From Natronococcus sp. CG52 (GTDB taxonomy: Archaea > Halobacteriota > Halobacteria > Halobacteriales > Natrialbaceae): 64,000 nucleotides of DNA. How positions within the stretch are numbered: position 1 is the first letter of the stretch; every line of letters begins with the position of its first letter. Made by a program: the position numbers and the translations under genes. The notes below the pieces were generated by a model. It did no database searches. It had not been told where the DNA came from and worked only from the letters and a program-made list of their open reading frames with translations. The stretch spans positions 1,736,001 to 1,800,000 of the forward strand of contig NZ_CP099391.1 of assembly GCF_023913515.1 (NCBI RefSeq). The letters are read 5' to 3'. Positions 1-64,000 of this stretch are shown piece by piece.

Positions 1-129
1 GAGTACGCTCGAATCGCGCATCCGGTGGCGGAAGTTGGGTCAGCGTTCGACCCGGAACCGGTCGACGGACCGCAGTGTCAGGAACGCGGTGAGTGCATCA
101 AATTAGTGGGTTCGCGTGGTGGATTCTCT

Positions 130-1173
130 ATGTCCGAGGATCGGTGTGGTTACACAGTACGGCTTGGCGGAATCGAAGGCGTCGGAGCGGTCTGTTGCTG
201 GCGATCGACGTGGGAGGACACGGACCGCTGTATCTGGCACACCGCCGAAACCGTCCCACCGGAAGCGTATCGGCGAACGCGGCTGGAACCGGGTGATCGA
301 CTCGACGGCGCCGACCTCCGTGGTGCGGTGCTGGCGGAGACGGAGTCTCTCGCCGGTTGCTCGCTGATCGGGGCCGACTTCACGGACGCGGTACTCGACC
401 GCGCGGATCTCTCCGGTGCGGATCTCCGCCGGGCAACGTTTCGCGACGTTGACGCTCGCCGGGCGTCGTTCACGGCCGCGAACCTCCACGATTCGGTGTT
501 CTTTTTCGTCGACCTCCGGGGCGCGAACTTCGATGATGCGATGCTCTACCGCGCGGGTCTGACGGACGTCCGCATCAACCTCCAGACCTCTTTCGGCGAC
601 TTCACAGTTTACGAGAGTGACCTCGAAGGAAACGCGGACGGGGACGCCGCGACCGAGATGGCCGACTCCGCGAAGTGGGTCTATCGGGAACTGCAGCGGG
701 TCTACGACGAGAACGCGTTTCCGGAACGGGTGCGAGAGAACTACCTTCGGGAGATGGACCTCCGTCGGAGACGCGCCTGGCAAACCGGCAACTACCTGCA
801 GGCGCTCAAACTGGCCGGATCGCGGTGGATCATGCGCTACGGAATGAGCCCCTGGCGCGTCGTTCTGACCTCGCTGACGACGATTCTCGTCTGTGCGTTG
901 TTGTATCCCGTGACCGGCGGCATTCGCGAAGTCAGAGGCGAGGAGACGATCACGTATCAGATCGGCGACCCGACAGAGGCACCGAGCTGGGTGCTGATTA
1001 GCGCCTTCTTCAGGAGTCTGTACTTTAGCGTCGTCACGTTCGGGACGCTGGGGTACGGGGATATCCAGCCCGTCGGCCGATGGGCGCGCGTCATCGCGAG
1101 CGTCGAATCGCTGCTCGGGATCCTGTTGATGGCGCTGCTGGTCTTCGTACTCACACAGAGCGTCCAACACTGA
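130..1173 (+). CDS. pentapeptide-repeat protein fused to a two-TM potassium channel domain
   Basis: Predicted membrane ion channel of 347 aa. Residues about 55-165 carry A(D/N)LxxA-type pentapeptide repeats, which fold as a right-handed beta-helix. A charged linker follows, then a membrane segment near 245-265, a pore loop with the filter-like string TFGTLGYGD at about 303-311, and a last membrane helix to the C-terminus. The GYGD filter is the K+ channel signature (family knowledge). The frame is open upstream to 25, but I chose ATG 130 because the intervening residues look non-coding and a weak AT-rich box lies just before it. The helix probably serves as a cytoplasmic sensor or scaffold (inference). 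It stands alone; a decayed DUF2270 fragment follows. Confidence 0.85.
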   Translation: MSEDRCGYTVRLGGIEGVGAVCCWRSTWEDTDRCIWHTAETVPPEAYRRTRLEPGDRLDGADLRGAVLAETESLAGCSLIGADFTDAVLDRADLSGADLRRATFRDVDARRASFTAANLHDSVFFFVDLRGANFDDAMLYRAGLTDVRINLQTSFGDFTVYESDLEGNADGDAATEMADSAKWVYRELQRVYDENAFPERVRENYLREMDLRRRRAWQTGNYLQALKLAGSRWIMRYGMSPWRVVLTSLTTILVCALLYPVTGGIREVRGEETITYQIGDPTEAPSWVLISAFFRSLYFSVVTFGTLGYGDIQPVGRWARVIASVESLLGILLMALLVFVLTQSVQH

Positions 1174-1195
1174 ACAGGGACTCCCGTTCGGCTGC

Positions 1196-1335
1196 CCGGA
1201 CACCTCTACCGCGGGCAACTCGACCGGGAGACGGTGTGGCGAGAGCGCCTCGAGCGAACGGCCGAACGGGTGTGGTCGTCGTCGCAACGACCGTCCTTTT
1301 CGCCGGTGCTCTTCGCGGTTGCGCCGTGGATGCTT
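1196..1335 (+). pseudogene. decayed DUF2270-like membrane protein fragment
   Basis: In one frame the DNA reads HLYRGQLDRETVWRERLER, which resembles the N-terminal part of haloarchaeal DUF2270 proteins. The following membrane-helix-like string VVVVATTVLFAGAL lies in a different frame, so a frameshift separates them and the rest of the family is missing. The stretch 1174-1514 has no other gene. The assignment rests on remembered family sequence and a short match. Confidence 0.35.
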
Positions 1336-1480
1336 CGGCGAACGGCGACGCGAGAGTTCTTCACCGAGGAGTCGGAGACGGGCGTCGACGGAAGAACGCG
1401 ACCAATACCGGCGAGTATCGGGGCGTCCGTGTCGTTCGCGCCGGTTCCGTCTCGACACAACCGTTCTCACACGATTCCGA

Positions 1481-1495
1481 TATTGTATTATACCG
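1481..1495 (+). promoter_or_regulatory. TATA-box promoter of the PadR gene
   Basis: An AT-rich TATTGTATTATACC box is centred about 28 nt before ATG 1515, the usual spacing for leaderless haloarchaeal transcription. Confidence 0.6.
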
Positions 1496-1514
1496 ACAGC
1501 TCAATTAACCAGAC

Positions 1515-1805
1515 ATGTATGATCTGACCGGCTTTCAGCGCGACCTGCTGTACGTGATCGTTGGCCAGGACGAACCGCACGGGCTGGCGATTCAGGAGGA
1601 ACTCGAGAAGTACTACGAGAAGGAGATCCACCACGGCCGACTGTATCCGAACCTCGATACGCTCGTCGACAAGGGGCTCGTCGAAAAGGGGCAGGTCGAT
1701 CGCCGGACGAACTTCTACACCGTGACGCGACGCGGACAGCGTGAACTCGAGGCCCGGCGCGAGTGGGAACAGCAGTACGTCGGCGAATTGCTCTCGGAGT
1801 CGTAA
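1515..1805 (+). CDS. PadR family transcriptional regulator
   Basis: A 96-aa winged-helix DNA-binding protein made up almost entirely of the PadR domain. The recognisable family string GRLYPNLDTLVDKGLVEK lies at about 48-65, and a wing with the TVTRRG motif follows. PadR proteins are usually dimeric ligand-responsive repressors. A TATA box sits 28 nt before ATG 1515, so a leaderless mRNA is likely. Its neighbours are decayed genes on both sides, so the target cannot be inferred from context. The C-terminal dimerisation helix is short, as in the small PadR-s1 subfamily. Confidence 0.9.
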   Translation: MYDLTGFQRDLLYVIVGQDEPHGLAIQEELEKYYEKEIHHGRLYPNLDTLVDKGLVEKGQVDRRTNFYTVTRRGQRELEARREWEQQYVGELLSES

Positions 1806-1891
1806 TCGCCGCGGCCCCGGACTGGCGGCGTCGCAAGACGGCCCCGGAGCACCGGCAGAGCGTCACATTCGCGCCGCGACTCGCGGCCCAC

Positions 1892-2960
1892 TCACAGCGA
1901 ACTGACCACCGCGACCGGACACGGTGCGTTCTGGACGGCGTACTCGACGCGGGGTCCGAGAAACGCTCGCCGGGAGATCGGACGCACAGTCGAACCTATG
2001 AAGATCCCGCCGCGTGTCGTCCCCGAAGTTTCTGCCGTCTCGCTAACGCACATCACGTCCTGAGCGACCTCCTGATCGCGGATCAGCGGACCGACGAGTC
2101 GGGCAGCGTACTGCGTGTCGGCGCCCCCGCGAGTCGGCAACAGGATCCGTGCGAGGTCGTTGACGAAGCTCTTCTGGAGGACCGCCTCGCGTTCGATCCG
2201 CTCTCGCTCCTCCTCGGTCATCTCGATCTTGAGGACCGACCACCGCATGATCGACGGCGCCATCAGCGACGTCACGATGGCGACCGTGACGATGACGCTG
2301 TACACGTTGATCGTCAGGATTCCCGCCCCGACGCCGATGGTTGCGACGATGATCTCCGTGGCCCCGCGCGCGTTCATCCCGCCGCCGATCGTGATCCCCT
2401 CCCACCTCGAGAGGCCGGCCAGCCGGGAGACGCCCGTGATTCCGGCGAACTTCCCGAAACAGGCTACGGTGAGTACGATCAGTCCCACGCCGAACACCGT
2501 CGGATCCAACAGGGCGGCGACGTCCATCCGGAGTCCGGCGATGGCGAAGAAAATCGGCGCGAAGATGGCGAGCGTCATCACCTCGAAGGTGTGCCGGAGA
2601 TCGTAGCTGAACCGCTTTCCCTGACTGATCAGGATGCCGACGACGAACGCGCCGAGAATCGCTTCGAGCCCGTATACTGGGTCACCGCACCCGCGGCGAG
2701 GGCGAGCAACATCAGCGTCGAGAGCAGCGCGATGTCGCTTCCGAAGACGTTGCCGACCCAGCGCACGAGCGCGGTGACGAATCGGGGTCCGATCGTGAAC
2801 GCGATCCCGAGAAAGACGAGCACCGAGAGGATCGTCGTCGCGGCCGAGCCGACGTCGACCGCGCCGGTTCGGGCGAGTCCGGCGACCGTCGCGAGCAGGA
2901 TCCAGCCGATCGTGTCGTCGACCTTCGTCACGAAGAACTCGAGTGGTTGTCCGTCGTACC
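1892..2960 (-). pseudogene. truncated, frameshifted Kef-type cation/proton antiporter (CPA2) with UspA remnant
   Basis: The minus strand encodes the second half of a KefB/NapA-like antiporter: a helix beginning VDDTIGWILLA, then several TM helices, the conserved GLEAILGAFVVGI helix, and a MNARGATEI motif. A UspA-like tail ends PCPVAVVSSL. The first part (to about 2676) and the rest are in different frames; a one-base deletion near 2670-2676 would explain this. About the first 150-170 residues of the family are absent, with no upstream start. The UspA part is also shortened. I judge it a pseudogene rather than a sequencing error because both truncation and frameshift are present. Confidence 0.75.
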
Positions 2961-3175
2961 GTCCACCTGCCGACCACTTCTTTCCGTTCGTACGATATGA
3001 TCGGTGACATACTCGATACGATACGTGTTCGATCACCGAATTCGGGCGAGAAGTACGAAGTGAGCGGAAAAGAGTTTCCGAAAGTAGATCCCCGTACCCC
3101 GAACGTATCGATGTTCTCGTCGTTTTTCGTAGAATTCCTTCAATAGTTAAGTCGGTTCGGCAACACGAACGAACG

Positions 3176-5068
3176 ATGAACAATCACGACGACGTTCTCG
3201 AGGAACTCGCTCGACTGCCGACGATGGCACACCCGACCGTCTCCCCGTCCGGGAACGAGGTCGCGCTCTACTACGACGTCAGCGGCCGGAACGAACTGCA
3301 CGTCGTCGACGTCGACTCCGGCGAACTGACGCGGTGGTCCGACGGCGAGGTGCCGCGGAACGCGCGGTGGTTCGTCTCGTGGGACGCGGACGGCGACCGC
3401 GTGTTCTTCCACCTCGACGACGACGGCGACGAACAGAACGACGTCTACGCGCTCTCGCGCGACGGGACGGTCGAACCGATCGTCGAGACGGACGGGCAGG
3501 TCGTCATCCAGGACGTCGGCGACGACGGCGAGACGCTGCTGCTCGCTTCGACCCGCGACGGACAGTTCAACGTCTACCGCCACGACCTCGCGACGGGAGA
3601 GACGACCAAGGTGACCGACTACGAGCGGGCGGCCGGGGGCGCACGGCTCTCGCCGGACGGCGATCGAATCGCGTACGCGACCAACGAGTCCGACGACTAC
3701 GAAAACGAGGACGTCTACGTCGCGAACGCCGACGGCTCCGAGCCGCGGAACCTCGAGCTCGGCGAGGTCGGCGCCGAAGCGACGCCTGCCGACTGGAGCC
3801 CCGACGGCGGACGACTGCTGGTCGGCGACAATACCGAGGATCTCGGCCGCGTCGGCGTTTACAACTTCGAGACCGACGACGTCACTTGGTACGGTGATGG
3901 AACGTACGAGGAACAGGCCGTCGCGTTCCTCCCCGGCGGGGAGCGCCTCCTCGCGTCGCGCGCCCGCGACGCCGTCTCCGTCCCCGTCGTCTACGACTGC
4001 GAGACGGGCGAGGGACGAGAACTCGACGTTCCCGAGGGAGTCACGTCGGTTGGCGGGATAGGTCCGGCGGGAATCAGCGTCGACGAGGATCGGATCCTCC
4101 TCGAGCACACCAGCCCGACCCGGCGGTCGGAACTGTTGGTCTACGACCTTCGCACCGACGAGTACGAGACGCTGATCGAGGCCGAGCACGGCCCGTTCGA
4201 GCCCGGCGACTTCGCCGACGCGGAGTACCTCACGTTCCCGTCGGACGGCGTCCCCGAGATGCCGGCGAGGGCGGTCGACCACGTGCCGTACGAGGAACTC
4301 GAGATCGGCGCGCTGCTGTACGACTCCGGCGAACGACCCTCGCCGCTGATCGTCAACCCCCACGGCGGACCGCGCGCCCGCGATACGAAGTCGTTCGACC
4401 TCTACACGCAGGTGCTCGCCTCCCGCGGCTTCTCGGTGTTGCAGGTTAACTACCGAGGCTCGTCCGGACGGGGCCGCGAGTTCGTCGAGAAACTGATCGA
4501 CGACTGGGGCGGCGCCGAGCAGGGCGACGTCGCGACTGCCGTCGAGTACGCCCTCGAACGCTACGACTGGCTCGACGACGACCGCGTGGTCGTTTTCGGC
4601 GGCTCCTACGGCGGCTACTCGGCGTACTGGCAACTCGTCCAGTATCCCGACCTCTACGAGACCGGCATCGCGTGGATCGGCCTCACCGACCTCGAGGAGA
4701 TGTACGAGACCACGATGCCCCACTTCCGAACCGAACTCATGGAGAAGTACCTCGGGACGCCCGAAGAAAATCCCGACCTCTACGCGGAGCGCTCACCGAT
4801 CACCTACGCCGAGAACCTCGACGCGCCGCTGTGTATGGTTCACGGCGTCAACGATCGCCGGGTTCCCGTCTCACAGGCTCGTCTCTTCCGCGACGTGCTC
4901 GAAGAGCGCGGCCTCGAGGCCGGCGAGGGCGGCGCCTTCGAGTACCACGAACTCGGCGAGGAGGGTCACGCGTCCTCCGACCAGACTCAGAAACTGCGGC
5001 TGTTCCGGCTGCTCACGGACTTCCTCGAACGTCGCGTCGACCTCGAGGGGGTGCGCAGTCGGCAGTAG
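3176..5068 (+). CDS. S9 family serine peptidase (acylaminoacyl-peptidase/prolyl oligopeptidase type)
   Basis: Cytoplasmic serine peptidase of 630 aa that should cleave short or N-acylated peptides. The N-terminal 350 or so residues form a WD40-like beta-propeller, with repeated SPDG/SPSG strands. The C-terminal alpha/beta-hydrolase domain has the nucleophile motif GGSYGGY (Ser477), Asp560 in NDRRVP and His598 in EEGHASSD, a complete catalytic triad. An HGGP oxyanion-hole motif precedes the nucleophile. There is no signal peptide. It is monocistronic: a decayed antiporter lies upstream on the other strand and a MITE-like repeat downstream. Confidence 0.93.
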   Translation: MNNHDDVLEELARLPTMAHPTVSPSGNEVALYYDVSGRNELHVVDVDSGELTRWSDGEVPRNARWFVSWDADGDRVFFHLDDDGDEQNDVYALSRDGTVEPIVETDGQVVIQDVGDDGETLLLASTRDGQFNVYRHDLATGETTKVTDYERAAGGARLSPDGDRIAYATNESDDYENEDVYVANADGSEPRNLELGEVGAEATPADWSPDGGRLLVGDNTEDLGRVGVYNFETDDVTWYGDGTYEEQAVAFLPGGERLLASRARDAVSVPVVYDCETGEGRELDVPEGVTSVGGIGPAGISVDEDRILLEHTSPTRRSELLVYDLRTDEYETLIEAEHGPFEPGDFADAEYLTFPSDGVPEMPARAVDHVPYEELEIGALLYDSGERPSPLIVNPHGGPRARDTKSFDLYTQVLASRGFSVLQVNYRGSSGRGREFVEKLIDDWGGAEQGDVATAVEYALERYDWLDDDRVVVFGGSYGGYSAYWQLVQYPDLYETGIAWIGLTDLEEMYETTMPHFRTELMEKYLGTPEENPDLYAERSPITYAENLDAPLCMVHGVNDRRVPVSQARLFRDVLEERGLEAGEGGAFEYHELGEEGHASSDQTQKLRLFRLLTDFLERRVDLEGVRSRQ

Positions 5069-5075
5069 GTCGGAG

Positions 5076-5190
5076 TAATACTGTCGAACAAACGTCAGTG
5101 AACACTCGGTCGCGTCTCACGGATCGTCGCCGGCGGCGACGACCGTTCGAGCGCAATCGATGTGTGAATAGTGTTGTCCGGCAGTATAAT
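5076..5190. repeat. MITE-like inverted-repeat element
   Basis: A 115-bp stretch with imperfect terminal inverted repeats: TAATACTGTCGAACAA at the left, and the complement of TTGTCCGGCAGTATAAT at the right. A GC-rich hairpin (8-bp arms around one base, 5125-5141) sits in the middle. There is no coding sequence. Size and structure fit a small non-autonomous mobile element. The remainder of the gap to 5388 shows nothing I can support. Confidence 0.5.
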
Positions 5191-5388
5191 CCCGCAAGCG
5201 CATCGATCATCGACCGATCGACTCACGATCCGTCGCGCTACCGCTCCAGACCGCGCGGATTTTCAGCCGATGGGAGTTCTGCAGGAGATGACTCTATGTG
5301 GCCAGTTAGCATAGTTTGTCGACGTGATTCGACTCACGGCAGACGCACCGTCAGCAGAGAGTATCGGTAGCTCGATCGGGTAATCAGC

Positions 5389-6276
5389 ATGGCAGCTTCG
5401 GAATCCCCTTCGCAGAATGGCGTTCCGGCAATCGATGTCGAGGGTGCCACGTGGACCGTCGAAATCGACAGCGGTCAGTTCCCCGTCCTCGATCACGGGG
5501 AAGGCCCGGCCGTTCTCCTACTTCACGGGTTTCCGGACTCTCGGTACCTCTGGCGGTACCAGGCGCCCGCGCTGGCCGACGCCGGATTTCGAGTGATCGC
5601 GCCGGATCTGCGGGGGTTCGGCGACGCGCCGAAGCCCGAAGCGGTCGAGGCGTACGCGCTGCCCGACGTTCTCGACGATATCACGGATATCGCGGTCGAA
5701 CTGGACCTCGAGACCGTCAGGCTCGTCGGCCACGACTGGGGATCGGACGTCGCGTGGCTGCTGGCGGCCACCCGGCCGGAGTTCGTCGAGCGGCTGGTCG
5801 CGCTGTCGGTCGGGGCGCCGGGCAACTCGCGATCCCGGACGATCGAACAGCGCGAGCGCTTCTGGTACGCGTACTTCTTCCTGTTCGAGGGGGTCGCCGA
5901 AGCGTGGCTGCGACACGACGACTGGCGGTTGTTCCGCGAGTGGACGCGGGAACAGGGCGACCAGGAGCGCTACCTCGAGGACCTCTCCCGGCCGGGAGCG
6001 CTCACGGCGGGGCTCAACTGGTACCGGGCGAACTTCACCCCTCGCCCGCCGTCGGAGCGCGGCGCGGACTATCCGAACGTGACCCGCCCGGTGCTCGGCG
6101 TCTGGAGCGACGGCGACTTCGCGCTCACCGAGGACCACATGATTGGCTCCGAGGAGAAGGTCGATGGTCCGTGGCGCTACGAGAAGCTCACCGGTGCCGG
6201 CCACTGGATGATGCTCGACAGGCCGGCCGAACTGAACGCCCTCCTCGTCGAATTCACCGACGGGAGAACAGCTTGA
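5389..6276 (+). CDS. alpha/beta hydrolase of the epoxide hydrolase/haloalkane dehalogenase type
   Basis: A soluble 295-aa hydrolase. The oxyanion-hole motif HGFPDS is near residue 46. The nucleophile elbow reads GHDWGS with Asp116, where esterases would have Ser, and the catalytic His272 lies in GAGHWMM. An Asp nucleophile with HGFPDS is typical of soluble epoxide hydrolases and haloalkane dehalogenases; the substrate cannot be told. A WYRANF-type cap-domain string lies before the last third, as in epoxide hydrolases. Its 3' end overlaps the convergent DUF998 gene by 23 nt. Confidence 0.88.
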   Translation: MAASESPSQNGVPAIDVEGATWTVEIDSGQFPVLDHGEGPAVLLLHGFPDSRYLWRYQAPALADAGFRVIAPDLRGFGDAPKPEAVEAYALPDVLDDITDIAVELDLETVRLVGHDWGSDVAWLLAATRPEFVERLVALSVGAPGNSRSRTIEQRERFWYAYFFLFEGVAEAWLRHDDWRLFREWTREQGDQERYLEDLSRPGALTAGLNWYRANFTPRPPSERGADYPNVTRPVLGVWSDGDFALTEDHMIGSEEKVDGPWRYEKLTGAGHWMMLDRPAELNALLVEFTDGRTA

Positions 6277-6946
6277 TCGCCGTCAGTTCTATCCAGAGCA
6301 GCGTCCAGACGACGAAGGGACGTTGGAGTGCGCCGTTCGGGGATTCACCCGGCTCGAGCGGGACGGCGAACAGAGCGACGAACCAGCCCGAGAATAGCAG
6401 TAGAAGCAGGACGCTCCACCACCGGGTGATCCGGGCGTACCCGTCCCACCGGGAATCGGTCGCCATTCTGAACGAAACGACGTACATTCCGGCTGCGAGC
6501 GAGAGGAACCCGATCAGCACGAAGCCGATGTGAATCAGGTTGATGGGGGCCGTCGACTCTAGATCGAGGGGCGTTGCACCGGTTCCGACCGTCGCGAACA
6601 GTCCAAACGCCGCGACGAGGCCGGGCCCCTTCGTCGATCCGTTGCCGCCACCGATGTCTCGGTGCAGTCCGACGGCGAACGCGACGATGAGAAGCCCGGC
6701 GACGATCATCACCGCATTAAAATACGTGGCGTACGGCGCGCCCTGCGCGCCGAGTTCGCTGAGCGTGTTCGCCGCGTGGCTGTAATTCGGCGTCAGCATC
6801 GCGAGAACGAGTGCCGAAAGCAGTATCGATGCCGGTGCGACCATCCCACACAGCGCCAGTACTCGTTGTGCGGGGTCGGTCGATAGATCGACGGTTCGGA
6901 TGCTCCCACCGACGGGTTTCTTCGGTTTTTCAGGTTCGCTCGTCAT
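6254..6946 (-). CDS. DUF998 family integral membrane protein
   Basis: A 230-aa membrane protein with about six hydrophobic helices after a 25-residue charged N-terminus. The string NTLSELGAQGAPYATYFN in the first loop is characteristic of DUF998 proteins. Its function is unknown. It converges on and overlaps the upstream hydrolase. The next 386 bp (6947-7332) hold no gene or repeat that I can support. Confidence 0.8.
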   Translation of the reverse strand: MTSEPEKPKKPVGGSIRTVDLSTDPAQRVLALCGMVAPASILLSALVLAMLTPNYSHAANTLSELGAQGAPYATYFNAVMIVAGLLIVAFAVGLHRDIGGGNGSTKGPGLVAAFGLFATVGTGATPLDLESTAPINLIHIGFVLIGFLSLAAGMYVVSFRMATDSRWDGYARITRWWSVLLLLLFSGWFVALFAVPLEPGESPNGALQRPFVVWTLLWIELTAIKLFSRR

Positions 6947-7332
6947 CGATCGCTCCCCCGACGAACGGTCCCCTCGCGGGCATTTTCCAGTCCGCTTCGC
7001 CCCCTCGTGAGTCTCCCCGTTCGTGTCACGGTTTTCACCCGATTTTCGCGCCCCTGGCCGACAGTAGCAGTACGCCTGCCGGATGCGTGACGCGGTACCA
7101 GTACGTGCGAGAGTGAGATCAAACTACCTCCCGACAGATCGGCACCGCCTGACGATGTTGCAGGGGACGAACGGTCGGACACGGTTCGAGGTGCGTGGTA
7201 ACGAGCCGCCTTTGAGACACCCCGAAATTACTTCCGTACCCGTGGGGTCCGTTAGTCGCACTGGGGATGGAACCGACACCCGCCGTGTGAACCGAATTCG
7301 AACGCGAGCGGTGAATTCGGGATGCGAGACCG

Positions 7333-8952
7333 ATGACCGAAACCGGGAGAATGATCGACGCAGGCCAACCCGATCGGACGCCGTCGGACGGGCACGATGC
7401 CGCTGCGAGCTCTCGGCGACGCGTACTGAGGCGGCTCGCTGTCGGTGGTGCCATCGTCGCCGCTACCAGTCTCGAGGCGACAGATAGCCGGCTCGCCGAC
7501 GAAACCGAGGCCGACCGGACGGTATCCGGGAGTGAGAGCGACGGACGGGTAGTGACGAGCGTCGACGAGGCTCGAGAGGCGGTCGTGCGGATCGGAACGG
7601 AACGAACGGGTGCGGCGGACGGCGACGAACCGATCCCGGCTACCGGGTCCGGCTTCGTGATCGATCCGTCGGGCATCGTCGTGACGAACAGCCACGTCGT
7701 GACCGGCGTCGACTCGCTCGACGTTTCCGTCGGCCGAGCGCGGACGTCGCCCGACGCGGCCGTACTCGGCACCGCTGAGTGTGCCGACCTGGCGGTGCTC
7801 GAGCTCGCGGGCGAGGGGTACACGCCCCTCGCGTGGTACGGTGACGAGCCCGAACGCGGACTCGACGTGTGGGCGCTCGGCTTTCCGGACGGCGACTCGT
7901 ACGCGCCGACCGAGGGAACGATCACGGGAACGACCGAGACGGCGAACGCCTGGGTCGCCGTCGACGCCGAGATCGAACACACGGCCGACCTTCTCGGCGG
8001 GAACTCGGGCGGCCCGCTGGTCACCGCCGACGGCCGCGTCGTCGGCGTCAACTACGCGGCGACCAACCCGTTCGCGCCGGTCGAGGAGACGGAACGGTTC
8101 GCGATCGGCGCGACGGTCGCGAGAGAAGCCGCTGAGACGGTCCGTCGCGGGGCGGCTCCGTCGTCGATCGGCATCCACGGCATCGCCGTTCCCACCGACG
8201 ACCGCTGTCCGGCCGGGATCCGGGTGTCGTCGGTCGAGTCCGACAGTCCGGCCGGCGCCGTCGGCGTTCGGCCCGGCGACGTGCTCACCGCGATCGCGAA
8301 CGCGTACGTGGGAAGAGACGGCACCGTTCGCGAGTACTGTGCCGCGTTGGACGCCCGCGATCTGGCCGACGACCTGCCGCTCCAGGTCTACCGCGACGGC
8401 AAACTCCTCGAGGGCGTACTCAACGGTCGCGCACTCGAGCCGGTCATCGAACTGTCCGCCCCGGCGCTCGCACGCTCGGACGAACCGTACGCGGAGTACA
8501 CGACGCTCACCGACGAGACGGGGACGATCTGGGTCGACGTGCCGGCCGAGTGGACCGACCGCCACTACCGGCGGGCCGACGTCGGCCCGAGCCTGATCGC
8601 CGCCCCCGATATCGAGCGCTTCCTGACGACGTTCGAGACGCCGGGGCTCTGGATCCTGGGTTCCGCGGCCCTCGACCGCGACGCCGACTGGACGCTGGCC
8701 GAGCTACGGCACCGGGACTGTACGGCCACCGAGCCGATCCCGTACGACGATGGGCTCTATACGGGCGTCACCCGACTCGCGACCGACTGCGGAGATCCCC
8801 AGTCGACCATCGTTACCATCGTCGCCGAGCCGCGGGACCGGTCGTTCGCGATCGTGGTTTTCAGCCACCTCGTCGCAGACCGCGACCGAGACGCCCTCGA
8901 GCGCGTCCTGGCTGCGTTTCACCACCGAGATCGGGCGGGCGCCCACGGCTGA
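7333..8952 (+). CDS. Tat-exported HtrA/DegP-like serine protease with PDZ domain
   Basis: Secreted trypsin-fold protease, 539 aa. The N-terminus has a twin-arginine signal (SRRRVLRRLAVGGAIVA, residues about 28-44) without a lipobox Cys, so it is probably released or loosely held outside the membrane. The protease domain has His121 (NSHVVT), Asp152 (CADLAVL) and Ser225 (GNSGGPL), a full triad. A PDZ domain follows at about 280-370 (SDSPAGAVGVRPGDVLTAI). The last 150 residues form an extra domain I do not recognise. The likely role is envelope protein quality control. An alternative ATG six codons downstream is possible. Confidence 0.9.
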   Translation: MTETGRMIDAGQPDRTPSDGHDAAASSRRRVLRRLAVGGAIVAATSLEATDSRLADETEADRTVSGSESDGRVVTSVDEAREAVVRIGTERTGAADGDEPIPATGSGFVIDPSGIVVTNSHVVTGVDSLDVSVGRARTSPDAAVLGTAECADLAVLELAGEGYTPLAWYGDEPERGLDVWALGFPDGDSYAPTEGTITGTTETANAWVAVDAEIEHTADLLGGNSGGPLVTADGRVVGVNYAATNPFAPVEETERFAIGATVAREAAETVRRGAAPSSIGIHGIAVPTDDRCPAGIRVSSVESDSPAGAVGVRPGDVLTAIANAYVGRDGTVREYCAALDARDLADDLPLQVYRDGKLLEGVLNGRALEPVIELSAPALARSDEPYAEYTTLTDETGTIWVDVPAEWTDRHYRRADVGPSLIAAPDIERFLTTFETPGLWILGSAALDRDADWTLAELRHRDCTATEPIPYDDGLYTGVTRLATDCGDPQSTIVTIVAEPRDRSFAIVVFSHLVADRDRDALERVLAAFHHRDRAGAHG

Positions 8953-9194
8953 CGCGTTCGCAGAACGGTTCGCATTCCGATAGGGTCCGTGTGACCGTCG
9001 ATCGAACGTGAACGGAGGCCGTGCCACCGGATCTGCTACCGATTCGTGCCATCTCGGGAACGCCGTCGAAGCGACGAGGTCCGCGTGACCTTCGAACGAT
9101 ACGGATAGGTGAACGAATCCTGACGCCGAGAGCAAGGACCGGGACGCCCGGTGAAGCGCCGGCTCGATTATTTATTACACGAGATTGTGGTGTG

Positions 9195-9583
9195 GTGACA
9201 GATAACGCCATCGGATGCTGACGAGCGTGCGGGAGAGAGGGAGGTCCGTGCGATGCTGGTGACCGGCGATCGGGTGAGCGACTCCGGGAACCTCCTCGCC
9301 GAGGTGCACGACGCCGCGGTCGAACACGTTCACGCCGATCGCGGACAACTCGGGGAGACCGCGGTCGTGGTCATCGAGGAGGGAGAGGCCTCGGCTGCTA
9401 CGACGGGTGATCGGCTCGCCACGTTGGTACGAGCGAGCCGACACGTACGAAGACGATCGTCTGCTGACCGTGAGGGACGGCGACCTGCTGAAACTCCCGC
9501 GACCGCTCCCCGCCGACGGGGACGAGGTCGCTCTCAACCCCGCGGTTACGACATCGAGCAGATCCGCTGTGATGAGACCGTGA
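9195..9583 (+). pseudogene. decayed gene of unknown function with two frameshifts
   Basis: A TATA-like TTATTTATTA (9166-9176) precedes GTG 9195, which starts VTDNAI and then stops at 9219. The haloarchaeal-looking coding continues in another frame (DERAGEREVRAMLVTGDRV, about 9214-9424) and again in a third frame (WYERADTYEDDRLLTVRDG, about 9425-9583). Acidic composition and third-position GC support former coding. I do not recognise the family. The preceding 8953-9194 stretch shows nothing else. Confidence 0.35.
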
Positions 9584-9616
9584 ACACGCGCCACGAACTG
9601 TTGCTCGAGACCCGAC

Positions 9617-10546
9617 TCACCCCGCCGAGAGCGCTTCCTCGAGCCGATCCTCGATCTCCGTCAGTTCGTCCCGAAGTTCCTCGCCTTCCTCTCCCTCGAG
9701 TTCCGCCAGCCGGTTGGCGAGCCCCTCGAGTCGCGAGTACTTCTCGCTCTCGTCGGTCGTCGTCTTCTGGGCGTACACCTGTTCGTCGATCTCGTACACC
9801 TCGTCCGCCTCGAGGTCGGTCGCGGCCAGCACGACGTCCAGTTTGTCCCGGTCGATGCCGAGTACCCACTCGCGCGGAACGCCGCGCTCGTCGAGGGCGT
9901 CGAACACGTCCTCCTCGTCCCTCGTGCGACGCCGCTCGCGCGTCGTTCGGCGAACGCTTCCGAAGTGGCCGTGGAGCTGCTGGTCGGGACCGAGTCGCTC
10001 GAGCAGCGGCTCCCGGACCTCGCGGCGCAGCCTGTCGGCTCCGCGCTGGACGTCCGAGAGGAGTACGTACCGGTCCGTCAGCGACTCGGTGTCCAGCGAC
10101 GCCGGATCGCCAGCACCGAGTCGCTCGAGGTGGTCGGCGAGCAACAGCGCGTCGTCGTGGACCCGTTCCGGTGGCGTCCGCGCCTCGGCGGCGGGAATCA
10201 GGTACGGACTCTCGCCGACGGTGGCTCTCTCGGAATCGTTCGTGATCGCGTCGTCCTCGACGGTGTACTCGCCCAGCAGGCTCACCAGACTGGCGTACGG
10301 TTCGACGCCCGGCGGAAGATCGTCGACGGGGATCGAACCGTCTGCGAGCCGCTCGAGGAGTACTTCGAACTGCTCCCGCCAGAGCGGCCGTTCCTCGCCG
10401 CTGTCGCCGAACTGGACGACGATCCGGTCGCGTTCGATCGACTCGATCCCGAACGTGCGCTCGGAGACGGGCGTCAGCAGCGCCGCACCCCGCTCGAGAC
10501 GCTCACACTGTTCCTGCAGATCGTTCCAGAACGATTCGGTCTCCAT
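9617..10546 (-). CDS. conserved haloarchaeal protein of unknown function
   Basis: A 309-aa acidic, soluble protein with no membrane segment or signal. I do not recognise the family. Visible parts are an N-terminal alpha/beta region, a central helical region with a PYLIPAAEAR string, an Arg-rich patch (RRTTRERRRTRDEED), and a C-terminal coiled-coil-like segment rich in E and L (LANRLAELEGEEGEELRDEL). I chose ATG 10546 (METESF) because the 13 residues upstream look like leader translation. It lies just downstream of the SAMP-like gene on the same strand (82 nt apart). Confidence 0.7.
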   Translation of the reverse strand: METESFWNDLQEQCERLERGAALLTPVSERTFGIESIERDRIVVQFGDSGEERPLWREQFEVLLERLADGSIPVDDLPPGVEPYASLVSLLGEYTVEDDAITNDSERATVGESPYLIPAAEARTPPERVHDDALLLADHLERLGAGDPASLDTESLTDRYVLLSDVQRGADRLRREVREPLLERLGPDQQLHGHFGSVRRTTRERRRTRDEEDVFDALDERGVPREWVLGIDRDKLDVVLAATDLEADEVYEIDEQVYAQKTTTDESEKYSRLEGLANRLAELEGEEGEELRDELTEIEDRLEEALSAG

Positions 10547-10628
10547 ACTGCCGGTTCGTCGCGCGCGACGAAAAATCGGGTCCACGAAGCTGCCACCCTG
10601 CGGCCGCAGCGAGCCGTTTTTTCTTCGT

Positions 10629-10910
10629 TCACCCGCCGTACACCGACGGTACCAGCCGAACGACCGACTCCTCCTCCAGCGGCGTCTCGAGCCCCTCGAG
10701 GTGGGTCACGTTCTTCGTATCCTTCGTGACGACCGTCCGTCCAGCGAGCCCGGTTCCGTCGTCGCTCACGAGTCGCCCCTCGAGGGCCGGAAACTCGGCC
10801 TCGAGTTCGCGGAGCAGTTCGCCGACGGTGTCGGCCGTCGTCTCGTGATGGACCGTCTTCTCGCCGACGTCCTCCCGGAACGGACCGAAGAAGAGACACT
10901 CGATTTGCAC
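10629..10910 (-). CDS. MoaD/ThiS-type ubiquitin-like small modifier protein (SAMP-like)
   Basis: A 93-aa beta-grasp protein starting at GTG 10910 (VQIECLFFGPFRE). It ends in SVYGG, and the C-terminal Gly-Gly is the residue pair adenylated by the E1-like UbaA. Family members work either as sulfur carriers (molybdopterin synthase small subunit, tRNA thiolation) or as protein modifiers (SAMPylation). The FREDVGEKT and LEAEFPALEGRL strings match MoaD/SAMP3-like proteins. No molybdopterin genes are adjacent, so the sequence cannot decide between carrier and modifier. Confidence 0.85.
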   Translation of the reverse strand: MQIECLFFGPFREDVGEKTVHHETTADTVGELLRELEAEFPALEGRLVSDDGTGLAGRTVVTKDTKNVTHLEGLETPLEEESVVRLVPSVYGG

Positions 10911-11121
10911 GCCTCGAGCCTTTGTTGCGCTCGATCTTGTAACCGACGATCGTCTCGCGATCGACGGCGTCCGTCGCTTCGCGCGGACTACCAGCGCCCG
11001 AGATAGGGTCTCCTTATCGGTGATAGGCAGTTCGTACTTTTGAATCGTTGAACGCCGTGAGATTACCGTTTCCGTCTGCAACTGAACTAAATGGAGGCGG
11101 TAACTAAGAGGTACGGTTCAG

Positions 11122-12057
11122 ATGACCGTTGGTATGACACGAGCTGGACCGGAGACGGTCGGCATCCTGGCCGATCCGTACCTCAACGAGTGGCAGGTAC
11201 ACGCCCTCGAGCGGCTCGCGGCCGAGCGAGACGTCACGTTCTCGCTGGTCGTCAGCAACGGCCAGAAGGCGAAGGAGACCGACGATCCCGAATCGTGGAA
11301 CACACGCGATCGAATCTCCCTGGACGACGTGCGGCAGTTCGTCGATCTCTTCAACGACCAGAAGGCGTGGTCGCTCGTTCTCGCGGAGCGAAACGTCGCC
11401 AAACTGGTCGGCGGCGAGCGACCGCTCTGGCGGCGTCACTCGGTCGAGAACGTCGACTGTCTCGCCGAGGCCGATCGCATTCAGTGCGATCCGCAGACGG
11501 ACGGCGCCTGGTACGAGTTTCCGGACGAGGTCGTCGACCGCGTCGCGGAGGAGTGTGACGTTCTGGTTCTCTTCGGCTTCGGACTCATCCGAGGGCCGAT
11601 CCTCGACGCGCCGGAGCACGGCGTGTTGAGCTTCCACCCCGCCGACATTCGCTCGTACCGCGGCATGGGCCCGCCGCCGATATTCCACGACGGACGACGA
11701 CGGTGCGGTGCGACGCTCCAGCGGCTGAACGAGTCGATCGACGGCGGCGAAATCGTCGCGTACGACGACGCCGCCATTGACGACTGCGCCACGCTGTGGG
11801 ACGTGTTCGATCGTGCCGCGACGCTGCAGATCGATCTCCTGACCGAAGGCATCAGTAACCTGCACGATCCGGCGTTCGAGCCGGCGACCGTCCCCGAGGA
11901 GCAGTTGGGGGAGATCTACTACCGGAAACAGCGATACAGCCTGTCGTTCTCGGGGCGGATCCTGCTGAAGAACCTCGTCGGGCGGGCGCGACAGCGACTC
12001 GGAAGGAAGCGCGAGTCGACCGAGGCGTCGATCGGCTCGGCGACGTCGTCCCGGTAA
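11122..12057 (+). CDS. formyltransferase-fold protein
   Basis: A 311-aa protein with the N-terminal fold of methionyl-tRNA and GAR formyltransferases. The key string FHPADIRSYRGMGPP at about 171-185 corresponds to the family's HPSLLPxYRG loop, which holds the catalytic His, and GGEIVAYDD further on matches the active-site Asp region. The substrate is unknown; archaea do not formylate initiator Met-tRNA, so a sugar or amino-acid derivative is more likely. The C-terminus is basic. A second in-frame ATG lies four codons in. It is followed by decayed sequence. Confidence 0.75.
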   Translation: MTVGMTRAGPETVGILADPYLNEWQVHALERLAAERDVTFSLVVSNGQKAKETDDPESWNTRDRISLDDVRQFVDLFNDQKAWSLVLAERNVAKLVGGERPLWRRHSVENVDCLAEADRIQCDPQTDGAWYEFPDEVVDRVAEECDVLVLFGFGLIRGPILDAPEHGVLSFHPADIRSYRGMGPPPIFHDGRRRCGATLQRLNESIDGGEIVAYDDAAIDDCATLWDVFDRAATLQIDLLTEGISNLHDPAFEPATVPEEQLGEIYYRKQRYSLSFSGRILLKNLVGRARQRLGRKRESTEASIGSATSSR

Positions 12058-12231
12058 CCGCGCGGAGACCGAGCAGCTAGCGTCAGTCTTCGTCGTCCTC
12101 GCCGTTTTCGTCGCTCTCGTCCGCTTACTCTTCGCCGTCGTCGTCCTCGTCGGTCTCGTTTCTTCGGGGTCGCTGCTTTCGTTCTCGTCGGCCGTCTCCT
12201 CTTCCGTCGGATCGTCTTCGGGATCGTCACC

Positions 12232-12627
12232 CTCCGGCTCTGGGATCGGCTGGACGACGACGCGTTCGTCGAGCAACAGGGGCGAAAACTCGAGTGGATC
12301 GCGGGCGGCCCGAATATCCCGGCGACGACGTACCGGGAGTTAGTCGAGGAGTTGCTCCTCGGGAACCGCCTGGTCGAGAACGATCTGCACCTCTGCGGTC
12401 GGTACGTCGATCTCTCGGCGATCGAGACGCCGGTGTTGCTCGTCCTCGGCGAGGAAGACGCGTTCGTTCCTTGGGAGGCGAGCGTTCCGTTCCTCGACCG
12501 AATCAGCAGCGACGACACGGCGATCATCGAACTCCCGACCGGTCACGTCGGGCTCTCGGTCGCGGAGGTGGCCCACGAACGAGGGTGGCCGCGGATCGCG
12601 GACTGGCTCGAGGAGCGGAGTTCCTGA
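12232..12627 (+). pseudogene. C-terminal remnant of a class III poly(3-hydroxyalkanoate) synthase (PhaC)
   Basis: The open frame encodes LRLWDRLDDDAFVE, then GNRLVENDLHLCGRYVDLSA, then IETPVLLVLGEEDAFVPW, a GHVGL box and an ERS end. In class III PhaC the matching region supplies the catalytic Asp (in GEEDAFVP) and His (in GHVGL). The N-terminal two thirds, including the Cys nucleophile, are missing. The frame has no suitable start: the first candidate is TTG 12352. Upstream, 12058-12231 is low-complexity DNA whose other strand spells acidic runs. Confidence 0.7.
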
Positions 12628-12641
12628 GCGTCCGACCGCGC

Positions 12642-13494
12642 TCACCGTTCGAGGAACGATCGGACGCGCGAGTCGAACCGCCACTTGCGCTCGTGAAACG
12701 CGCCGTGTTTCGCGCCCGGAACGAGTTCGAGTTCTCCGTTCGGTAACTCGGCGACGGTTTTCCGCGCGAGCGACGCCGTGAAGAACGGGTCGCGCTCGCC
12801 GCCGAAGACGAGCGTCGGCTGGTCGATCGCCGCGAGTTCGTCGCAGCCGTCGAACTCGAGGATGAACTCGAGGGAGCGCCAGACGTCAGCGGGGTCCGCC
12901 GGGCGCGGCTGGAACACGCGGCCGGCGGTCCGGAGCGCGAGGGGATAGCCCACCGCGCGGCCGTCGGAGAACATCGCGGCGGCGAGTTCCGATCGGATCG
13001 AGGCCCAGTCGTGCCCGCGGGCGTAGCGTTCGAACTGTCGTAGGGTCGGTCGCGCGTCCTCGTCGAGCCGGCAGGCGCTGTTCGCGAGGACGAGTCGATC
13101 GACCAGCTCGGGCCGCTCGCGGGCGAGCGCCTGTCCGATCAACCCGCCCATCGAGATGCCGATCACGTCGACCGCGTCGCTCGAGTCGCCGATCGCCTCG
13201 AGGGCCCGCGCGTGGGTCGCGAACGGCATCGTCGGCGTCGTATCCCGACGGAAGTCCCCGCGGTCGACTGAGCAGGTAGACCGCGTATTCGTCGAGGTAG
13301 CGGGCGACGTAGGGCGCGAGCGCCATGCCCGCAAACGGCGGATAGCTGCCGGGGAACATCGCGTCACCGAACCCCGGCATAATGACGAGCGAGCGCGATC
13401 CGCTGCCGGTCTTGACGTACGGGTGACCGCCGGGGAGTTCCCCGGTATCGCTTCCGGCCGTCAACGGTTTCAGGACGGAGTCAGCCGATCCCAC
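12642..13494 (-). pseudogene. alpha/beta hydrolase interrupted by a one-base frameshift
   Basis: A GTG at 13494, overlapping the end of the ferritin-like gene, opens a frame reading VKTGSGSRSLVIMPGFGDAM and LSRPRGLPSGY. Near 13239 the coding moves to another frame (TPTMPFATHARALEAIGDSS) that runs to a normal end at 12642. That second part has the nucleophile elbow GISMGGL, an Asp in GGERDPFF and the His of AKHGAF. Removing one base would restore a 283-aa hydrolase. It is a recent pseudogene or a sequencing error; everything else in the gene looks intact. Confidence 0.7.
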
Positions 13495-13979
13495 AGGGAT
13501 TTCATCTCCGAGGCCGTCGCCAGCGTATCGAGTTCGCGGTAGGCCGATTTCTCCTCGTCGTAGTTGGACTCGAGGGGCCTCTGGGCGTCGTCGGAGAGTT
13601 CGAGCTCGGTTGCCAACATCGATAACCCTTCGTAGGCCGTCATCTCGATCCGCTCCGTCATCATGCCGGCGTTGAGGTAGACCATGTCGAGCAGGTCGTC
13701 GTCCTCGATCTGGCGCTCGAAGGTACGACGTTCCTCCTCGAGGGCGTCGAGGATGGGCGCTTCCTGCGTCTCCGGCGGAACGTCCAGAGCCGCGAAGACG
13801 TCCTCGAGCCGCTGGACCTGGGCGCGGGTTTCGTCGCGGTGGTCGGCGAACCCCTGGCTCATCCGATCGTTTCCGGTGTTTCTCGACATCTCGTCGAGCG
13901 TCTCGACGAGTTCCTGCTCGATGTAGTACTGCTGACGGAGCTTGTGGACGAACAGTTCGTGGAGTGTGTCGATGCTCAT
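13470..13979 (-). CDS. DUF892 (YciE-type) ferritin-like protein
   Basis: A 169-aa helical protein that starts MSIDTLHELFVHKLRQQYYIE, the typical opening of the DUF892/YciE ferritin-like family. Members form a four-helix bundle and are linked to stress responses; metal binding is plausible through Glu and His on helices 1-4 (HRDE, EEER and similar strings). The 3' end overlaps the start of the downstream frameshifted hydrolase by about 25 nt on the same strand, so the two may once have been co-translated. Confidence 0.88.
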   Translation of the reverse strand: MSIDTLHELFVHKLRQQYYIEQELVETLDEMSRNTGNDRMSQGFADHRDETRAQVQRLEDVFAALDVPPETQEAPILDALEEERRTFERQIEDDDLLDMVYLNAGMMTERIEMTAYEGLSMLATELELSDDAQRPLESNYDEEKSAYRELDTLATASEMKSLWDRLTPS

Positions 13980-14081
13980 CTCGATCTATTCGCCAGTAGC
14001 CACGTGCATAACCCTCGCCCCCGAACACGCAGGTACGTCGGCGATCGCTCGGTCCGCATCCGAACGACCAGATTCCCGTCG

Positions 14082-14654
14082 CTACGCTGACTCGAGCACG
14101 GGGATGTCCGCCGGCGTGTCGAAATCGTGGAAGTGCTCGCCCTTCTCGGCGCTGAGGATGTCGAGCGCCGCCGCGCCGCCGTCGCCGGCGGCGATGACGG
14201 CCTGCCACTCCTCGGCTCGTACCATCGCGCCCGTCGCGTAGCAGTTCTCGACGCTCGTCTCCATGCTGAGGGTCACGTCGACGGTGTCGTCGTCGTCGAA
14301 GTCACAGCCGAGCACCTCCGCGGTCGATCGGTCCGCCCCGGTCGCGAGGACGACGTACGTCGCCTCGTACTCGCCGTCCGTAGTCTCGATCCGGAATCCG
14401 TCGGCCGTCTCCTCGACGTCGGTCACTTCTTCGTTCGTGTGCAGGTCTGCGCCGCGGTCCTGCACCTGTCCCCGAGCGAGGGTCAAGAATTCGTCGCCGC
14501 TGATGCTCCGGATGCCGAGGTAGTTGAACAGGTGGGCCTTGTGCATCCACGTCTCGTCGGTGTCGAAGACGACGGTCTCGAGGCCGTTCTTCGCGGTGAA
14601 CAGTGCTGCGCTCAACCCGGCGGTTCCGCCGCCGACGATTGCAACGTCTGGCAT
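14082..14654 (-). CDS. thioredoxin-reductase-like FAD-dependent oxidoreductase
   Basis: A 190-aa protein with a dinucleotide-binding motif right at the N-terminus (VAIVGGGTAGLSAA) and a second FAD motif near the C-terminus (ENCYATGAM). The length suggests a single FAD-domain protein without the NADPH-domain insertion and without a CxxC redox pair, so it is not a true thioredoxin reductase. ATG 14654 is preferred because the residues upstream are hydrophobic leader translation. It may act as a small subunit or as a flavin oxidoreductase with another electron donor (inference). Confidence 0.85.
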   Translation of the reverse strand: MPDVAIVGGGTAGLSAALFTAKNGLETVVFDTDETWMHKAHLFNYLGIRSISGDEFLTLARGQVQDRGADLHTNEEVTDVEETADGFRIETTDGEYEATYVVLATGADRSTAEVLGCDFDDDDTVDVTLSMETSVENCYATGAMVRAEEWQAVIAAGDGGAAALDILSAEKGEHFHDFDTPADIPVLESA

Positions 14655-14768
14655 GATGGGAACCACCACGAGGGCCGTGGTAAACAATTTTGCTGCCGGA
14701 ACGGACACCCCTCGAACGAAAACGGTCCCTGTCTCGCAGCCGACGCGAGTTCGACGCGGCTGACCGTC

Positions 14769-15524
14769 TCAGCAATCGTCGGCGTTCACGTCGATCTGGC
14801 CGGGTTCGAGAACCGGCTCGCTCGAGACGGCGACGTCGCCTCGCCCATCGTCGCCATCGTCGGCTACCACGTCTGCGTCCGCGTGTTCACCGTCGGTGAG
14901 AACGATTACGCCCCCGGCGAGCAACGGCGCGATCACGCCGGCGATCACGGTTCGCGGGTCCGAGAGCGGTGCCCGAACGACGACGCGATCTCCTTCCTCG
15001 AGTCCGTGCTCGTCGATCACCTCGCGGGCCGCTTCGAGTGCTTCCTCGTGTGTCAGTCGTCGGTCGCCGTCGGTCAGGAGCGTCGTGTCCGGCGATATCG
15101 AGAGCGGCGGGAACGACGGGTTCTCGCTCCAGAGGCCGGCGTCGAAGTGATGGACGCCGGGTTCGTCGGGTTCGTCGCCGTAGCAGACCCGCTGTGCCCC
15201 GCGCGGCAGGTCGTACGATCCGACGTCGTCGGTCGGTGCGACGAGCGTTCGGAACTCCGTGTCGCCCGTCAGATCTGCCGGGGGGTCGAACCGCGTGGTC
15301 CCCTCGAGCAACGTCGTCCCGAAAAACGCGAGCAGCGCGAGCGGACCGCTGCCGACGATTCCGACGGTGACGCCTTCTCGAACGCCCGAGTGACGGAGGA
15401 AGTTGCCGGCCTTCCAGGAGGTCGTACAGAGCCAGTGGACGTCGAATTCGCGGCCGGTCGCGTCGACGAGCGCCGTCCGGTCGTCGCGTCGATCGCGCGT
15501 CAGCAGACTGTCGACCGTCTCCAT
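14769..15524 (-). CDS. stand-alone adenylate-forming-enzyme-like domain protein
   Basis: A 251-aa protein resembling the N-terminal subdomain of acyl/acetyl-CoA synthetases: TALVDATGREFDVHWL at the start, GVREGVTVGIVGSGPLALLAFFGTTLLEGTTRF in the first third, and a second similar [23 protein letters not shown] segment. The A3 P-loop (TSGTTGxPKG) and the A8 motif are absent, so ligase activity is unlikely. It may be a degenerate regulatory homologue (inference). It is followed 115 nt downstream by the FAD oxidoreductase on the same strand. Confidence 0.65.
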   Translation of the reverse strand: METVDSLLTRDRRDDRTALVDATGREFDVHWLCTTSWKAGNFLRHSGVREGVTVGIVGSGPLALLAFFGTTLLEGTTRFDPPADLTGDTEFRTLVAPTDDVGSYDLPRGAQRVCYGDEPDEPGVHHFDAGLWSENPSFPPLSISPDTTLLTDGDRRLTHEEALEAAREVIDEHGLEEGDRVVVRAPLSDPRTVIAGVIAPLLAGGVIVLTDGEHADADVVADDGDDGRGDVAVSSEPVLEPGQIDVNADDC

Positions 15525-15675
15525 ACGAGAGGATTCGAGCACTAACTCAAAAGTCCGCCGAGTTCGTCGCCACCGACATTCTGATCCCCTCGCCGCTGCC
15601 GTCGTTTTGAACGGGTTACTGGCTTCTTTCCCGTTTCCGAACCCATCAGGGCCGCTGAATCCCGCTGAATCGGGG

Positions 15676-16809
15676 TTAAATGACGTCGTGCTTCCGATAG
15701 AATCGCCGCGTCCGATCGTCGGCCAAGAGCGGGCGGTGAACCTGCATCGCAGCGACGCCGGTCTGACTGTTCCCCTCGATAATCTTGAACTCGCCTTCGT
15801 CGGTGACGACGACGTCCCAGCCGACGTACGGCATGTGCGAGAGCGTGTCGGCGATCTCGAGCAGTTTGGTGCGGATCTCCTCCCAGCCGGGAATCTCCGT
15901 TCCCTCGATGCGGGCGCCGGTTTCTGGATGCGTTTCGTGCCAGGTGACGGACTCCTTGTGGTAGTAGTGGGCACCGGCGCTGAGTTCTCCCGTCTCCCGA
16001 TCGACTTCCGCACTCAATCCTCCCTTCGAGAAGTTGTCCACGGGTGCGGAGTTGCTGGTGCCGATCCGCTGGACCGCGATCGGAATAAACGCCTCCTGTG
16101 CGTCCTCGTCGTACATCGTGAGAACCCGGATCGTGTTTACCGTGTCGGGATACAACTCGTCGGCGTACTCGCCCTGTTCGACGAACTCACAGACGAGGTA
16201 GTCCTCGAGATCAGCGAGCGTCTCGGCCAGTTCGGCGTCGTTCATCGGCGCCCCGTCGTACAGATAGCTCCCGTCCTCCCGCTCGAGAAAGTGAACGTTG
16301 TTCCCGCCGCCGCCGCTAAACCACTTGAGCACGAGGCGGTCTCCATCCGAGAGGGTGTCGTCGAGCCACTCGATCGGATCCACGGACGGCCGCGAGGGGT
16401 TAGGGTCGGGGGAACGTTCGAGTTCGATACCGCCGTCACTCGCGACCGCGACATCGTCGTCCTCCGACTCGAACACGTGGAACTGGCCGTCCTTGAGCAG
16501 GCCGTACACCGTCGACCGGGAGGACGGGAACTCGCGGAGGATCTGGTGAAAGGCGAGTTTGTTGTCGATCAGCGCACCCCAGTGGCCGTTGATTCGACCC
16601 GAGCGGACGTACCGCTGATAATCGTCGAGATACGTCGTCGGTTCGTAGGTGTCGAAATCGTAGAGGACACCCGATTTGCTCAGAAACCGCCGTCTGTAGA
16701 GCCAGAGGCGCTCTCGGGACGAGAAGTCGAACATCGGTCCGTCCTGTCGCTCGTCTCGGACCAGGTTGCGTACCCGATTCACCGTCTGATACGCTTCGCG
16801 GATATTCAT
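15676..16809 (-). CDS. sugar-transfer-associated ATP-grasp protein
   Basis: A 377-aa cytosolic ATP-grasp protein. The nucleotide-binding lysine region reads DRLVLKWFSGGGGNNV near residue 160, the central VCEFVEQGEYAD segment fits the adenine-binding strand, and the C-terminal metal-ligand region reads FKIIEGNSQTGV. This layout is that of the ATPgrasp_ST/TupA-like families, which join carboxylates to amines and often sit in polysaccharide loci. No glycan genes are adjacent here, so the substrate is unknown. A clear TATA box lies about 30 nt before ATG 16809. Confidence 0.8.
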   Translation of the reverse strand: MNIREAYQTVNRVRNLVRDERQDGPMFDFSSRERLWLYRRRFLSKSGVLYDFDTYEPTTYLDDYQRYVRSGRINGHWGALIDNKLAFHQILREFPSSRSTVYGLLKDGQFHVFESEDDDVAVASDGGIELERSPDPNPSRPSVDPIEWLDDTLSDGDRLVLKWFSGGGGNNVHFLEREDGSYLYDGAPMNDAELAETLADLEDYLVCEFVEQGEYADELYPDTVNTIRVLTMYDEDAQEAFIPIAVQRIGTSNSAPVDNFSKGGLSAEVDRETGELSAGAHYYHKESVTWHETHPETGARIEGTEIPGWEEIRTKLLEIADTLSHMPYVGWDVVVTDEGEFKIIEGNSQTGVAAMQVHRPLLADDRTRRFYRKHDVI

Positions 16810-16832
16810 TGAGGACAGCTTTCAGCGGTTAC

Positions 16833-16846
16833 CATATACTTATACA
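16833..16846 (-). promoter_or_regulatory. TATA-box promoter of the ATP-grasp gene
   Basis: On the minus strand GTATAAGTATATG is centred about 30 nt upstream of ATG 16809, which implies a leaderless transcript. Confidence 0.6.
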
Positions 16847-16925
16847 CTGGGTAGCGACTTCGGTTACACGATCGAAACAGTCCGTCGTTACCCCGTTCTC
16901 GCCGCGTCGAGCTGTTTGGGAGTTG

Positions 16926-18092
16926 TTAAAACGCTCGCTTGATCTTCTCGAAGAAGCCTTCGTTGACTTCGATTTCGTCGCCACCGGCCTCGGCGAAGGC
17001 CTCGAGCGCCTCGCGTTGCTCCTCGTTGAGCGAGTCGGGCGTCACGATCTGGACCTTGACGTAGAGGTCGCCCTGTCCGCGGCCGCGAAGGCGTGGCATC
17101 CCCTTCCCCTTGAGCCGGAACGTCTCGCCGCTCTGGGTCCCACCCGGAACCTCGAACTCGACGCTCCCTTCGAGGGTCGGCACCTGGATCGTGTCTCCGA
17201 ACGTCGCCTGCGGGAACGAGATGGGGAGTCGGTAGCGAAGATCGTCGCCCTCGCGCTCGAACTCCTCGTGTTCGGCGATGGCGACGTCGATCAGCAGGTC
17301 GCCGCGAGGACCGCTCTCGGGGCTCGGCGCCCCCTCGCGCTCCATGCGGAGCGTCTGTCCGTCCTGGATGCCCGCCGGCACTTCGACGGTGAGCGTCGCC
17401 TCGGCCCGGACGTAGCCCTCGCCGTGACACTCGCCACAGGTTTCGGAGTACAGCGTTCCCTCGCCCTCACAGCGGGGACAGGAGGTCGTCTGCTGGACGC
17501 GTCCGAGCGGCGTCTGCTGGACCTGGGTCACCTGCCCGCGACCTTGACACTCCGGACAGGTCTGGGCGTCCGCCTCCGGCGGGTGGCCCTCGCCATCGCA
17601 GACCTCACACTCCTCCGGTCGCTCGACGGTGAACTGTTTCTCGACGCCCTCGTAGGCCTCCTCGAGCGTGATCTCGAGTCCCGTTCGCAGGTCGCGCCCC
17701 TTCCGCGGCCGACGTCGACCGCGGCCGCCACCGCCGCCGCCGAAGACCTGTTCGAAGATGTCGCCGAGACCGCCACCGCCCATGCCGCCACCGCCGCCCA
17801 TTCCGCCGAACGGGCCGCCGCCCATCCCGCCGGCGCCGGCGTCGCCGGCGTCGTAGCCGTGCTTTTCGGCCTGCTCGTAGCGGTCGTGACCCATCCGATC
17901 GTAGGCGTCGCGTTTCTCCTCGTCCGTGAGGACCTGCTTTGCCTTCTGGATCTTCTTGAATTTCTCCTCGGCGTCAGGATCGTCGCTGACGTCCGGATGG
18001 TACTCGGTGGCCTTCTTCCGGTACGCCTGCTTGATCTCCTCGGCGGACGCGTCGCGACTCACGCCGAGAACGTCGTAGAAGTCCTCGCTCAT
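16926..18092 (-). CDS. dnaJ: co-chaperone DnaJ (Hsp40)
   Basis: Type I DnaJ of 388 aa that stimulates the DnaK ATPase and delivers unfolded substrates. The J domain (residues 1-70) has the HPD motif in EYHPDVSDD. A Gly/Phe-rich linker at about 80-120 carries GGMGGG repeats. Four CxxCxGxG zinc-finger motifs (CEVCDGEG, CPECQGRG, CPRCEGEG, CGECHGEG) span about 155-225, followed by two C-terminal substrate-binding barrels. ATG 18092 gives the canonical MSEDFYDVLGV start. It is third in the order grpE-dnaK-dnaJ but is separated from dnaK by a hairpin-rich spacer. Confidence 0.97.
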   Translation of the reverse strand: MSEDFYDVLGVSRDASAEEIKQAYRKKATEYHPDVSDDPDAEEKFKKIQKAKQVLTDEEKRDAYDRMGHDRYEQAEKHGYDAGDAGAGGMGGGPFGGMGGGGGMGGGGLGDIFEQVFGGGGGGRGRRRPRKGRDLRTGLEITLEEAYEGVEKQFTVERPEECEVCDGEGHPPEADAQTCPECQGRGQVTQVQQTPLGRVQQTTSCPRCEGEGTLYSETCGECHGEGYVRAEATLTVEVPAGIQDGQTLRMEREGAPSPESGPRGDLLIDVAIAEHEEFEREGDDLRYRLPISFPQATFGDTIQVPTLEGSVEFEVPGGTQSGETFRLKGKGMPRLRGRGQGDLYVKVQIVTPDSLNEEQREALEAFAEAGGDEIEVNEGFFEKIKRAF

Positions 18093-18189
18093 TCGTTGTT
18101 CCACCGATACTCGGTTGAGACACTTGAAACGACCGTTCGCCAACGAACTTTTTCCGCCTCGGGTTCGCTCTCTCCGCTGGCTCACCACT

Positions 18190-18520
18190 CTCTGCTCACG
18201 GGCACTTCGTGCCCGTTCGCACGGCTCGCGGGACCGATGGTCCCGCGCTGGGCGCAAAAAACCTCAGAACTCTTCGATTTCTGATGGACCCGCAAGCGCT
18301 CCGCGCTTGCGGACTTCGATGAAAAAAGGCCGCTCAGTCCCGCTGGTCGCTCGCGGATGCAGTGCTTGCGACTCGACCGCAGCGGTTAGTTGAGGACTCG
18401 TACTCGTCCTTTCAGTCGTCGTCCTCTTCGAAAAGTGAGCGGAAGCGAACTTTTCGAAACTACGATGGACTCGCTACGCTCGCCCATCGAGTTGACGAAA
18501 ACGACTCAGTCTTCGTCGTT
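18190..18520. repeat. cluster of short perfect hairpins between dnaK and dnaJ
   Basis: The spacer holds a run of inverted repeats, several with 3-nt loops: ACGGGCAC/GTGCCCGT at about 18198-18216, GCGGGACC/GGTCCCGC at about 18228-18246, CCGCAAGCGC/GCGCTTGCGG at about 18290-18312, CGAAAAGT/ACTTTTCG at about 18438-18465, CGATGG/CCATCG at about 18472-18500, and GAAAACGAC/GTCGTTTTC at about 18497-18521 straddling the dnaK stop. No gene is visible. They could act as terminators, processing sites or remnants of palindromic repeats. Confidence 0.6.
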
Positions 18521-20428
18521 TTCTTCAACGTCTTCGAAGTCGGCGTCGACGAACTCCTCGTCTTCGCCGTCAGCAGCCGCGCCGCCCGGCCCTGGGTTCG
18601 GGCCGCCGCCCATGCCGCCCATTCCGCCGGGACCGGCACCGGCCGCACCGCCTGCGGCGCCGCCGGCACCTGCGGCGCCGGCTTCCTGCTGGTACATCTG
18701 CTTGCCGATCTCCTGAAGCTCCGTGCTCAGGCTCTCGGTCGCTTCCTCGATGTCCTCGGCCTCGGCATCGTCGTCGTCGATCGTCTCCTCGAGGTCCTCG
18801 ACGGCAGCCTCGATATCCGCGCGCAGATCGTCGTCGACCTGCTCCTCGTTCTCCTCGAGCAGCGTCTCGGCGCGCTGGATCGTCGCCTCGGCGGTGTTGC
18901 GCGCCTCGATGCGCTGGCGCTTCTTCTCGTCCTCCTCGGCGTGCTGTTCGGCTTCCTCCTGCATCTGCTCGATCTCGGCGTCGGAGAGGCCGGCACCGCC
19001 CTCGATGGTGATCTCCTCGCTGGTACCGGTGCCCTTGTCCTCGGCCGAGACGTTGACGATCCCGTTCTCGTCGATGGAGAACGTGACCTCGATCTGGGGC
19101 GTTCCGGCGGGGGCCGGCGGGATGCCGGTCAGGTGGAACTCGCCCAGCATCTCGTTCTTCTCGGCCAGCTCGCGCTCACCCTGGAAGACCCGGACCTGCA
19201 CCGAAGTCTGGTTGTCCGCCGCGGTGGTGAAGATCTTCGACTCCTCGGTCGGAATCGTCGTGTTCTTCTCGATGAGTCGCTCGAAGAGGCCGCCCTTGAC
19301 CTCGATACCGAGCGAGAGCGGCGTGACGTCGAGCAGCACGATGTCGTCGACTTCGCCGCCGAGGACGCCGCCTTGGATCGCCGCACCGAGCGCGACGGCC
19401 TCGTCGGGGTTGACGTTCTTCTGGGGTTCCTGACCCGTGAGCTCCTCGACCTTCTCTGAAACTTGGGGCATCCGAGTCGAGCCACCGACCAGGAGGACCT
19501 CGTCGATGTCGTCCTTTTCGTAGCCGGCGTCCTCGAGCGCCTGCTCGGTCGGCTCGACGGTGCGCTCGATCAGATCCTGGGTTAGCGACTCGAACTTGGC
19601 GCGGGTCATGGACTCCTCCAGGTGGATCGGGCCGTCGTCGGTCGCCGTGATGAACGGCAGGTTGATTTCGGTCTCCTTGCGCGAGGAGAGTTCGATCTTG
19701 GCTTCCTCGGCCGCGTCCTTCAGGCGCTGGAGCGCCTGCCGGTCCTCGCGGAGGTCGACGCCGTGGTCGGCCTCGAACTCGTCGGCGAGGTAGTCGATGA
19801 TCGCCTCGTCCCAGTCGTCGCCGCCGAGGTCGTTGTCACCGTTGGTCGCGACGACCTCGTAGACGCCGCCGCCGAGATCGAGAAGAGAGACGTCGAAGGT
19901 TCCGCCACCGAGGTCGTAGACGAGCACCGTCTGGTCGGACTCGTCGTCGAGGCCGTAGGCCATCGACGCGGCGGTGGGTTCGTTGACGATGCGCTCGACT
20001 TCGAAACCGGCGATCTCGCCGGCGTCCTTGGTCGCCTGGCGCTGTTTGTCGTTGAAGTACGCGGGAACTGTAATGACGGCCTTCTCGACGTCGTCGCCGA
20101 GGTACTCCTCGGCGTCGTGTTTGATCTTCTGGAGGATCATCGCCGAAATCTCCTCGGGCGTGTACTCCTCGCCCTCGATCTCGACGGCGTAATCGTCCTC
20201 GCCCATGTGGCGCTTGATAGACTGGATCGTCCGCTCGGGGTTCTGGACGGCCTGGTTCTTCGCGGGTTTGCCGACGAGTCGCTCGTCGTCGTCGGTGAAC
20301 GCGACGACGGAGGGTGTCGTCCGTTCGCCTTCGGCGTTCGCGATGATCTCCGGATCGCCACCTTCCATCACCGCGAACGCGCTGTTCGTCGTTCCGAGGT
20401 CGATTCCGAGAATCTTGTTACTCGCCAT
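18506..20428 (-). CDS. dnaK: molecular chaperone DnaK (Hsp70)
   Basis: Hsp70 of 640 aa. The N-terminal ATPase domain opens with [19 protein letters not shown] (phosphate-1 motif), and [14 protein letters not shown] is the phosphate-2 motif near 190. The substrate-binding domain runs from about 380, and a disordered Gly-rich tail with GGMGGMGG ends in an acidic EDD string. ATG 20428 is preferred over an in-frame GTG 21 nt upstream because a TATA box lies 30 nt before it. GrpE is upstream and DnaJ downstream on the same strand. Archaeal Hsp70 is generally held to have come from bacteria. Confidence 0.98.
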
Positions 20429-20451
20429 TACGAGATGGGTTGTGCTCACTT

Positions 20452-20466
20452 TGGTTTAAAGCTTAT
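20452..20466 (-). promoter_or_regulatory. TATA-box promoter of dnaK
   Basis: Minus-strand AAGCTTTAAACC is centred about 30 nt upstream of ATG 20428. This suggests dnaK has its own start site rather than relying only on read-through from grpE. Confidence 0.55.
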
Positions 20467-20715
20467 CACAGATAACGACCGCACTTGGTATTATAGAAAT
20501 GAGGCGGTGAGAGGGGCGAATATCCTCTCTCGTTGATTCTGTAGGCCTTCAATTACCGGGCGACGAAAACTCCAATCCGGATCTCCCGCTAGCTCAAGTT
20601 CGACCCGGCGGTCAGTAGCCACTCACCGCCGTGGTGACAGTGACGCCAGCGTCGTAGTAAAGTCAGGATCGACCGCAAGCGTGCGTACCTGTACGAAGTC
20701 ATTCCCTGCTGGATA

Positions 20716-20842
20716 CTATAGTACCAACTGAAACGATTTACACACCGATCGCACTGTCCGCGGTTCTCGCTTGCTTCGCTCGCTCCGAACCGCGCTCCTG
20801 TCGGGCGATCGGGTGTGCACTGACTGTCAGTGGCTACTATAG
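20716..20842. repeat. MITE-like element with about 37-bp imperfect terminal inverted repeats
   Basis: The left end begins CTATAGTACCAACTGAAACG and the right end, read on the other strand, begins CTATAGTAGCCACTGACAGT; similarity continues to an ACACC(C)GATCG box on both sides. The centre holds a CGGTTC...GAACCG hairpin. It is about 127 bp with no coding potential. It lies in the 500-bp spacer between grpE and dnaK; the rest of that spacer shows only the dnaK promoter. Confidence 0.55.
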
Positions 20843-20929
20843 CGGAACGTCGCCGGAAGACCGCGCTCTCGCTGTGAGAAACGAGAACGCATCGACAGCG
20901 GCCTCGAACGGAAACTCCGTCTCGAAAAT

Positions 20930-21826
20930 TTACTCGGCGTCGCCTGTCTCGGCTCCGTCGTCCGCCGATCCGTTTTCCGACTCCGACGCTTCGTCTTCGT
21001 CGGGCGTCTCGTCCTCGAGGCTGCCGTTCGAGACGGTCACCTGTGCGTTCTGGATGACCTTCTCGCCCATCTCGTAGCCGGGCGTGTAGACGTCGGCGAC
21101 CGCCCCCTCGGGTTGGCTGCTGTCGACCTGCATCATCACTTCGTGGCGCTGCGGGTCGACGTCGGTACCCGGCTCGGGGGTGATCTCCGAGACGTCCTCG
21201 TCCTCGAGCACGCGGTCGAACTCTCGGAGCGTCATTTCGACGCCGTCGCGCAGGCTTTCGGCGTCACTGCTCTCCTCCTCGAGGGCGCGTTTCAGGTTGT
21301 CGCGAACGCCGACGAGTCGCTCGACGAGGTCCTCCGTCGCGCGATCTTTCATCTGCTGCTGGCGCTTCTTGGCGCGTTTCTTGTAGTTCTGGAAGTCGGC
21401 CTGCTTGCGCTTGAGGCGGTCCTTCAGGTCGTCGACCTCCGCTTCGGACTCCTCGAGTTCGGTCCGAAGTTCCTCGATGGTCTCGGCCTGTTCCTCGACT
21501 CGCTCGTCGAGATCCTCGAGTTCCTCGCGCTGCTGGGCGACGGTGTCGTTGAGCTGTCGCGCTTCGTCGACGATCCCGTTGACCTGGTGGGCGAGGTCGT
21601 CGTCGTGCTCCGTGATCCGGTCCAGGAGTTCCTGAACGTCCTCGCTCGTTTCGGGAACGTCGTCCTGGCTCGCGTCCGACTCGGCGGCCGTCGATTCGGC
21701 TGCTGATTCCGACTCCGATTCCCCTGTCGTTCCCTCGGCCTCGACGTCGGCCGGCTCGCCGTCGTCGGATCGGTCCTCGGACGGGACACCCTGGGCGGAA
21801 GCGTTCGTGCCCTCGTCTTCGCTCAT
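20930..21826 (-). CDS. grpE: nucleotide exchange factor GrpE
   Basis: A 298-aa GrpE that releases ADP from DnaK. It has a long acidic, low-complexity N-terminus (residues 1-75, rich in S, E, D). A coiled coil follows at about 80-165, with LKRKQADFQNYKKRAKKR at its end, and then the beta-wing domain with a VYTPGYEMGEKVIQNAQVTVS end. A second acidic tail follows. Both acidic extensions are usual in haloarchaeal GrpE and make it longer than the roughly 200 aa of bacterial forms. ATG 21826 gives MSEDEG. Confidence 0.95.
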   Translation of the reverse strand: MSEDEGTNASAQGVPSEDRSDDGEPADVEAEGTTGESESESAAESTAAESDASQDDVPETSEDVQELLDRITEHDDDLAHQVNGIVDEARQLNDTVAQQREELEDLDERVEEQAETIEELRTELEESEAEVDDLKDRLKRKQADFQNYKKRAKKRQQQMKDRATEDLVERLVGVRDNLKRALEEESSDAESLRDGVEMTLREFDRVLEDEDVSEITPEPGTDVDPQRHEVMMQVDSSQPEGAVADVYTPGYEMGEKVIQNAQVTVSNGSLEDETPDEDEASESENGSADDGAETGDAE

Positions 21827-21970
21827 GTCCCAGTCAACGAACAGCGGTAATAAAAGGGTTGAGGTACGCCCTCGTTGCGGAATCGATCCGACGGAAATTC
21901 TCTCGAGCGAACCGTTCGCGGGAGTCGCCGAGATCGACCGGAGGATCCAATCCGCCGACCGACAGCCGAC

Positions 21971-21980
21971 AGTATATGTG
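21971..21980 (+). promoter_or_regulatory. TATA-box promoter of the XPB-like helicase
   Basis: AGTATATG is centred about 28 nt before GTG 22003. The spacing argues that the GTG, not the upstream ATG 21976, is the start of a leaderless mRNA. Confidence 0.5.
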
Positions 21981-22002
21981 GCTCCCGCGCGGAGTACCGG
22001 GC

Positions 22003-23439
22003 GTGACGTCGCCAGATTCGAGGGGTGAACCCGCAGTCGAACTCCGGTACGAGGACGGGACCGTTCGCCTCGACGGTCTCGACTCCGCACTCGCGTCGAC
22101 GATCCGAGAGCGAGTTCCCGACCTCGACCCCGATCCGCGGACGGACGGCTGGCGAGTGCCCGCGTTTCGGTACGCCGCCTGTCGTGCAGTCCTCTCTCGA
22201 CGCGGCGTTCCGTTCGAGGACCACGTGCTCGACGCCGCCCCCCTCTCCGACCTTCGGTCCGCGTACGAACTCCGCGAGTACCAGCGCGAGGCGCTGTCGG
22301 CGTGGTTCGAGACCGACCGCTGGAGCGACATCGACCGCGACGGAGGGACCCCTACTGAACGCGCTCCCGCCGGCGTCCTCGAACTCCCCACGGGCAGCGG
22401 GAAGACCGTCATCGCGCTGAAGGCGATCGAACGCCTCGCCGTGCCGACGATCGTGGTCGTCCCGACGATCGATCTGCTCGAGCAGTGGCAGCGGGAACTC
22501 GAGCGCGAGTTCGGCCACGAGATCGGACGCTTCGGCGGCGGCGAGCAGCGACTCGCTCCGATCACGGTGTCGACCTACGACTCGGCCTACCTGAAGGCCG
22601 ACTCGGTGGGCGACCGCTTCGGTCTGGTCGTCTTCGACGAGGTTCACCACCTCGGCGGCGAGGGCTACCGCGAGATCGCCCGCCTGCTCGCCGCTCCGGC
22701 ACGAATGGGGCTCACCGCGACGTTCGAGCGACCTGACGGCGCACACGAGGTCGTCGAGGAGATCGTCGGCCCGCTTCGCTACCGTATCGCACCCGACGAA
22801 CTGGCCGGCGAACACCTGGCTCCCTACGACGTGAAGCGACTCGAGGTGTCGCTCACCCCCGACGAGCGCGAGGAGTACGACCGCAACCAGGAGGTCTTTG
22901 CGGACTACCTCGCGAAATCGAACATCCAGTTCAACAGCGGTTCGGACTACCAGGAACTCGTCAAGCGTTCGGGTTCGGATCCCGAAGCCCGGAAGGCGCT
23001 GCTTGCGCGCCAGCGCGCCCGAGAGATCACCTACGGTAGCGAGGCCAAGGTCGACGCGCTCGAGGGGATCCTCGACGACCACCGCGGCGAGCGGATCATC
23101 GTCTTCACGGCGTACAACGACCTCGCGTACGACGTCAGCGAGCGGTTTCTCGTCCCGACGATCACCCATCAGACTGGCGCGGCGGAACGCCGGGAGATTC
23201 TGGATCGCTTCCGCGAGGGGACGTACACCCGGACCGGAACGTCGAACGTCCTCGACGAGGGGGTCGACGTCCCCGACGCGAACGTCGCGATCGTCCTCTC
23301 GGGCAGCGGCAGCGAGCGGGAGTTCACCCAGCGACTCGGTCGGATCCTGCGTCCGAAGGCGGACGGGGGGCGAGCGCTCCTCTACGAGGTCGTCGCGAGC
23401 GAGACCGCAGAGGAGCGGACGGCCGAGCGACGTCGCTAG
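22003..23439 (+). CDS. XPB/Rad25-type DEAH-family DNA helicase
   Basis: A superfamily-2 helicase of 478 aa. It has an N-terminal damage-recognition-like domain (about 1-95), then motif I PTGSGKT, motif II DEVHH, motif III-like LTATFERPDG, and in the second RecA domain an FTAYND segment and motif VI QRLGRILRP. This is the archaeal XPB layout, including the RED-like region between the two domains. XPB opens DNA at damage and works with the nuclease Bax1. A likely Bax1 gene lies 2.8 kb downstream on the same strand, with two membrane-protein units in between. Confidence 0.9.
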   Translation: MTSPDSRGEPAVELRYEDGTVRLDGLDSALASTIRERVPDLDPDPRTDGWRVPAFRYAACRAVLSRRGVPFEDHVLDAAPLSDLRSAYELREYQREALSAWFETDRWSDIDRDGGTPTERAPAGVLELPTGSGKTVIALKAIERLAVPTIVVVPTIDLLEQWQRELEREFGHEIGRFGGGEQRLAPITVSTYDSAYLKADSVGDRFGLVVFDEVHHLGGEGYREIARLLAAPARMGLTATFERPDGAHEVVEEIVGPLRYRIAPDELAGEHLAPYDVKRLEVSLTPDEREEYDRNQEVFADYLAKSNIQFNSGSDYQELVKRSGSDPEARKALLARQRAREITYGSEAKVDALEGILDDHRGERIIVFTAYNDLAYDVSERFLVPTITHQTGAAERREILDRFREGTYTRTGTSNVLDEGVDVPDANVAIVLSGSGSEREFTQRLGRILRPKADGGRALLYEVVASETAEERTAERRR

Positions 23440-23545
23440 GGCCGCCGAATCGGCGGTCGACGCGAGCGTAGGTCCAAGTCGGTCCTGGTCGAAGGAGGCG
23501 TATGGTCGGGGCACCGACGGTCGCGAGAGTTCGAGGTGACTATCA

Positions 23546-24316
23546 ATGAGTTCGTCGGCGACGAGCGGTGGCGTGGACGGTCTCGTCGCGGTACTGGTCC
23601 CCCTGTTCGCGGTCGGACTCGCGGCAGTTCATCTGTTCGCCGGCCGCCTTCGCGTTCTCGATGTAATTCCGCGAAGCCGGTGGCTATCGTTCGCGGGCGG
23701 GGTCTCGGTCGCGTACGTGTTCGTCCACGTCCTTCCCGAGATCGGAGCCGCCGCGGAGGCGATCGAAGGGAGCGACACGCCCCTGGCCGCGATCGAGAAT
23801 CACGTCTACATCGTCGCGCTCCTCGGGTTCGTCGTCTTCTACGGGCTCGAGCGGTTCGCGAGGGAAGCGCGCCTCGAGGACGGATCGGCCGACGTCGAAC
23901 GCACGCCGATGACGGACGGGGCTTTCTGGCTTCACACCGTTTCGTTTGCGGCGTACAACGCTCTCGTGGGATATCTCCTCGTCCACCAGGAAGATCCCGG
24001 AGTCGCGAGCGTGACCTTCTTTTTCGTCGCAATGGCGTTGCACTTTCTGGTGAACGACTTCGGTCTTCGCGACCATCACGGACGGGCGTATCATCGGTAC
24101 GGTCGATGGCTACTCGCGGGCGCAGTGGTCCTCGGTCTCGCTATCGGCTACGCGACGACCGTAACCGAACTGGTTCTCGGCGTGCTGTTCGCGTTTCTGT
24201 CCGGCGGCGTCGTCCTCAACGTGATCAAAGAAGAACTGCCAACCGAGCGCCGAAGCCGATTCTGGGCGTTCGCGACCGGTGCGGCGGGGTACACGATCCT
24301 GTTACTCGGAGGGTAG
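23546..24316 (+). CDS. ZIP-like integral membrane protein
   Basis: A 256-aa protein with about eight hydrophobic helices. FVHVLPEI in an early helix resembles the HxxPE metal motif of ZIP transporters. A later helix has HFLVNDF followed by a His-rich loop (RDHHGRAYHRYG), and the central loop is acidic. The likeness suggests a divalent-metal permease or sensor, but the second canonical ZIP motif is not clear, so the call is tentative. It starts 107 nt after the helicase gene on the same strand. Confidence 0.6.
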   Translation: MSSSATSGGVDGLVAVLVPLFAVGLAAVHLFAGRLRVLDVIPRSRWLSFAGGVSVAYVFVHVLPEIGAAAEAIEGSDTPLAAIENHVYIVALLGFVVFYGLERFAREARLEDGSADVERTPMTDGAFWLHTVSFAAYNALVGYLLVHQEDPGVASVTFFFVAMALHFLVNDFGLRDHHGRAYHRYGRWLLAGAVVLGLAIGYATTVTELVLGVLFAFLSGGVVLNVIKEELPTERRSRFWAFATGAAGYTILLLGG

Positions 24317-24505
24317 CTCACCGGACGCATCCTCGAGCCGCCCGACGCTCCCGGTCGCCGCGACGGTTACGGCTTCGATCGTCGACCGTTCGGAAGTCCC
24401 GTCGTTCGCACCTCGCGAAAATCACGGGGCGTGCAGAAACGACTCAATGTGCAGAAATGTTGCCACTTAACTGAACATACGTGGTCGGAGGTGCGGACGA
24501 GTCGA

Positions 24506-24519
24506 TAACTATATCAAAT
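24506..24519 (+). promoter_or_regulatory. TATA-box promoter of the small membrane protein/SSS symporter unit
   Basis: TAACTATATCAAAT is centred about 29 nt before ATG 24541 and fixes the start of the small upstream gene. Confidence 0.6.
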
Positions 24520-24540
24520 ATCGTTATGCCACTACTACGC

Positions 24541-24675
24541 ATGGTGCTGGAACTTTCAACGGGGAGTACCGTCGCGATCCTCGCGATGGTCGTCCTCCCG
24601 ATCGTGACGCTCGTATTGTACTGGCTCGACCGGACGCAGAACGACGGCTACGTTTCCGTCCTGGGGAGGCGGTAA
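24541..24675 (+). CDS. small single-pass membrane protein, probable symporter accessory subunit
   Basis: A 44-aa peptide: short N-terminus, one hydrophobic helix (VAILAMVVLPIVTLVLYWL), and a polar tail ending LGRR. The stop lies one base before the GTG of the SSS symporter, so translation is almost certainly coupled. Small one-helix proteins encoded immediately before sodium:solute symporters are a known pattern, though I cannot name the family. A longer reading to 24481 is open but the TATA box favours ATG 24541. Confidence 0.6.
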   Translation: MVLELSTGSTVAILAMVVLPIVTLVLYWLDRTQNDGYVSVLGRR

Positions 24676-24676
24676 C

Positions 24677-26152
24677 GTGGTGTCGACGCTGCAACTCACG
24701 TTCGGCGCGTATCTGCTCGTCCTGCTCGTCATCGGCGCGTACTTCTTCCTCACGACGGAGACGAATCGGCTCTCGGATTACTTGCTCGCGGGGCGAGACG
24801 TCGGGACGTGGCCGGTCGCCATCTCGGAGGTTTCGTCGGTCGCCAGCGGGTGGACCTTTTTCGCCTGGGTCGGCGTCGGGTTCACGGTCGGTCTCAACGG
24901 GCTGTGGTTCTCGATAACGATGATCTTCCTCGTCATCTTCATGTACCGGTACGTCGGCTCTCGGTTCCGCCGTCAGTCCGAGGACCTCGGTAGCATCACG
25001 ATCGCCGACCACCTCTCGCTGGCGGTCGCGGACGAGCGGCTCAGCACGTACATCCGCGTCGTCGCGACGCTCTCGATCCTCGTCTTCATGGGCGCGTATA
25101 TCGGTGCGCAGGTCATCGCGGTCGGCGAAGCGATGGATACCGGGATCGGAATCAACTACGGGATCGCGATCGCCGTCGGCGGCGTCGTCGTCGGCCTATA
25201 CACGATGCTCGGCGGATTCAACGCCTCCATCTGGACCGACGTCTTTCAGGGAATCCTCATCTTCGTCGCTGCGGTGACGCTTCCGGTACTGATGATCGCC
25301 GAAATCGGCGGCTGGTCGGCGTTCGTCGCCGAGGCGGCGGCGGTCGACGACGGGGCGCTGTTCGACATGACCGGCGGTCTCGCCGGACAGGCTCTGCTCA
25401 TCGGGACGCTCGCGTGGGTGACCTTCGCGTTCGGGACTATCGGTCAGCCTCACTCGCTGATGCGTCTCCAGGCGATCCGGTCCGAGCGACTGCTCAGTCC
25501 CGCGGCGACCATCGCGGTCGCCTTCCAGTCGCTTCGCCTCACGGTTCCGCTGTTCATCGGCGCGGCCGGCCGCGTGCTCTACGGCTCCGTCGAAAACCCG
25601 GAGAACGTCGCGATGATGGCGATCGTCGACTTCTTCCCGGCGATCATCGCCGGGATCCTGCTGGCGGCGATCGTCTCCGCGATCCTCTCGACGTCCGACT
25701 CGATGCTGCTCGTCGCATCGTCGGACTTCACGCGGTTCTACGAGGAACAGATCGATCCGGACGCGAGCCAGGCGCAACTCATCCTGCTCGGTCGGGGAGC
25801 GGTCGGCGTCCTGGCGCTCGGCGGGGTCGCCCTCGCCTTCGTTCGGCCCGGGACTATCTTCGAGATCATCGAGTTCGCCTACGTCGGCCTCGGCGCGACG
25901 TTCGGACTGCCGTTGCTGTTCATGCTGTTCTGGGAGCGGACGACCGGCGAGGCGATCCTGGCCGGCATCGTCTCCGGACTCGTGGTGTCGATCGGCAACC
26001 TGTACTTCGCCGGGGACTACTTCCCGATCTTCGTCTGGCCCGTCTGCATCGCGGTGATCGTCGGCGTCACGCTCGCGACCTCGAGCACCGGCGCCGACGT
26101 CGCCGAGGTGCCCGAACCGACGTCGGCCGGGAGACAACCTGCGGACGACTGA
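24677..26152 (+). CDS. sodium:solute symporter (SSS family)
   Basis: A 491-aa transporter with about 13 membrane helices. LSDYLLAGRDVGTWPVAISEVSS at the N-terminus is the SSS opening. GTIGQPHSLMRLQAIRS in the middle and the AAIVSAILSTSDSMLLVASS segment resemble the sodium-binding helix 8 region of PutP-like carriers. The substrate is uncertain; proline-, pantothenate- or organic-acid-type carriers all look like this. The start is GTG 24677, directly coupled to the 44-aa protein before it. Confidence 0.88.
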   Translation: MVSTLQLTFGAYLLVLLVIGAYFFLTTETNRLSDYLLAGRDVGTWPVAISEVSSVASGWTFFAWVGVGFTVGLNGLWFSITMIFLVIFMYRYVGSRFRRQSEDLGSITIADHLSLAVADERLSTYIRVVATLSILVFMGAYIGAQVIAVGEAMDTGIGINYGIAIAVGGVVVGLYTMLGGFNASIWTDVFQGILIFVAAVTLPVLMIAEIGGWSAFVAEAAAVDDGALFDMTGGLAGQALLIGTLAWVTFAFGTIGQPHSLMRLQAIRSERLLSPAATIAVAFQSLRLTVPLFIGAAGRVLYGSVENPENVAMMAIVDFFPAIIAGILLAAIVSAILSTSDSMLLVASSDFTRFYEEQIDPDASQAQLILLGRGAVGVLALGGVALAFVRPGTIFEIIEFAYVGLGATFGLPLLFMLFWERTTGEAILAGIVSGLVVSIGNLYFAGDYFPIFVWPVCIAVIVGVTLATSSTGADVAEVPEPTSAGRQPADD

Positions 26153-26228
26153 CGCCGCGGCGTCCGTTCCGAGAGGCGTCTCGAGATGCCGGGTCACTTT
26201 TGCGTTCGCCGCGCGGACGCAGACGTAG

Positions 26229-27749
26229 ATGCTGACGAAGGACCTGCTCCGCGTCTCGCGAGCTGGCGGCGGCTATCACCCCCGGTTCGCGGGCCGCGAG
26301 CACCGTCCGCTCGCCGCCCGCGTCATCGGCACGTACCAGGGACACGTCGGGAAGCCCCGCGAGGAACTCGAGGCCGCCCTCACGGATCTCGAGCGCGATG
26401 CGGACCACTTCAAACTCGTGCGCGGCTTCTCGGCGCTGCTCGAGCGCGACGCGACCTTCGAGACCGAGGCGGCGGTCGAGCCCGAACGTGCCCGGAAAGC
26501 TGCGTTCGAGGCGGCCGAAGCCGTCGGCGTCGTCACCGAGGACGAGCGGGCGATGGCGCTCGTTCGCGCCGCCGAGGGGCTCGACCTGTCGGCCGACGAC
26601 CTCGAGCGGGCGCTGTACGCCGACCTCAAGGAACGCCAGGTCCTCGATACGGTCGAGCCGCGGTGGGACCCCGACGGCCTGGTCGCCCAGTACAACCTCT
26701 CGCTGGCCCAGACGGCGCTGTTCGACGCGACCGAACTGCGGGTCCGCTCGAGCGATCCGAAGGCGCTGGTGTCGGCGATCAAGCGGCTGCGGCTGATGTA
26801 CGAGATCCGGCAAACCGACGATGCTATCGGGCCGAGCGACCGCGAGGTCGTCGTCACCGGACCAACCCACCTCTTCCGGGCGACCCGCCGGTACGGCACG
26901 CGCTTCGCCCGCGTGCTGCGGACGATCGCGACGGCCGACGAGTGGCGTCTCGAGGCGACGATCGACGACCGCGGCACCGAGCGCACGCTCTCCCTCTCCG
27001 ACGAGAACCCCGTCCGGGTTCCGAACGCCGAACCCGTCGCCGACGTCTCCTTCGACAGTAGCGTCGAGGCCGACTTCGCCGCCCGGTTCTCGAGTCTCGA
27101 CCTCGACTGGGACCTCGTGCGCGAGCCAGAGCCTCTCGCGACGGGAACGCGGGTGATGATCCCGGACTTCGCGTTCGACTATGAACACGGCGAGTTCCGC
27201 GTGTTCTTCGAAATTATGGGCTTCTGGACGCCCGAGTACGTGGCAAAGAAGCTCGGACAGCTCGAGGGGCTCGAGGACGTCGAACTGATCGTCGCCGTCG
27301 ACGAGTCCCTCGGCGTCGGCGAGGAGATCGCGGCGCGGGATTTCCGGGCGATCCCCTACTCGGGCTCGGTCCGGTTGAAGGACGTCGCGGACGTCCTCCG
27401 GGAGTACGAACGCCAACTCGTCGCCGAGAGCGCGGCCGCGCTCCCGGACGAACTGCGACCCGACGACGACGTCGTCTCTCTCGAGGCCCTCGCCGCCCGC
27501 CGCGGCGTGAGCGAGGACGCGCTGGCGGACGTCTCGTTCCCCGAGCACGAACTGGTGGGACGGACCCTAGTACGACCGGCGGTGCTCGACTCGCTCGGCG
27601 GCGAGATCGAGGCGGGAATATCGCTCTCGGAGGCCGAATCGGCGCTCGAGGCGTGCGGAATCAGCGACTCGAGTGCGATCCTCGCCGAACTCGGCTACCG
27701 CGTCGAGTGGGAGGGGCTCGTCGGGGGGACGGTGATCGAACGGGAGTAA
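26229..27749 (+). CDS. DUF790 family protein, probable Bax1-type nuclease
   Basis: A 506-aa soluble protein starting MLTKDLLRVSRAGGGYHPRF, the hallmark of DUF790. Archaeal DUF790 proteins include Bax1, a structure-specific endonuclease that binds XPB and stimulates bubble opening and incision. The nuclease-like centre is visible at about 315-360: LVREPEPLATGTRVMIPDF, a DYEHGE region, and FRVFFEIMGFWTPEYVAKK; these carry Asp/Glu/Lys residues fitting a PD-(D/E)XK-like fold. The helicase partner lies upstream on the same strand. Confidence 0.88.
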   Translation: MLTKDLLRVSRAGGGYHPRFAGREHRPLAARVIGTYQGHVGKPREELEAALTDLERDADHFKLVRGFSALLERDATFETEAAVEPERARKAAFEAAEAVGVVTEDERAMALVRAAEGLDLSADDLERALYADLKERQVLDTVEPRWDPDGLVAQYNLSLAQTALFDATELRVRSSDPKALVSAIKRLRLMYEIRQTDDAIGPSDREVVVTGPTHLFRATRRYGTRFARVLRTIATADEWRLEATIDDRGTERTLSLSDENPVRVPNAEPVADVSFDSSVEADFAARFSSLDLDWDLVREPEPLATGTRVMIPDFAFDYEHGEFRVFFEIMGFWTPEYVAKKLGQLEGLEDVELIVAVDESLGVGEEIAARDFRAIPYSGSVRLKDVADVLREYERQLVAESAAALPDELRPDDDVVSLEALAARRGVSEDALADVSFPEHELVGRTLVRPAVLDSLGGEIEAGISLSEAESALEACGISDSSAILAELGYRVEWEGLVGGTVIERE

Positions 27750-27779
27750 CCTGGGTGCGTACCCTCCGGCGCAGCGCCC

Positions 27780-28961
27780 TCAAGGGGTCAGCACGGTCTT
27801 GATGCACTCGTCTTCCTTCTCGTTAAACGTCTCGTACATCTCCGGGCCCTCGTCGAGCGACGCCTGGTGACTGATGACGAACGAGGGGTCGATCTCGCCC
27901 GCTTCGATCTTCTCGAGCAGCGGATCGAGGTAGCGCTGGACGTGCGTCTGTCCCGTCTTCACCGTCAGCGACTTGTTCATTACGGGACCGAACGGGAGGT
28001 TGTCGGAACGCCCGAGGTAGACGCCGGGAACCGAGAGCGTCCCGCCCTTCCGGCAGCACTTGATCGCCTGTCGGAGCACGTGGGGACGGTCCTCCTGGAG
28101 GTGCATTTCCTGTTTGACCTGATCGGCGAAGCCGAGGAGGCCCGTGCCGTGGGCCTCCGTTCCGACCGCGTCGATACACCGGTCCGGCCCGCGATCCCCG
28201 GTCATCTCCATGAGTCGATCGTAGACGTCGTCCTCCTCGAAGTCGATCGTCTCCGCGTCGCCGTGTTCTCGCGCCATCTCGAGGCGCTCGGGGATCCGGT
28301 CGATGGCGATCACTCGCTCGGCGCCGAGCATCCAGGCGCTCTGGATGGCGAACTGGCCGACCGCCCCGCAGCCCCAGACCGCGACCGTGTCGTTCTCCTC
28401 GATCTCGGCGTTCTCGGCGGCCATGTACCCCGTCGGGAAGACGTCGGAGAGGAACAGCACTTGCTCGTCCGGAAGGCCGGAGTCGACCTTTACCGGCCCG
28501 ACGTCGGCGTACGGGATCCGCAGGTACTCGGCCTGCCCGCCGGCGTAGCCGCCCAGCATGTGGGAGTATCCGAACAGGGCGGCCGGCGAGTGGCCCATCA
28601 TCTTCCGGGCGATTTCGGCGTTCGGGTTCGAGTTGTCACAGAGGGAGTACATGTCGTTCCCGCAGAACCAGCAGGAGCCGCAGCTGATCGTGAAGGGAAC
28701 GACGACGCGGTCGCCCTCTTCCAAGGTTTCGACCTCGTCGCCGACTTCGACCACCTCGCCCATCGGCTCGTGACCGACGATGTCTCCCTCCCGCATCGAT
28801 GGCATGTAGCCGTTGTAGAGGTGGAGGTCGGAGCCGCAGATGGCAGTGGCCGTGATCTCGATTATCGCGTCGTTCGGGTTGACGATCTCGGGCTTCGGAA
28901 CCTCGCTGACGCGGACGTCCTGTTCGCCGTGCCAGGTGAGCGCTTTCATCGTGCCATCCAT
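27780..28961 (-). CDS. zinc-dependent alcohol dehydrogenase (formaldehyde-dehydrogenase-like MDR)
   Basis: A medium-chain dehydrogenase of 393 aa that oxidises an alcohol or aldehyde adduct with NAD(P). Catalytic zinc ligands are Cys in ICGSDLH and His in VGHEPMGE. The structural-zinc loop is [15 protein letters not shown]. The Rossmann motif reads [15 protein letters not shown] at about 194-208. The long form with an inserted [15 protein letters not shown] segment is typical of glutathione-independent formaldehyde-dehydrogenase-like enzymes. It is single-gene, convergent with the DUF790 gene. Confidence 0.92.
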
Positions 28962-29058
28962 TGTGTATCCACGTTCGCAACCCTCACCCAGCTTTCAATT
29001 AAATAGAACCCCTGTTTGTGCAGTAGATTGAACGAATCCCTGAGCGAGAGTCGCCGAA

Positions 29059-30387
29059 TCACGCCGCTCGAAGCCGCACCAGCACGTCGTCCCGATCGCG
29101 GGGAAACGAATCACCATCATCGAGCCCCGGCCCGCCGTCGTGGTTCGATGTGACCGCCAGCACGTCGCCGTTCGGCGCTTCCGTCACGTGTCGAATCCGT
29201 CCCAGTTCGTCGTCCAGCACGCGATGGGTGGTGGCGGTGTACGCACCGTCGAGCCACGCGTCGTCGTACCGCCTGGACGCCCCGTCCAGCGGCGGTTCCT
29301 CGGCGTCGGACGGCAGCAGGGTGACGACGGTGAGATGCGTCTCCTGGAGACTCGCGACCAGTAATCGGTGTCGCCACGCGGGAATCGCGTCGCCCTCGTA
29401 GAAGACGCAGCCGCCGGGCGCCCAGGTCAGCTCCGGCCCGGTGTTCACCAGCGGCGGCTCGAAGGCGTCGTGATCGTCGTAGCTCTCGTACTCCTCGTCG
29501 TCGGGGCCGCCCTGGACGACCGGCCAACCGAAGTTCGCGCCGGGCTGCAGTCGCTGAATTTCGTCCCGCCCGGTCGGCCCGTGGTCCGTACAGAGCGGCG
29601 TCTCGTCGGGCAGCCAGGCGAATCCCTGGGGATTGCGGTGGCCGTAGGTGAACACCCGCGGATCGGCATCCTCGAGGTCGGGATTCGCGGCCGAGGGCTC
29701 GCCGTCCGGCCCAACTCGAAGAATCGTTCCGCCGAGTCGACCCGGGTCCTGCGCGGGATCCTCCTCGGAGGTCCCGTCGGTGATCCAGAGGTCGTCCTCC
29801 GGACCGAACGCGATACGCCCGCCGATCGTGTGGTGGCCCTCCATTCCCTCGACGAGCACCTCGAGCGTCTCGAGCGGGTCGTCCGCGGTCGCGTCGAATC
29901 GGCCGACGCGGTTGTCCTCGCTCGAGCCGTAGTAGACGTAGACGAACGCCGGGTCGGGATAGGACGGGTGGACGGCGACGCCCTGCGCGTGGTCGCCCGG
30001 CAGGTCCCGCCGATCCTCGTCCGAGACGTCCGCCGCGTCGAGCGGGTCGCCTCCAGCCTCGAGCACCGCCTCGGTCTCGAACCGCAGCAGGCGCCCCTCG
30101 CGTTCGGTGACGAAGAGGTCGTCCGTCGGAGTGAACGCAAGGTCCCAGGGGACCGTCAGGTCGGTGACGAGCGGCTCCGGTTCGACGGACGGCTCGAGCG
30201 GGGATCCCGTGGGATGCTCCCAGTCCGGCTCCTGGTCCGCGTCACCGTCGTCCGCCGGCGCGGAGTCGTCGCTCGGTTCCCGTTCTTCGCCCCCGTCGTC
30301 GGACAACGACGTGCAACCCGCGAGCGCAGCCGCACTCGTCGCTGCGAGAAATACCCTCCGGGACGGCGGCTTACCGTTCTCTGACAC
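29059..30387 (-). CDS. PQQ-dependent sugar dehydrogenase-like lipoprotein
   Basis: A 442-aa extracellular beta-propeller. The N-terminus has a Tat motif and lipobox (RRVFLAATSAAALAGC, residues about 9-24), so it is exported folded and lipid-anchored. A low-complexity acidic linker to about 60 follows. The propeller begins TDLTVPWDLAFTP, contains a YGHRNPQGFAW motif and ends in a GRIRHVTEAPNGD segment, as in soluble PQQ glucose/aldose dehydrogenases. The likely role is periplasm-like sugar oxidation, though many homologues have no proven activity. Confidence 0.88.
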   Translation of the reverse strand: MSENGKPPSRRVFLAATSAAALAGCTSLSDDGGEEREPSDDSAPADDGDADQEPDWEHPTGSPLEPSVEPEPLVTDLTVPWDLAFTPTDDLFVTEREGRLLRFETEAVLEAGGDPLDAADVSDEDRRDLPGDHAQGVAVHPSYPDPAFVYVYYGSSEDNRVGRFDATADDPLETLEVLVEGMEGHHTIGGRIAFGPEDDLWITDGTSEEDPAQDPGRLGGTILRVGPDGEPSAANPDLEDADPRVFTYGHRNPQGFAWLPDETPLCTDHGPTGRDEIQRLQPGANFGWPVVQGGPDDEEYESYDDHDAFEPPLVNTGPELTWAPGGCVFYEGDAIPAWRHRLLVASLQETHLTVVTLLPSDAEEPPLDGASRRYDDAWLDGAYTATTHRVLDDELGRIRHVTEAPNGDVLAVTSNHDGGPGLDDGDSFPRDRDDVLVRLRAA

Positions 30388-30502
30388 GGTTACCCGTTGG
30401 CTGACCGTTCAGAAAAATCACCGGTTAGATGTCATCAAAGTTACTGCTGTACTCGAGAAACGAGGGGAAGCGGTACGGTATTCGGGGTCGTCGATCCGGT
30501 CG

Positions 30503-31039
30503 CTACAGCTCCCGCTGTCGTCCCTTCGGCACCATCGAGCGCAGTTCGCCGTGAACGTACAGACCGACGCCGAGGGGTTCGCGCTCGCCGGCGACCTCGT
30601 GGGCACCGACGAGATACCCCCAGTCGCCGTCCCACCACTCGAGGTCCTGATCCTCGCCGGCGGCGAACCGTCTCGCTTCCTCGCGCTCGAGGTCGATCAC
30701 GCAGTCGGTCGCGTACCGACCGAACCGCTGGACGAAGTCCGTCGTCGGCTTCCAGTGTTCCTGGCGGGTGCGCAGGCAGGTCATCCCGATCGCCTCGATC
30801 GAGAGCGGCGTCGGCGCCTCGCCCCGGTAGATCCAGATCTTGCCGGCACCCTTCTCCCAGAACGTGTAGTCGTCGAACGTCTCCAACGGGATGCCGAAGC
30901 GGTCCGCGAAGTAATCGACGACCTCTTCGCGGCTGACTCGACCCTCGACGGTTCGCTCGGACGGGGTTTCCGGCAGCCGATCGAATCGCTGCCCGTCGTT
31001 TTGCTCGAGGTCCGCGTCGTCCGCGCGTTCGTCCGCCAT
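30503..31039 (-). CDS. PUA-like RNA-binding partner of the NSUN methyltransferase
   Basis: A 178-aa protein resembling the pre-PUA/PUA part found C-terminal to many NOL1/NOP2/Sun methyltransferases: DYFADRFGIPLETFDDYTFWEKG, then PLSIEAIGMTCLRT and LGVGLYVHGELRSMVPKG. It starts at ATG 31039, which shares one base with the TGA of the methyltransferase (TGATG), so the two are translationally coupled. The reading is that a two-domain RNA methylase has been split into two polypeptides (inference). The N-terminal 25 residues are acidic and probably disordered. Confidence 0.75.
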   Translation of the reverse strand: MADERADDADLEQNDGQRFDRLPETPSERTVEGRVSREEVVDYFADRFGIPLETFDDYTFWEKGAGKIWIYRGEAPTPLSIEAIGMTCLRTRQEHWKPTTDFVQRFGRYATDCVIDLEREEARRFAAGEDQDLEWWDGDWGYLVGAHEVAGEREPLGVGLYVHGELRSMVPKGRQREL

Positions 31040-31947
31040 CAGGCGGTCACCTCCAGCTTCGCCACGAAGAACCCGCCGGTGTCGTTCTGGTGGGGGTAGA
31101 TCCGCGCCGCCCGCTCGAGGCTCGAGTCGTACGTCTCCTCGTTCCACTCGGTAAGCCCCGTCGAGCGCTCGAGTCCGATGTCGAAGTCGACGACGCGGCA
31201 GTTCTCTTCGTTGAGAGCGTGCTGGACGACGGCCTCGTTCTCCTCGGGCGCGAACGTACACGTCGAGTAGACGACCGTCCCGCCCTCGCGGGTGGCCTGG
31301 ATCGCTCGGCGGAGGATTCCCTTCTGGATACCCGCGACGGAGGAGACGTGGCCCTCGGACCAGTTGTCGAGCGCGTCGGGGTTCTTTCGGATCGTTCCCT
31401 CGCAAGAACAGGGCGCATCCACGAGCACGCGGTCGAACTCGTCGAAGTCGAACCGCTCGAGCGAGTAGTTGCGGGCGTCGTCGTTCGTCACGGCGAGACT
31501 CGTCGCGCCGAGCCGTTCGGCGTTAAAGCGCAGCGCCGAGATTCGACCGAGGTTGTTGTCGTTCGCGACGACGGTGCCGCGGTCGTCCATCAGCGCCGCG
31601 AGCTGGGTCGCCTTCCCGCCGGGTGCGGCACAGCAATCCCAGACGCGCTCGCCGGGTTCGGGGTCGAGGACGACCGGCGGCACCGCCGACACCTCCTCCT
31701 GGCCGTGGGTGAAGCCGTGAAACGACGTCCACGTCGAGCCCGGCGAGTCGGTCTCGAGTCGCAGGACGCGAGGGTTCCAGTCGGCCTGTTCGTAGTCGGC
31801 GCCCTCCTCCTCGAGGGCGGCCGTCGCTCGCTCGACCGAGGACTTGATCGTGTTTACGCGGACCGCGTTGCCGAGCGGTCGGTCGCAGGCCGCGAGAAAC
31901 GCCTCGAAATCGTCGATGATCGGTCGATACCGCTCGAGTGGCTCCAT
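31039..31947 (-). CDS. NOL1/NOP2/Sun-family RNA (cytosine-5) methyltransferase
   Basis: A 302-aa SAM-dependent methylase that puts m5C on tRNA or rRNA. The SAM-binding motif I reads VWDCCAAPGGKATQL. Motif IV is VDAPCSCEGT and motif VI is VYSTCTFAPEENE; together they provide the two cysteines of the NSUN mechanism. The C-terminus ends GGFFVAKLEV. ATG 31947 gives MEPLERYRP; the longer open frame upstream looks non-coding. It is coupled to the PUA-like gene downstream and is divergent from the PAC2 gene. Confidence 0.93.
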   Translation of the reverse strand: MEPLERYRPIIDDFEAFLAACDRPLGNAVRVNTIKSSVERATAALEEEGADYEQADWNPRVLRLETDSPGSTWTSFHGFTHGQEEVSAVPPVVLDPEPGERVWDCCAAPGGKATQLAALMDDRGTVVANDNNLGRISALRFNAERLGATSLAVTNDDARNYSLERFDFDEFDRVLVDAPCSCEGTIRKNPDALDNWSEGHVSSVAGIQKGILRRAIQATREGGTVVYSTCTFAPEENEAVVQHALNEENCRVVDFDIGLERSTGLTEWNEETYDSSLERAARIYPHQNDTGGFFVAKLEVTA

Positions 31948-32061
31948 CGCCTCGTGGTTCGATCGCCTGTCGCTTGTGGGTTTCGAAGCGCCAGCACCGA
32001 CGGCAGTCCCGTGCGAGCCGCCGGCGTCGTCTTTATGCCACTCTCTCGCAATTGTCACCGT

Positions 32062-32802
32062 ATGGCAGCGATTCAGCTCCAGGGACCCGAGATAACGCTC
32101 GAGAACCCGACGCTCGTCGAGGGGTTTCCGGGAGTCGGACTCGTCGGCAAGATCGCGACCGACCACCTCGTCAGAGAACTCGAGATGGACTACTACGCCA
32201 GCGTCGACTGCGACGGACTGCCGCGGATCGGCGTTTACCGGGGTGGTGACGGACAGGTACTGCCCCCCGTTCGAATTTATGTTAGCGAGGAGCACGACCT
32301 GTTCGCGCTCCAGAGCGACGCGCCGATCGGCGCTAACGCCGTCGACAGCGTCACCAACTGCGTGACCGGCTGGATCGCAGAGCGAGGAGTTCGTCCGATC
32401 TACCTCAGCGGGCTCCCCACCGAACGCGACGGACAACCGTCGCTGTACGGCATCGCTACCGGCGATGAGGCCGAGACGCTCGAGGAACACGGCATCGACG
32501 TCCCGCCCGAGGACGGCGTCGTCAGCGGTCCGACGGGAGCGCTGCTCAACCGCGCCGCACAGCGGGGGGACGACAGCCTCGGACTCATCGTCGGCTCCAG
32601 CCGGCAGTTCCCCGATCCGGAGGCGGCGAGCGTCCTGCTCGAGGAGGGGATCGCACCGATCACGGGCGTCTCGATCGACGTCTCGGACCTCGTCGACCGC
32701 GCGGAGGAGATCCGAGAGAAACGGGAACAGTTCGCACAGCAGATGCAGGAGATGAGCCAGGACGAGAGTTCCCAGGCCCAGCCGTTGCGGATGTACCAGT
32801 GA
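32062..32802 (+). CDS. PAC2 family protein (proteasome-assembly-chaperone-like)
   Basis: A 246-aa soluble protein with the PAC2 opening NPTLVEGFPGVGLVGKIATDHL, central YLSGLPTE and PTGALLNRAAQRGD segments, and a C-terminal coiled coil ending QMQEMSQDES. Archaeal PAC2 homologues (PbaB-like) are linked to proteasome activation or assembly. The gene is divergent from the NSUN unit with 114 nt between them, where both promoters must lie. Confidence 0.9.
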   Translation: MAAIQLQGPEITLENPTLVEGFPGVGLVGKIATDHLVRELEMDYYASVDCDGLPRIGVYRGGDGQVLPPVRIYVSEEHDLFALQSDAPIGANAVDSVTNCVTGWIAERGVRPIYLSGLPTERDGQPSLYGIATGDEAETLEEHGIDVPPEDGVVSGPTGALLNRAAQRGDDSLGLIVGSSRQFPDPEAASVLLEEGIAPITGVSIDVSDLVDRAEEIREKREQFAQQMQEMSQDESSQAQPLRMYQ

Positions 32803-33046
32803 CTGCTCCCGCGGCTAACGCCGTGGGCTTTCGTCTCGGTTATCCGGAATCAGCAGCCGCGTTCCCGTCGCGAGCGGTTCCGGTTCGCACGCGAGGTCGA
32901 CGCTTCGAGGACGACACCGTCCTCGCAGGAAGCAGCGCACTCGAGCGCGAGCGGCCCTGGAATCGGCCGTGCGAGCAACGACCCTCGCTCCCGAACCGTT
33001 GATCGCAACCCAAACCCATTTTCGCGCGCTGTTCCTCCCTCCGCAC

Positions 33047-33889
33047 ATGGGAATCGAAGACGCGGAAGCGATCGCGCCGGGAACGTGTCCGACCACGAAC
33101 GGAATGCCGATGATCGGGCTCGGAACCTGGCAGAACGACGACTCCGACGAGTGTGCCGAGAGCGTTCGAAACGCCCTCGAGACGGGCTATCGCCACATCG
33201 ACACGGCGCAGGCGTACGACAACGAGTCGGCCGTCGGCGAAGGGATCGCCAGCGCCGACGTCGACCGGGAGGACGTCTTTCTCGCGACGAAGATCTGGAC
33301 CTCGAACCTGGCGTACGACGACGTTCTCGAGACGGCCCGGGAGAGTCTCGACCGACTCGGCGTCGACGCCGTCGACCTGCTGTACGTCCACTGGCCGGCC
33401 CGGACGTACGACCCCGAGGGGACGCTCGCGGCGTTCTCGGAGCTGTACGACGAGGGTCTGATCGAGAACGTCGGCGTGAGCAACTTCCTCCCGGAGCAAC
33501 TCGAAGCGGCCATCGACATCTGCGACGCGCCGATCGTGGCGAACCAGGTCGAACTGCACCCGCTGCTCCAGCAGCCGGAGCTTCGCGAGGCCTGTGCGAA
33601 CTACGATGTCGACGTCGTCGCCTACTCGCCGCTGGCCCGCGGCGCGGTGTTCGACCAGCCGGAGATCCAGAACGTCGCGGCCAGACACGACGTCAGCGAA
33701 GCGCAGGTGAGCCTCGCCTGGCTGCGCGAGAAGGGCGTCACCGCGATTCCGAAGGCGACGGGCGAGGAGCACCTCCGCGACAACTGGGAGTCGCTCGCGC
33801 TGGAACTCCACCGGGACGATATCGACACGATCGACTCGATCGGCGAGACCAAACGCGAGGTCGATCCCGAGTTCGGTCCCTGGAACTGA
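33047..33889 (+). CDS. aldo/keto reductase
   Basis: A TIM-barrel NADPH-dependent reductase of 280 aa. The catalytic tetrad is visible: Asp and Tyr in HIDTAQAYDNE, Lys in LATKIW and His in YVHWPA. The NADP-binding C-terminal segment reads IPKATGEEHLRDNW. ATG 33047 gives MGIEDAEA; the in-frame upstream sequence looks non-coding. The substrate is unknown. The 243-bp region before the gene shows no other gene. Confidence 0.93.
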   Translation: MGIEDAEAIAPGTCPTTNGMPMIGLGTWQNDDSDECAESVRNALETGYRHIDTAQAYDNESAVGEGIASADVDREDVFLATKIWTSNLAYDDVLETARESLDRLGVDAVDLLYVHWPARTYDPEGTLAAFSELYDEGLIENVGVSNFLPEQLEAAIDICDAPIVANQVELHPLLQQPELREACANYDVDVVAYSPLARGAVFDQPEIQNVAARHDVSEAQVSLAWLREKGVTAIPKATGEEHLRDNWESLALELHRDDIDTIDSIGETKREVDPEFGPWN

Positions 33890-33961
33890 GACGTCGGTAT
33901 ACCTCTCGACTGGAGAGAATAAGCAGGAAAGCTTACGGTTCAGTAGTTTTTTGCGTTCCGT

Positions 33962-34711
33962 ATGTCAACTCGCTCACGCCGTAGCGGCGGTGGTGGGGTC
34001 GTCGGTGCGGTCAGGACCGACGTCCAGCGGTTACACGGCGCCTGGATGGAACTCGTCTTCCCCAGGCAGCGTGGCCGCGGCCACTCCGTCATGGGAAAGT
34101 GGAAGCCCGAAACGCTCGTACAGAAGTTCGGCTACTACTGCTGGGGTGCGCTCGGTGCACTCGGCCTCGTCCTGCTGTATCCGCTCACTGTCGTCGGCCT
34201 CGCAACCCGGTACTACGCCACGAAACTCGACTCGACCAGGACCAGACTCGGTATCGCCGGCGTCACCGCGATCTCGCTTCTCGCCTGGGGAACACTGACA
34301 GTTATCGCACACATTCAGCTCGAGTTCGGACCGTTCCTGGCGATCGCAGCGGCGAGTGCGGTGGCGACCGTCTCGACGACGCTCGCCGCCGTCTGCTCGA
34401 AATTCGGGGGCCGCGCCGTCTCGGTCCTGTTCGCGTACCCGTTCGCGATGACGGCGCTGTTCCTGCCGCCGGTCGTCGCCGCGCTCGTCACGCCGTCGCT
34501 CGAGGGAATCGTCCTCGAGCCCAGCTACGAGTTCGCCGTCTGGGCGCTCGACAACGTCCTGGTCGTCGGCGGACTCAACGAGTTCCTCCGGGCGAACTAC
34601 GAACTCGAAGGTGCGGCGTACGCCGCGATGTGGCTGGGCGTTTCCTTCCCGCTCGGCTGGTTCTTCGGACTGGTCGTCGCGCTGGCGAACCTCGTCCGCC
34701 CGTCGCAATAG
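33962..34711 (+). CDS. conserved haloarchaeal membrane protein
   Basis: A 249-aa protein with about five or six hydrophobic helices after a basic, Gly/Arg-rich N-terminus of about 45 residues. I do not recognise the family. The phrase ELVFPRQRGRGHSVMGKWKP before the first helix looks conserved-domain-like. The C-terminus is hydrophobic and ends LVRPSQ. The gene stands alone between the aldo/keto reductase and a small membrane gene on the same strand. Confidence 0.7.
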   Translation: MSTRSRRSGGGGVVGAVRTDVQRLHGAWMELVFPRQRGRGHSVMGKWKPETLVQKFGYYCWGALGALGLVLLYPLTVVGLATRYYATKLDSTRTRLGIAGVTAISLLAWGTLTVIAHIQLEFGPFLAIAAASAVATVSTTLAAVCSKFGGRAVSVLFAYPFAMTALFLPPVVAALVTPSLEGIVLEPSYEFAVWALDNVLVVGGLNEFLRANYELEGAAYAAMWLGVSFPLGWFFGLVVALANLVRPSQ

Positions 34712-34812
34712 ACTGCGACGCGCGTCGGTAACGTGTTCGTCTTTCTGTCACTCCTCGCGAGCGAACTGCCGGTTCCGCACCTCATTTGGGAATCCGAATC
34801 GAACCGTCGGGC

Positions 34813-35004
34813 ATGGAGTTCGATCTTCCAACGACGGCGGCGACGTTTATCGCACTGATCGCGATCAGCATCGTCGGCATGCTCGTTTCGAACGTGATGG
34901 CGACGGATACCGTCCTGATGATGGTCGCGCCGTCGATGGTGCTCTTCGGCGCGATCATGCTCGTTATCGGCATGAAGTACGGCGAGCACCGGGCGACCCT
35001 GTAA
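34813..35004 (+). CDS. small two-TM membrane protein (DUF7333-like)
   Basis: A 63-aa protein with two hydrophobic helices (about 8-26 and 32-54) separated by a short ATDTVL turn, ending KYGEHRATL. It resembles a small haloarchaeal family that I recall as DUF7333; the name is from memory. ATG 34813 is chosen over the upstream reading because it gives the typical MEFDLPTTAATF start. Function unknown. Confidence 0.65.
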   Translation: MEFDLPTTAATFIALIAISIVGMLVSNVMATDTVLMMVAPSMVLFGAIMLVIGMKYGEHRATL

Positions 35005-35140
35005 CCGCCGACTCGGGGCTCGATCGGCGGAGACGGATCGGATCGTTCGCGTGATCGACGTCGGAGCGAAGTCGTCTCATTCGTCGGCGTACTGCAGAAA
35101 ATCGATCGAATCGCTGGTGTGAGAGCGGTCGGCCGTCCGT

Positions 35141-36112
35141 CTACATGTAGCCGAGGTCGCGCAGGCGTTCCATCAGGTCCTCCTTGTCCTGGGCGCGGCC
35201 CGCGCGTTCGGTCGTTCCCTCGAGGTCCTGGAGCCAGGCGGGGTCGTCCACCGTCTTCTCGGTGCTGATCTCGCTGCCGAGCGAGCGGAACCCTTCCCAG
35301 TACTTCGGCGAGACTGGGGTGTCCTCGGGCTCGAGGTCGTTGGGCAGGTCGTCTTTCCCTTCCGGGACGTAGCCCTCGTCCGGGAACTCCTCGACGGTGT
35401 CCGGAACGACGAAGTTCCAGAAGGCCTCCCAGACGGCCGCCTCGTCGAACTGCAGGATGGGCTGGACGCGGTCGTGGGGCGGGTAGATGTCGGGGTCGTG
35501 GCGCGGCGAGAAGAACGTCTCGTCGGCGCGGGCCTCCTGTTCGTCCCAGCGGACGCCCGAGAGGATGCCGTCGACGTCGTACTCCTCGAGCGCGTCGTTG
35601 AGCGCCACCGTCTTCAACAGGTGGTTGCCGGCGTAGGTGTCGAGCAGGAACGGGAAGGTGTCCTCCTCGTACTCGAGGATGTTGTCGACGTGGTGCTGGT
35701 TGTGCTCGGAGAGTTCGTCGACCGGAATGTCGTCGCCGGGCTCTAAGTCGTTCGCCTCGACGTACTCGCCGATGTCCTCGTTGCGCGCGTAGATCACTTC
35801 GAGGTCCCACTTCTCGGCCCAGTTGTCGACGAAGTCGTGGATCTCGTCGAAGTGCTGGTAGTGGTCGATGAAGATCGCCGGGGGTACTTCGAGGTCGTAG
35901 CGCTCGGCAACTTCCTTGACGAAGTAGAGGACGAGCGTCGAGTCCTTCCCGCCGGTCCACATGACCGCGGGGTTCTCGTACTGCTCGAGTCCCTGCCGGG
36001 TTACTTCGACCGCCTTCTCGATCTTGTCGTTGATGTGCGGGTAATCCTCGGGGTCCTCGCCGTCACCGTCGTCGTAGTTGACGTCGACGTAGTCGGGAAA
36101 GTTCTCGGTCAT
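35141..36112 (-). CDS. phosphoadenosine phosphosulfate reductase family protein (CysH/CysD-like)
   Basis: A 323-aa ATP-pyrophosphatase-fold protein with the PP-loop WTGGKDSTLVLYF near residue 52. Downstream motifs are FIDHYQHFDEI, GVRWDEQEAR and YPPHDRVQPILQF, matching the PAPS reductase/sulfate adenylyltransferase family. There is no C-terminal ECGLH cysteine motif of assimilatory PAPS reductase, so the protein may instead adenylate a substrate. Haloarchaeal members are usually annotated as PAPS reductase-like. Operator-like palindromes sit in its promoter. Confidence 0.85.
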   Translation of the reverse strand: MTENFPDYVDVNYDDGDGEDPEDYPHINDKIEKAVEVTRQGLEQYENPAVMWTGGKDSTLVLYFVKEVAERYDLEVPPAIFIDHYQHFDEIHDFVDNWAEKWDLEVIYARNEDIGEYVEANDLEPGDDIPVDELSEHNQHHVDNILEYEEDTFPFLLDTYAGNHLLKTVALNDALEEYDVDGILSGVRWDEQEARADETFFSPRHDPDIYPPHDRVQPILQFDEAAVWEAFWNFVVPDTVEEFPDEGYVPEGKDDLPNDLEPEDTPVSPKYWEGFRSLGSEISTEKTVDDPAWLQDLEGTTERAGRAQDKEDLMERLRDLGYM

Positions 36113-36119
36113 CGTACTG

Positions 36120-36150
36120 TAATTAGATATAATTAGGACGGTTAAACCGT
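36120..36150 (-). promoter_or_regulatory. promoter with palindromes upstream of the CysH-like gene
   Basis: The palindrome ACGGTT-A-AACCGT (36138-36150) lies 26-38 nt before ATG 36112, exactly where TATA/BRE should be, and an AT-rich near-palindrome (AATTAGATATAATT) lies just downstream. A regulator bound here would block the basal promoter. The regulator is not known. Confidence 0.5.
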
Positions 36151-36297
36151 TTTTGGGACCGGAAACCTCTGACGGAACCTCGGACGGGTCGTATCACCCA
36201 CACGACCACTCTGTAAACGATCCCACGGGAATTTCGTCGCTCCGGCGCTCGAGACGTCAGCTACCGCTCCGAACCGGCCAGAAATTCAAGAAACAAA

Positions 36298-36313
36298 CTA
36301 TTTATATATTTTT
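36298..36313 (+). promoter_or_regulatory. strong TATA-box promoter
   Basis: CTATTTATATATTTTT is centred about 27 nt before ATG 36331, a near-ideal leaderless promoter for the membrane protein gene. Confidence 0.65.
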
Positions 36314-36330
36314 GATGGGTATGGCAGTCC

Positions 36331-36993
36331 ATGATAGACGGTGTTGCGATCGGTCTCGTTCTCGGCGGCGTCGTACTCCTGTTCTCCGGCGCCGCGCTCT
36401 CGGTGTACGGTGTCGTGATCCTGGGACTCTTCCTCGGCGGCGGCGGCGGCTACCTCGTCGGTCCGTCGGTCGGCGGCGCGCTCGGTCTCGAGGGCGTGGC
36501 GGCCGCCGGAGCACCGGTCCTCCTCGGCGCGCTCGCGGGTGGCCTCCTCGGCTACCTGCTGCTGTCGGCTGCGGTCGCCCTGATGAGCTTCGTCGTCGGG
36601 ACGATTCTCACGATGGCCGTGGTCGCACCGGCCGTCCTGGAGCAGCAGTGGTACCTCGAGTGGGGTGTCGCGCTCGCCGCCGGCCTTGTCGCCGCGTTCC
36701 TGGGGATGCTCCTCACGAAGTGGACGATGGTCGTGATCACCGCGATCGTCGGGGCTGCGTTCGCCTCCCGGTCGCTGACGCTCGAGCAGTTCGCCGCCGC
36801 ACAGCAGTCGCTGACGCTCGACCCGCTGCTGTTCGAGGTCACCTCGCCGCCGTTTCTGGGACTGGTCGCGCTCGGCGTCCTCTCGCAGTTCGGCCTGTTC
36901 AAGTTCGGCTACGTAACGCGGATCGCACGGCTGCTGCCGGGCGCAACGGTGCTTCCCGGTCGCCGTCGCGAGGAACCGGAGCCGACGGGATAA
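36331..36993 (+). CDS. multi-pass membrane protein, TMEM198/DUF4203-like
   Basis: A 220-aa protein that is almost entirely hydrophobic, with about seven helices. Gly-rich helix LGLFLGGGGGYLVGPSVGG and the paired LLGALAGGLLGYLL helix recall the Gly-zipper helices of TMEM198/DUF4203-like proteins. The C-terminus is basic and short. Function unknown. It is transcribed divergently from the CysH-like gene, 218 bp apart. Confidence 0.65.
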   Translation: MIDGVAIGLVLGGVVLLFSGAALSVYGVVILGLFLGGGGGYLVGPSVGGALGLEGVAAAGAPVLLGALAGGLLGYLLLSAAVALMSFVVGTILTMAVVAPAVLEQQWYLEWGVALAAGLVAAFLGMLLTKWTMVVITAIVGAAFASRSLTLEQFAAAQQSLTLDPLLFEVTSPPFLGLVALGVLSQFGLFKFGYVTRIARLLPGATVLPGRRREEPEPTG

Positions 36994-37493
36994 CGCGGTC
37001 GTACCTCGTCGGCCGTCGACCGCACGGAAAAGAGAATTCGATCGCTACCAGTGTCGTCCGTCCCTCGCCGACGGCGTAGTTCCCGGTCCTCCGCCGTCCG
37101 TTTCTCGAGCCGGTTTGGCGGCGCCTCGGCGGTCGCTCTCGGTCACCGTTCGCGGCTGTCGTCCTCGAACCGATTCCTCCGGCGATACCCGTTACGAACG
37201 TCCGCCGAGATCGGTATTTCACGGAATACCGGTCAGCCGCGCGAACTGACACAGATACTTTAACGACTCGATCATGTTGGATGTGGTTACAATATCAGCA
37301 GACTGAACACCGTGAAAGTATTATATAATGGTGGTCTAACGTCAGAAAACCGCATCGGGGCGGCTATCCGCCTTCGACGGATCGAACCGCTCGTGGAGCC
37401 GCCAACGCTCTGCCGGGCCGTGTATCGCCGCGCGCTCGTCCTCGTGAAAGGTGTGGCTTACTTTGTAGATCGCCGGCCCACGAACGGACAACG
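36994..37493. other. 500-bp spacer without a supported gene
   Basis: The region contains a strong AT box (AAAGTATTATATAATGG, about 37316-37332) not followed by a convincing start. On the minus strand, a short acidic reading (AIYKVSHTFHEDERAAIHG, ending at a stop near 37350) looks haloarchaeal but has no start codon; it may be a gene remnant. Confidence 0.4.
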
Positions 37494-38246
37494 ATGCCCG
37501 CGGAAGATCGGTTCGCGAGTCACGTGGTCGACGACGAATCAGTGCGGGTTCTCACTACCGGGAGACTCCTCGAGGGATTCACGCCGGGACGGCTGACCAT
37601 CGGCCTCACCGACCGACGGCTGCTGTGCGTCTCGGAGACGGGTGCGTTCACGGATGTCAGATACGAGTACATTAGCTCGGTCCGGAGTCGTCCACAACCC
37701 AGGTGGGAGTACCAGTACCGAACCGGCGACGCCGTTCTGGCGGGGCTGATCGGTGGCTTTCTCGCACTCGTTTTCCTCTTCGTCGCCGTCGGAACTGCCT
37801 CGGGAACCGGCTTGATCGATGGCTCGCTTACGATCGTTCTCGCGACAGCGACCGCCGTAGCCGTCGTGTCGACCCAGCGCGTCCGCAGGGCGACCGGGAA
37901 CGGACAGGCGAATCGACAGCTGTTCGTCGGAGCCGGCGTCTTCACGCTCGTCGCGTTCGTCGCCGCCGCGGTCGTCTCACCGAGCGTCTCGCTGCCGCTG
38001 TTCGCCCTCGCGACGGGGTGTGGACTGGTGATCGCCGCGTACGGTCCCCGGTACGCCGCCGCGTTCGACGGGGTCGGGCTGCGGCGTCACCGAAAGACAC
38101 AGCTCACGATCACCACCGTCGACGGGCAGTCGATACAGCTCGTAACCGACGTCGACGCGGAACTCGACCGGGAACTCAGCGCGTCCCTCTCCCGAAACGA
38201 CTCGCCTTCGCCGACCGTTCCGCTGACCCGTTCCACCCCGGATTGA
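37494..38246 (+). CDS. PH-like domain membrane protein of unknown function
   Basis: A 250-aa protein. The N-terminal 70 residues look like a bacterial PH-like domain (GRLTIGLTDRRLLCVSE and YEYISSVRS). Two pairs of hydrophobic helices follow at about 80-125 and 140-190. A second beta-rich segment (KTQLTITTVDGQSIQLVTD) and a low-complexity tail end the protein. Such PH-TM proteins are common in haloarchaea with no known role. It converges on the MFS gene. Confidence 0.65.
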   Translation: MPAEDRFASHVVDDESVRVLTTGRLLEGFTPGRLTIGLTDRRLLCVSETGAFTDVRYEYISSVRSRPQPRWEYQYRTGDAVLAGLIGGFLALVFLFVAVGTASGTGLIDGSLTIVLATATAVAVVSTQRVRRATGNGQANRQLFVGAGVFTLVAFVAAAVVSPSVSLPLFALATGCGLVIAAYGPRYAAAFDGVGLRRHRKTQLTITTVDGQSIQLVTDVDAELDRELSASLSRNDSPSPTVPLTRSTPD

Positions 38247-38315
38247 ACCGATCGCTCCCATCGGGTGGATCGTCGTTCACCTGTCACGAATCAGTAGCGG
38301 CGGCGACGATCGGAG

Positions 38316-39668
38316 TTACCACTCGACGAGGGCGCTGCGGCCGTGTGCCGACAGGAGGACCGCGAAGAACGTCGCGACGCCGGTCAGCGCGAACGCGCCG
38401 CCGACGTAGAAGACCGACGCCATGCTCACCTCGTACATGAGCCAGCCGCCGAGCAGCGGCGCGATAACGCTGCCCGGCCGCCAGACGAGTTCGCGGATGC
38501 CGAAGCTCGAGGCGACGCCACCTTCGTCGGTCCCCTCGTCGGCGAACAGCGCCATGCTCGCCGGTTCGCGGAAGCTGTCCGCGACGCCGAGCAGGCCCGA
38601 GAGCGCGACGAGCGGAAGGAATGCCGGCGAGATCTCGCCGAACAGCGAAAACTGAGCCGGGATCGACTCGAGCGGCAGTACGAGAAAACTCGCGCCCGCG
38701 AGGACCGCCGGAAGCGTGACGACGAGTTCGGACGGTAACTCGAGCGCGGCGCCGATCGCCGGCGAGAGCGGAACGAGCAGCGCGACGAGGCCGTAGGCGG
38801 CGCCGCCGGCGAAGACGAACAGCGCGCGACCGTAGCCGTCCGAGAGCCGTCCCGTGAACGGCTGACAGCACATGTTCGTGAACTTCTCCGCGACGACGGT
38901 GAGCGCGACCGCGAGTCCGCCGTAGGCCAGTCCTCCCTGAGCGGCGGAGACGCCGGCGAAGATCGGCACCCAGGTCCGGACCAGCGTCACCGAGAACGCG
39001 TACTGGAACCGAAAGCTCGAGACGGTGAGGATCCGCCGGTTGAGCGCGAGGTCGGTGAACGGAAAGCCGTAGATTCGCGTCTCGTCGGGGTCGAGGTAGA
39101 CGAACGTGCCGAGCCACGCGACGAGCATGATACAGACGATGATCGCGAAGATCGGCCCGAAGCCGAACGCCTCGTAGAGCGCGCCCGCGCTCAGGCTGCC
39201 GACGATCGAGGCGGCGAAGCTCGCGGCGTTCGCCTTCCCGATGTAGTTCGCCCGGGTGTCGAGGGTGGCGATCTGCCCGACGAGCGAGAGCGTCATCAGC
39301 CCGGCGCCCGTGACGGCGATCCCCTGAAGCCCGCGGATCGCGATGAACGAGGCGCTCGAGTCGACGAGCGGAAACAGCGCGTAGGCGCCGACCCCGGCCG
39401 CGAGCACGGCGAGCAGGACGAGACGCTTGTCGAAACGGTCGCCGGCCCAGGCGAGCGGGATGACGGCGGCCGTCTGGGCGAGCGTGAAGCCGGTCGTGTA
39501 CATGCCAACGATGAGGCCGGCGCCGATCGTGACGCCGAGGATCGTCGTTCCCGTCGGCTCGAGCGCGTTGATGTAGGAGGGCAGTAGCGTGATCAGCGTA
39601 ATGAATCCGAACCCTTCCGCGAACCGGGAGAGGTAGAGCACCCAGAACTGGAGTCGATCCTCGTTCAC
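38316..39668 (-). CDS. major facilitator superfamily transporter
   Basis: A 450-aa permease with 12 predicted helices. The loop 2-3 motif reads AWAGDRFDKRLVLL, a variant of the MFS GxxxDRxGRR signature; a related loop GRLSDGYGRALFVF lies at the equivalent place in the second half. The cargo is unknown; drug or sugar efflux-type members look similar. The gene is divergent from an amidohydrolase across 161 bp, so the two may be a transport/degradation pair (inference). Confidence 0.88.
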   Translation of the reverse strand: MNEDRLQFWVLYLSRFAEGFGFITLITLLPSYINALEPTGTTILGVTIGAGLIVGMYTTGFTLAQTAAVIPLAWAGDRFDKRLVLLAVLAAGVGAYALFPLVDSSASFIAIRGLQGIAVTGAGLMTLSLVGQIATLDTRANYIGKANAASFAASIVGSLSAGALYEAFGFGPIFAIIVCIMLVAWLGTFVYLDPDETRIYGFPFTDLALNRRILTVSSFRFQYAFSVTLVRTWVPIFAGVSAAQGGLAYGGLAVALTVVAEKFTNMCCQPFTGRLSDGYGRALFVFAGGAAYGLVALLVPLSPAIGAALELPSELVVTLPAVLAGASFLVLPLESIPAQFSLFGEISPAFLPLVALSGLLGVADSFREPASMALFADEGTDEGGVASSFGIRELVWRPGSVIAPLLGGWLMYEVSMASVFYVGGAFALTGVATFFAVLLSAHGRSALVEW

Positions 39669-39800
39669 GGTGGCCGTTTCGAGGAGGACGAGAAAGGTAT
39701 TTCGAAGCGAAACTCTCGACGCGAAACCGGAAACGGACGGTGAGTGGGTTTCGTCGCGTAGCCTGGGGAAGGGAGCGGCCTCCCCTCTTTACTCACAAGA

Positions 39801-39811
39801 GATATGATATC
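39801..39811 (+). promoter_or_regulatory. TATA-box promoter of the amidohydrolase, itself palindromic
   Basis: GATATGATATC is centred about 25 nt before ATG 39830; it is a perfect 5+1+5 palindrome. Confidence 0.45.
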
Positions 39812-39829
39812 CCTCTCGAAAGGCTCCCT

Positions 39830-41050
39830 ATGCGAGTTGTTGACGCGGACGTGCTCATCACGGGCCGGGACGAGCGACCGCTCGAGGACGGACGAATCGT
39901 TCTCGACGACGAGGGAACCATCGACGCGGTCGGCACGCAGGAGGACGTCGGCGCGCCGGACGGCGTCGACCGCGAGCACTATCCGGCGGTCACCCCGGGG
40001 CTCATCGACGCTCACCTCCACCTTCAGGGGATGCGCGAGATGGATCCGCTGTCCTGGATCACGGAGTCCTCGGAACTGGGGACCGCGCGAGCGACGGCCG
40101 ACCTCCGGGATCTCCTCGCGGCGGGGTTCACCGCCGTTCGGGACGTCGGTTCGACGACCGGAATCGGTCTCCGCGACGCCGTCGACGAAGGGACCATTCC
40201 GGGCCCCCGGATCTTCACGAGCGGACAGAGCATCAGCCAGACCGGGGGCCACGGCGACGCCCACTACCTGCCCTACGAGTGGATGACGAACACCGACGAG
40301 TCGCTCTCGACGTTAGCAGACGGCGCCGACGAGTGCCGGAAGGAAGCCCGCAAGCGCATCCGCGACGGCGTCGACGTCCTCAAGATCATGACGACCGGCG
40401 GGGTCCTGAGCGAGAAAGATGCGCCCGACCAGAGCCAGTTCACCGACGCCGAGATCCGGGCGTTCGTCGAGGAAGCCCACCGCGTCGGTATCCCGGTCGC
40501 CTCCCACGCCCAGGGTGCGCCCGGTATCAAGAGCGCGCTGCGAAACGGCGTCGACACCATCGAACACGGCTTTTCCCTCGACGAGGAGTGTCTCGACCTC
40601 TTCACCGAAACCGGGGCGGTCTTCGTCCCGACGCTCTCGATCGTGTACCGCCTGATCGAGAAAGGGAGCGACCACGGCGTCCCCGAATACGGACTCGAGA
40701 AGGCCCGGAGAGCCAACGAGGCCCACTTCGCCTCGGTCGAGCGCGCCTACGAGGCCGGCGTCCCCATCGCGACGGGGACGGACTTCCTCGGTCCGGACCT
40801 CGTCCCGCACGGCGAGAACGCCCTCGAACTCGAACTGTTCGTCGAGGAGATCGGCATGGACGAGCACGAAGCACTGCAGTCCGCGACCCGAGTTGCCGCC
40901 GAAACCGTTCCCGCCGACGACATCGGGACTCTCGATGCCGGCAACCGCGGCGACCTGCTCGCGCTCGGCCGGGATCCGCTCGAGGATATCACCGCCGTTC
41001 GAGCGGTCGAAGCGGTGTACTGTGGCGGTGAACCCGCCGAAATCCAGTGA
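39830..41050 (+). CDS. metal-dependent amidohydrolase (imidazolonepropionase/prolidase-like)
   Basis: A 406-aa TIM-barrel amidohydrolase. The metal motif HxH appears as LIDAHLHLQGM near residue 60. A carboxylated-Lys position in DVLKIMTTGGV, HAQG and IEHGFSLDEE histidines, and the final Asp in ATGTDFLGPDL complete the site. The C-terminal GTLDAGNRGDLLAL motif is the usual composite beta-sandwich end. The family includes Xaa-Pro dipeptidases and imidazolonepropionase-like enzymes; the substrate is not decided. ATG 39830 is supported by the TATA box. Confidence 0.9.
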   Translation: MRVVDADVLITGRDERPLEDGRIVLDDEGTIDAVGTQEDVGAPDGVDREHYPAVTPGLIDAHLHLQGMREMDPLSWITESSELGTARATADLRDLLAAGFTAVRDVGSTTGIGLRDAVDEGTIPGPRIFTSGQSISQTGGHGDAHYLPYEWMTNTDESLSTLADGADECRKEARKRIRDGVDVLKIMTTGGVLSEKDAPDQSQFTDAEIRAFVEEAHRVGIPVASHAQGAPGIKSALRNGVDTIEHGFSLDEECLDLFTETGAVFVPTLSIVYRLIEKGSDHGVPEYGLEKARRANEAHFASVERAYEAGVPIATGTDFLGPDLVPHGENALELELFVEEIGMDEHEALQSATRVAAETVPADDIGTLDAGNRGDLLALGRDPLEDITAVRAVEAVYCGGEPAEIQ

Positions 41051-41107
41051 CCGTCTCGGCTAGACGGGAGGTGAGCGCTCATCTGCCGCCCAAATCACGT
41101 TGGAGCA

Positions 41108-41296
41108 ATGGTGAAGCGCGACGAGGCCATCTACCGATGTATGAGCCGAGCAGAATCCGCTTCGAAGGTCGTGGCAGTGTGTCAGGTCTGTGACTCGGTG
41201 TACGTTTCGGAGCAGAAGCCGGACGGAACGATCCGTCCGATCGGCGTCACTGCGGACTGTACGTGCGGTAACGGAGAGTTTCGTCGCGTGTCGTAA
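41108..41296 (+). CDS. small zinc-ribbon-like protein
   Basis: A 62-aa protein with a CQVC knuckle near residue 25 and a CTCGNG knuckle near 51, spaced as in a small zinc ribbon. A GGAG ribosome-binding site stands a few bases before ATG 41108, which is unusual among the mostly leaderless genes here. It lies 57 nt after the amidohydrolase and may share its mRNA. Function unknown. Confidence 0.6.
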   Translation: MVKRDEAIYRCMSRAESASKVVAVCQVCDSVYVSEQKPDGTIRPIGVTADCTCGNGEFRRVS

Positions 41297-41338
41297 GCCG
41301 GACTGATATCGTGAGGCGCGCTGAGTTGTCTACTCGAG

Positions 41339-41656
41339 TTACGAGGGGAGGCGAGTGAGGCACTCGCGGCAGTACCGCATACTGGTTCGGTTCGCGACGC
41401 CGCACGCGGGACAGTGGACGTTCGCGGTACCGGCGCGTTCGAAGTCGAGTCCTCCGCCCAGGACGGCGAGGACGTCATCGTTCGTCGTGATCTCGTTCCC
41501 GTTGCCCCGGCTGCGCGCCCATTCGTTGATGAGGTCGTCGTCCCGCAACCGCTCGAGTCCCCGAACCAGTCCCAGAAAGAGGATCGTCGGGGCGATTATC
41601 ACGAACGCTGCAACCGCGAGTCGGCCGACGATCCCGTACGTACTCGGATCGTCCAT
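41339..41656 (-). CDS. membrane-anchored zinc-ribbon protein
   Basis: A 105-aa protein: an N-terminal hydrophobic helix (about 12-32), a charged linker, and a C-terminal zinc ribbon CPACGVANRTSMRYCREC. It resembles several small haloarchaeal ribbon families; function unknown. It lies 100 nt downstream of the next gene on the same strand. Confidence 0.7.
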   Translation of the reverse strand: MDDPSTYGIVGRLAVAAFVIIAPTILFLGLVRGLERLRDDDLINEWARSRGNGNEITTNDDVLAVLGGGLDFERAGTANVHCPACGVANRTSMRYCRECLTRLPS

Positions 41657-41755
41657 GGGATCGGTACGGCGACGGTGGCGATACGTCTATCGTCGATCGG
41701 TACCGACGCTGACACCGATTTTCTCGGCGAGCGAAGAACCGGTCCGCTGGGGTTT

Positions 41756-42334
41756 TTAGTCCGTGATGAACTTGTTGTCGCGCCAGTTGACGCCGCCCTG
41801 GCCCGAACCGCCGTCTCGCGGTCCCTCGACGACTTCGATGTCGGCCGGACGCGGCTCGCCTTCGACGATTCGCGTCGCGTCGAGGTCGCCGTCGCGTTCG
41901 GAAATTGCCGTCAGCGTTCCCTTCTCGGCGGCTTCGGCGATCTCACAGAGAACGAGAAACATCTCGTACTGCAGCAGCGAGTTCTGCAGTACCGTCTCGC
42001 GGTCGCCCTTGAACGCGGCGAATTCGACGAGTTCGGATTCGATCTCCTCCTCTTCCTCGTCCCAGCGGAAGGTGTTCCGCCGCTCGTCGGGGTCTTCTTC
42101 GTAGACGCGGTTCTCGGTGACGCTCGCCTTGAGCTGTGCGGTGGGCGTGTACTTGCTCACCGAGTCGTCCTCGGAGACGGCTTTCAGGATGAGCGTGTTG
42201 TTCCGTCGGGTAATCTCTACGTCCGTGATTCCCTCGGGGAAGGTTGCTTCGTCGATGTGGTCGTGAAGATCTTCGAGGGGCAATTCGAGGGTCGAGTGCA
42301 GCCGATAAACGTGTCTGGATTCCTCTGTGGGCAT
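41756..42334 (-). CDS. conserved haloarchaeal protein of unknown function
   Basis: A 192-aa acidic soluble protein without a signal or membrane helix. I do not know the family. It begins SRHVYRLHSTLELPLEDLHDH, has a central acidic run (WDEEEEEIESELVEF), a helical NSLLQYEMFLVLCEIAEAAEKG segment, and a Gly-rich tail ending FITD. The regular composition and clean start make it a real gene. Confidence 0.7.
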   Translation of the reverse strand: MPTEESRHVYRLHSTLELPLEDLHDHIDEATFPEGITDVEITRRNNTLILKAVSEDDSVSKYTPTAQLKASVTENRVYEEDPDERRNTFRWDEEEEEIESELVEFAAFKGDRETVLQNSLLQYEMFLVLCEIAEAAEKGTLTAISERDGDLDATRIVEGEPRPADIEVVEGPRDGGSGQGGVNWRDNKFITD

Positions 42335-42452
42335 AGGTGGGAAGGTGTGCGGGACGGTCGCTACCCTCTAGTACGGACGCGTGGCTTATATGATCTGCTA
42401 TTAACTCCGAAAACCACCCACACGAATAAATTTAACTCAGATGGTGGGCAAT

Positions 42453-42800
42453 CTATTCTGCGTCGCCGAGGGTTTCGGCTAGCTCGCCGCGTTCCTCGAG
42501 TTCCTCGAGGATGTCAGAGCCGCCGACGAACTCGCCGTCGACGAACGTCTGCGGAATCGTTTCCCAGTCGCTGCGCTCCGACAGCGCCGCGCGGTACTCG
42601 TCGAGGGACTCGAGAACGTCGACCGTCTCGTACTCGTCGCGGTGCTGGTCGATCAGTCCGAGCGCTTTCCGGGAGTAGCCACACTGCGGCATCAGTTCCG
42701 TTCCCTTCATGAAGAGAACGACGTCGTTCTCCTCGATGGTCTCCGCGACCTGCTCGTCGACTTCTTCCTGATCGAGACCCTGGTTCGGTGGGAAGTCCAT
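42453..42800 (-). CDS. monothiol glutaredoxin-like protein
   Basis: A 115-aa thioredoxin-fold protein. The active site is CGYS in GTELMPQCGYSRKAL, close to the CGFS of monothiol glutaredoxins, which carry and deliver Fe-S clusters. The cis-Pro loop IPQTFVDGEFVGGSDIL binds the thiol cofactor. Haloarchaea use gamma-glutamylcysteine rather than glutathione, and a gshA gene lies elsewhere in this window. It is followed on the same strand by nothing closer than 118 nt. Confidence 0.9.
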   Translation of the reverse strand: MDFPPNQGLDQEEVDEQVAETIEENDVVLFMKGTELMPQCGYSRKALGLIDQHRDEYETVDVLESLDEYRAALSERSDWETIPQTFVDGEFVGGSDILEELEERGELAETLGDAE

Positions 42801-42984
42801 ACCGGTCGTATGGCCGTGAACGGGATAGGCCTTGCGTCGTCGCAGTTCTGTTGACCGTCTTTCACGCCGGGCTCGGTCCCGTTCGAGACCGTTCCGAGCG
42901 CGTCAGACCGGTCGAGAGGCGCGCGAGCGCTGGCCGGGACGGCTCGAGCGGGAGGACGACCGGCGGAGAAGAAGCCGTCCGGAA

Positions 42985-43452
42985 TCAGTCGGCGGCCGTC
43001 GCCGGAGCGCGGCTGTCGGCGCGCGCCGACCGCCAGAATCCCTGAACGTAGGCTCCGACGAACATGCCGGCGATGCCGTAGAGAACGAAGATGTTACCGA
43101 CGCCGAGGCTGGCGTAGGCCGCGCCGGGACAGATCCCCGACAGTCCCCAGCCGACGCCGAAGATGCCGCCGCCGCCGACCACGTTCCTGTCGAGCGTCTT
43201 CAGCCGACGGCCGTAGACTGCGCCGGTCAGCGGCGCCCGACCGCAGAACTGCTTGACGCCGAAGAACACGATTCCCGTCACGACCGCGGCGCCGAGCATC
43301 ACGAACAGCAGGCCGAGATCCGAAAGCTGCAGGAAATTCAGGACGACCTCCGGCTGAGCCATGTGGCTGAAGCCGAGTCCGAAGCCGAAGATCAGCCCGC
43401 CGACGAAGACCAGCGGCAGGAACAGCGAGTGTTGCTCGTGTTCGGCGCTCAT
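42985..43452 (-). CDS. YeeE/YedE family sulfur-compound transporter, half A
   Basis: A 155-aa membrane protein with four or five helices. Family motifs KQFCGRAPLTGAV and GLSGICPGAAYAS carry the conserved cysteines that pass thiosulfate through TsuA/YeeE. At half the length of bacterial YeeE, it should work with the adjacent second half as a pair. It lies 157 nt downstream of that gene on the same strand. Confidence 0.88.
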   Translation of the reverse strand: MSAEHEQHSLFLPLVFVGGLIFGFGLGFSHMAQPEVVLNFLQLSDLGLLFVMLGAAVVTGIVFFGVKQFCGRAPLTGAVYGRRLKTLDRNVVGGGGIFGVGWGLSGICPGAAYASLGVGNIFVLYGIAGMFVGAYVQGFWRSARADSRAPATAAD

Positions 43453-43582
43453 TGCTCACACCTCCGGTGTCGTCGGTGTTCGTGGCTCGCGGCTCGCGGT
43501 TCGCTTCGCTCATCGCTCACTGTTCCGAGATTTTCGCGCTGCTCAAATCCCGCGGCTCGCGTTGCTCTCCGCTCGCTTCTCC

Positions 43583-43604
43583 GGGATTCTCGCGCGAGAA
43601 TCCC
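43583..43604. repeat. perfect 22-bp palindrome between the two yeeE genes
   Basis: GGGATTCTCG followed at once by CGCGAGAATCCC is its own reverse complement, with no loop. It lies just past the stop of the upstream yeeE gene (minus strand) and may be an RNA hairpin that sets relative expression, or a protein site. Confidence 0.55.
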
Positions 43605-43609
43605 GCTCA

Positions 43610-44170
43610 TCACGGGCTCACCCCCAGCGCCTGTACTAACTGAGCCACTCCGATCGCGATCAACAGGAAGGTCGCGACGCCGACGAAGGATGCGCTCGAG
43701 GCGGATCCGACGCCGCAGACGCCGTGGCCGGAGGTACAGCCCTTCCCGAGACGGGTTCCGATCCCGATGAGGATGCCGCCGACGAACAGCCGCCAAGGCT
43801 GGACGTCCGTCAGCCAGATCGTGAAGCCGCCGATCTCCCGGAATTCGCCCGCCGTTGCGGGCTGGTGGAGCGAGCTCCCGACGAGCCCGCTCTGAAACGT
43901 GGCGGCGTAGATCGCCGCTCCGGCGACGATTCCGAGCGTGAAGACGACGCGCCAGTCTCGGGAGGGACGATACTGCTGGAACCGCGAGAGACTCGAGCCG
44001 TACGAGAGCGTCGACTCGAGGAACGTGCTCGCCCCGACGGGGATGCCGGTCCCGAGGTAGATCACGGCGGTCCCGACTCCGACCAGCAGCCCGCCGATCG
44101 CGTAGTGGCTGATCCCGTTCGGGAACAGCTCCGCGAGGACGGCGACGACGAGTCCTATTGCTGTCATCAT
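43610..44170 (-). CDS. YeeE/YedE family sulfur-compound transporter, half B
   Basis: A 186-aa membrane protein with about five helices. The motif RLGKGCTSGHGVCGVG is the YeeE cysteine signature. An early loop (GTGIPVGASTFLESTLSY) and RDWRVVFTLGIVAGA resemble the first half of bacterial YeeE. It is the promoter-proximal gene of the pair. ATG 44170 and ATG 44167 are adjacent; either could be used. Likely role: thiosulfate or a similar sulfur species uptake (family inference). Confidence 0.88.
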   Translation of the reverse strand: MMTAIGLVVAVLAELFPNGISHYAIGGLLVGVGTAVIYLGTGIPVGASTFLESTLSYGSSLSRFQQYRPSRDWRVVFTLGIVAGAAIYAATFQSGLVGSSLHQPATAGEFREIGGFTIWLTDVQPWRLFVGGILIGIGTRLGKGCTSGHGVCGVGSASSASFVGVATFLLIAIGVAQLVQALGVSP

Positions 44171-44416
44171 TCCGAAGAATGAGGTGCCGGCGTATCAATC
44201 CACCGGATCGGTAGAAATCGCCCGTATCTCGGACGCTCGTGACGGTTCCGACTCCCAGCGGGTCGTGAGAGCCGAGGCAGTCTTCCATCTCGTCTGATAC
44301 GAAATCTCGGAAGAGCCCTCCGGCCACCGGTAGAACGATCCGTTTGATTCTGGTCGATGACTTCAAATGATTTAACTCGTTTTTTTCTTCGTCTGGTTTC
44401 AAACACCGGTAGACAA

Positions 44417-45103
44417 ATGGCTCATTCGAACGCCTCTCGGAGACGAGTGTTAACGCGTGGCGCCGGAATTCTCACACTCGCATCTGCGGGATGTCTCGAC
44501 GAGGAAACGGAGAGCGACGAGCAGGAGACTCTCGAAGCGGACGACGGGAGCGACGATGACTCGCACGACCAGGAGGACGGTGACTCCCACGATCACAGTC
44601 ACGATACCGATCACGAGTTGGGCCAACCCCAATCCGAGATCGAAATCGAGATGACGGTGAACGACAGCGGCGAACACTTTCTCCCACACGTCGTTCACGT
44701 CGAACCGGGCGGCACCGTCGAGTGGGTGCTAGAGAGCGGAAGCCACGATACCGTTGCCTACCATCCGGATACCCACGGGAGCCAACAGCGAATCCCTGAC
44801 GATGCCGATCCCTGGGAGAGCGAACTGTTAGCTGACGGCGGCGAGACGTTCGAACGAACGTTCGAGGTGGACGGCGTCTACGACTACGTCTGTACCCCGC
44901 ACGAGGAAACCGGAATGGTCGGCACTATCGTCGTCGGTTGGCCGGATCCGGCCGAACAACCGGGCCTGGAGCCGCCCGCTGACAATCTCCCGGATACCGC
45001 GATCGAACAACTCGAGCGCTACAACGAGCAGGTCCGCGAATTCCTCGAGAACGAAGACGACCACGACGATCATGACGACCACGGTGACCACGACGATCAC
45101 TAG
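44417..45103 (+). CDS. halocyanin-like blue copper lipoprotein with His/Asp-rich arms
   Basis: A 228-aa exported type I copper protein. A Tat motif plus lipobox (RRRVLTRGAGILTLASAGC) anchors it outside. The cupredoxin domain has all four ligands: His110, Cys159, His162 and Met167 (the last three in YVCTPHEETGM). It is flanked by an N-terminal arm rich in His and Asp (DSHDHSHDTDHE, about 52-65) and a C-terminal tail of DDH/DDHGDH repeats, both likely metal-binding. It should carry electrons in respiration; the arms could collect copper or other metals. It is divergent from the yeeE pair. Confidence 0.9.
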   Translation: MAHSNASRRRVLTRGAGILTLASAGCLDEETESDEQETLEADDGSDDDSHDQEDGDSHDHSHDTDHELGQPQSEIEIEMTVNDSGEHFLPHVVHVEPGGTVEWVLESGSHDTVAYHPDTHGSQQRIPDDADPWESELLADGGETFERTFEVDGVYDYVCTPHEETGMVGTIVVGWPDPAEQPGLEPPADNLPDTAIEQLERYNEQVREFLENEDDHDDHDDHGDHDDH

Positions 45104-45196
45104 TCAACGCCGCTTCTTCGGGAGACCCCCTCTAGTCGTCGGTTCTTGCGAACGCTCTCGAGACGGCACTCAACCGAACCGGTGCGTACGTACCCG

Positions 45197-45994
45197 TTAC
45201 TCCGCCGTGTTCGAGGTCGAGAGGACGTCGAGCTTTTCTGCGGCGTAGCCGAAGACGTCCTGATAGCCGTTCGAGGACATGAGAACGGGGTAGAACGGCT
45301 CGTTCGCGACCTGTTTCTGGCCGTCGGCGGCGGCGAACGCGTCGCCGGGGTCAACCTCCGTGAAGTTCTCGACGAAGACCTCGTAGGTGTCGGCCCGATC
45401 CTTGTGGATACACTCGACGAGCCGGTACACGGGGAGATCGCGGCCGACCGTATCGCCGGGAAGCGCGCCGACGGCGGTCAGGAACGCTCGAGTGAGCCGA
45501 TCCGCGTTCTGTGCGGCGGTCTCCGATCCCTGAAGGCCGCACTCGACCTCGAGGGTTTCGATCTCGGAGAAGAGCCGTCCTTCCGCGAAGTTGCTCGTCT
45601 CGACCATCGCCTGGACGGGAAGCTGCGGACAGATCTCCTTGGCCGTCTCGGTCACCTCGTTGACGATAGCGAACGGTTCCGCGTGGCTCTGCGTGGAGTG
45701 CATCGAGAACGAGAGACAGCCCTCGAGTTCCTCGACGAGTTGGTGAGCGAGTCGTCCTTCGTGGGTCTTCGCGTTCGGATCGCCGGGGAACGCGCGGTTG
45801 AGGTCCTCGTCGACGAACCGTACCCGTCGCTCGAGTGCCTCCTCGTTCACGACGACGAGTTTGATAGGACGGTCGACGGTCGGGTTCTCGTCGAGAAGCC
45901 GCTCGATAGCGCGAACGCCGCAGGGTTCGTCTCCGTGAATCCCCCCGACAACTGCGATTTCCGGCGTTCCCGACCCGAGCTGTGCAACTTTCAT
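45197..45994 (-). CDS. succinylglutamate desuccinylase/aspartoacylase family zinc deacylase
   Basis: A 265-aa M14-like hydrolase. The zinc motif HxxE is seen in VVGGIHGDEPCG, and the second zinc His in SFSMHSTQS. An Arg/Asn pair in EDLNRAFPGD and a catalytic Glu in TLEVECG complete the site. It should remove an acyl group from an amino acid. ATG 45994 (MKVAQLG) is chosen; the longer reading looks non-coding. No amino-acid catabolic genes are adjacent, so the substrate is open. Confidence 0.87.
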   Translation of the reverse strand: MKVAQLGSGTPEIAVVGGIHGDEPCGVRAIERLLDENPTVDRPIKLVVVNEEALERRVRFVDEDLNRAFPGDPNAKTHEGRLAHQLVEELEGCLSFSMHSTQSHAEPFAIVNEVTETAKEICPQLPVQAMVETSNFAEGRLFSEIETLEVECGLQGSETAAQNADRLTRAFLTAVGALPGDTVGRDLPVYRLVECIHKDRADTYEVFVENFTEVDPGDAFAAADGQKQVANEPFYPVLMSSNGYQDVFGYAAEKLDVLSTSNTAE

Positions 45995-46121
45995 TACCTG
46001 TGTTACGAACTTCGGCCTCAAATGCGATTCGGTCCGGAAGAACAGTCGCTGAAACCACAGGGATCCGATTTGGTGTCGCAAGGCGACGCACGGGACGACG
46101 CGGGATTCGAGGGCGCGCTCG

Positions 46122-46616
46122 CTACTCGAGCGACTCGACGAACTCGTAGTCGAGCAGTCGTGCAGCCGGTCGGTCGTCGTCGAGCGGAATCTGCCAGCCG
46201 TCGATCCGCGACGGTTCCTCGAGGGCGTTCGTCAGCGTTTTCCGGACCTCGATCGCGTCGACGCCGTAGTAGTCACTCGGCACGTTCTCCAGGTACTGCA
46301 GCGCCGTCTCGAAGAGACTCCGCATGCCGCCGTCGTCCTCGAAGTCGGCCCGTTTGTACGCGCCGGCGGCGACCTGGACCATCCCGTGAAGGAACGCGCT
46401 CTCGGTCGTGCCGCGGCCGTAGTTGTACCACTCCGTCTCGAAGCAGTCGTGAGACTCGTGGAACGCGCCGTCGTTGAACAGACGAACGCCGTGGACGACG
46501 GCGCGTCGAAGCGTTCCGTGTTCCCAGCCGTTCGACTCGCCGCGGGCCGGGTTCCAGCCGGTCGGATTGCCCGCAGTCGGCGGCGCAACGCTGTGATCTC
46601 TCGTGTGGTCGGTCAT
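46122..46616 (-). CDS. DUF309 domain protein
   Basis: A 164-aa helical protein. The core string [21 protein letters not shown] is the DUF309 signature, followed by [15 protein letters not shown]. The HxxHDxxE-type residues suggest a metal or ligand site. The N-terminal 30 residues are low-complexity. Function unknown. Confidence 0.87.
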
Positions 46617-46939
46617 CGGTGATCGGTGGTGGATCGGACGGCGCGTGCGGACGATAGGACTCGCATCTCACTGTTAGTTCAGTTCTCGAGCATAGGATGA
46701 CTTTCGCTCGTCGCCTTGGGGTGCAGTACGACATATAGAAAGTTAGAGCATTACTCCGGTTGTCCGCTATAAAGCCGAGTGGGCTCGCCGTTCGGAACTG
46801 CCCGATGTGATGGCGAAAGCTCGTATTCAGCTACCCAACGGGCGAACTGAGAGACCGTCCCGCGGCCGGAATACACAGTCACGAAAATCCACATATCATA
46901 AGAAAAGTATTTATCCGCATCGTTAATATATTCGACTAG
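46617..46939. other. 323-bp spacer ahead of the small zinc-finger gene
   Basis: It contains the TATA box described next and a minus-strand reading that ends YELSPSHRAVPNGEPTRLYS but has no clean start. I cannot support a gene here. Confidence 0.3.
46904..46915 (+). promoter_or_regulatory. TATA-box promoter of the small zinc-finger gene
   Basis: AAGTATTTATCC is centred about 29 nt before ATG 46940 in AT-rich surroundings. Confidence 0.6.
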
Positions 46940-47101
46940 ATGAATTATCCATACGGGGCGTGTCAGGGCTGTGGTGAGCGACTCTTCGGACACGTCGACG
47001 GCGGGTACGTGTGCCACAACTGCGAAACGCGGTATCGCTCCGAACCGGTTAGCGACGGTTCCTCGAGCAGACAGGGGCTCGAGCAGCGCCCGCAGGCGTA
47101 A
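46940..47101 (+). CDS. 53-aa zinc-finger protein
   Basis: A 53-aa protein with two CxxC knuckles, CQGC near residue 8 and CHNC near residue 26, then a basic/polar tail. This is the usual form of haloarchaeal small zinc-finger proteins. A strong promoter precedes it, and the start is leaderless. It ends 48 nt before tRNA-Leu. Function unknown; DNA, RNA or protein binding are all possible. Confidence 0.7.
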   Translation: MNYPYGACQGCGERLFGHVDGGYVCHNCETRYRSEPVSDGSSSRQGLEQRPQA

Positions 47102-47149
47102 GCCAAACCGCAGACTATTCATACGCCTTTCTCGAACGATCACATGCGT

Positions 47150-47232
47150 GCGAGGGTAGCCAAGCGGCCAACGGCGGCGGACTCAAGATCCGCTCTCGTA
47201 GGAGTTCGTGGGTTCGATTCCCTCCCCTCGCA
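47150..47232 (+). tRNA. tRNA-Leu (anticodon CAA)
   Basis: An 83-nt class II tRNA. Acceptor stem GCGAGGG pairs with CCCTCGC, with discriminator A as expected for Leu. The anticodon stem GCGGA/TCCGC encloses the loop CTCAAGA (anticodon CAA). A long variable arm (TCTCGTAGGAG) and a T loop TTCGATT follow. There is no intron. The T-stem has one mismatch. CCA is not encoded. Its last 22 nt are repeated downstream (see att-like repeat). Confidence 0.93.
47211..47232 (+). repeat. tRNA-Leu 3' end, first copy of 22-nt att-like direct repeat
   Basis: This covers part of the T arm and the 3' acceptor strand of tRNA-Leu. The identical 22 nt recur at 47323-47344, as expected where a tRNA-targeting integrase acted. 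Confidence 0.65.
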
Positions 47233-47322
47233 TTGCAGTGAGGCGCATCCCGCGCCGAACGAAAATGCACGGAGGGATCGAATGACGCCGGGGTTCTGCG
47301 CGAAGCGCAGGTTCCCGGTGGT

Positions 47323-47344
47323 GGTTCGATTCCCTCCCCTCGCA
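47323..47344 (+). repeat. second copy of the 22-nt tRNA-Leu 3' end (att-like)
   Basis: An exact copy of 47211-47232 not belonging to any tRNA. The 90 bp between the copies hold no gene; hairpins CTGCGC/GCGCAG (between) and GGCAAGAG/CTCTTGCC (after) flank it. Confidence 0.65.
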
Positions 47345-47504
47345 CTGGCAACCAGTGCGGCAAGAGAGCACCTCTTGCCCTCGCAAACTTCTCCGACACG
47401 CTCACTCTCGAGCGACGGCTCCCGGACTCGAGTCGCCGACGCCGACGATCGGTCACTGACACGAAACGTGACACCTTTTGACGCCGGCCCCCTCAGGCTG
47501 GGCA

Positions 47505-48308
47505 ATGAGTAACTCTGACGAGGCTGCTCGCCGGGCCGAGGTCGCCGCTCGTGCGGCCAGAGCGGGGGCAGCGATCGCCGGCGACGCGTTTCGCACGACG
47601 CTCGAGGTCGAACGGAAGGACGGCAAGACCGACGTCGTCACGCAGGCGGATCGCGACGCCCAGGCGGCCGTGATCGACGTCGTACGAGAGGAGTTTCCGG
47701 ACGACCCCATCGTCGGCGAGGAGGAGGACGAACTGAAGGAGGTTCCGAAGACGGGGCCGGCGTGGATCGTCGACCCGATCGACGGCACGAACAACTTCGT
47801 CAGGGGGATCCGCTCGTTCGGAACCGCCGTCGCGGCGGTCGTCGACGGCGAACCGGTCGGCGCCGCGACGATCTGTCCGGCCCTCTCGGACGGCTATCGG
47901 AGCGGTCCGGACGGCGTCGTCCGGAACGACGAGTCGATCTCGGTCAGCGACTGCGGCGACCCCGAGGCGGCGACCGTCTCGCCGACGTTCTGGTGGGACT
48001 TCGACCACCGCGACCAGTACGCCGCCGCGAACCGAGAGATCGTTACCCGCTTCGGCGACATGCGCCGGTTCGGCTGCGCCCAGCTCGGACTCGCGATGGT
48101 CGCCTCGGGTGCGCTCGAGGGGATCACGACGAACCTGCGGGCGAACCCGTGGGATACCGTCGCCGGCGTCCACCTCGTCCGGCAGGCCGGCGGGCGAGTC
48201 ACGGATCTCGAGGGCGAGCGCTGGCGTCACGACAGCGCCGGACTGGTCGCCTCGAACGGCGAGATCCACGACGAACTGCTCGAGGCCGCCCGCCGGATCG
48301 ACGCGTAA
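47505..48308 (+). CDS. inositol monophosphatase/fructose-1,6-bisphosphatase family protein
   Basis: A 267-aa Mg-dependent phosphatase. Metal motifs are GEEEDEL near residue 73, the WIVDPIDGTNNFVRG box near 88-102, and the C-terminal WDTVAGVHLVRQAGGRVTD segment. In archaea this family covers inositol-1-phosphatase and the dual FBPase/IMPase; sequence alone does not separate them. ATG 47505 (MSNSDEAARRAE) is preferred to the upstream reading. It begins about 160 nt after the att-like repeat. Confidence 0.92.
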   Translation: MSNSDEAARRAEVAARAARAGAAIAGDAFRTTLEVERKDGKTDVVTQADRDAQAAVIDVVREEFPDDPIVGEEEDELKEVPKTGPAWIVDPIDGTNNFVRGIRSFGTAVAAVVDGEPVGAATICPALSDGYRSGPDGVVRNDESISVSDCGDPEAATVSPTFWWDFDHRDQYAAANREIVTRFGDMRRFGCAQLGLAMVASGALEGITTNLRANPWDTVAGVHLVRQAGGRVTDLEGERWRHDSAGLVASNGEIHDELLEAARRIDA

Positions 48309-48371
48309 GATTCCGTTTCTCCCGGACTGAAAACCGGAAACGGTAAGCGGTCGCTCCAACGGATATCGGTT

Positions 48372-49499
48372 ATGGACGAGTACATCGAACGGTACGGGGC
48401 CCAGCGAGTCTGGACCGCGGCCGTCGTGACTCTCGCTGTCGGCGTCGCAGCCCTCGCGTTGCTGTTCCCGCAGCGAGTGTACGTCGATCTCATCTGGCAG
48501 TACTACTGGGGGCCGGTCGTCGCCGACGCTCAGGACATGAGCTGTGTCGCCTGGGCCGACGGCGCGGAAGTTCCCTGCAGCGAGGCACCGGCGGACGCCG
48601 GTCCGACCGCCTCGCCGGGATACACGTTCGTCTCTTATGCCGGCTATATCCCGACGCTGCTGTTGTTGCTGATCGGGATCGGGTTCATCATCGAACGCCT
48701 CGAGATCGAGCGCTACCGAGCTGGCTTCTACGGCCTGTTCCCGTTCATGCTGTTCGGCGGCGCGCTGCGCGTCGTCGAGGACGCGAACGTCGCGGCCTAC
48801 CGCGAGACCGGCGAACTCGCGATCGAACTCCCGTGGTCCGGCCTCCTGATCAGCCCGCTCATCTACTTCACGGTCTTCCTGATCGCCCTCGCCGCGGTCG
48901 TCTCGTCCGTCTGGCTCGACAGAAACGACTACGTCTCGGGCTACGAGTACCCGCTGTTCGGCATCGGCACCGCCGCGCTGACGATCACGGTCGGCTATCT
49001 CGGCTACCTCGCGTACGCGGAACCGTACGCGAGCTTCCACGGCGGCTTGCTGGCGACGACGCTCGCCGGCGCGACGATCGCGACGGCGATCACCTGGGTC
49101 GTCATCGATCGCTTCGCCCCCGAAATCAACAGCGGCACCCGGCTCATGGGTGTCGTCGTCATCTGGGCCCACGCCGTCGACGGGGTCGCGAACGTCATCG
49201 GCCTCGACTGGGCGACCGTCTTCGGTCTGCCGCGTAACCTCGTTCCGAAACACCCGATCAACGACGCGATCGTCACCTACACCGGCACAGTCCTCCCCGA
49301 GAGCATCGTCAGCGTCACCGGCGCCGCCTGGCCGTTCCTGCTCGTGAAACTCGCCGCAGCGGTCGTCGTGATCGCGCTCTTCAACGACGAGATCTTCGAC
49401 GAGAGCCCTCGGTTCGCGTACCTGCTCATGATCGCCGTCGTCGCCGTCGGCCTCGGACCGGGCACCCGCGACATGCTGCGGGCTACCTTCGGGGTCTGA
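48372..49499 (+). CDS. DUF63 family membrane protein
   Basis: A 375-aa protein with about nine hydrophobic helices. Family-typical strings are [39 protein letters not shown] and [17 protein letters not shown]63 occurs almost only in archaea and its function is unknown. It is 63 nt after the IMPase-type gene and 73 nt before the DUF2391 gene, all on the plus strand. Confidence 0.92.
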
Positions 49500-49572
49500 A
49501 CCGGCCGCACCGCCCCGTCCCCTCGAGCGCAGTCGACGTGTTTTTCCCGCCGGTCGCGGATGTCGTTGCTGG

Positions 49573-50256
49573 ATGTCCAGTACGAACCAGCGAACCGAGA
49601 ACGACGACCCGCCCCTCGAGCGAGAGGAGCTTCCGTCGGAGCCCGACGTCGATCACTTGCTCGAGCACCTCGAGGAACTCGAAGGCCTCGTCGACGACCC
49701 GGCTGAGCGCGAGCAGGTTCGGCGGACGATGCGGGTGGCTCGACGCATTCCCGGGGTGAACGCGGTCGAGAACGGGATCCGGAAGTACACGGCCCGGGAC
49801 ATGGCCGAGGCATTCGTGGGCAGCATTCTCCTCGCGCTGCCGCTGCTCGTCGAGGACGGCGTGTTCGAGATCGCCGAGCACTTCGTAGCGGTCACCGTCT
49901 CGGGCGTCCCACTCTTTCTGCTCTCGAACGTCCTCTTTATCCTCCTGCTCACGACCGGCCTGATCTACTGGACCGATATTCGAAAGGTGAGCGTGACGAA
50001 GCCGCTGTTCGGCTTCGTTCCCCGGCGATTGGTCGGAGTCCTCGGAATCTCGTTCCTCACGGCGGCCGGACTGATGGTCATGTGGGGCCGGATCTTCGTG
50101 GAGGGTCCGACGAGCGCGGAGGCGTTCGCCCGAATCACGGTCATCTGGACGGCCGGCGCCTTCGGCGCCGCACTCGGGGACATTCTGCCGGGTGAGAGCG
50201 AGGGTCACGACGTCACGATCGGCAATCTCGACGATATCGTCAGCCCGGACCGGTAG
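49573..50256 (+). CDS. DUF2391 (TIGR02587) family membrane protein
   Basis: A 227-aa protein with an N-terminal acidic cytoplasmic part of about 75 residues (ERVDHLLEHLEEL-like repeats) and four or five helices. DMAEAFVGSILLALPLLVEDGVFEI is the conserved first-helix region, with GRIFVEGPTSAEAFARITVIW later. Function unknown. Confidence 0.8.
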   Translation: MSSTNQRTENDDPPLEREELPSEPDVDHLLEHLEELEGLVDDPAEREQVRRTMRVARRIPGVNAVENGIRKYTARDMAEAFVGSILLALPLLVEDGVFEIAEHFVAVTVSGVPLFLLSNVLFILLLTTGLIYWTDIRKVSVTKPLFGFVPRRLVGVLGISFLTAAGLMVMWGRIFVEGPTSAEAFARITVIWTAGAFGAALGDILPGESEGHDVTIGNLDDIVSPDR

Positions 50257-50327
50257 CCGGTCGACGCGTTCGGCGGTGCGCCACCGGATCGGGAACGACT
50301 TACGGCCGCGAGATGCAAGAGAAACGT

Positions 50328-51212
50328 ATGACAGAGGATTCAGCCGCGGACGCGGGCTGGTTCGCGGGACTCGAGCCCGACGATCTCGAGGCAGGCGCCG
50401 CCGCGATCGCCGAGGGGACGGCTCCGGAGCCGGCGGACTGGCCGAGCCGTGCGCTCGAGGCAGGCTTCGCGAGCGACGAGGACGAGTACTACGATCGGCT
50501 TCACGAGGCGACGACGGCCGCAACTCGTTCCGCCGTCGAACGGCGGGAACGGGCCGACGACCGCCAACTCGTCCACGCGATCCGGGCGATGGACGACTGT
50601 CATCGGACGGCGAACGAACTCGCCGAGCGGCTGGCCGAGTGGGGCGGCACGATCGATCCCGACGCGGGAACCGGCGTCGCCTACGCTCGAGAACTGGTAG
50701 CCGAGACCGATCGCGAGGTCGATCACCCTCGCGTCCGCTCGCTGGCCGAGCGCGTCGTCTCGCTCGCCGAGGAGGGCGAGGAGCTACGGGAGTACGTCGA
50801 ACGGGAGACGCCGACCGTCGCGCCGAACCTCGCCGCCCTCGCCGGACCGGTGCTCGCGGCAAGGCTGATCTCGCTCGCGGGCGGTCTCGAGAACCTCGCG
50901 AAGAAACCGAGCGGCACGGTCCAGGTGCTGGGCGCCGAAGACGCCCTGTTCGCCCACCTTCGGGGTCACGCACCCTCGCCGAAGCACGGCATCATCTACA
51001 CGCACGACGCGGTGCGAGGAACGCACCCCGAAAACCGGGGGTCGGCGGCTCGCGCACTCGCCGGCAAGCTCTCTATCGCGACCCGCGTCGACCACTACTC
51101 GGGCGAGCGCAAGCCCGAACTCGAGGCCGAACTCACCGAGCGCATCGAAACGATCCAGGCCCGGACGGTCGACGACGGAGCCGACGAGACCGGGGGTGAC
51201 GGCGATGAGTGA
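50328..51212 (+). CDS. NOP5/NOP56-related box C/D RNP core protein
   Basis: A 294-aa Nop-domain protein that bridges L7Ae-bound box C/D guide RNA to fibrillarin for 2'-O-methylation. The N-terminal domain binds fibrillarin; a helical coiled coil covers about 90-150; the Nop domain has the APNLAALAGPVLAARLISLAGGLENLAKKPSGTVQVLGAE signature split across two helices, then KHGIIYTH. ATG 50328 is used. The stop overlaps the flpA start by 8 nt, so the partners are co-translated. Confidence 0.95.
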   Translation: MTEDSAADAGWFAGLEPDDLEAGAAAIAEGTAPEPADWPSRALEAGFASDEDEYYDRLHEATTAATRSAVERRERADDRQLVHAIRAMDDCHRTANELAERLAEWGGTIDPDAGTGVAYARELVAETDREVDHPRVRSLAERVVSLAEEGEELREYVERETPTVAPNLAALAGPVLAARLISLAGGLENLAKKPSGTVQVLGAEDALFAHLRGHAPSPKHGIIYTHDAVRGTHPENRGSAARALAGKLSIATRVDHYSGERKPELEAELTERIETIQARTVDDGADETGGDGDE

Positions 51213-51849
51213 TCGCGAGCTACCCGCCGGCATCGAGCGCCACGAGTTCGACGGAGCGGCCCGTCTGGCGACGCGCGGGGAACCAGTGTACGGCGAACCG
51301 ACCGATGGCGAGTGGCGCGCCTGGAACCCCAACCGGTCGAAACTCGGCGCGATGCTCGACCTCGAGATGGAAACCGGTCTCGAGGGCGGCGACGAGGAGA
51401 CGGTGCTGTATCTGGGTGCCGCCAGCGGAACGACGGTGAGTCACGTCGCCGACTTCGCGGGTCCGACCTACGCCGTCGAGTTCGCGGCCCGGCCGGCGCG
51501 GGACCTGCTCGAGGCGGCCGACTCCCGGCCGCGGCTCTTCCCGCTGCTCAAGGACGCGCGGAAACCCGAGAGCTACGCCCACGTCGTCGAGTCCGATGTC
51601 GACGTCATCGTCCAGGACGTCGCGACCCGCGGACAGTCCCGGGTGGCGCTCGAGAACCGCCGGTTCCTCGCCGACGACGGCCGACTGCTGCTCGCGGTCA
51701 AGGCCAGAAGCGAGGACGTGACGCGCGACCCGGAGGGCGTGTTCGACGACGTTCGCGACGAGCTGGCCGAGGGGTACGAGCTGCTCGAGACGCGACGTCT
51801 CGACGAGTATCACACCGATCACCTCGGGATCGTCGCCCGTCCCCGATAA
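51205..51849 (+). CDS. flpA: fibrillarin-like rRNA/tRNA 2'-O-methyltransferase
   Basis: A 214-aa SAM methylase, the catalytic subunit of the C/D RNP. GEPVYGEPTDGEWRAWNPNRSKL is the fibrillarin opening. The SAM motif reads VLYLGAASGTTVSHV, followed by VEFAARPARDLLE and VDVIVQDVATRGQ with the catalytic Asp. ATG 51205 overlaps the NOP5 stop; an ATG nine nt upstream is also in frame. Confidence 0.96.
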   Translation: MSDRELPAGIERHEFDGAARLATRGEPVYGEPTDGEWRAWNPNRSKLGAMLDLEMETGLEGGDEETVLYLGAASGTTVSHVADFAGPTYAVEFAARPARDLLEAADSRPRLFPLLKDARKPESYAHVVESDVDVIVQDVATRGQSRVALENRRFLADDGRLLLAVKARSEDVTRDPEGVFDDVRDELAEGYELLETRRLDEYHTDHLGIVARPR

Positions 51850-51901
51850 CCCGTCGGAGATGCGTTCGAGCGCTACCTTTTGCCGACCGATTCTTCGATA
51901 A

Positions 51902-51911
51902 CGAATATATG
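51902..51911 (+). promoter_or_regulatory. TATA-box promoter of the acyl-CoA ligase
   Basis: GAATATATG is centred about 30 nt before ATG 51937. Confidence 0.5.
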
Positions 51912-51936
51912 AGGTGTTGTGGTACTGTAGCGTGTC

Positions 51937-53523
51937 ATGAGCGAACATCCCACGATCGGTGAGACGCTCGAACAGTCGGTCGATCGGTATCCCGATCGCG
52001 ACGCGATCATCTATCCGCGAAAGAACCAGCGCTGGACCTACGCGGAGTTCGACGAGCGCGTCAACGGGCTGGCTAACGCGATGCTCGAGGTCGGTATCAA
52101 GAAGGGAGACAGAGTCGCGACCGTCCTCCACAACGGGTCGGAGATGGCGCTTACCGTCTACGCCTGCGCGAAGATCGGCGCCGTGTTCACCCCGCTGAAC
52201 TTCCGCCTTCCCGCGGGCGAGATCGAGTACATCGTCGACGACGCCGAGGCCGAACTGCTCCTGTTCGAATCCGCGACCCGGGAGGCGGTCGAGGGCGCCC
52301 GCTCGGCCCTCGAGACCGTCGACGAGTACGTGTACGTCGACGAAGACGCGCCGGAGTACGCGCGCGAGTTCCACGAGCTGCTCGAGTCGGGGTCAGGCGA
52401 GCGACCCGGAATTTCCGTCGAAGAGGACGACGCGTACGCGTTCATCTACACCTCGGGGACGACGGGCCGTCCGAAGGGGGTCGTCCACGAGCACCGGAGC
52501 ATGGTGGAACACGATCTCCTGTGTATCGCGGAGATGAACCTCACCCGCGACGACGTCGGACTGTCGATGATGCCGCTGTATCACTGCGCCGAACTCCACT
52601 GTAACCTGTTTCCGCGGATTCACCGCGGTGCGACGACCGTCATCCACCACGAGTTCGAACCGCAGGCGGCCCTCGAAGCGATCGAGACCCACGGCGTCAC
52701 GGTCCTGTTTGCCGCGCCGACCGCCTGGAACGCCCTCTCGCTGGCCGCCGCCGAAGCGGACGTCGACGTCTCGTCGCTGCGGATCGGCCTGTACGGTGCG
52801 GCGCCGATGCCGGAACAGGTGCTCGACAACTGCATGGAGCACCTCTGTGAGCGGTACGTGCAGGCCTACGGAATGACGGAAATCGGACCCGCCGGCGTGT
52901 TCCAGCCGCCGGAGGACCAGCGCTCGAAGCAGGGCTGTGCCGGGCTGCCCGCGCTCAATCACGAACTGCGCGTGGTCGAACCCGACGCGGATCCGGATCG
53001 GGAAGTCGACGACGGCGAGATCGGCGAAATTCTGATCGCCAGCCCGTGTAGGATGCGCGAGTACTGGAACCGTCCGAACGCTACCGAACGATCGTTGCGC
53101 GACGCCGACGGAACGACGTGGTACTACACCGGCGACCTCGGCTATCTCGACGACGACGGTTACCTCTACGTCGTCGACCGGAAGGACGACATGATCGTCT
53201 CCGGCGGCGAGAACGTGTATCCGGCGGAGGTCGAAGATGCGCTGTTCTCCCACGAGGGCGTCGAAGAGGCCGCCGTCGTCGGCGAACCGCACGAGGAGTG
53301 GGGCGAGACGATCGCGGCGTACGTCGTCGCGACCGGGGATCTCTCGGCGAGCGATCTCGACGGGTTCGTCGTCGGCAGCGACCGACTCGCCGATTTCAAG
53401 CGACCGCGGCGGTACTACTTCGTCGACGAACTCCCCAAGAACCCCAGCGGCAAGGTCCAGAAGTTCAAGCTTCGGGACGGCGAGGCGGACGTCGAGTCCG
53501 AAGCCGAAACCGTCTCCTCCTGA
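51937..53523 (+). CDS. fatty-acid-type acyl-CoA ligase (AMP-binding)
   Basis: A 528-aa ANL-superfamily ligase that activates a carboxylate with ATP and CoA. The P-loop is YTSGTTGRPKG near residue 170, motif A5 is QAYGMTEIGPAG, A7 is YYTGDLGYLDDDG, A8 is VVDRKDDMIVSGGENVYPAE, and the A10 lysine lies in NPSGKVQKFKL. All catalytic motifs are intact, in contrast to the degenerate homologue at 14769-15524. Medium/long-chain acids are the likely substrate. Confidence 0.93.
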   Translation: MSEHPTIGETLEQSVDRYPDRDAIIYPRKNQRWTYAEFDERVNGLANAMLEVGIKKGDRVATVLHNGSEMALTVYACAKIGAVFTPLNFRLPAGEIEYIVDDAEAELLLFESATREAVEGARSALETVDEYVYVDEDAPEYAREFHELLESGSGERPGISVEEDDAYAFIYTSGTTGRPKGVVHEHRSMVEHDLLCIAEMNLTRDDVGLSMMPLYHCAELHCNLFPRIHRGATTVIHHEFEPQAALEAIETHGVTVLFAAPTAWNALSLAAAEADVDVSSLRIGLYGAAPMPEQVLDNCMEHLCERYVQAYGMTEIGPAGVFQPPEDQRSKQGCAGLPALNHELRVVEPDADPDREVDDGEIGEILIASPCRMREYWNRPNATERSLRDADGTTWYYTGDLGYLDDDGYLYVVDRKDDMIVSGGENVYPAEVEDALFSHEGVEEAAVVGEPHEEWGETIAAYVVATGDLSASDLDGFVVGSDRLADFKRPRRYYFVDELPKNPSGKVQKFKLRDGEADVESEAETVSS

Positions 53524-53641
53524 GCGGCGACGAGCCGGTCAGGACGCTGTCGACGGCCGCCGCGTGGGTTTTCGGTGACGAATCCGGCGGCTCGAGCCGA
53601 CTCCAAACCGTATTTACTTCCGGGGCCGAAACTGGGCACCG

Positions 53642-54724
53642 ATGGAACGCGGGTCGCCGGAATCGTTCACGCGCATGGGTACACTGGGGATCGAGGAGGA
53701 GTTCTACGTGGTCGACGAGCGCGGCCGCCCGACGAGCGGCACCGACGAGCTCGTCTACGAACACGAGCCGCCGGAAATTCTCGCGAATCGGCTCGATCAC
53801 GAACTGTTCAAGTGCGTCATCGAGACCCAGACGCCGCGTATCGAAACGCCCGGCGACGCCCGCGAGCGTCTGCTCGAGGTCCGCCGAGCGCTGATCGAGT
53901 ACGCCACCCGTCACGGCTACGACATCGCCGCGGCGGGCCTGCACCCGCTGGCGAAGTGGCGCGAACTCGAGCACGCCGAGAAACCCCGCTACCGCTCGCA
54001 GCTCGATCGAATTCAGTATCCGCAGCACCGCAACACGACGGCCGGCGTCCACGTCCACGTCGGCGTCGACGACGCCGACAAGGCGGTCTGGATCGCCAAC
54101 GAACTGCGCTGGTTCATGCCGGTCATGCTCGCGCTCTCGGCGAACTCGCCGTACTGGAACGGGTTCGACACCGGACTCCAGTCCGCCCGCTCGAAGATCT
54201 TCGAGGCGCTGCCGAACACGGGGATGCCGACCGCCTTCGAGGATTTCGACGCGTTCGACCGGTTCGAGCGACGGATGCTCGAGACGGACGCGATCGAGGA
54301 CCGCGGCGAACTCTGGTACGACGTGCGACCCCACACGGCCCACGGGACGGTCGAACTCCGTGCGCCCGACGGACAGGCCGACCCCGACGTCGTGATGGCG
54401 TTCGTCGAGTACGCCCACGCGCTCGTCGAGGCGCTCGCCGAGGAGTACGAGGACGGGACGCCCGGCCGCCGACACCGGCGAGAGCTACTCGACGAGAACA
54501 AGTGGCGCGCGATCCGCCACGGTCGCGACGCCGCGTTCGTCGACCGCGACCTCGAGGGCACCGTCGACCTCGGCGAACTCGTCGATCGCGAGTGCAAGCG
54601 ACTGGGGATCGACGGCATCAGGCGCGTCTACGAGGGCGAGAGCGGCGCCGAGAGACAGCGTCGACTGCTCGAAGGCGAGGGCCCGGACGCGCTCTGCGAA
54701 TCGCTGCTTCTCGAAGCGAAGTAA
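53642..54724 (+). CDS. gshA: glutamate-cysteine ligase
   Basis: A 360-aa GCS2-type ligase that makes gamma-glutamylcysteine, the main low-molecular-weight thiol of haloarchaea. The start [14 protein letters not shown] (after an 11-residue lead) is the family motif. [18 protein letters not shown] binds metal and nucleotide, and [17 protein letters not shown] is the C-terminal catalytic segment. An internal ATG 53675 (MGTLGIEEE) is the alternative start. It likely supplies the glutaredoxin encoded at 42.5 kb. Confidence 0.92.
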
Positions 54725-54795
54725 GCCGGCTTCGCCGTCGATCCGCGAGATCGTACGCGACACCTCCGGATCCGCTGTCGGTGGGACTGTTCCGA

Positions 54796-55788
54796 CTACC
54801 CGTCAGTGCGCTCGGATAACACGGCCGGCTCGCCGCGTTCGGCGCTCTCGTACAGCGCGTCGATCACTCGCATATTCGCGATCGCCTCGTCGGCGTCGGT
54901 TCGCGGTCGAACGCCCTCCTCGACGCAGCGAGCGAAGTGTTCGACCTCCAGCCGGTAGTGGTCGACGGGGTCGAACGTCTCGACGGCGTGTCGCCCGTCG
55001 ATTCGGTACTCCAACGCGAGCGGTTTCTCGAGCGGCGCGTCGAAGGCGTCCGCGACCTCGATCCAGCCGTTCGGCCCCTCGACGCGGTACCGCTGGACCT
55101 TCGGGGTGTCGAGACCCGAGGCGATCCGAGCGGACGATCCGTCGTCGTACTCGAGAATACCCGCGAGTTCGGTGTCGACGCCCGCGTTCCGTGAGTCGTG
55201 GGTGTAGGCGTAGACCCGGTCCGGCTCCCCGAGGAACTGGCGCGCGGCGGAGACGGCGTAACAGCCCACGTCCATCAGCGATCCGCCGGCGAGTTCCTCG
55301 CTCAGGCGGACGTTCTCCGGATCGTCGTACAGTGCGAACTTGAACGAGGCGGAGAGCGAGCGAACGTCCTCGAGTCCCTCGCGAGCGAGTTCGATCGCGC
55401 GTTCGGTTCGTGGGTGGTAGCGGTACATGAACGCCTCCATGAGCGTGACGTTCCGTTCGTCGCAGTACGCGGCGACGTCGCGAGCCTCGTCCGCGTCGAC
55501 CGCTAGCGGTTTCTCGCAGAGGACGTCCAGACCGGCGTCGGCCGCTCGTTTCGTCCACTCGGCGTGAAGCGCGTTGGGAACGGGGACGTAGACCGCGTCG
55601 ATCCCGGCGTCGTCCAGGAGCTCCTCGTACGCGTCGTAGCTTCGAGGGACGCCGAACTCGTCCGCCGTCGTTCGAGCCCGTTCGCCGTCGCGGGAAGCGA
55701 TCGCACCGACGCCGTGTTCGCTCGCCCGAATCGCGGGGATCACCGACTTCCGAGCGATTCCCGCCGTGCCGAGAATACCGAATTCCAT
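54796..55788 (-). CDS. Gfo/Idh/MocA family oxidoreductase
   Basis: A 330-aa NAD(P)-dependent sugar oxidoreductase. The Rossmann motif FGILGTAGIARKSVIPAI starts at residue 3, CEKPLAVDADEA holds the family's EKP lysine, and GGSLMDVGCYAVSAAR the catalytic helix. It resembles glucose-fructose oxidoreductase and xylose dehydrogenase-like enzymes. ATG 55788 is the start. Divergently transcribed from the AGE-family epimerase, with which it may share a sugar pathway. Confidence 0.9.
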   Translation of the reverse strand: MEFGILGTAGIARKSVIPAIRASEHGVGAIASRDGERARTTADEFGVPRSYDAYEELLDDAGIDAVYVPVPNALHAEWTKRAADAGLDVLCEKPLAVDADEARDVAAYCDERNVTLMEAFMYRYHPRTERAIELAREGLEDVRSLSASFKFALYDDPENVRLSEELAGGSLMDVGCYAVSAARQFLGEPDRVYAYTHDSRNAGVDTELAGILEYDDGSSARIASGLDTPKVQRYRVEGPNGWIEVADAFDAPLEKPLALEYRIDGRHAVETFDPVDHYRLEVEHFARCVEEGVRPRTDADEAIANMRVIDALYESAERGEPAVLSERTDG

Positions 55789-55912
55789 ACCGTCGACACC
55801 GTTTTCGACCCGGAAAAAGGCGTAGGATGTTCGACACGCATCAGTACTGGTCCGATGAACCCGGGTCCGCTTACCCAGAATCACTATGTGATCGTACTCG
55901 GTACCGATTCGC

Positions 55913-57106
55913 ATGACGATCTACCGGACTCGAGCGGGGCTTCGTCACCAGTTCCGGGACGTGCTGAACTTCTACTACCCGGGCTGTATCGATACGGCCG
56001 TCGGCGGCTACGTCGCGCAACTCGACGAGCGCGACGGGCACGTCTACGACGCCCGAACCAAACACCTCGTCGCGACGGCGCGGGGCGTCCACAACTTCAG
56101 CCTGGGCGTTCTCGCCGACGGTCCCGACTGGTGTCGGTACGCCGCCGAACACGGCCTGCGCTTTCTGGCGAACGATCACTGGGACGACGACCGCGAGGGG
56201 TACGACTGGCTGCTCGAGGGGCGTGAGGCGAGGGACCGGACGCGACACTGCTACGGGCACGCGTTCGTCCTGCTCGCCGGAGCGCGGGCCACGCAGGCCG
56301 GAATTCCCGGTGGGCGCGCGGAACTCGAGCGCGCGTTCGACGTCCTCGAGGGGCGCTTCTGGGAGCCCGATCGCGAACTGTACGCGGACCGGGCGACGCC
56401 GGACTGGGAACTCTCGGCGTACCGCGGGCAGAACGCCAACATGCACGCCTGCGAGGCGCTGCTCTCGGCGTACGAGGCCACCGGCGACGATCGGTTCCTC
56501 GAGCGATCTTACACCATCGCCGACCGATTCACCCGCGAGATCACGGCGGCGACCGACGGCCTCCTGTGGGAACACTACACCGAGGAGTGGGGCCCCGATC
56601 TCTCCTACAACGAGGACAGCCCGCGCCACCAGTTCCGACCGCCGGGGTATCAGCCCGGCCACCACGCCGAGTGGGCGAAGCTGCTCGCGCTGCTCGCCGA
56701 CTACCGACCGGAGGAGTGGCTGCTCGAGCGAGCGTTCGAACTGTTCGACGCGGCCGTCGAGCTCGGCTGGGACGACGAGTACGGCGGGCTCTACTACACG
56801 GTCGACGCCGACGGGGAGCCGATCGTCGCAGACAAGTACGGCTGGGTCCACACGGAGGCCATCGGCGCCAGCGCGCTGCTGAGTCGCCACGACGACGCCT
56901 ACGGCTCGTGGTACGACCGCCTCTGGGAGTACTCGCTCGAGCACCTGCGCAACCCCCGGTACGGCAACTGGTACGAGCGACTGACTCGGGACCACGAGCG
57001 CGACGGACCGAACCGCGGAACGGCGGTCGAACCGGGCTACCACCCGCTAACCAACTGCTGGCTCGCGATGCGGGCGCTCGAGGCCGACCCGGCCGCCTTC
57101 GAGTAG
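55913..57106 (+). CDS. N-acylglucosamine 2-epimerase (AGE) family sugar epimerase/isomerase
   Basis: A 397-aa (alpha/alpha)6-barrel enzyme. Typical strings are GYVAQLDERDGHVYD near the start, CYGHAFVLLAGARATQAG with the first catalytic His, NANMHACEALLSAYEATGD in the middle, PGHHAEWAKLLALL and the late GNWYERL segment. The family interconverts sugars such as mannose/fructose or GlcNAc/ManNAc without metal. The specific sugar is undecided. The 124-bp divergent gap to the oxidoreductase should hold both promoters. Confidence 0.9.
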   Translation: MTIYRTRAGLRHQFRDVLNFYYPGCIDTAVGGYVAQLDERDGHVYDARTKHLVATARGVHNFSLGVLADGPDWCRYAAEHGLRFLANDHWDDDREGYDWLLEGREARDRTRHCYGHAFVLLAGARATQAGIPGGRAELERAFDVLEGRFWEPDRELYADRATPDWELSAYRGQNANMHACEALLSAYEATGDDRFLERSYTIADRFTREITAATDGLLWEHYTEEWGPDLSYNEDSPRHQFRPPGYQPGHHAEWAKLLALLADYRPEEWLLERAFELFDAAVELGWDDEYGGLYYTVDADGEPIVADKYGWVHTEAIGASALLSRHDDAYGSWYDRLWEYSLEHLRNPRYGNWYERLTRDHERDGPNRGTAVEPGYHPLTNCWLAMRALEADPAAFE

Positions 57107-57269
57107 CGAAAGTAAACCCGCGCGACGCTCGGTTCGCGGTCAACTCGGCACCCGTACGTTACCGCGTCGCGGCGGCGTAACCTCGACCGATTCGTCGGAC
57201 CGCGGCGACGATAGATGCCCCCGCAAAGGTTTAACCCCGCACGGAGACTTCGTCCCTCCGAGAGGAGAC

Positions 57270-57920
57270 ATGGCTTCAGATGACACCGAGGAACACCCGG
57301 GAGAGGAGCGAGTCGGAGACGACGAACCGCTCGAGGCGGGCGATCTCGTCGGCGACACGGACGACGGACGGAGCGCGGCCGTCGAGGAAGTCGACCAGCG
57401 GATCGTCGACCTACTGTCGTGGATTCTCGACACGGAGACGCGCGCGAAGATCTACGTCCACCTGTTGGCGAGCCCCGGCAGCACCTCCGAGGAGGTCGCA
57501 AAAGGGACCGGACTCTACCCCAGCACCGTTCGGGAAGCGCTCGCCGAACTCCACGAAGAGGAACGGGTCAGCCGGGAAAAGCGCGCGAACGAGGGGGCCG
57601 GTAACAATCCGTACGAGTACACGGCGATCCAGCCGAGCGAACTCGTCGGCGGCGTCGTCGACCAGGTACAGCGGGAACTGAACACGATCTTTACGCTCGA
57701 CCGCGTCCTCGATCGTCAGTCAGCGGAACCGCCCGCGCTCGACGAGGACCTCGAACCGGTCAAGATCACCGTCGACGACACGACCCCGACGGCGACCGAC
57801 GGAAACGAGGCGGACTCCGTCTCGTTCGAGGACGACGTCGAGATCGAAACGGCCGCGGCCGATACGGAGGTCGAAGAGCCACCGGACGAGGACGAAACCG
57901 ACGGTCCTGCTCGGGAATAA
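57270..57920 (+). CDS. winged-helix transcriptional regulator with acidic tail
   Basis: A 216-aa protein. The first 45 residues are acidic and disordered. A winged HTH covers about 46-115 (RAKIYVHLLASPGSTSEEVAKGTGLY, then PSTVREALAELHEEERVS), which resembles TrmB/ArsR-type haloarchaeal regulators. A wing with NNPYEYTAIQPSEL follows, and the last 60 residues are acidic again. Target unknown. It converges on the M24 gene 6 nt away. Confidence 0.82.
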   Translation: MASDDTEEHPGEERVGDDEPLEAGDLVGDTDDGRSAAVEEVDQRIVDLLSWILDTETRAKIYVHLLASPGSTSEEVAKGTGLYPSTVREALAELHEEERVSREKRANEGAGNNPYEYTAIQPSELVGGVVDQVQRELNTIFTLDRVLDRQSAEPPALDEDLEPVKITVDDTTPTATDGNEADSVSFEDDVEIETAAADTEVEEPPDEDETDGPARE

Positions 57921-57926
57921 CCGTCC

Positions 57927-59030
57927 TCAGTCCTCCTCGAGTCCGAGCACGGCCGGTCGCTCGAGCGTGATGTCGCGGTCGACCGCCGAGGCGGTTACCG
58001 TCGGCCACCGGCCGGTCGCGGTCAGCACCTCGATCTCGTCGGCGGCGACGAGTGCCGTATCCTCGCTTTTCGCGCCCTGTACGGTCGGATTCCAGGCGTA
58101 CGCCATCGGCGAGTCGACCGTCGCGTCGTGTCCCGGCGTCGCGATCCACTCCCGACCGGCGAAGCCGGCCGCGCCGCCCTGATGGTGGTGTTCCCACTCG
58201 CCGCCGTAGCCGACCGCAGCGTAGGCGTCCTGGATCGCGCCGAAGACGTCCCCTGCCGTTTCGCCGTCTGTCGCCGCCGTCTGCGTCGCCGCGAGCGCCG
58301 TAGTCTCGACGCGGGCCGCGGCGCGGTGTCTGTCCTCGAGCCACTCCGGCGGGTCGAAGGCGACGGTACGGGTACAGCTCGCGTGCAGTCCCGCGCGCTC
58401 GGCCGTGACCGAGACGAGCGCGTAGTCGCCGAGTTCGGCCTCCGTCGGCGTGTAGTGGCGGTATCGCGTCGCGCGGTCGCTTCCGCCGACGAGCGCGACC
58501 GGCGCCTCGATGTCGCGCGCCGAGAGTGCGACTTTGAGCGCCGATGCGACCTCGTGTTCGGTGTCCTCGGGTTGGAGTTCGCGACAGACCGATTCGACGG
58601 CCGCGGCCGTCTGTCGTCCCAACTCGCGATAGCGCTCGCGGTCGCGCTCGGTCAGGGGCTGGCGCAGTTCCGTCGGGTCGACGCGCTCGATCCCGGAAAC
58701 GTCGATATCGGCGGCCGCTCGCTCGTCGCCGGTCCGGGCCGCGATGGCGTCCTCGAGCGAGGACTCGTACCAGGAAAACTCCTCGATCGATACGGCGTCG
58801 GATGCAAGGTCCGGCAGCTCTTCGGCTGCGATACGGTCGGCCTCGATGTTGTTCGTCAGTACTCGAGCGGTGGCTCCGTCGTAGCCGACGGCAGCGACGC
58901 CGGCGTCGCCCTCGCGGTCGACGACGTTGTTGCCGCCCGTGAGCCAGGCGAAGGAGTTCGGCCGGGCGAACCAGACCGACTCGAGTTCGTGCGTCTCGAG
59001 GTAGCGCTCGAGTCGCTCGCGCTTGTCCAT
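57927..59030 (-). CDS. M24-fold protein (Xaa-Pro peptidase/creatinase type) lacking Asp metal ligands
   Basis: A 367-aa protein with the N-terminal creatinase-like domain (WFARPNSFAWLTGGNN) and the pita-bread C-terminal domain. Where metallopeptidases have DxGxxxxxxxxD the sequence reads VTAERAGLHASCTRT, so both Asp ligands are replaced. The His (EHHHQGGAAGF) and one Glu (KSEDTALV) remain. It may be a metal-free hydrolase like creatinase, or have lost peptidase activity. It is divergent from the heme A synthase gene. Confidence 0.85.
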   Translation of the reverse strand: MDKRERLERYLETHELESVWFARPNSFAWLTGGNNVVDREGDAGVAAVGYDGATARVLTNNIEADRIAAEELPDLASDAVSIEEFSWYESSLEDAIAARTGDERAAADIDVSGIERVDPTELRQPLTERDRERYRELGRQTAAAVESVCRELQPEDTEHEVASALKVALSARDIEAPVALVGGSDRATRYRHYTPTEAELGDYALVSVTAERAGLHASCTRTVAFDPPEWLEDRHRAAARVETTALAATQTAATDGETAGDVFGAIQDAYAAVGYGGEWEHHHQGGAAGFAGREWIATPGHDATVDSPMAYAWNPTVQGAKSEDTALVAADEIEVLTATGRWPTVTASAVDRDITLERPAVLGLEED

Positions 59031-59169
59031 GTCGGGTGCTGGCGTGGGTGACCCTTGAATCCGACGAACCCGTTCGGTCTCCGTCCGGCGAGCGGGGCGA
59101 ATCCGGCCGGGGCCGGGTTCGTCTCGGGTAATCTAAGTACGGGTGGTTCTAACCCCCGCCAGAACGCCC

Positions 59170-60054
59170 GTGTCGACCCACAGCCACACCTCCGGTCACA
59201 GACTCCGTCCGCTGATCGCTCGGTTCGGCTTCCCCCATCTGCTGGCAGCGACGCTCGCGCTGGTCGCGGCGACGATCCTGCTCGGCGTCGCGGCGAAGGC
59301 GACCGGCTCGGGACTGGCCTGCGAAGCGAACTGGCCCCAGTGTGACGCCGGGCCGTACAACCTGCTGCCCGCGAACCTTCCCAGTTTCTACGAGTGGTTC
59401 CACCGGTTCGTCGCGATGTTCGCCGGCTTCGCGATCGTCGGCTCCGCACTCGCCGCCTGGCGCTCGCCGTCGGTCGACCGGCACGTGACGTCGCTGGTCG
59501 TTCTCGGCATGCTCCTGACGCCGGTCCAGGTGTACCTCGGCCGCGAGACCGTCTTCCAGTACCAGATGGAGATCCTCTCGCTCCACTTCTGGACCGCGGT
59601 GCTCATCTTCTCGATGTTCGTGGTCGCGACCGTCCTCGTCTGGGCGCCGAAGCTGACGGCCACACACGTCACCGGCGCGCTCGGACTCGGGCTCGTCGCG
59701 CTGCCGCTGCACGTCGCGCTCAGCCCGACGGATCTCGGCGTCGTGACGAACTACGGTCCAACCATCCAGCTGCTCCAGTACGCCGTGACGCTCGCGCTGG
59801 TTGCGTCCGTCATCGTCGCCACGATGGTCGGTCGGTGGCGATTCGACGACCGCCCGCTGCTCGGACTGCTGGCCGGATCGACCGTGCTGGCGCTCGCGGT
59901 CACCTACCTCGGACGACGCGCCGTGATGACGTTCAGCCCCGCGCTCGACCAGTTCTACCTCGTCGTCGCGCTGGCTCTCCTCGTCGCGTTCGTCGTCGGA
60001 ATCTGGCGGAGCCGATCGACCGCAGCAGCGTCTCGAGACGCGCTCTCGTCGTAG
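59170..60054 (+). CDS. ctaA: heme A synthase (CtaA/COX15)
   Basis: A 294-aa membrane enzyme with eight helices that oxidises heme O to heme A for aa3-type oxidases. Family features are the ATGSGLACEANWPQC loop with its Cys pair, EWFHRFVAMFAG with heme His, and SLHFWTAVL and VTYLGRRAV helices in the second half. I chose GTG 59170; a GTG at 59143 is also in frame, and the only AT-rich box (near 59135) fits either start poorly. Confidence 0.88.
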   Translation: MSTHSHTSGHRLRPLIARFGFPHLLAATLALVAATILLGVAAKATGSGLACEANWPQCDAGPYNLLPANLPSFYEWFHRFVAMFAGFAIVGSALAAWRSPSVDRHVTSLVVLGMLLTPVQVYLGRETVFQYQMEILSLHFWTAVLIFSMFVVATVLVWAPKLTATHVTGALGLGLVALPLHVALSPTDLGVVTNYGPTIQLLQYAVTLALVASVIVATMVGRWRFDDRPLLGLLAGSTVLALAVTYLGRRAVMTFSPALDQFYLVVALALLVAFVVGIWRSRSTAAASRDALSS

Positions 60055-60444
60055 CATCGCGTCTCGGGGATTTGTTTTCAGTTCAGCCGCTCTGCTAAGA
60101 CATTTTTCTGCTGATGGACATTCCTCGGCTGTGTTAGAGACAGCTGAAACACATATCAGACCACCTCAGTACGGGAAGTTACGATCTCGACGGGGAATAG
60201 AAAGAGAACGTCAGGTGGATATTTTTGAGAGACAGCACCGATACTGCGGACAAGAAGTCCGATACCGAGGCCGATGAGGCCTCCAATTGCGAGGACTTCC
60301 GCCGCATTGAGAAGCGCAGTTTCTGGAAGCGAGGACTCGATTTCACCCTGACGTCACCTAAAATCGGTTCCGGTGGTCCCAACACGGCTGACAACGACGA
60401 CTGCTGCTGCTGAAATTGCCACTTTTAAATCAATTGGCGTGTAG
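60055..60444. other. accessory spacer with a short cysteine-ending reading frame
   Basis: AT-richer than the flanks. It holds a TTG-started frame at 60225-60413 (62 aa, ending PNTADNDDCCC) with no recognisable family and no strong promoter, and a stretch at 60078-60114 resembling the dispersed repeat of 61.5 kb. I do not call a gene. Confidence 0.3.
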
Positions 60445-60720
60445 AGATGCGAACTGAACGGCGGAGACACTGGCGACGGCAACGGCGAAACCGATACTGG
60501 TGATTCCGATATCGACGACGCGGGTGATGATTCCGACGCCGATGGTGATGACAACGACGGCACCGGATCGAACGGCGGTGCGCCCGAGCCCGACGAGGAC
60601 GACAGTATGCCTGGCTTCACGACCGGTGCCGGCGTCCTCGGCGGCGCGGCGACCCTCGAGTGGCTGCGCCGGAAGGCCGGCACGGGCGACTCCGCTGGCG
60701 TCGACCAACCGGCCGAGTAA
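60445..60720 (+). pseudogene. C-terminal remnant of a PGF-CTERM-type surface protein
   Basis: The open frame encodes a D/G/T-rich linker (GDGNGETDTGDSDIDDAGDD) followed by SMPGFTTGAGVLGGAATLEWLRRKAG. A PGF motif, hydrophobic stretch and basic end is the PGF-CTERM sorting signal processed by archaeosortase. There is no start and nothing upstream in frame beyond a stop at 60442, so only the tail is left. Confidence 0.55.
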
Positions 60721-60752
60721 CGGCCCATCGTTCGAATTGCCCGCTGGGTCGT

Positions 60753-60845
60753 ACTGCATTCGTGCCTTCTATTCAGCATCAACTCCGTTTTCTACTCGAA
60801 CACTGTCAAGAGTGGCGTGCTGAATACAGAGAATGTATGCAGCAC
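60753..60845. repeat. dispersed repeat, copy A (inverted-repeat pair)
   Basis: The left arm contains TTCTATTCAGCA and the right arm TGCTGAATACAGA, as imperfect inverted repeats about 50 bp apart. It shares these ends with copies B and C. Confidence 0.5.
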
Positions 60846-61006
60846 GGCACCCTCGTTTATTTCTCACGTTCAGGTCGAAACCAACCAGCATAGACAGCTG
60901 CTCAGTGAACGAGAATTGGCGGAAATAGCTACTGTTGGAGGCTTGAAATTCTTCCTGTTAAGAACCCACCAATTCTCTTATACCCGTTGACCCGCATCGC
61001 TACACA

Positions 61007-61447
61007 ATGGGAAACGGGTCATCGGAAGCGGTAATACTATTGGTAGAAGACAATCCCGGCGATATTCGCCTCATAGAAGAATCCTTCTCAGACGGCAACA
61101 TCGCAAACACACTCCACACGGTCACTGATGGTCAAGCCGCCCTCGACTTCATCTATCAACGCAACGAGTACGAGGACGCTCCCCGACCGGACATTGTACT
61201 TCTCGACCTGAACCTGCCGAAAGTGGACGGTGAAGACGTTCTACACGAAATCAAACACCATCCCGAACTGGATCCTGTTCTAGTGATTGTCCTCACCGGA
61301 ATGGATGAAGGTCTGATTGAATCCCGCGACCTCGACCATGATGCAGATGAAGATGCAATCCTCGAAAAACCAGTTGATCCCGGCGAGTTTGCTGAGGTGA
61401 TTCGGTCGTTCGAGCAGTTCCGGTTAGCAGTTATGCGAGAAGACTGA
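61007..61447 (+). CDS. response regulator, receiver domain only
   Basis: A 146-aa CheY/Rcp1-like receiver. The acidic pocket is VEDN near residue 14, the phospho-acceptor Asp lies in VLLDLNLPKVDG, the conserved Thr in VLTGMDEG and Lys in ILEKPVDPGEF. There is no output domain, as in haloarchaeal single-domain regulators used for phosphorelay to other kinases. A TATA box (TCTTATACCC) lies about 27 nt before the ATG. No kinase is adjacent. Its codon use is more AT-rich than its neighbours, fitting an accessory region. Confidence 0.9.
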   Translation: MGNGSSEAVILLVEDNPGDIRLIEESFSDGNIANTLHTVTDGQAALDFIYQRNEYEDAPRPDIVLLDLNLPKVDGEDVLHEIKHHPELDPVLVIVLTGMDEGLIESRDLDHDADEDAILEKPVDPGEFAEVIRSFEQFRLAVMRED

Positions 61448-61525
61448 CGAGGACAGCTTCTACGGTAACTCCTTGTCCTGTACTGAGCAATTCTCTCCAC
61501 CGCTTGATCGAACAGTAGTTCCTAC

Positions 61526-61744
61526 TACATTCGCGCCCTGTATTCAGCACGGCTCTGCTAATATTATCGCTAGTTGATAAAAGTCTCAGCGTTAGGTTCG
61601 AACTTGCACGTAACGGATCGCTGGTTTTTCGCTATAGACCACATAGAGGACGTCGTGTTATGTTTCGGGGAACGATGTAACTTGCGGACGAGAATCCATC
61701 CAACAGCTGTCAGGAACGGCGTGTTGAATACGGATGATCGATCC
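61526..61744. repeat. dispersed repeat, copy B (about 215-bp inverted-repeat element)
   Basis: Left end CGCGCCCTGTATTCAGCACG; right end, on the other strand, CCGTATTCAACACGCC. A CAGCGTTAGGTTCGAA block (61587-61602) is identical to one in copy C. No gene is seen; a 60-aa frame inside it (61574-61756) is part of the repeat. The surrounding gap 61448-61950 has nothing else except an AT-rich promoter region. Confidence 0.55.
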
Positions 61745-61959
61745 ATCGACTACTAAGCATAGAACCACTTGTAACCCAAATCAGTTCGGGCAATCTATTC
61801 CGCCGGTTATTTTCTTCGTGGATGATTCGAGTTACCCTATGGCTCTAGTCTGGTAAATCGAAATCTTCCCAGGTGCTGTTGGTTTATTTGAACGAATCAG
61901 TGTCCGGCACAGGGCAGCTTTATCCCCTCGCGAGTTCTTGATTATAGATAGTGATAATA

Positions 61960-62346
61960 ATGGCGGTAACTCCACAAAGTAACGTCGAGATAGTACGAGG
62001 CGTGTATGACGGTTTCAACGAGGGGGATATCGACTCGGTCTTAGCGAGAATGGCTGACGACATTGAGTGGACCGAACCGGATGGCATCATGTTTGCCGGG
62101 ACCTACCGGACCCCCACTGCGGTGCTGGAGAACGTTTTCCAACCAGCCATGAGAGAGTTCAAGACCTTCAGGGTCGAACCGGATCAGTTCATCGACGGCG
62201 GTGATACGGTCGTCGCCCTGGGTATGTTCCGGGCCACGACCGAGGCGGACGAACAGATCGAAAGCCCGTTCGCGCACGTCTACGAACACCACGACGGCCG
62301 GATTACCCGGTTCGTGAACTACACGGACACCGCGCTGTGGCAGTAG
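61960..62346 (+). CDS. SnoaL-like/NTF2-fold protein
   Basis: A 128-aa alpha+beta cone protein. VYDGFNEGDIDSVLARMADDIEW is the typical SnoaL/ketosteroid-isomerase opening, and FAHVYEHHDGRITRFVNYTDT the last strands. Members act as isomerases, hydrolases or pure ligand binders. An in-frame GTG at 61951 stands 30 nt after a TTTATCC box and could be the leaderless start. It sits between repeat copies B and C. Confidence 0.85.
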   Translation: MAVTPQSNVEIVRGVYDGFNEGDIDSVLARMADDIEWTEPDGIMFAGTYRTPTAVLENVFQPAMREFKTFRVEPDQFIDGGDTVVALGMFRATTEADEQIESPFAHVYEHHDGRITRFVNYTDTALWQ

Positions 62347-62393
62347 GCCGCTCACTTCTTAAACACCGTCTTTCGAGTGAACGCGATGAGGGA

Positions 62394-62482
62394 TACGCGC
62401 CTTCTATTCGATACGGCTCTACCGACATCACCGGCAGTCAATAAATCTACCAGCGTTAGGTTCGAATTCCTACGTAACAACC
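62394..62482. repeat. dispersed repeat, copy C (left half only)
   Basis: Aligns along its whole length to the left 86 bp of copy B: CGCGCCTTCTATTC start, ATACGGCTCT, and the identical 16-bp block at 62451-62466, then ACGTAAC. No right arm is present. Confidence 0.55.
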
Positions 62483-62540
62483 GTTTCAGACGAGATTACA
62501 CCTGAAGAACGGCATTTCAAGAGGAACGGTTCGACCGTAC

Positions 62541-63032
62541 TTATCCGATCGCGATAACAATCCCTCCAGCGGCGAGGACGGCACCGATGCCGACCGCGAA
62601 CAGGATGTAGTTCGCGACCGGGCTCTTTGCCGGTGTCACGTTCACCGTGTATCGCCGCCGGGAGATTGGCCAGAACGGGCGGATCCCCATGGGCGTCAGT
62701 GCGTCCGCGAGGAGATGTGAGACGATCGAGAGCGCGCCGACGACGAACGCGAACGCGACGAACCCGACGTCGACGAGCGGCGACGCCGCGTCGACGAGAA
62801 CGGCCGCGCCGGCGGCGAGTGCGGCACCGACGAGGAGCGCGAACAGGAGGGAGTGAGTCGGTCCGCGATGCTCGAGAAACGGCACTTGATGGTCGAAGTC
62901 GGGTAGCGTCGAGAGGGAGACGCAGACGAGGCCGCCGACGATAGCAGCCGTCTCGTGGCCGGTGACGGCGACGGCGGCACCGAATGGCGCGTACGCGGCC
63001 AGGGACGCGCCGTAGTGGCCAACCTGATACAT
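62541..63032 (-). CDS. YdjM/DUF457-type membrane-bound metal-dependent hydrolase-like protein
   Basis: A 163-aa protein with four or five helices. The YdjM-type motifs are STLPDFDHQVPFLEHRGPTHSL and SHLLADALTPMGIRPFWP, with conserved His and Asp at the membrane face. Members were first named LexA-controlled inner-membrane hydrolases; activity is not shown. ATG 63032 is preferred over 63041 because a TTATAAG box is centred 28 nt before it. Confidence 0.88.
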   Translation of the reverse strand: MYQVGHYGASLAAYAPFGAAVAVTGHETAAIVGGLVCVSLSTLPDFDHQVPFLEHRGPTHSLLFALLVGAALAAGAAVLVDAASPLVDVGFVAFAFVVGALSIVSHLLADALTPMGIRPFWPISRRRYTVNVTPAKSPVANYILFAVGIGAVLAAGGIVIAIG

Positions 63033-63094
63033 CCTAAACATGTACTCAGTGTCGTCTTATAAGTCCATCGCCCGAGAGGTACCCGATCTTGTAG

Positions 63095-63307
63095 GCCGGG
63101 TACTTCGACATCTTCCGTCGGACGACGACCGTGGAACTCGAGGAGCGGTTCGGCGTCTCGGACTCGGCCGTATCACGGCAACTGCGTCGCGGTCTCGCCA
63201 CGCTCGTCGATTCGACGGCCCGTATCGAGACGCGACCGGAGGACACTGCAGCCGATCCCGGCACCGGGCAGTCGAACCCTGCACCGAAGAGGGGTGACGG
63301 TGACTAA
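63095..63307 (+). pseudogene. C-terminal remnant of a bacterio-opsin-activator-type HTH_10 regulator
   Basis: After an in-frame TAG (63092-63094) the frame reads AGYFDIFRRTTTVELEERFG, then VSDSAVSRQLRRGLATLVD, the recognition part of the HTH_10 domain seen at the end of bat-like regulators. The rest of the protein is gone; a low-complexity tail leads to the stop at 63305. Confidence 0.55.
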
Positions 63308-63345
63308 CCGCGGCGATTATGGTCGTTCATTTCTTCCGTACACCC

Positions 63346-63978
63346 GTGCAGAACGTCACCGACAGGACCAGCAACCCGTTCGGTATGCGACCGCCCTTCG
63401 ACCGAACCCCGCCCGGTGACCGGACCGCCGTTTTCGGCTACGGGGACGCCAACGCGGACTTCCACCTGATCGGCGATTACCCCGGCCGCCACGGCGGTGC
63501 CGAAACCGGCGTTCCGTTTACCGGATCCGACGCCGGCCGTGCCCTCCAGGACGTCCTCCGGGAGGTCGGCTTCGTGAGCGGTCCGTCGACCGAACCCGTC
63601 TGCGAGAACCTGTTCTGTAGCTACATCCAGATGTGCTGCCTGCCGGCGGATCGGACGCCGACCGAGGAGGAGTACGACGTTCTCGAGCGGTACTTCGACG
63701 CCGAACTGCGGGCGATCAACGCGCACGTTCTCCTGCCGGTCGGCGAGCGGGCGACGGATCACGTCCTCCGGGAGTACACGACCCAGCGACACCGCCTCGA
63801 ACTCGACACGGCGGCGCTCAACGCGACCGAGATCCGCGGCCGGGGCTTCCTGATCGTCCCGATCAGAGAGCCGACAGAGTGGGAGGATACGGAGCGGGAA
63901 GCGCTCGTCGCGCGACTCGAGGCGATTCTGGGCCGGGACTACCGCCAGACGAAGGGTGTCGCGACGATGGTCGGTTAG
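63346..63978 (+). CDS. uracil-DNA glycosylase superfamily protein
   Basis: A 210-aa UDG-fold protein. FHLIGDYPGRHGGAETGVPFTG corresponds to the motif-A loop and uracil-binding region of family 4/5-like UDGs. The cysteine cluster VCENLFCSYIQMCC might bind an Fe-S cluster, as in family 4. GTG 63346 (VQNVTDRTSNPF) is chosen because an ATTATG box stands about 28 nt upstream; ATG 63319 is the alternative. The gene ends cleanly 22 nt before the window edge. Confidence 0.82.
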   Translation: MQNVTDRTSNPFGMRPPFDRTPPGDRTAVFGYGDANADFHLIGDYPGRHGGAETGVPFTGSDAGRALQDVLREVGFVSGPSTEPVCENLFCSYIQMCCLPADRTPTEEEYDVLERYFDAELRAINAHVLLPVGERATDHVLREYTTQRHRLELDTAALNATEIRGRGFLIVPIREPTEWEDTEREALVARLEAILGRDYRQTKGVATMVG

Positions 63979-64000
63979 CGGCCGAACCGCGTCCTGACCG

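Follow-up and report, generated by a model that had tools for sequence, protein, structure and literature searches.

Within a 64,000-nucleotide stretch of the Natronococcus sp. CG52 genome (the window), we found the gene for a blue copper protein whose modelled fold makes lipid-anchored, pseudoazurin-type halocyanin its most fitting name, and which carries a His/Asp-rich arm on either side of its cupredoxin core. Comparable arms appear in several families within the class, and the His-armed halocyanin is a widespread and, it seems, previously undescribed form of an electron carrier already known. Within the open-access literature, we found no description of a His-armed halocyanin or of a His-rich haloarchaeal copper lipoprotein. 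The coordinates of all features are given in Table 1.

Cupredoxin core, predicted membrane anchor and arms of the window protein

An alternative in-frame ATG lies upstream of the gene start, at 44357, and would give a protein of 248 aa. We prefer 44417 because it places RRR, which we take to be a Tat motif, and ASAGC, which we take to be a lipobox, at the N-terminus; the orthologue in genome G094, as read, agrees with this choice. Residues R8, R9, A24, G25 and C26 are invariant in an alignment of the window protein with 41 locus proteins (alignment A2, n = 42). With a Tat motif and a lipobox ahead of the domain, the protein is a halocyanin in the broad sense, with lipidation predicted at Cys26 of the lipobox. 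For the halocyanin of Natronomonas pharaonis, mass spectrometry fits a lipid-modified N-terminal Cys, according to a section of PMC2945643.

A complete copper site had been claimed in the preliminary description, and all four type-1 ligands could be read at codon level (H110, C159, H162 and M167, with a C-x2-H-x4-M loop). The domain matches Pfam Copper-bind (PF00127) at 53.1 bits, with a cut-off of 21.2. Scores stayed below the cut-offs of the NCBIfam models for halocyanin (TIGR03102, 54.7 versus 93.8 bits), pseudoazurin (TIGR02375, 37.3 versus 109.85 bits) and plastocyanin (TIGR02656, 58.2 versus 87.85 bits), as did the match to the NCBIfam amicyanin model. TIGR03102 matches 42 of the 42 proteins in alignment A2 at E ≤ 0.001.

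AlphaFold2, run with alignment A2 as input, returned block-mean pLDDT values of 93–98 for residues 71–210, of 50–69 for residues 1–70, and of 73 and 60 beyond residue 210, and placed a C-terminal helix at residues 193–215. The predicted model has a pseudoazurin fold, that is, a cupredoxin with a C-terminal helical extension. In structural comparison it lies closest to pseudoazurins (Z 17.9, 1.7 Å, 121 of 123 residues, C-terminal helices included), with model residues 73–207 aligned to residues 1–123 of the 1pmy chain (Z 17.9). Pseudoazurins cover the model from residue 72/73 to residues 204–210 at 22–30% identity, while plastocyanins reach Z 14.1 and their alignment ends at residues 174–175. 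We use the name pseudoazurin-type halocyanin because the matches run through the C-terminal helices, where plastocyanins have already stopped. The protein is pseudoazurin-like in fold and is not filed as a pseudoazurin, since it misses the TIGR02375 cut-off.

Like halocyanin of the N. pharaonis type (TIGR03102), the window protein is a haloarchaeal, lipobox-bearing member of the plastocyanin family and a presumed one-electron carrier. It differs from that type in its sub-cut-off TIGR03102 score, in a C-terminal extension resembling that of pseudoazurin and in its two His-rich arms; the family model served as the reference for this comparison. With pseudoazurin it shares the fold, C-terminal helices included, and the same ligand loop, but low sequence identity and the missed cut-off set the two apart. 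To our knowledge, a lipid anchor and arms are not part of pseudoazurin.

His/Asp-rich arms with DH/DDH strings had been described on both sides of the cupredoxin domain, and we locate them at residues 26–68 and in the last 25 residues, the latter with 5 His and ending in DDHDDHDDHGDHDDH. Together, the arms hold 10 His in 68 residues, an excess over the 2.4% His of seven other window proteins (binomial p = 5.8 × 10−6). Against shuffles of the window protein itself, the arm His total gives p = 0.025 and the densest 15-residue His stretch p = 0.18; these self-shuffle values are weaker because the core is His-rich as well. The codon pattern H-D-[D/H]-H-D-[D/H]-H, which was modelled on the window tail itself, occurs once in the 4.74-Mb genome, at this tail, and 0 times in the reversed control. 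Half of the arm residues (34 of 68) are Asp or Glu, and the model suggests that the arms are probably disordered. Stronger evidence than these composition tests comes from the recurrence of the arms among homologues.

Table 1 Positions of the halocyanin features and neighbouring genes in the window
Feature	Position	Strand	Basis
Halocyanin-like (pseudoazurin-type) blue copper lipoprotein	44417..45103	+	ORF, 228 aa plus stop; PF00127
Tat-type signal peptide (RRR, residues 8–10) up to lipobox ASAGC	44417..44494	+	Sequence; invariant columns
N-terminal arm, residues 26–68; His-rich part SHDQEDGDSHDHSHDTDHEL, residues 49–68	44492..44620	+	5 His in 43 aa; low pLDDT
Cupredoxin core, residues 72–174	44630..44938	+	Pfam match, codon reading, AlphaFold2 model
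Ligand codons	His110 44744–44746; Cys159 44891–44893; His162 44900–44902; Met167 44915–44917	+	Direct codon reading
C-terminal helical extension as in pseudoazurin, residues 178–215	44948..45061	+	AlphaFold2 model, structural alignments
His/Asp tail DDHDDHDDHGDHDDH, residues 214–228	45056..45100	+	Sequence; pattern once per genome
Half-size YeeE/YedE-type transporter A (YeeE_A), neighbour	43610..44170	−	PF04143, 36.8 bits, cut-off 27
Half-size YeeE-type transporter B (YeeE_B), DUF6691, neighbour	42985..43452	−	PF20398, 65 bits, cut-off 27
Monothiol glutaredoxin, neighbour	42453..42800	−	PF00462; TIGR00365, 106.4 bits, just below cut-off 117.1
AstE/AspA-type deacylase, right edge of the block after YeeE_A in relatives	45197..46021	−	PF24827; synteny
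YeeE_A–AstE interval with halocyanin	44171..45196	.	Among examined loci, common only to the window and G094

Arms and copper ligands among the homologues

We compared 124 homologues, comprising the window protein and the proteins of 123 loci, a non-random set drawn largely from the highest-ranking hits, with weaker hits excluded. Also excluded were L007 (the same gene as L073), L008 (bare, with Met replaced by Ala), and L009 and L010, which are more distant, lack a His arm and carry what appears by eye to be a C-terminal membrane-like segment. Counts of arm His split into 0–1 and 3–13, with the value 2 absent, and 72 of the 124 proteins are armed (at least three arm His). At least two His are present in both arms in 40 of the armed proteins, in the N-terminal arm alone in 23 and in the tail alone in 9; the N-terminal arm was left unscored in L049, L061, L138, L143 and L159, which have no recognised lipobox. 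All seven members of clade A, to which the window protein belongs, are armed, with 3–6 His per arm. The tree is a quick one built from few columns (24 of its 118 inner branches are starred), and we therefore use the clade names A, A2 and B provisionally.

Several homologues are larger proteins. L050, L053 and L056 are of ~330 aa, with a second domain of ~130 aa, bearing by eye a YMFxxD-type motif, before the armed halocyanin domain. As read, L049 (1,141 aa) and L061 (859 aa) combine a sugar-dehydrogenase-like part, two cupredoxin-like stretches and terminal repeats, all recognised by eye. An apparent NirK fusion in L156 and L160 (542/543 aa) was an artefact of start choice.

The arms might simply be ordinary acidic, flexible halophilic linkers whose His residues have no metal role. 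Their high Asp/Glu content, low model confidence and variable length among homologues fit such linkers, as does a self-shuffle p of just 0.025. However, aligned arm His is conserved at 76% (68–82% over 50 draws), compared with 59% for Asp/Glu/Gly, in 25–26 disjoint armed pairs (Fisher median p = 4.6 × 10−8, a value that is optimistic because residues inside one pair are not independent). His conservation in the arms also exceeds that of Ser, Thr and Asn, and linkers of more than 25 aa in bare relatives are nearly free of His (0.4%). We consider it quite unlikely that the arms are linkers of this ordinary kind.

Ligand columns were read in all 124 homologues. The armed proteins comprise 71 with the set HCHM and one with HRHM (L006), whereas the 52 bare proteins comprise 21 HCHM, 15 HCHN, 6 HCHA, 3 HCHG and 3 HSYA, with one each of QCHA, HSNA, HCHL and HCHS. 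The axial Met is lost in 0 of 72 armed versus 31 of 52 bare proteins (Fisher p = 1.2 × 10−15, kinship ignored); without the five lipobox-less rows, the counts of kept and lost Met are 72/0 versus 16/31. All 31 losses fall in two bare groups, clade N (22 of 22) and clade C (9 of 18), and the Met is kept in all 12 bare proteins outside them. On the tree, the association between arms and Met is not significant (four independent starred pairs, sign test p = 1). We regard it as suggestive only, because it involves few clades and just four independent pairs on starred branches. Arms are not needed for keeping the copper site, since 21 bare homologues have an intact one.

Individual departures from the canonical site were also seen. 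In L006 (Natrinema versiforme JCM 10478; match 6001–6405), the Cys codon reads CGT (Arg) where the close relative L043 has TGT; this change in an otherwise intact armed orthologue would be either a real loss or a sequencing error. In the clade N cupredoxins (for example, L165, L149, L147 and L144), the axial Met is replaced by Asn in 15 of 22 and otherwise by Ala, Gly or Ser, and an insertion precedes the Cys (YVDTQQVCTSHE). Clade N possibly represents a non-classical copper site in a denitrification-linked operon. In the armless clade C, three homologues have lost Cys, His and Met together (HSYA) and a fourth reads HSNA (L052, L055, L057 and L034); these are likely copper-free cupredoxins with a kept role.

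Genomic context: YeeE, copper genes and NirK

The gene was initially described as divergent from paired half-size YeeE genes, from which a link between sulfur-compound uptake and electron transfer had been suggested. The divergent position is as described, with the halocyanin on the + strand and both YeeE genes on the − strand, and L041 in G094 shows the same gene order (amidohydrolase–DUF7110–glutaredoxin–YeeE_B–YeeE_A–halocyanin–AstE–DUF309). A halocyanin working with the adjacent YeeE pair to couple sulfur-compound uptake to electron transfer would be consistent with this adjacency in two genomes, and with L076, an armed homologue of another clade with a YeeE pair (63–64% identical) ~6 kb away. 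The wider comparison argues against it. We examined 21 other YeeE loci with long flanks: besides L041, there were 20 (L111–L130; good matches, not a random sample), and in 0 of these 20 does a halocyanin lie between YeeE_A and AstE. Conversely, YeeE lies within 5 kb at only 2 of the 124 halocyanin loci (the window and L041), although a YeeE_B protein is present in 119 of the 125 family genomes. Synteny with yeeE in relatives had been set beforehand as the test of the link, and a conserved pairing is nearly absent.

The site itself also accommodates other genes. The tblastn matches to YeeE_A and AstE are ~70–270 bp apart in 16 of the 20 loci and 0.9–1.3 kb apart in L113, L114, L115 and L120, and the gap is filled by a response regulator in L113 (7021–8290) and by a DUF502 protein in L120 (6323–7260). 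Since unrelated genes occupy the same site in other genomes, insertions may be tolerated in this gap. At L115, a halocyanin of another kind lies on the opposite side, 10.7 kb from YeeE_B. Alignment A1 of the interval covers G094 and four genomes without it. In G090, the nearest relative at the YeeE block (93–95% identical), the halocyanin is missing, which implies that the gene was lost there or that its history is more complex. Orthologues at 70–76% identity sit in another conserved neighbourhood; those of genus g16 (L042–L045) share other neighbours, including prephenate-dehydrogenase-like and flavin oxidoreductase genes, and YeeE was not found at the locus of the g16 orthologue L006.

A coupling to the YeeE pair is thus largely refuted, and we hold it to be very improbable. 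Because the YeeE–AstE block is conserved without the halocyanin, its orthologues lie elsewhere and so few halocyanin loci have YeeE nearby, the position beside the YeeE pair is best read, from these gene orders, as incidental. We also noted that 157 bp separate the two YeeE halves (43453–43609), a spacer that contains an imperfect repeat. Other relatives have a far shorter one (in L041 the matches lie 7 bp apart). We rejected a specific disruption because G090 matches the spacer at 89% identity and segments of it are also present between these two genes in further relatives.

For each gene family, one or two representatives were used to look for neighbours of the homologues within 6 kb; at 6 of the 124 loci, the flank on one side is shorter than 3 kb. 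Among the 60 armed loci outside clades A and A2, a small HTH gene is near 32, DUF7521 near 31, a copper P1B ATPase near 14 (608.6 bits against TIGR01511 for the representative) and NirK near 2, with at least one of copper ATPase, HTH gene and DUF7521 near 37. The armed halocyanin repeatedly forms a set with a small HTH protein and a DUF7521 membrane protein (for example, L164, L208 and L214). None of these three families lies within 6 kb at the seven clade A loci (window included), the five clade A2 loci or the 20 YeeE control loci, and the same holds at these loci for all neighbour families scored for other clades. No upstream motif shared by clade A was seen by eye beyond the similarity between the window and G094.

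The bare, Met-less clade N (n = 22) lies near genes for Sco (21), a redoxin (20), NirK (18) and a CcdA-like membrane protein (16), a name that we chose for the last of these in the absence of any Pfam or NCBIfam match; a P1B ATPase (5 of 22) and an HTH gene (4 of 22) also occur. By order alone, these genes resemble an H. mediterranei operon of cupredoxin, SCO, thioredoxin-family and cytochrome c biogenesis genes, which a passage of PMC11218638 reports as induced in denitrification. The bare clade C (n = 18) lies near HPP (18), an FxLYD-domain lipoprotein (17), an unmatched 360-aa protein (17) and a PspA-like protein (16), with gene order kept beside the HPP, FxLYD-lipoprotein and PspA-like genes. 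The P1B ATPase is near 1 of the 12 other bare loci; given this and its presence in clade N, it is not specific to armed proteins.

The window's own genome encodes a copper P1B ATPase (L221) with a His-rich stretch, DHDDHADRHDRERDHGAHVDHSDHEG, near its N-terminus. L221 is like the window protein in having a DH/DDH-rich stretch in a copper protein, and unlike it in being a membrane transporter without a cupredoxin; the stretch would presumably sit on the cytosolic side. Alternatively, the arms may mainly bind surplus Cu (or else Zn or Ni) on the outside of the cell, as a metal buffer or resistance device, with electron transfer secondary or unrelated. The copper ATPase, DUF7521 and HTH genes near other armed relatives and the His-rich stretch of L221 are in line with it, as are two H. 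mediterranei operons of halocyanin/plastocyanin, transmembrane protein and multicopper oxidase genes, for which the authors of an RNA-seq study (PMC11218638) give copper homeostasis as the probable role. However, all but one of the armed proteins keep all four redox ligands, for which a protein that only soaked up metal would have no use, and clade A lacks a copper-gene neighbourhood. On balance, we find a mainly protective role somewhat unlikely. The original suggestion of metal-binding arms is plausible, in that arm His is conserved, the arms recur and a copper-type context accompanies many armed relatives, but such a context does not extend to the window protein's own clade.

Halocyanins are discussed as possible NirK donors in passages of PMC7754194 and PMC11218638. 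A dependence of clade A on NirK is not supported, as the window genome (G000) has no NirK over the cut-off. Among the seven clade A genomes, G000 and G068 have only a sub-cut-off match and G077 has split pieces under the cut-off, while the other four have one or two matches over it, that of G094 with one internal stop. On C16 and C26 of G077, the NirK matches are fragmented at two places, suggesting decayed or frame-shifted copies.

Proposed role of the arms

We propose that the window protein carries electrons while tethered to the membrane and that its arms gather or buffer copper, a reading to which we give about an even chance. The protein would be exported by the Tat route and held by its lipid on the outer face of the membrane. 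The N-terminal arm would double as the tether between lipid and core, and the C-terminal arm would hang off the pseudoazurin-like C-terminal helix. Weak, reversible binding of Cu(II)/Cu(I) by the arms, as we infer, would raise the local copper level in the brine between membrane and S-layer; the arms may thereby supply or buffer the type-1 site of the same protein (self-metallation) and perhaps also lower free copper. The core would shuttle single electrons from membrane donors to an acceptor. Because the window genome is without NirK above the cut-off, this partner is more likely another acceptor than NirK.

The folded copper domain of the chaperone PcuC/PCuAC is cupredoxin-like. Like the window protein, PcuC/PCuAC joins a folded copper domain to a disordered, His-containing tail; unlike it, PcuC/PCuAC is bacterial, has a Met/His rather than a His/Asp tail and binds copper at a two-His/two-Met rather than a type-1 site, as set out in sections of PMC12860648. 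There, the authors suggest that the disordered Met/His-rich tail may aid copper incorporation, and in the crystal structure described the tail is without copper coordination (PMC12860648). By analogy, the PcuC tail is both a warning and a precedent for the idea that arms load copper.

More broadly, blue copper proteins that load themselves might form an undescribed family spanning the class, in which His arms and type-1 site would work as one functional unit and the arms would serve as an inbuilt metallochaperone in brine. Armless lineages beside Sco/NirK (clade N) or HPP (clade C) would have lost the axial Met, sometimes the whole site, and gained a different, perhaps chaperone or non-redox, role. 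We think this extension unlikely.

Passages of PMC8305020 describe halocyanin as the haloarchaeal one-electron carrier that replaces cytochrome c, and electron flow in many bc1-less Natrialbales as unresolved; as of 2020, a single halocyanin had been purified, according to a section of PMC7754194. The observation of His arms is sound and its first interpretation was partly right; the variant itself, while apparently not described before, is unexotic. Homologues with and without arms, some with the site intact and others with it decayed, exist in nature and offer material for comparison. If the arms load or buffer copper, the supply of copper to exported blue copper proteins in saturated brine would have a simple explanation that can be tested.

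Follow-up and report, generated by a model that had tools for sequence, protein, structure and literature searches.

Two-hairpin units bounded by repeated tRNA tails recur downstream of tRNA genes in Halobacteria

Why is the 3' end of a tRNA gene repeated a short distance downstream, outside any tRNA? The question is raised by the tRNA-Leu(CAA) gene in a 64,000-nucleotide stretch of Natronococcus sp. CG52 (contig NZ_CP099391.1, positions 1,736,001 to 1,800,000), hereafter the window. The gene lies at 47150-47232 on the plus strand, as located by ARAGORN (47149-47233), Rfam RF00005 (51.5 bits) and the repeat. Its last 22 nt (GGTTCGATTCCCTCCCCTCGCA, 47211-47232), which comprise the T-loop, the 3' strand of the T-stem and the 3' strand of the acceptor stem, recur at 47323-47344. 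The two copies are identical over 22 nt and agree at 24 of 25 positions over 25 nt, and they stand 112 bp apart from start to start, with 90 bp between them. A preliminary description gave these coordinates correctly and read the repeat as the scar of a lost element or as a tandem attachment site still open to capture, a reading that many copies of the 22-mer elsewhere in the genome were expected to refute. Perfect copies number exactly two in the whole 4.74-Mb genome. The next-best matches are four, with 3 mismatches each, and three of these are the tail of another tRNA-Leu, standing in tandem at C1:438011, 438115 and 438232. Chance is ruled out for an exact 22-mer repeat at a distance of 112 bp.

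The second tail copy is followed by the native trailer of tRNA-Leu(CAA) (47345-47392, plus strand), which contains two small hairpins and ends with CCTCGCAAACTTCT. This trailer has the same architecture in all ~30 genera examined and directly follows the tRNA where the intervening unit is absent. In six genomes of the same genus (G001-G004, G006 and G007), the trailer (CTGGCAACCAG...CCCTCGCAAACTTCT) begins immediately after the tRNA; it is the sequence that stands after the second tail copy in the window. Therefore, the 112 bp are a precise presence/absence difference, and positions 47233-47344 are an insertion relative to the empty site. The unit is present at the orthologous tRNA-Leu(CAA) in other genera; at 80-92% identity, the window's unit is shared by G005, a member of this genus, and by several further genera. 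The second tail copy lies 96-113 bp downstream in 11 of ~36 genomes of the family, at 169, 223, 257/367, 1080 (degenerate) or 2599 bp in others, and is absent from ~20. The same spacing is thus found in part of the relatives and not in all, as a refutation of the preliminary reading would have had it, and an island does occur at the locus in one of them (see below).

Several further observations were made at this locus. In all ~30 genera, and in two sequence versions, the trailer closes with CCTCGCA, which duplicates the acceptor end and could pair with the 5' strand of the tRNA. In G008, the trailer and a decayed unit of type Y are separated by 1 kb of inserted DNA that includes an HD-domain gene (L038:1910-2467). 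Two loci (L028 and L020) contain a second tRNA-Leu 3' half, from the anticodon stem onwards, ~300 nt or less downstream of tRNA-Leu(CAA). A Z-like unit sits in the variable arm of this half, joined at another GG|TTCG, and its T-loop in L020 holds an X unit as well, with only TTCGA duplicated.

The 112-bp unit (47233-47344, plus strand, type Y) was delimited between the tRNA and the trailer by its fold and by an alignment of 7 genera. It consists of two hairpins, H1 followed by H2, with a predicted folding energy of -87.9 kcal/mol (z -6.8), so that the 90 bp between the tail copies are structured as well as recurrent at other sites. H1 (47234-47269) is built of TGCA/TGCA, GT/AC and GGCGC/GCGCC stems, which flank an invariant tandem G.A/A.G (GA at 47240-47241 and GA at 47257-47258). 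Across 7 species, 5 of the 7 inner H1 pairs are altered on both sides while 100% of cells remain paired, and over 35 pairs in seven genomes 95.9% are standard, vs 31-53% for slid versions of the pairing. H2 begins with a 5' arm (GGAGGGATCGAA, 47271-47282) complementary to the T-arm part of the tail; the arm is one base short, leaving a bulge on the tail-copy side. Its inner stem (47283-47322) is GCCGGGGTTCTGCGC-GAA-GCGCAGGTTCCCGG plus internal loops and belongs to a family found at other tRNAs. The second tail copy (47323-47344) closes the unit: the T-arm part of the copy serves as the 3' arm of H2, and its acceptor part is left unpaired. A kink-turn or H/ACA identity for H1 was dropped because its 2x2 tandem G.A loop is symmetric and has no 3-nt bulge. 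Searches of Rfam 15 gave no structured RNA family above the gathering score, the tRNA itself being the sole match.

The same organisation is found at other tRNA genes of the genome. We scored 45 tRNA genes for a copy of their own tail, requiring at least 16 of 21 matches within 300 nt downstream, and 22 carry one. The remaining genes score at background (13 or less), and three of them show visible degenerate units. As a control, tails of other tRNAs reach 16 of 21 or more in the same flanks in 4.1% of comparisons. tRNA-Leu(UAA) at C1:437949 is followed by two further exact copies of its own tail, 104 and 117 bp apart, which mark two units in tandem; the feature at tRNA-Leu(CAA) is therefore real and not unique. 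The inner stems of H2 fall into a few families, X, Y, Z and W. The X stem reads GAATCAGGGAG...CGACCGTGGTTC and covaries around a fixed tandem G.A, and the Y stem reads CCGAGGTTCTGC...GCAGGTTCTCGG. We note that a tRNA-Pro(CGG) gene at ~606900 of G000:C1 (L132), followed by an X unit, was missed by the Rfam tRNA search.

Orthologous tRNA genes differ in their units within the genus. The first tRNA-Gly(GCC) gene of G000 has no unit, while that of G004 has one Y and that of G002 two Y units. tRNA-Trp(CCA) is followed by Y in G006 and by X then Y in G005; tRNA-Leu(UAA) by X then Y in G000 and only by Y in G001 and G003; and tRNA-Ser(UGA) by X in G000 and by Y in G007 and G008. As an alternative to movement, such presence and absence could reflect old insertions lost by deletion between the repeats. 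We also considered that the newest unit enters next to the tRNA. Copy identity gives no support to this order, since in tandem units the copy closer to the tRNA sequence is the proximal one in 2 cases and the distal one in 3, and the copies are equal in 3.

Exact sequence patterns of the inner stems were used to follow the family more widely; these patterns under-count units. In the GTDB genome set, at least 120 stretches contain the X pattern, and all matches listed are haloarchaeal. In an even sample of the phylum, it was found in 37 of ~80 Halobacteriales genomes and in 0 of ~310 other genomes, and its reversed-pattern control gave zero matches throughout. Among 82 fetched X matches, 74 follow a tRNA gene of the same strand at a distance of 35-296 nt, with 28 kinds of tRNA represented. 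Of the eight exceptions, five or six are tRNA tails cut by the end of the locus or missed by the finder, and two are a protein-gene site described below. Similarly, 30 of 31 Y matches lie downstream of tRNA genes, within 600 nt. Of the T-loop, the X pattern requires only TTC and the Y pattern nothing, which means that the association with tRNA genes is not built into the search. Some Haloferax species carry units; Haloferax elongans and H. larsenii, for example, have X at tRNA-Glu(CUC). Unit numbers vary strongly between genera, from 12 X matches in G024 to none in several genomes of g8 (compare G015).

Neither the X nor the Y pattern occurs in IMG/VR, and searches of phage and plasmid collections for X gave only a weak 36-nt match, in an Aeromonas phage; the window sequence has no match in the phage collection. 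The single plasmid match is a 987-kb Natrinema replicon. The Z pattern has two matches in viral contigs, with no adjoining tRNA or tail copy, and these look like chance. We therefore rejected an attP carried by a virus or plasmid as the source of the units, given the absence of X and Y from IMG/VR.

An island of the kind that the preliminary description proposed to seek does exist at tRNA-Leu(CAA). In G001, two copies of the tail plus trailer bracket a 2.6-kb island containing a Phage_integrase gene (PF00589, 4.7e-16; PHROG 216, 6.3e-25) that encodes a tyrosine recombinase in a 230-aa open frame (L037:3458-4150, minus strand). The 3' end of tRNA-Leu(CAA) is thus a real attachment site, and tRNA 3' ends are common targets of archaeal integrases (PMC8371274). 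The right end of the island, however, has no H1/H2 hairpin unit; islands and units thus use this tRNA end separately. A direct repeat of the tRNA 3' end does flank inserted DNA at tRNA-Leu(CAA), as at an attachment site, but the DNA between the repeats is a 90-bp recurrent hairpin unit rather than an integrase-bearing element or a derivative of one. The preliminary description was right that an insertion took place, given the six empty sites in the genus; it did not take the form of a lost island, as the 112 bp are a defined two-hairpin element. Nor is it an open tandem attachment site, as the unit recurs at 22 of 45 tRNA genes, in other genera and class-wide. The unit's recurrence, its absence from the G001 island and the absence of X and Y from viral contigs largely refute the scar or empty site of a tyrosine-integrase element as an explanation of the 112-bp unit, and we give this reading very little credence. 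A lost-island scar was rejected on the same-genus empty sites, the recurrence at many tRNAs and the G001 island without a unit.

Each unit matches the tRNA next to which it stands. In the acceptor part, beyond the T-loop, the tail copy agrees with its own tRNA at 0.82, compared with 0.45 for permuted tRNAs. The H2 arm equals its own T-arm at 47 of 58 positions that are off consensus, and equals the consensus at none. Complementarity of the arm covers the T-loop and T-stem, falls to background over the acceptor part and rises again at the start of H1. The repeated tail runs mostly from TTC and usually ends near the tRNA 3' end; its length is 16-33 nt in 64 of 74 units, and in the 10 with shorter values it is interrupted by small insertions or mismatches. 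The right junction is constant (G|TTC), and the left one is loose, at varying distances of 16-33 nt downstream. Where the copy and the tRNA differ, the arm sides with the tRNA by 32 to 2. We did not adopt selection on arm pairing, or pairing with the tRNA, to account for this, because most of these differences are 1-nt insertions in the copy. Tail copies of different tRNAs and lineages often have a one-base insertion in the T-loop (TTCACAATCC, TTCAACATCC and TTCATAATCC; L149, L162, L177, L178, L187, L191, L192, L213, L293, L310, L312, L315 and L316). In the tRNA-Gly(GCC) units of G002, one outer strand of H1 repeats the sequence that natively flanks the gene in G000 (TTCTCCGAACA) and the other is its reverse complement; part of H1 is therefore an inverted copy of the target too. 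Compared with MITEs, the units have inverted arms that match the host tRNA rather than a terminal sequence common to the family, the search for a parent transposon being non-exhaustive.

Taken together, we lean, with modest confidence, towards reading the family as small non-coding palindromic elements of ~100-110 bp with two hairpins, which insert at tRNA T-loops (G|TTCRA) in Halobacteria and are probably mobile but non-autonomous. More tentatively, the element may tailor itself to its target: a conserved pair of hairpin cores would copy a T-loop-like target once directly and once inverted, thereby rebuilding both the recognition hairpin and the tRNA end.

Two lineages, G011 and G024, extend these observations to a protein gene, where X arrays stand at the 3' end of a gene for a 119-aa protein, presumably of OB-fold type from the impression of its sequence. 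Natronorubrum texcoconense (L140, L258) has two tandem X units ending this gene, a tandem array stands at this gene in G024 too, and G027 has a remnant of H1 there, whereas no unit was found at this 3' end in ~25 other genomes read; the arrays were recorded at L258, L261 and L259. The last codons, CGGTTCGAACCGGTCTGA (YRFEPV stop), form a T-loop-like palindrome outside any tRNA gene, and the tail copy and arm of the units match this target. Thus, target-tailored insertion at a T-loop-like site is not limited to tRNA genes. These arrays also bear on whether replication errors alone, by template switching at tRNA hairpins, made the direct and inverted tail duplications with no mobile element involved. 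Such errors would fit the layout of the unit (tail, flank, loop, inverted flank, inverted T-arm, inner stem, tail), the mirrored flank of the Gly(GCC) units and the loose left junction. They are insufficient by themselves to explain why a few conserved inner-stem families are common to different tRNAs, genera and families, and the protein-gene arrays point to transfer of an inner stem to a new site; we consider this explanation improbable.

For a mobile element of this kind, insertion would depend on a putative enzyme supplied in trans, by the host or by another element, and acting on folded single-stranded DNA or on T-arm dyads. With the right junction set at G|TTC and the left one loose, insertion would duplicate the tRNA tail and leave the tRNA whole. 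The inverted target copies in the arms hint at fold-back synthesis during insertion, and recombination between the direct repeats could then delete units precisely or multiply them in tandem. Against this reading, the analysis turned up neither an encoded enzyme nor an autonomous relative. A target-primed retroelement was rejected, as reverse transcriptase (PF00078) occurs in 1 of 61 genomes and not in the window's genome.

The units may instead serve the host. A class-wide family with covarying stems that persists within genera may be kept for a host function, for example as a structured tRNA trailer in which H1 and H2, transcribed together with the tRNA, would help 3' processing, termination or regulation. 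In favour, the stems covary, H1 and type-X H2 each have an invariant tandem G.A, every genus examined has a structured native Leu(CAA) trailer, and 59 of 60 units have a better predicted RNA fold on the tRNA coding strand than on its complement. Yet the stems are near-perfect Watson-Crick palindromes that show no wobble preference under symmetric scoring, with 1 G.T vs 3 A.C mismatches in H1 and 11 vs 16 in the outer stem. The strand asymmetry may therefore come mostly from the fixed G.A motif, and we do not claim RNA-level structure from it. Half of the tRNAs have no unit, orthologous tRNAs differ within the genus, and a unit also follows a protein gene, all of which argue against a trailer function. 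We consider this reading, under which units would pass down by descent, spread from one tRNA gene to another by recombination and at times be lost, unlikely.

To our knowledge, a target-templated, tRNA-parasitic class of element has no described counterpart. Integron attC sites are imperfect hairpins with a G|TT junction and a variable terminal stem, and form tandem arrays behind a fixed first site. The units share this hairpin anatomy, junction and tandem arrangement by analogy only; no IntI or cassette gene was identified for them, and each unit repeats the tRNA tail. Among described haloarchaeal elements, the closest are the palindrome-associated transposable elements (PATEs) and small mobile repeats (SMRs) of Haloquadratum, which are likewise short, non-coding and palindromic and are mobilised in trans (PMC3119063). 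Like PATEs, which derive from IS200/IS605, the units have palindromes near their termini and are too short for a transposase. PATEs and A-type SMRs, however, have no target duplications, and PATEs occupy scattered sites (PMC3119063), whereas the units stand at tRNA T-loops, flanked by target repeats (16-33 nt in 64 of 74), with arms that match the target. Tyrosine-integrase elements of the SNJ2, pT26-2 and SSV types also target the tRNA 3' end, leaving the tRNA whole and a direct repeat of its tail (PMC8371274); the units differ in having no integrase or cargo, a size of ~110 bp, arms tailored to each tRNA and the same hairpins at many different tRNAs. Mitochondrial double-hairpin elements, as far as they can be compared by their description, are also small hairpin elements that spread in compact genomes, but of unrelated organisms (PMC2800124). 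The family is best filed as an undescribed variant of small palindromic elements; no description of such a family was found in the open-access full-text literature (PMC).

If mobile, the units would be parasites of tRNA ends whose insertion chemistry writes the target into their own structure. If functional, they would represent a layer of tRNA trailer biology unreported in the open-access literature searched. Where short tRNA-tail repeats in haloarchaea are read as scars of lost viruses, hairpin units of this kind are needed as the null explanation.
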